In this document: one piece after another, positions 1 through 8,965 of the stretch
How positions within the stretch are numbered: position 1 is the stretch's first letter
How the letters are laid out: each line of letters starts with the position of its first letter
NCBI GenBank assembly: GCA_024693415.1
Contig: JAILKX010000216.1
Location: 1-8,965 of the forward strand
Length of the DNA: 8,965 nt
Source: Bacilli bacterium
Lineage (GTDB): Bacteria; Bacillota_I; Bacilli_A; RFN20; CAG-826
Direction: 5' to 3'
The notes under the pieces: generated by a model
Database searches by the model: none
What the model was told of the DNA's origin: nothing
What the model saw: the letters and a program-made list of their open reading frames with translations, nothing else
Program-made: the position numbers and the translations under genes

Positions 1-59
1 ATTTAATGATATTCGGAATTCTATCCAACATTCGTAGCCCAATCGATTAAAATAGTCTT

Positions 60-284
60 ATGTGGTTCAGGAAAAAGAAGGTTGAGGAGTTTGAGAGCAA
101 ATACCAAGTCGGCGATTTCGTCCGCTTTCGGTTCAACGGCCCTCTTTCCACTGGGTACATCTACGCTCGGCGCAAGACTTCTGACGGATTGATCCTCTAT
201 GATGTGCAGCTCGGCGGCGAATGCCCATCCATCATCGAAAACGTCAAGGAAGAGGACATTCCCGTCCTTATAAAAAAGAAATAA
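60..284 (+). CDS. Small uncharacterised protein, probable beta-rich fold (74 aa)
   Basis: I do not recognise a family. The 74-residue product begins with a basic stretch (WFRKKK). A segment of alternating hydrophobic and polar residues follows, containing VGDFVRFRF near residues 17-25 and GLILYDVQLGG near 43-53, and the protein ends in lysines. This looks like a compact SH3- or KOW-like beta barrel, but that is a guess from pattern only. No signal peptide or membrane segment is visible. The ATG at 60 is the only reasonable start, because an in-frame stop lies at 48-50. No Shine-Dalgarno sequence precedes it; instead a TAAAAT box at 48-53 lies 6 nt upstream, which would suit a leaderless message. 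The opposite strand has an overlapping 93-codon frame (21-302). I prefer the plus strand because its composition looks like an ordinary small charged bacterial protein. Confidence 0.55.
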   Translation: MWFRKKKVEEFESKYQVGDFVRFRFNGPLSTGYIYARRKTSDGLILYDVQLGGECPSIIENVKEEDIPVLIKKK

Positions 285-384
285 CGCATACACGTCCCTC
301 ATGAATTTGGTTGGAAAAGCACTGTTGTAGCGCTTGTCGTACGCTAAATTGAGACCGTTTGACGCAATTTAATAGGAGTTTGTA

Positions 385-412
385 TTTCCATTTGCGCGCA
401 TGAGTATATAAT
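385..412 (+). promoter_or_regulatory. Candidate sigma-70-type promoter of the YwaF-like gene
   Basis: A perfect TATAAT lies at 407-412. TTTCCA at 385-390 is a partial -35 box with a 16-bp spacer. The spacer holds the 8-bp palindrome TGCGCGCA (393-400), which could be an operator or chance. Transcription would start near 419, leaving a very short leader before the GTG at 427. Confidence 0.45.
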
Positions 413-415
413 TTC

Positions 416-419
416 GAGG
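416..419 (+). promoter_or_regulatory. Ribosome binding site that selects the GTG start at 427
   Basis: GAGG at 416-419 is 7 nt before GTG 427 but 16 nt before the in-frame ATG at 436. The GTG is therefore the better start, although the two products differ by only three residues. Confidence 0.4.
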
Positions 420-426
420 TTTTCGA

Positions 427-1221
427 GTGCCAATTATGAGTCAGTTTTGGTCAGAGTTCTTCAGAATAACAGAGGATTGGAACGGCGAGTATTTTGGCAT
501 CGCCCATATCATCGTTTCGTCTTTGGTCACCGTTGCCTTTATCGGCTTAGGCGTTTTCTTTGGCTTGAGGTTAAGGGGCGCTGACGAAAAGCGGAGGATG
601 CGACCCATTCGGATTGCCACCATCATTTTCTTGGCGGTCCAGCTCACCTATTACATCGTCAACATCGTGCGCGATGGCTGGGCTGACCTCGTGTCCTCGT
701 TGCCGCTATTCCTATGTGACATCCAGCTTTTCTCGTTGCCGCTTGCGGCCTGGGGGAAGGGCAGGCTTCAAAAGATCGGGTTCGATTTCTCAATCGTGCT
801 CGGACTTTTGGCGGCGCTTATGGGCGCATGGTTCAATGCCGCCGTCTTCTCGAACAACCCGATCTGGAGCTATGACGTGATTTGGAATTATGTGAACCAC
901 TGCGTCCCGGGCTTCATCTCCATCTATATCGTCTTCGGCAGATTTACCAAACTCCATTTCAAGGATATGCTCGTGACCTTTGCGGTGATGCTGCTATTCG
1001 AAGGCGTTGCCCTGCTCGTCGATTTCACGCTCGACGAGAATTACATGTTCTTCCGCAGTTCTTCCGGTACCCCGTTCTCGATATTTGAGACGATCGCGGC
1101 CGGCAACCAAGTGGTGTATGTGATCCTCGTGATCCTTGGCATGCACGCCTATGTCGCGGTCTATTACCTTATCTATTTCATCGTCGAAAAGGTTCGCGAA
1201 GCAAAGGCGAAGAAAGCATAA
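427..1221 (+). CDS. YwaF/TIGR02206-family multi-pass membrane protein
   Basis: This 264-residue integral membrane protein has about seven hydrophobic segments, near residues 24-48, 62-82, 92-108, 120-140, 155-170, 181-200 and 226-253. It ends in a short basic tail. The pattern fits the YwaF/TIGR02206 family, common in Bacillota and related to eukaryotic TMEM164. Family hallmarks visible are LPLFLCDIQLF at 92-102, NHCVPGF at 157-163 and NYMFF at 205-209. TMEM164 is reported to be a Cys/His-dependent phospholipid acyltransferase. The matching residues here would be Cys97 and His158, though activity in the bacterial family is unproven as far as I know. GTG 427 is chosen from the nearby GAGG; ATG 436 is possible. 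The gene has its own candidate promoter and terminator, so it is probably monocistronic. It faces the end of the lipoprotein gene. Family call fairly sure; function unknown. Confidence 0.85.
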   Translation: MPIMSQFWSEFFRITEDWNGEYFGIAHIIVSSLVTVAFIGLGVFFGLRLRGADEKRRMRPIRIATIIFLAVQLTYYIVNIVRDGWADLVSSLPLFLCDIQLFSLPLAAWGKGRLQKIGFDFSIVLGLLAALMGAWFNAAVFSNNPIWSYDVIWNYVNHCVPGFISIYIVFGRFTKLHFKDMLVTFAVMLLFEGVALLVDFTLDENYMFFRSSSGTPFSIFETIAAGNQVVYVILVILGMHAYVAVYYLIYFIVEKVREAKAKKA

Positions 1222-1225
1222 TGGA

Positions 1226-1258
1226 AGCGCCCTCCGAGAAGGGCGCTATTTCTTATTT
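1226..1258 (+). terminator. Rho-independent terminator after the YwaF-like gene
   Basis: The 8-bp stem AGCGCCCT (1226-1233) pairs with AGGGCGCT (1240-1247) across a 6-nt loop, followed by the T-rich run ATTTCTTATTT (1248-1258). It starts 4 bp after the stop codon. The same hairpin could act on transcripts from the minus-strand lipoprotein gene, but no T-run follows it in that direction. Confidence 0.85.
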
Positions 1259-1298
1259 AAAAGGGAATTGCGGCGTTTTTTTTGCAAATCCGCGATTT

Positions 1299-3182
1299 TT
1301 AAGCGGTTAAGCTTCCGACGAATTCATCGAGGTACGCATCGTCGTAGAAGTGGTTTAGCGCTAACTCATGGTCGACTGGAACGCCGTCGTCGAAGTGTTC
1401 TGATGGGTCATTGAAATCGCCTTCGCGGCAAAGCCCCGACATGCGGAATGGCAATCCGTCGGGCGTCACGGTGTAGGCGACCGTGCAGGCGCCTCCGCCG
1501 CTTTGCTGGCCGATGATTTTGGCGATGCCGTTTTGTTTGGCGATGGCGGGGAACAGGTTGCCGCAGGAGAAGGAATAATTGGATGTGAGGATATAGAAAT
1601 TGTATTGCCCTTGGTATCCGTCTTCCTCGGTGAACTCGCCATCGAGGTCGGTGTCGACCTGGTAGACCAATTCATCATAGGCTTCCGAAAGAGGGCAGTA
1701 GCTGATGGATTTGTATTCCCTGGCCATGACGCCGAGCATACCGATCAGGGCATTGGAATCGCCGCCGCCGTTGCAGGTGATGTCGAATATCACGTTCTTC
1801 GTGGTTTCGGTGCGTGCTTCAATCTGCTTCATCGTCTGCAGAAAAAGAGCGAAGGTGTCGTTATTATCCGTTGCGTAACGGCTGATGTTGCTGGCGGTCA
1901 GCTCAGCGCCGTAATGCATGAATGAGTCGAAGCTTAAGATCGCCGTTTCGCCTGAGAAACGCACCTCATCGACGGCCACGCCGCTGCGGCTGCGCTTCTG
2001 CACGCAAGCATAGTAATCTTGGCTGAGCTTGGAAGAACGCTCGCTGGTTCTCCCTGAGCGCGAATAATTCCCCTCCCCAAAGGCGGAGGTGACATAGCCG
2101 GCGTTGGTGTGGCCATCGCCGATCACATAATCCATGACGTCCCCGACGGCGTTGCAATAGGTCGTCTCGTTCGCGGAGTGCAATCCCTCGACGATGTCCG
2201 AGTGATTTTTCTCGAGGTAGTCGGAGAAAGGCACGAATCTCTCATCGCGGAAGCCAAAGAAATGGTCGAGTTTGAACATGAGCGCGTTGTAATTGAAATC
2301 GATCATGTAGTCGGGCTTCTTCATCTTGCTCCATGCGCCGGAGTAATATTCTTCGGAGTAGGTCGTATAGGAATAGCTGATGCTTATGGCGCCCGAGAGG
2401 TTGTCGAGCAGATAGAAGGCGGTGCCGTTAAACGCTACCGGAGAATAATAATTTTTGCTGAAGGTCAGCTCGTCGAGGACGGTGAACGGCATGAATGTGC
2501 GGCCGTCGTATTCGATGATGTCCAAATAGTAGCTCTCCAGGTCCAAGGTGATGTCTTTGCTGGCATGGCTTACGGTTTTGGTATCGTCGATGTATTTCGC
2601 CGCGGCAGGGGTGTCGAGCAGCCCGAGCGGAGACCCGTATTTGTCGCTGAATAGGTTCGTCATCGCGTAATTGCGGACCAGAATCGTATCGGCTTCTGGG
2701 TCAAGCGACATGGATAAGCCATTGGGGCAGGTATAGGTCCTGACGCCGTCGGCGGTCTTTATTTCGACCTCAGCATCATAAAGAAAATCGAGGGCGATGA
2801 TCGGGTCCATGTAGATCACCGCAGGCTCATCCGTGCGATACAGGTATTCAAATTCGTCGGCTTTCGACGAAACGAAATCCCTTCCGCTGGCCTTGGGAAT
2901 ATAGAACGGGGCGGTGGCTAAAACGCAATCGTCGTATTCGTTTGAGGAGATGCTGCTCGATTCGGCGGGGCTTGATTCAGCACTGCTCGATTCGGCGGGG
3001 CTTGATTCAGCGCTCGATTCGGCGGCGCTGCTTTCCAGACTGGATGAGATCTCGCTGGAACTTGCTTCGGCGGAAGAGGTGTCAGCGCTGGACTGCTGGA
3101 TGCTGGAGGAATTGGCCCCTCCGCATCCGGCCAAAGCGAGGACGAATGAGAGAGATAGGAGTTTGGTGATTTTGAGTTTCAT
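1299..3182 (-). CDS. Lipoprotein with S41-type serine peptidase domain
   Basis: This 627-residue secreted lipoprotein is probably anchored on the outer face of the membrane. Residues 1-19 form a signal peptide ending in the lipobox LALAGC, with Cys20 as the lipidated residue. Residues 24-80 are a low-complexity Ser/Glu/Ala/Pro linker. A large unassigned region (about 85-300) leads into an S41 (tail-specific/tricorn-like) peptidase domain. Visible there are IGDGHTNAGY (354-363, with His358), NVIFDITCNGGG (463-474) and NYSFSCGN (535-542). By family alignment Ser539 is the probable nucleophile, with Asn542 where many members have Glu. An EF-hand-like loop (510-521) sits just before the nucleophile strand. 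Start ATG 3182 follows AAAGGGG with 10 nt spacing. The gene lies 15 bp after the AraC-type regulator and is likely co-transcribed; a TATTAT box 28 nt before the start could also give its own transcript. The substrate is unknown. Confidence 0.82.
   Translation of the reverse strand: MKLKITKLLSLSFVLALAGCGGANSSSIQQSSADTSSAEASSSEISSSLESSAAESSAESSPAESSSAESSPAESSSISSNEYDDCVLATAPFYIPKASGRDFVSSKADEFEYLYRTDEPAVIYMDPIIALDFLYDAEVEIKTADGVRTYTCPNGLSMSLDPEADTILVRNYAMTNLFSDKYGSPLGLLDTPAAAKYIDDTKTVSHASKDITLDLESYYLDIIEYDGRTFMPFTVLDELTFSKNYYSPVAFNGTAFYLLDNLSGAISISYSYTTYSEEYYSGAWSKMKKPDYMIDFNYNALMFKLDHFFGFRDERFVPFSDYLEKNHSDIVEGLHSANETTYCNAVGDVMDYVIGDGHTNAGYVTSAFGEGNYSRSGRTSERSSKLSQDYYACVQKRSRSGVAVDEVRFSGETAILSFDSFMHYGAELTASNISRYATDNNDTFALFLQTMKQIEARTETTKNVIFDITCNGGGDSNALIGMLGVMAREYKSISYCPLSEAYDELVYQVDTDLDGEFTEEDGYQGQYNFYILTSNYSFSCGNLFPAIAKQNGIAKIIGQQSGGGACTVAYTVTPDGLPFRMSGLCREGDFNDPSEHFDDGVPVDHELALNHFYDDAYLDEFVGSLTA
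2951..3023 (-). repeat. In-gene 30-bp tandem repeat coding the Ser-rich linker
   Basis: On the plus strand the unit TGCTCGATTCGGCGGGGC plus TTGATTCAGCAC begins near 2954 and repeats at 2984 almost unchanged, followed by a partial third copy (CTCGATTCGGCGG, 3012-3024). It encodes SSAESSPAES-type decapeptides in the lipoprotein linker. Near-identical copies suggest recent expansion or slippage; 30 bp keeps the reading frame. Confidence 0.85.
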
Positions 3183-3197
3183 TTCGGTAGCGCCCCT

Positions 3198-4145
3198 TTA
3201 ATCTTTGTTCATAATACGCGCGCATGCGTCTTGTGCAAGGAGAATGGCCTCTTGCTCGCTATAAATGTATTCGAGGATCGAGTCGTCTTTCCTTTTGTCG
3301 GAGACGGGATAGAGGATGTTTTCCTTACGGAATTCTTTGGGCGAGCAATTGAACCGTTTGCGGAATAGCCTTGCCATATATTTGGGGTCGGAGAACCCTG
3401 ATTCGTAAGAGATGTCGATGATGCCTTTCGATGAATTCCTCATGAGGCGGATGGCTAGTTCGAGCCTCCTCTCGTTGATGTAATCCTGGAAGCTGATGCC
3501 AAGGCGGCTGGTGAATAGATGCGAAAGGTGAGCGGTGGTGATGCCTTCGAGGTCAGCAATTTCCTTTTGGTTGATCTTCTCTTGGATGTGCTCGTCGATG
3601 TAATCGATGATGCGCCTCAGCCTTTCGGCGTTCTTCCGCCTGGCATTTATTTCTTTGTTCGTGAGCGATTCGTTGGGGACGTGTATGAATATTTGGTGGA
3701 GAAGGGCGGTCACATAACCAACCGTATTCAGCCGATAATCATCGGCTTCCTGAAAATAGGCAAGCGACGTTTTTATCCCTTGCTCAAATAGGGCCTTCAC
3801 CTCATCGTTCCCCAAGCAGTCCTTCAAATTGATGCAAGCGTACCTGCGCGAATGCATCTCCGGAAGATAATCGGATAGGAAGCGGTTGGATATCTGGATG
3901 AAGAGGTTCACGAACGGCTCGGATTCACTGCTGATCGAGTGGGTTTCGTTCGAATCCAAAAATATAATTTCGCCCTCATTGAGCTCGATGCTTTTGTCCA
4001 AAAAGTAAAATCTACCCTTACCTTTTAGGCAAAAACATAATTCGTAGTCGCCGTGTAAATGTTGGCTCCTATACTTGATTTCGTCGATAAAAATGCGGAT
4101 GTGTCGAATCTTTGGATATCGGACGATCTCGTAACTTTGCTCCAT
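3198..4145 (-). CDS. AraC-family transcriptional regulator, cupin plus HTH_18
   Basis: The gene encodes a probable sugar-responsive DNA-binding activator of the divergent operon. From the start I prefer it has 315 residues. An N-terminal cupin-like sensor domain covers about 20-110 (HLHGDYELCF at 29-38, LNEGEIIFLD at 55-64, ETHS at 67-70). The C-terminal double helix-turn-helix covers about 175-275, with ISYESGFSDPKYMARLFRK at 245-263 and CSPKEFRK at 267-274 typical of AraC/XylS proteins. A 40-residue tail follows. The frame stays open up to 4343, with other ATGs at 4235 and 4211. I choose 4145 because family members usually begin close to a YEIVRYPKI-like segment, because none of the upstream ATGs has a ribosome binding site, and because this leaves room for the repeats and promoters at 4152-4240. 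The effector is unseen; an L-arabinose-like pentose is inferred from the target operon. Confidence 0.85.
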   Translation of the reverse strand: MEQSYEIVRYPKIRHIRIFIDEIKYRSQHLHGDYELCFCLKGKGRFYFLDKSIELNEGEIIFLDSNETHSISSESEPFVNLFIQISNRFLSDYLPEMHSRRYACINLKDCLGNDEVKALFEQGIKTSLAYFQEADDYRLNTVGYVTALLHQIFIHVPNESLTNKEINARRKNAERLRRIIDYIDEHIQEKINQKEIADLEGITTAHLSHLFTSRLGISFQDYINERRLELAIRLMRNSSKGIIDISYESGFSDPKYMARLFRKRFNCSPKEFRKENILYPVSDKRKDDSILEYIYSEQEAILLAQDACARIMNKD

Positions 4146-4151
4146 GGAGAC

Positions 4152-4180
4152 ATTATCGTATGGCGAATTAGAAATCGCAA
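4152..4180 (-). promoter_or_regulatory. Candidate promoter of the AraC-type regulator
   Basis: On the minus strand TTGCGA (4175-4180) and GATAAT (4152-4157) are separated by exactly 17 bp. The -10 box ends only 6 nt before ATG 4145, so the message would be almost leaderless. This reading holds only if 4145 is the real start. Confidence 0.4.
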
Positions 4181-4211
4181 GATTGTCATATAAATTTATG
4201 GGGATAGTCAT
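4181..4211 (+). promoter_or_regulatory. Candidate AraC-type operator: 9-bp direct repeat, 22-bp period
   Basis: GATTGTCAT (4181-4189) and GATAGTCAT (4203-4211) match at 8 of 9 positions and begin 22 bp apart, about two helical turns. The second copy touches the candidate -35 box TTGTTG (4211-4216). Direct half-sites about 21 bp apart with the proximal one overlapping -35 is the known araI1-I2 layout. The palindrome ATAAATTTAT (4190-4199) fills the space between them. Confidence 0.5.
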
Positions 4212-4240
4212 TGTTGGCTTTTCGTGCGCTGGCATATGAT
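4211..4240 (+). promoter_or_regulatory. Candidate promoter of the kinase-epimerase operon
   Basis: TTGTTG (4211-4216) and TATGAT (4235-4240) are 18 bp apart. The start codon at 4249 lies only 8 nt after the -10 box. The ribosome-binding-like AGGGG (4241-4245) would then fall at or before the transcript start, so either the message is nearly leaderless or the true promoter lies further upstream. Confidence 0.4.
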
Positions 4241-4248
4241 AGGGGCGT

Positions 4249-6522
4249 ATGAAAAAATATCTCGGAATCGAATTCGGGTCGACCAGAATCAAAGGTGTTT
4301 TGATCGACGCCGCAGGCAACATCATCGCCTCGGGGGCTTTCAATTGGGAGAACCAGCTCGTCGACGGGGTTTGGAGCTATTCGCTCGACCTCGCGAAGGT
4401 TGGGCTCCGCACCTGCTACAAAGAGCTGAAGGCCGAATACGAAGCTAAATTCAATGAGCCGCTCCGCCATATCGACGCGATCGGCATCTCGGGGATGATG
4501 CACGGCTTCCTCGCTTTGGACAAAAACGACAATCAGCTGTCCAATTTCCGCACCTGGCGCAACACCATCACCGAGCAGGCGGCCACGATCCTTACCGAAA
4601 AGTTCGGATTCGCCGTTCCGCAGAGGTGGTCGGTCGCCCACGCCTATCAGGCGATCCTCAACAAAGAGAAGGAAGTCAAAGACATCGCCTTCATGTCCAC
4701 CTTAGCTGGCTATTTCCATTACCTCTTGACCGGCGAGAAAGTGGTGGGCGTCGGCGAGGCCAGCGGCATGTTCCCGATCGATATTGAGACCAAGGATTAC
4801 AACCAAAGAATGGTACACGTCTTCAACGAATTGGTTGAAAACGATGTGCCATGGCATATCGAAGACATCTTCCCGAAGGTGCTCGTCGCAGGCCAAGAGG
4901 CCGGAAGGCTGACCGAAAAGGGCAGGGACCTCATCGATGAGAGCAAAGAGCTCGAAATCGGCATCCCCCTATGCCCGCCCGAAGGCGATATGGGCACCGG
5001 CATGATCTGCACGAACTCGCTGCGCCCCGGCACCGGCAACGCCTCGATCGGCACCAGCAGCAACGTCACCCTCATCACCGACCACAACATCGGCGTCTAT
5101 AAGGAAATCGACGTCATCACCACCCCAAGCGGCAACCTTGCCGCCCTCGTCCACGTCAATAACGGCACCTCCGAGATCAACGCGTGGGAGAGGCTATTCA
5201 AAGAAACGGTTGCCCAATTTAAACCCGACGTCACCGACGGCGACATCTACCCGATGATGTTCAACATCGCCCTCAAAGGCGACAAGGGATGCACCGGCCT
5301 CTACCCGGTCGACTTCCTCTCGGGAGAGCCCGTCGCCCACGTCAACGAAGGCAAATTGCTTTATATGCGCGAGCCAGACGCAAAAATGGACCTCGCGAAC
5401 TTCTGCCGTTCCCACATCTATTCGCTCCTTGGTGCGATCCGCCTAGGCGTCGATATATTGACCGAAGGCGAGAACGTGAGGCTTACGAAAGTAGTGGGCC
5501 ACGGCGGCTTCTTCAAGACCCCGCGCGTCGGTGAACTCATGCTAAGCGCTGCGCTGAACGTCCCCGTCCTCACCTTATCGAGCGCCGGCGAAGGCGGCCC
5601 ATATGGCCAAGCCCTCCTCGCCGCCTACCTCGTCGAGAAGAAGCCCGGCGAATCGATTGAGGACTACCTCGACAGCCGCATCTTCGCGAGCCAATCCTCC
5701 AACGAAGAGATGGCGAGCCCCGAGGATGTTGAGGGATTCAACCGCTTCATGGAAGGGTACAAGAAAGCCCTCAAAATTGAAAAAGAGGCGATACGTGTAT
5801 TCAAAGTCGAGCCCGAAAGCGGCTATAAAGACATCAAGCAGCGCGTCTACGAAGCCAATATGCGGCTATTGGAGGAAAACCTCATCACATTGACTTGGGG
5901 CAACGCCTCCGAAATCGATCGGAGCCGCGCCATCGTCGCCATCAAGCCTTCCGGCGTCCCCTATGAGATGCTGAAGCCGGAGGACATCGTCGTCATCGAC
6001 CTCGAAGGCAATGTCGTCGAAGGCAAATATAAGCCCTCAAGCGATACGCCCACCCACCTAGAGCTCTATCGGAAGTTCCCCCATATCGGAGGCGTCGTCC
6101 ACACCCATTCGACCTACGCGGTCGCATTCGCGCAAGCGAAGAAGCCGATCAAGTCGCTAGGCACCACCCACGCGGACACCTTCTACCATGAGGTTCCGGT
6201 CACCCGCGACCTCAAGAAGGACGAGATCGATAACGATTACGAGCTGAACACCGGCAAGGTGATCGCCGAAACCTTCGCCGCCCGCGACTATGAGGCAACG
6301 CCAGGAGTCCTCGTCGCTGGGCATGGCCCATTCGTATGGGGCAAGGACGCCAAAGAAGCGGTGGACCACGCCGTTATCCTCGAGAAGGTCGCCCAGATGG
6401 CCCTGCTCACCTACCGCATCAACCCCGATGCCCCGGACATCGATCCGGAGCTCGAAAGCAAACATTACCAAAGGAAACATGGGAAAAACGCCTATTACGG
6501 GCAGAAGGAGAAAAACCAATGA
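4249..6522 (+). CDS. Fused FGGY sugar kinase and L-ribulose-5-phosphate 4-epimerase
   Basis: This 757-residue protein joins two full cytoplasmic enzymes. Residues 1 to about 515 are an FGGY kinase: phosphate-1 motif GIEFGSTRIKG (6-16), GISGMMHG (79-86), probable catalytic Asp247 in PEGDMGTGM, phosphate-2 motif GTGNASIGTSS (261-271) and adenosine motif from VVGHGGFFKTP (415-425) to GEGGPYG (447-453). It resembles Bacillota/Actinobacteria FGGY kinases found beside araA and araD rather than classical AraB. Residues about 527-752 match E. coli AraD almost end to end. Zinc ligands His618, His620 and His692 match H95, H97 and H171. Asp599, Asp643, His739 and Tyr750 match D76, D120, H218 and Y229. 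Predicted reactions are phosphorylation of L-ribulose and epimerisation to D-xylulose-5-phosphate. ATG 4249 starts the usual MKKYLGIEFGST opening. The stop overlaps the next gene by 4 bp. Domain calls are firm; the substrate is inferred. Confidence 0.92.
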   Translation: MKKYLGIEFGSTRIKGVLIDAAGNIIASGAFNWENQLVDGVWSYSLDLAKVGLRTCYKELKAEYEAKFNEPLRHIDAIGISGMMHGFLALDKNDNQLSNFRTWRNTITEQAATILTEKFGFAVPQRWSVAHAYQAILNKEKEVKDIAFMSTLAGYFHYLLTGEKVVGVGEASGMFPIDIETKDYNQRMVHVFNELVENDVPWHIEDIFPKVLVAGQEAGRLTEKGRDLIDESKELEIGIPLCPPEGDMGTGMICTNSLRPGTGNASIGTSSNVTLITDHNIGVYKEIDVITTPSGNLAALVHVNNGTSEINAWERLFKETVAQFKPDVTDGDIYPMMFNIALKGDKGCTGLYPVDFLSGEPVAHVNEGKLLYMREPDAKMDLANFCRSHIYSLLGAIRLGVDILTEGENVRLTKVVGHGGFFKTPRVGELMLSAALNVPVLTLSSAGEGGPYGQALLAAYLVEKKPGESIEDYLDSRIFASQSSNEEMASPEDVEGFNRFMEGYKKALKIEKEAIRVFKVEPESGYKDIKQRVYEANMRLLEENLITLTWGNASEIDRSRAIVAIKPSGVPYEMLKPEDIVVIDLEGNVVEGKYKPSSDTPTHLELYRKFPHIGGVVHTHSTYAVAFAQAKKPIKSLGTTHADTFYHEVPVTRDLKKDEIDNDYELNTGKVIAETFAARDYEATPGVLVAGHGPFVWGKDAKEAVDHAVILEKVAQMALLTYRINPDAPDIDPELESKHYQRKHGKNAYYGQKEKNQ
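6505..6510 (+). promoter_or_regulatory. Ribosome binding site selecting the isomerase start
   Basis: AAGGAG lies 8 nt before ATG 6519, inside the last codons of the kinase-epimerase gene. The open frame extends upstream to 6336, but those codons overlap the AraD domain and have no such site. Confidence 0.85.
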
Positions 6523-8000
6523 ACAACATCCCACAAGTCAAAGTCGGCATCGTCGCAGTGAGCAGGGATTGCTTCCCGCTCGAGCTGTCCATCAAAAGGC
6601 GTAAGGCCCTCGTGGAGGCTTACCATAAGCTCTACAACGACGTCGACATCTATGAATGCCCCATCTGCATCTTCGAATCCGAGATCGACATGGTCAATTC
6701 GCTCAAGGACATCAAGGAGCACGGCTGCAACGCCCTATGCGTCTTCCTTGGCAACTTCGGCCCCGAGATCTCCGAGACACTTCTTGCCAAGCACTTCGAT
6801 GGCCCGAAGATGTTCTGCGCCGCCGAAGAGGAGAACATCGGCGTCCTTTCTAGCGACCGCGGCGATGCCTACTGCGGCATGCTGAACGCCTCGTACAACC
6901 TGAAGCTCCGCAACGTCAAGGCCTACATCCCCGAATCGCCGGTCGGCGATGCCGAGGACTGCGCCAAGATGATTCACGACTTCCTCCCGATCGCGCGCGC
7001 CGTCATCGGGCTAAGCAAGCTCAAGATCATCTCCTTCGGCCCCCGCCCCCAGAACTTCCTCGCCTGCAACGCCCCGATCAAGCAGCTCTATAACCTCGGC
7101 GTCGAAATCGAGGAGAACAGTGAGCTCGACCTCTATGAGTCGTTCTTGAAGCACGCGGACGACCCCCGCATCCCCGAAGTCGTCGAGGATATGAAGAAGG
7201 AGCTCGGCGCCGGCAACAAAATCCCGGCCGTCTTACCGAAACTAGCCCAGTACGAATTGACCCTCTTGGATTGGGTCGAGAACCACAAAGGGTATCGCGA
7301 ATACGTCGCGATCGCCGGCAAGTGCTGGCCCGCGTTCCAGACGATGTTCGGATTCGTCCCGTGCTACGTGAACTCTAGGCTCACCGGACGCGGCATCCCC
7401 GTCTCCTGCGAAGTCGATATCTATGGCTGCTTAAGCGAATACATCGGCACCTGCGTAAGCGAGGACGTCGTCACCCTCCTCGACATCAACAACACCGTCC
7501 CGAAGGAGATGTACAAGGCATCGATCGAAGGCAAGTTCGACTACAAGTTCAGGGATACCTTCATGGGCTTCCACTGCGGCAACACCTGCTCGAAGCTCAT
7601 GTGCCACCCCGAGATGAAGTATCAGAAGATCATGGCAAGGTCGCTCCCCCGCGAAGTCACTAACGGCACCTTAGAGGGCGACATCAAAGACGGTGACATC
7701 ACCTTCTACAGATTGCAGTCCACCGCCGACGGCCATCTCTATTCCTATGTGGCCGAAGGCGAGATCCTCCCGGTCGCGACCCATTCCTTCGGCTCGATCG
7801 CGGTCTTCGCGATCCACGAGATGGAGAGGTTCTACCGCCACGCCCTGATCGGCAATGGCTTCCCCCATCACGGAGCCGTCGCCTTCGGCCACCATGGCAA
7901 AGCCCTCTATGAGGTCTTCAAGTACCTCGGCGCCGAGAAAGTGCTCTACAACCAGCCTGCTAACCTTCCCTATCCGGAAGAGAACCCCTTCAAGGACTAA
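6519..8000 (+). CDS. L-fucose/L-arabinose isomerase-family sugar isomerase
   Basis: The 493-residue cytoplasmic ketol isomerase belongs to the L-fucose isomerase fold family and should interconvert an aldose and a ketose with a divalent metal. Likely metal ligands are Glu298 (in CEVDIYG), Asp322 (in LLDINN) and a His in FPHHGAV (450-451). The Glu-to-Asp gap of 24 residues equals that between E337 and D361 of E. coli FucI. FHCGNTC at 351-357 is another family-like segment. At 493 residues it is much shorter than E. coli FucI (591), so it is a divergent member. ATG 6519 overlaps the upstream TGA by 4 bp (ATGA), which suggests translational coupling with the kinase-epimerase. No separate AraA-type isomerase is present in the window, so this enzyme probably supplies the ketopentose to the kinase. 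L-arabinose is the simplest substrate; D-arabinose or L-fucose cannot be excluded. Confidence 0.85.
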   Translation: MNNIPQVKVGIVAVSRDCFPLELSIKRRKALVEAYHKLYNDVDIYECPICIFESEIDMVNSLKDIKEHGCNALCVFLGNFGPEISETLLAKHFDGPKMFCAAEEENIGVLSSDRGDAYCGMLNASYNLKLRNVKAYIPESPVGDAEDCAKMIHDFLPIARAVIGLSKLKIISFGPRPQNFLACNAPIKQLYNLGVEIEENSELDLYESFLKHADDPRIPEVVEDMKKELGAGNKIPAVLPKLAQYELTLLDWVENHKGYREYVAIAGKCWPAFQTMFGFVPCYVNSRLTGRGIPVSCEVDIYGCLSEYIGTCVSEDVVTLLDINNTVPKEMYKASIEGKFDYKFRDTFMGFHCGNTCSKLMCHPEMKYQKIMARSLPREVTNGTLEGDIKDGDITFYRLQSTADGHLYSYVAEGEILPVATHSFGSIAVFAIHEMERFYRHALIGNGFPHHGAVAFGHHGKALYEVFKYLGAEKVLYNQPANLPYPEENPFKD

Positions 8001-8003
8001 GCG

Positions 8004-8609
8004 ATGAAAGTCTACAGTGTCCACGACAAGGAGTTTGCCGAGTTCGGCAGGGTTCTGCAGGGAAATTTTGAGGAATTGCTCGGTTTACTAGGCAACACCC
8101 CGCTCCCTGAGGAAGGCACGATCTATTGCCCTGGCGACCCCGCATTAGAACGCCCGGAGATCGTCTCCTTCTTCGAGAAGAACGTCTACGGCGAGATGCC
8201 GGTCCAACTCGGCTACTGCAACGGCCATAACCAGAAGCTCAATTGCCTTGAGTATCACAAAGGCAATGAGGTGAACCTCGCTAACGAGGATTTCATCCTG
8301 TTGCTTGGAAGCTATTTCGACATCGAAGGTGGCAAATTGGACACCAAGAAGGTCAAAGCCTTCCGCGTCCCCGCCAAAACCGCGGTCGAGATCTATCAAA
8401 GCAGCCTCCATTACGCCCCCTGCGGCATAAATGGCTCCCCCTTCAGGGTTCTAGTGGTCCTCCCCAAAGGCACAAACGTCAATCCCATAAGAGGATCAGA
8501 GGATAAATTGCTCTGGGCCACCAACAAATGGCTCTTGGCCCACCCCGAATCCAAAGAGGCCAAACAAGGCGCCTACATCGGCCTATCCGGCGATAACATC
8601 GAAATCTAA
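8004..8609 (+). CDS. DUF4867-family protein, cupin-like, unknown function
   Basis: This 201-residue soluble protein matches my recollection of DUF4867, a family seen beside sugar isomerase, FGGY kinase and class II aldolase genes. Visible conserved-looking segments are GYCNGHNQKLNCLEYHKG (70-87), DFILLLG (96-102), FRVPAKTAVEIY (120-131), LHYAPC (135-140), FRVLVVLPKGTN (147-158) and LWATNKWLLAHPE (170-182). His75, Glu83, His85 and His136 sit on beta-rich stretches and could form a cupin-type metal site, which is inference. The gene starts 3 bp after the isomerase stop. AAGGA (7992-7996) lies 7 nt before ATG 8004, and a strong terminator follows the gene. It is therefore the last gene of the sugar operon. 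A mutarotase, epimerase or sugar-phosphate accessory role is plausible from context, but no activity can be assigned. Confidence 0.8.
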   Translation: MKVYSVHDKEFAEFGRVLQGNFEELLGLLGNTPLPEEGTIYCPGDPALERPEIVSFFEKNVYGEMPVQLGYCNGHNQKLNCLEYHKGNEVNLANEDFILLLGSYFDIEGGKLDTKKVKAFRVPAKTAVEIYQSSLHYAPCGINGSPFRVLVVLPKGTNVNPIRGSEDKLLWATNKWLLAHPESKEAKQGAYIGLSGDNIEI

Positions 8610-8629
8610 TCCCCCATCATCATAATCCC

Positions 8630-8656
8630 AGCCCTGAATCGCCTCAGGGCTTTTTT
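8630..8656 (+). terminator. Rho-independent terminator of the sugar operon
   Basis: The perfect stem AGCCCTGA (8630-8637) pairs with TCAGGGCT (8644-8651) around the loop ATCGCC, running into six T residues (8651-8656). It lies 20 bp after the DUF4867 stop codon. Confidence 0.95.
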
Positions 8657-8669
8657 CAGCGAACCAATG

Positions 8670-8710
8670 GGCGCCGCCCGAGCCTGCAAGGCTGTCGGGG
8701 TGGCCGCGCC
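8670..8710. other. GC-rich nested inverted-repeat element between convergent genes
   Basis: GGCGC (8670-8674) pairs with GCGCC (8706-8710), GCC (8676-8678) with GGC (8702-8704), CG (8679-8680) with CG (8696-8697), and AGCCT (8681-8685) with AGGCT (8689-8693) around a GCA loop. No T-run follows on either strand, so it is not an obvious terminator. It could be a dispersed intergenic repeat, a small structured RNA or a protein site. Confidence 0.4.
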
Positions 8711-8786
8711 GAAGGGCAACCCAAAAAGCCGTTTCAGGATCATCTATAAGTGGTCGATTTTTCGCAATCCATTGAGGACATGTATG

Positions 8787-8815
8787 CAAAAACCTCCCGA
8801 AGCAGTAACGGGAGG
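8787..8815 (-). terminator. Rho-independent terminator of the alcohol dehydrogenase gene
   Basis: On the minus strand the 7-bp stem CCTCCCG / CGGGAGG (8809-8815 with 8793-8799) has a 9-nt loop and is followed by TTTTT (8788-8792). It begins about 20 bp after the dehydrogenase stop codon. Confidence 0.92.
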
Positions 8816-8834
8816 CTTGATGGGATGGACGTAA

Positions 8835-8965
8835 TCACATCAGGCTCTTGTAAAGCTTGATGACGGTTTCCTTGTCGATTGGGGCGGGGTTGCCGGGCAT
8901 GCAGGCGTCGGCCATCGCGCAGTCGGCGAGGTAGTCGAGGTCCTCTTCTTTGACGATGCCCTTGA
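8835..8965 (-). CDS. C-terminal end of iron-containing alcohol dehydrogenase (partial)
   Basis: Only the last 43 residues lie inside the window; the rest continues past its right edge. The tail reads LADCAMADACMPGNPAP, then DKETVIKLYKSLM and a TGA stop. An ADxxMADACMPGNP-type segment followed by a short LYK-like helix is the usual C-terminus of group III iron-dependent alcohol dehydrogenases, including lactaldehyde reductase FucO and butanol-type dehydrogenases. The iron and NAD(P) sites are not in view, so the substrate cannot be set. The gene is convergent with the sugar operon and separated from it by two terminators, so it is transcribed independently. A link to pentose or deoxysugar fermentation is possible but rests on neighbourhood only. 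Confidence 0.85.
   Translation of the reverse strand, partial: KGIVKEEDLDYLADCAMADACMPGNPAPIDKETVIKLYKSLM

Follow-up and report, generated by a model that had tools for sequence, protein, structure and literature searches.

A kinase-epimerase fusion gene in gut bacteria, probably joining AraB and AraD beside a FucI-family isomerase

Why are a sugar kinase and an AraD-type epimerase encoded as a single chain at this locus, and what does that chain do? The question is raised by a gene in the window, the whole 8,965-nucleotide stretch of DNA analysed here, where one frame of 757 residues runs from an ATG at 4249 to a TGA at 6520-6522 without an internal stop (Table 1). A preliminary description had claimed that two consecutive pathway enzymes lie on one chain, kinase first, and the order of domains (FGGY_N, FGGY_C, then Aldolase_II) agrees with this. 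It had also held that AraB and AraD are usually separate proteins, as we indeed find in Enterococcus raffinosus, Limosilactobacillus fermentum and T. saccharophilum, where the genes are unfused. The gene in the window is a genuine kinase-epimerase fusion, kinase first, in one unbroken frame. With a probability of roughly 0.7, we read it as an AraB-AraD fusion that arose by loss of a stop and a start codon, with a FucI-family protein in the place of AraA.

Table 1. Positions, strands and supporting evidence of features in the window
Feature	Position	Strand	Basis or remark
AraC-family regulator, divergent	3198..4145	-	likely start 4145 by comparison with relatives
Fused kinase-epimerase gene	4249..6522	+	757 residues and stop; frame, Pfam, NCBIfam
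Kinase part, residues 1-518	4249..5802	+	FGGY_N, FGGY_C, C-terminal helix 491-518
Junction of about 7 residues (519-525)	5803..5823	+	between kinase and epimerase
AraD-type epimerase part, residues 526-757	5824..6519	+	Pfam, NCBIfam, structure, active-site positions
FucI-family (PF02952) isomerase	6519..8000	+	start overlaps fusion stop; predicted fold closest to L-arabinose isomerase
DUF4867 cupin-type protein	8004..8609	+	Pfam, literature
Terminator-like stem with T run after DUF4867	8630..8656	+	one found against 0.6 expected in shuffles; weak alone

An error in this contig that erased a stop codon or a frameshift separating two genes would also yield a single frame. Stand-alone kinases exist among the relatives, 66-78% identical for P0012, P0015-P0017 and P0019-P0022 and 64-78% when P0025 and P0026 are included, and they terminate at about the point that matches the end of the kinase in the fusion. 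However, at residues 510-530, where a lost stop or frameshift had been named beforehand as the observation that would count against a fusion, we found the same type of junction in ten database proteins that are 62-75% identical and have both domains (P0002-P0011, of which P0008 is without the kinase N-terminus). The linker residues vary among these ten relatives, and the join recurs in independent assemblies. A sequencing or assembly error is ruled out as the source of the fusion by these relatives, and we consider it refuted for the fusion group on such comparisons, leaving it a negligible probability. Two more fused proteins are about 50% identical (P0014 and P0013, the latter labelled at its source as L-ribulose-5-phosphate 4-epimerase of Blautia sp. 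AF34-10), and P0018, P0023 and P0024 are damaged or partial fused proteins.

A scan of GTDB contigs gave 45 loci, with the whole fusion in L001, L003 and L004, and with the fusion present in L002 through residue 611, where the contig ends. These four are Bacilli or Erysipelotrichaceae MAGs, with goat rumen as the source of L001 and water deer abomasum as that of L004. At 34 of the 45 loci there was no epimerase in the examined stretch. Within one GTDB order, that of G003, 108 of 279 genomes match the fusion protein at E 0.001, and the fusion forms a single frame in ten (G001, G003, G004, G050, G051, G060, G065, G069, G071 and, up to its contig end, G002). The genome scan placed one stop in G065, yet an unbroken 778-residue frame with both domains is present there; in G221 and G171 both domains are covered, but as two genes. 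Among IMG/VR viral contigs, 19 pattern matches included no relatives of the fusion. In some gut bacteria, two successive enzymes of L-arabinose breakdown appear to be made as one long protein.

The N-terminal half belongs to the FGGY carbohydrate kinases, since both Pfam domains exceed their gathering scores (FGGY_N at residues 4-225, 63.3 bits against 28.8; FGGY_C at residues 264-460, 69.2 bits against 27). Its kinase motifs include PEGDMGTG and MMHG, the latter at 83-86, whose Met-His pair at the first and second positions of the signature would fit AraB-III but equally GntK and XylB-I. The available text of the FGGY family paper describes this Met-His arrangement for AraB-III of Firmicutes and as common also to GntK and XylB-I (PMC3245297). 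Glu8 stands where xylulokinase 5vm1 has the first FGGY aspartate, and the matching Glu is nearly invariant across 15 aligned fused proteins. The ribulokinase models TIGR01234 and NF003154 are not among the best 25 of 30 NCBIfam families for the fusion protein, the 25th of which has E 6.4e-9, so that any match ranked lower is weak; both are likewise absent from the complete NCBIfam list of a split relative (L021). The earlier view that the kinase lies outside classical AraB is thus upheld among these best 25 matches. Neither is it a plain XylB, which we rejected at 106.4 bits against a cut-off of 380.25 (TIGR01312). The predicted kinase fold matches xylulokinase 5vm1 with a TM score of 0.85 and ribulokinase 3qdk with up to 0.76 (Foldseek, target-normalised). 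Fusion genomes carry other XylB-like FGGY kinases as well (L084, L085, L087, L089).

For the C-terminal half, Aldolase_II covers residues 531-719 (175.6 bits, cut-off 22.2). The AraD subfamily model NF006047 is passed with 355.6 bits against 257 and NF009003 with 339 against 331, but TIGR00760 araD stays below its cut-off (335.6 against 389.1 bits), as do four further epimerase models. E. coli AraD (1jdi) aligns along nearly the entire epimerase part, with a TM score of 0.96 on the target and 52% identity in the structural alignment (Foldseek), and differs in being a stand-alone protein, whereas here the epimerase follows a kinase on one chain. Conserved residues occupy 14 of the 14 positions checked, which are metal and catalytic positions of the E. 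coli active site. From these sequence features we infer that both halves are catalytically active.

In an AlphaFold2 model of the fusion (mean pLDDT 91.5), a helix at 491-518 closes the kinase, a loop at 519-526 follows, and a helix at 527-542 opens the epimerase; the pTM of 0.68 says little on the relative placement of the two halves. Judged by eye, the DNA near the junction offers a free epimerase no start codon accompanied by a Shine-Dalgarno-like stretch, and we rejected production of a free epimerase from an internal start, the nearest downstream in-frame ATG being residue 538, inside the epimerase domain. At the other end of the gene, the stop overlaps the isomerase start as ATGA, and the two genes are presumably co-transcribed.

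PF02952 is the only Pfam match of this downstream isomerase; no match to PF02610, the family of canonical AraA, was found for it. Searches of PDB sequences with the single sequence and with a profile gave no match at 0.001. Its best structural model has a pLDDT of 87.3 and a pTM of 0.90, and three of the five models have mean pLDDT values of 67-76. In Foldseek, the first 33 of the best 50 structures listed are arabinose isomerases (TM 0.72-0.78, 12-16% identity), ahead of D-arabinose and L-fucose isomerases. Neither PF02610 AraA nor TIGR02630 XylA was found in any of five genomes (G001-G005, the fused group and a split relative), an absence that is soft, since the genomes may be incomplete. 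PF02610 is above cut-off in 6 of 40 other genomes with the kinase (three strongly) and in 9 of 18 further genomes; XylA is above cut-off in 23 and 9, respectively. From the modelled fold, we infer that a FucI-family isomerase replaces AraA in the window's group. A sulfoquinovose pathway was also considered for the window isomerase and rejected (SftI model, 65.8 against 700 bits). Fusion genomes also carry shorter isomerases that are more like SftI than the window isomerase is.

By analogy, the isomerase may act on D-xylose as well. XylA-II of Clostridium acetobutylicum (CAC2610) is an experimentally established xylose isomerase of PF02952 according to the available part of its description (PMC2873477). 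Compared by family and description, the two proteins share the Pfam family and an association with an FGGY kinase; XylA-II is a xylose enzyme, whereas the window isomerase adjoins an AraD domain. This precedent, together with operons that combine the isomerase, XylB and the AraB-type kinase (L134, L136, L145), makes such an activity possible. Seven kinase genomes with no AraD match over 300 bits carry the close isomerase alongside a whole or fragmentary XylA (G009, G010, G013, G014, G016, G017, G019), so that its role there cannot be just that of leading into an AraD route.

The surroundings of the fusion vary. L001, L003 and L004 share a gene order of divergent AraC-family regulator, fusion, isomerase and DUF4867. 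A FucI-family isomerase lies in the operon at 6 of 11 fusion loci (the window, L001, L003, L004, L134 and L136); in L134, where the isomerase is split over two frames, and in L136, a xylulokinase and DUF4867 stand between fusion and isomerase. These two XylB proteins score 556 and 578 bits against a cut-off of 380, and L145, where XylB was recognised by eye, is a third case of a separate XylB in one operon with the fusion or with an AraD-adjoining kinase. Canonical AraA (PF02610) is near the fusion at 3 of the 11 loci, adjoining it in L135 and one gene away in L137 and L138, behind an esterase/lipase-like gene. The 8.4 kb contig of L133 has neither isomerase type, and the operon context of L002 is cut by the contig end.

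Unfused neighbouring kinase and epimerase genes are likewise accompanied by AraA (L121, L122, L123, L129 and L139; in L126 AraA lies between them) or by a FucI-family isomerase (L005, L021, L024, L025, L043, L044, L128 and L131, with the isomerase between the two in L127 and L140). Other arrangements are kinase and isomerase with the epimerase elsewhere (L124; L125), kinase and epimerase flanked by no isomerase of either type (L034), and kinase and AraA with no epimerase beside them (L029). Among named organisms, E. raffinosus has the order kinase, AraD, AraA (NZ_CP081847), L. fermentum has kinase and AraD with AraA about 3 kb further on (CP033372), and T. saccharophilum has kinase, AraA, AraD. 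The kinases of the first two belong to the same family as the kinase part of the fusion (48.6% and 43.1% identity, respectively) and have AraD directly after them, but as two genes, 12 and 10 bases apart, and with canonical AraA rather than the FucI-family protein of the window. In the unannotated record of Subdoligranulum variabile, the frames run AraC-like, XylB-like, DUF4867, isomerase, kinase, AraD, with isomerase and kinase placed by tblastn and the other genes by eye. An incomplete gene table for Monoglobus pectinilyticus shows no ara gene close to the kinase. Judged by the contexts in which the kinase family occurs with both AraD and AraA, the most likely substrate for the fused kinase is L-ribulose. 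Together with the three fusions near canonical AraA, these contexts favour the L-arabinose pathway that the preliminary description had assigned to the gene, and L-arabinose is presumably the substrate of the operon.

How might two genes have become one? Where the two genes are unfused, the stop of the kinase and the start of the epimerase may overlap as TGATG (L024, L034, L043, L044) or TAATG (L021), or are separated by 8-15 bases with a ribosome-site-like stretch (L121, L122, L139, L141, L145) or by 35-40 bases (L005, L128). The linker of P0013 retains MLEELKKRV, a sequence resembling the beginning of free AraD in L005, L021, L024, L043 and L128. We propose that an FGGY L-ribulokinase gene of the Enterococcus/Limosilactobacillus type would once have stood directly before araD in an ancestral operon, and that loss of the kinase stop and the epimerase start would have produced a single reading frame.

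We then asked of phylogenies how often this may have happened. One tree run, by a quick method, had 98 rows. The kinase tree has 63 rows, 23 of them fused, drawn from 45 loci and from 29 proteins among the 120 that the search listed (26 of its top 30, without P0023, P0024, P0027 and P0029, plus P0042, P0047 and P0056), after duplicate rows, short matches and the fragment P0018 had been dropped. Fused genes are spread over several kinase clades, within which proteins recorded as stand-alone kinases are nested among the fused ones. The fusion label needs 8 changes on this tree, at least 5 of them forced by well-supported branches, and a one-change history occurs in no bootstrap tree. The label 'not fused' is taken from protein records only for 15 protein rows, and 4 changes are needed when these are set aside. 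On the epimerase tree, where L130, a truncated fusion, counted as unfused, the label needs 6 changes, at least 3 of them forced, and relabelling L130 leaves the count at 6; such counts cannot separate gain from loss. Holding eleven fused rows in one clade cost 58 log-likelihood units (AU p 0.0024) in a set of 25 rows, containing 11 of the 23 fused rows and leaving out the long-branch L133, which was picked after the trees had been seen and so was not blind. A single origin of the fusion is thus unsupported by the label counts and the one-clade AU test, which make repeated fusion, or fusion with repeated splitting, likely. The unfused epimerase of G036 (L055) lies inside a fused clade of the epimerase tree, suggesting at least one later separation. 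It seems that neighbouring genes were joined on several occasions.

As an AraB-AraD fusion, the protein would use its N-terminal domain to convert L-ribulose and ATP to L-ribulose-5-phosphate and its C-terminal domain to epimerise this product at C4 to D-xylulose-5-phosphate, with the presumably co-transcribed FucI-family protein supplying L-ribulose from L-arabinose in place of AraA. Because AraA was not found and a FucI-family protein with a predicted AraA fold stands in its place, two polypeptides may suffice to take L-arabinose to D-xylulose-5-phosphate in the window's group, as judged from sequence. C4 is the only position at which L-ribulose and D-xylulose differ, and the fused kinase may therefore accept both. 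This allows another reading, in which the kinase is mainly a xylulokinase or uses both D-xylulose and L-ribulose, and the isomerase is XylA-II-like or has two substrates; the fused epimerase would feed L-arabinose into the same route, so that the operon would handle both pentoses. Such a scheme draws on the XylA-II precedent, on the five genomes with neither AraA nor XylA found, and on L022 and L032, which unite isomerase, kinase and a transketolase-like gene (the last by eye). Among the 40 other genomes with the kinase, 20 are without an AraD match above 300 bits, and a full XylA is above cut-off in 16 of these 20 against 7 of the 20 with AraD; family members in AraD-less genomes may serve D-xylulose. 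In the available text on Clostridium saccharobutylicum, an operon consists of an L-fucose isomerase gene, DUF4867, transketolase and xylB, and this xylB is needed for xylose, not for arabinose (PMC6158908). However, in operons that also encode XylB (L134, L136 and, by eye, L145), the kinase that is fused or linked to AraD comes on top of it and is left for L-ribulose, and the kinase family occurs with AraA and AraD in named organisms. We regard a main or shared role in xylulose phosphorylation as unlikely.

What the fusion is good for can be weighed in the same way. Its main benefit is most likely the strict 1:1 co-production of the two enzymes, which is the least demanding explanation, the unfused relatives looking translationally coupled. 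A special biochemical purpose, either transfer of L-ribulose-5-phosphate from site to site or, AraD being a homotetramer, recruitment of the kinase into a tetramer with altered regulation, might be read from the fact that fusions arose or persisted in several clades and that the linker is short throughout the window's clade. But plain stop loss between coupled neighbours explains the recurrence, the interdomain placement is uncertain at the pTM given above, and stand-alone kinases are nested among the fused ones, so that the join is probably not strictly needed. Substrate channelling between the fused halves is possible but unsupported, and a special purpose as a whole seems to us quite improbable. 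Distinctly unlikely, too, is the most elaborate combination, a two-polypeptide arabinose route with a dual L-arabinose/D-xylose isomerase and a repeatedly evolved, tetrameric AraB-AraD fusion that channels L-ribulose-5-phosphate. We retain the AraB-AraD fusion by loss of stop and start, with equal co-production as its probable advantage.

Genes that adjoin in an operon are well known to fuse, and IolC-type and other sugar kinases are known fused to the following pathway enzyme, in other pathways and with other folds. The AraB-AraD fusion is a variation on a well-known pathway. No description of it was found among the open-licence literature matches listed (titles and abstract starts), and the words 'fused' and 'fusion' are absent from the available text of the FGGY family paper (PMC3245297) and of the Bifidobacterium araBDA papers (PMC5928203, PMC13011590). 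FGGY-FGGY-DUF4867 multidomain proteins, as given in the available text of PMC11968277, resemble it in that an FGGY kinase is joined to another protein from this type of operon, which is DUF4867 there and an epimerase here.

The locus provides a natural, recurrent test case for why operon neighbours fuse: the same two enzymes occur separate or fused in related bacteria, so that the effect of fusion on flux and assembly is directly measurable. A non-AraA isomerase for L-arabinose use by rumen and gut bacteria is a further lead from this locus, as are kinases whose annotation says no more than FGGY-family carbohydrate kinase or ATPase. A two-protein arabinose route could serve the engineering of pentose use.

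The isomerase encoded immediately downstream of the fusion belongs to the FucI family (PF02952), is predicted to have the fold of AraA at an identity of about 14%, and apparently stands in for AraA. Close relatives of this isomerase (at least 424 bits) occur in 20 of the 40 kinase-bearing genomes.

Features flanking the fusion in the window
Position	Strand	Product	Remark
427-1221		TMEM164 / TP0381-type membrane protein	TP0381 model below its cut-off
1299-3182	-	Lipoprotein-like protein, S41 peptidase domain	
6519-8000		FucI-family (PF02952) isomerase	Predicted AraA fold
8004-8609		DUF4867 cupin-type protein	
8842-8963	-	C-terminal piece	Frame extends beyond window

The DUF4867 gene follows the isomerase gene in the window, in the loci with the same type of fusion (L001, L003 and L004), and in L064, L124 and L140, but precedes it in two further fusion loci (L134 and L136) and in L145, where kinase and epimerase are separate. 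We found no DUF4867 gene adjoining the isomerase gene in other loci, for example L005, L024 and L127. One study suggests a ketose mutarotase role for DUF4867, yet detected no activity (PMC11968277). Behind its signal, the lipoprotein-like protein carries a long Ser/Ala/Glu repeat, and a related protein (27% identity) is encoded near the fusion in L134. Judged by eye, the C-terminal piece resembles the last part of an iron-containing alcohol dehydrogenase.

Within the kinase, residue 8 (window 4270-4272), the first acidic position of the FGGY fold, is Glu rather than Asp, and this Glu is nearly invariant across 15 aligned fused proteins. In two fused proteins, P0023 and P0024, the C-terminal tail of the kinase and the N-terminal start of the epimerase are missing (about 60-80 residues), reflecting either a deletion or an assembly artefact. 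Copies in three loci are apparently decaying: a kinase split over two frames (L043, 3225-4750), an isomerase remnant (L056, 4503-4781) and a kinase-epimerase frame without the kinase N-terminus (L130, 3594-4868). Three records labelled as phage (OR848169, OR846767 and MT835506) contain two pieces that match 98% of the fused kinase-epimerase, with identity around 50%; our guess is that these are probably host DNA within the record.

Three genomes with the fusion also carry a second set (L050 in G002, L052 in G001 and L053 in G004), in which a dehydrogenase-like gene is followed by genes for a 442-443-residue PF02952-like isomerase, a DUF4867-like protein and a TauE-like permease, the assignment being made by eye and length except for one Pfam match. 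This second set resembles a sulfoquinovose (sulfo-SFT) cluster. For the window isomerase, L-arabinose and D-xylose may possibly both be substrates.
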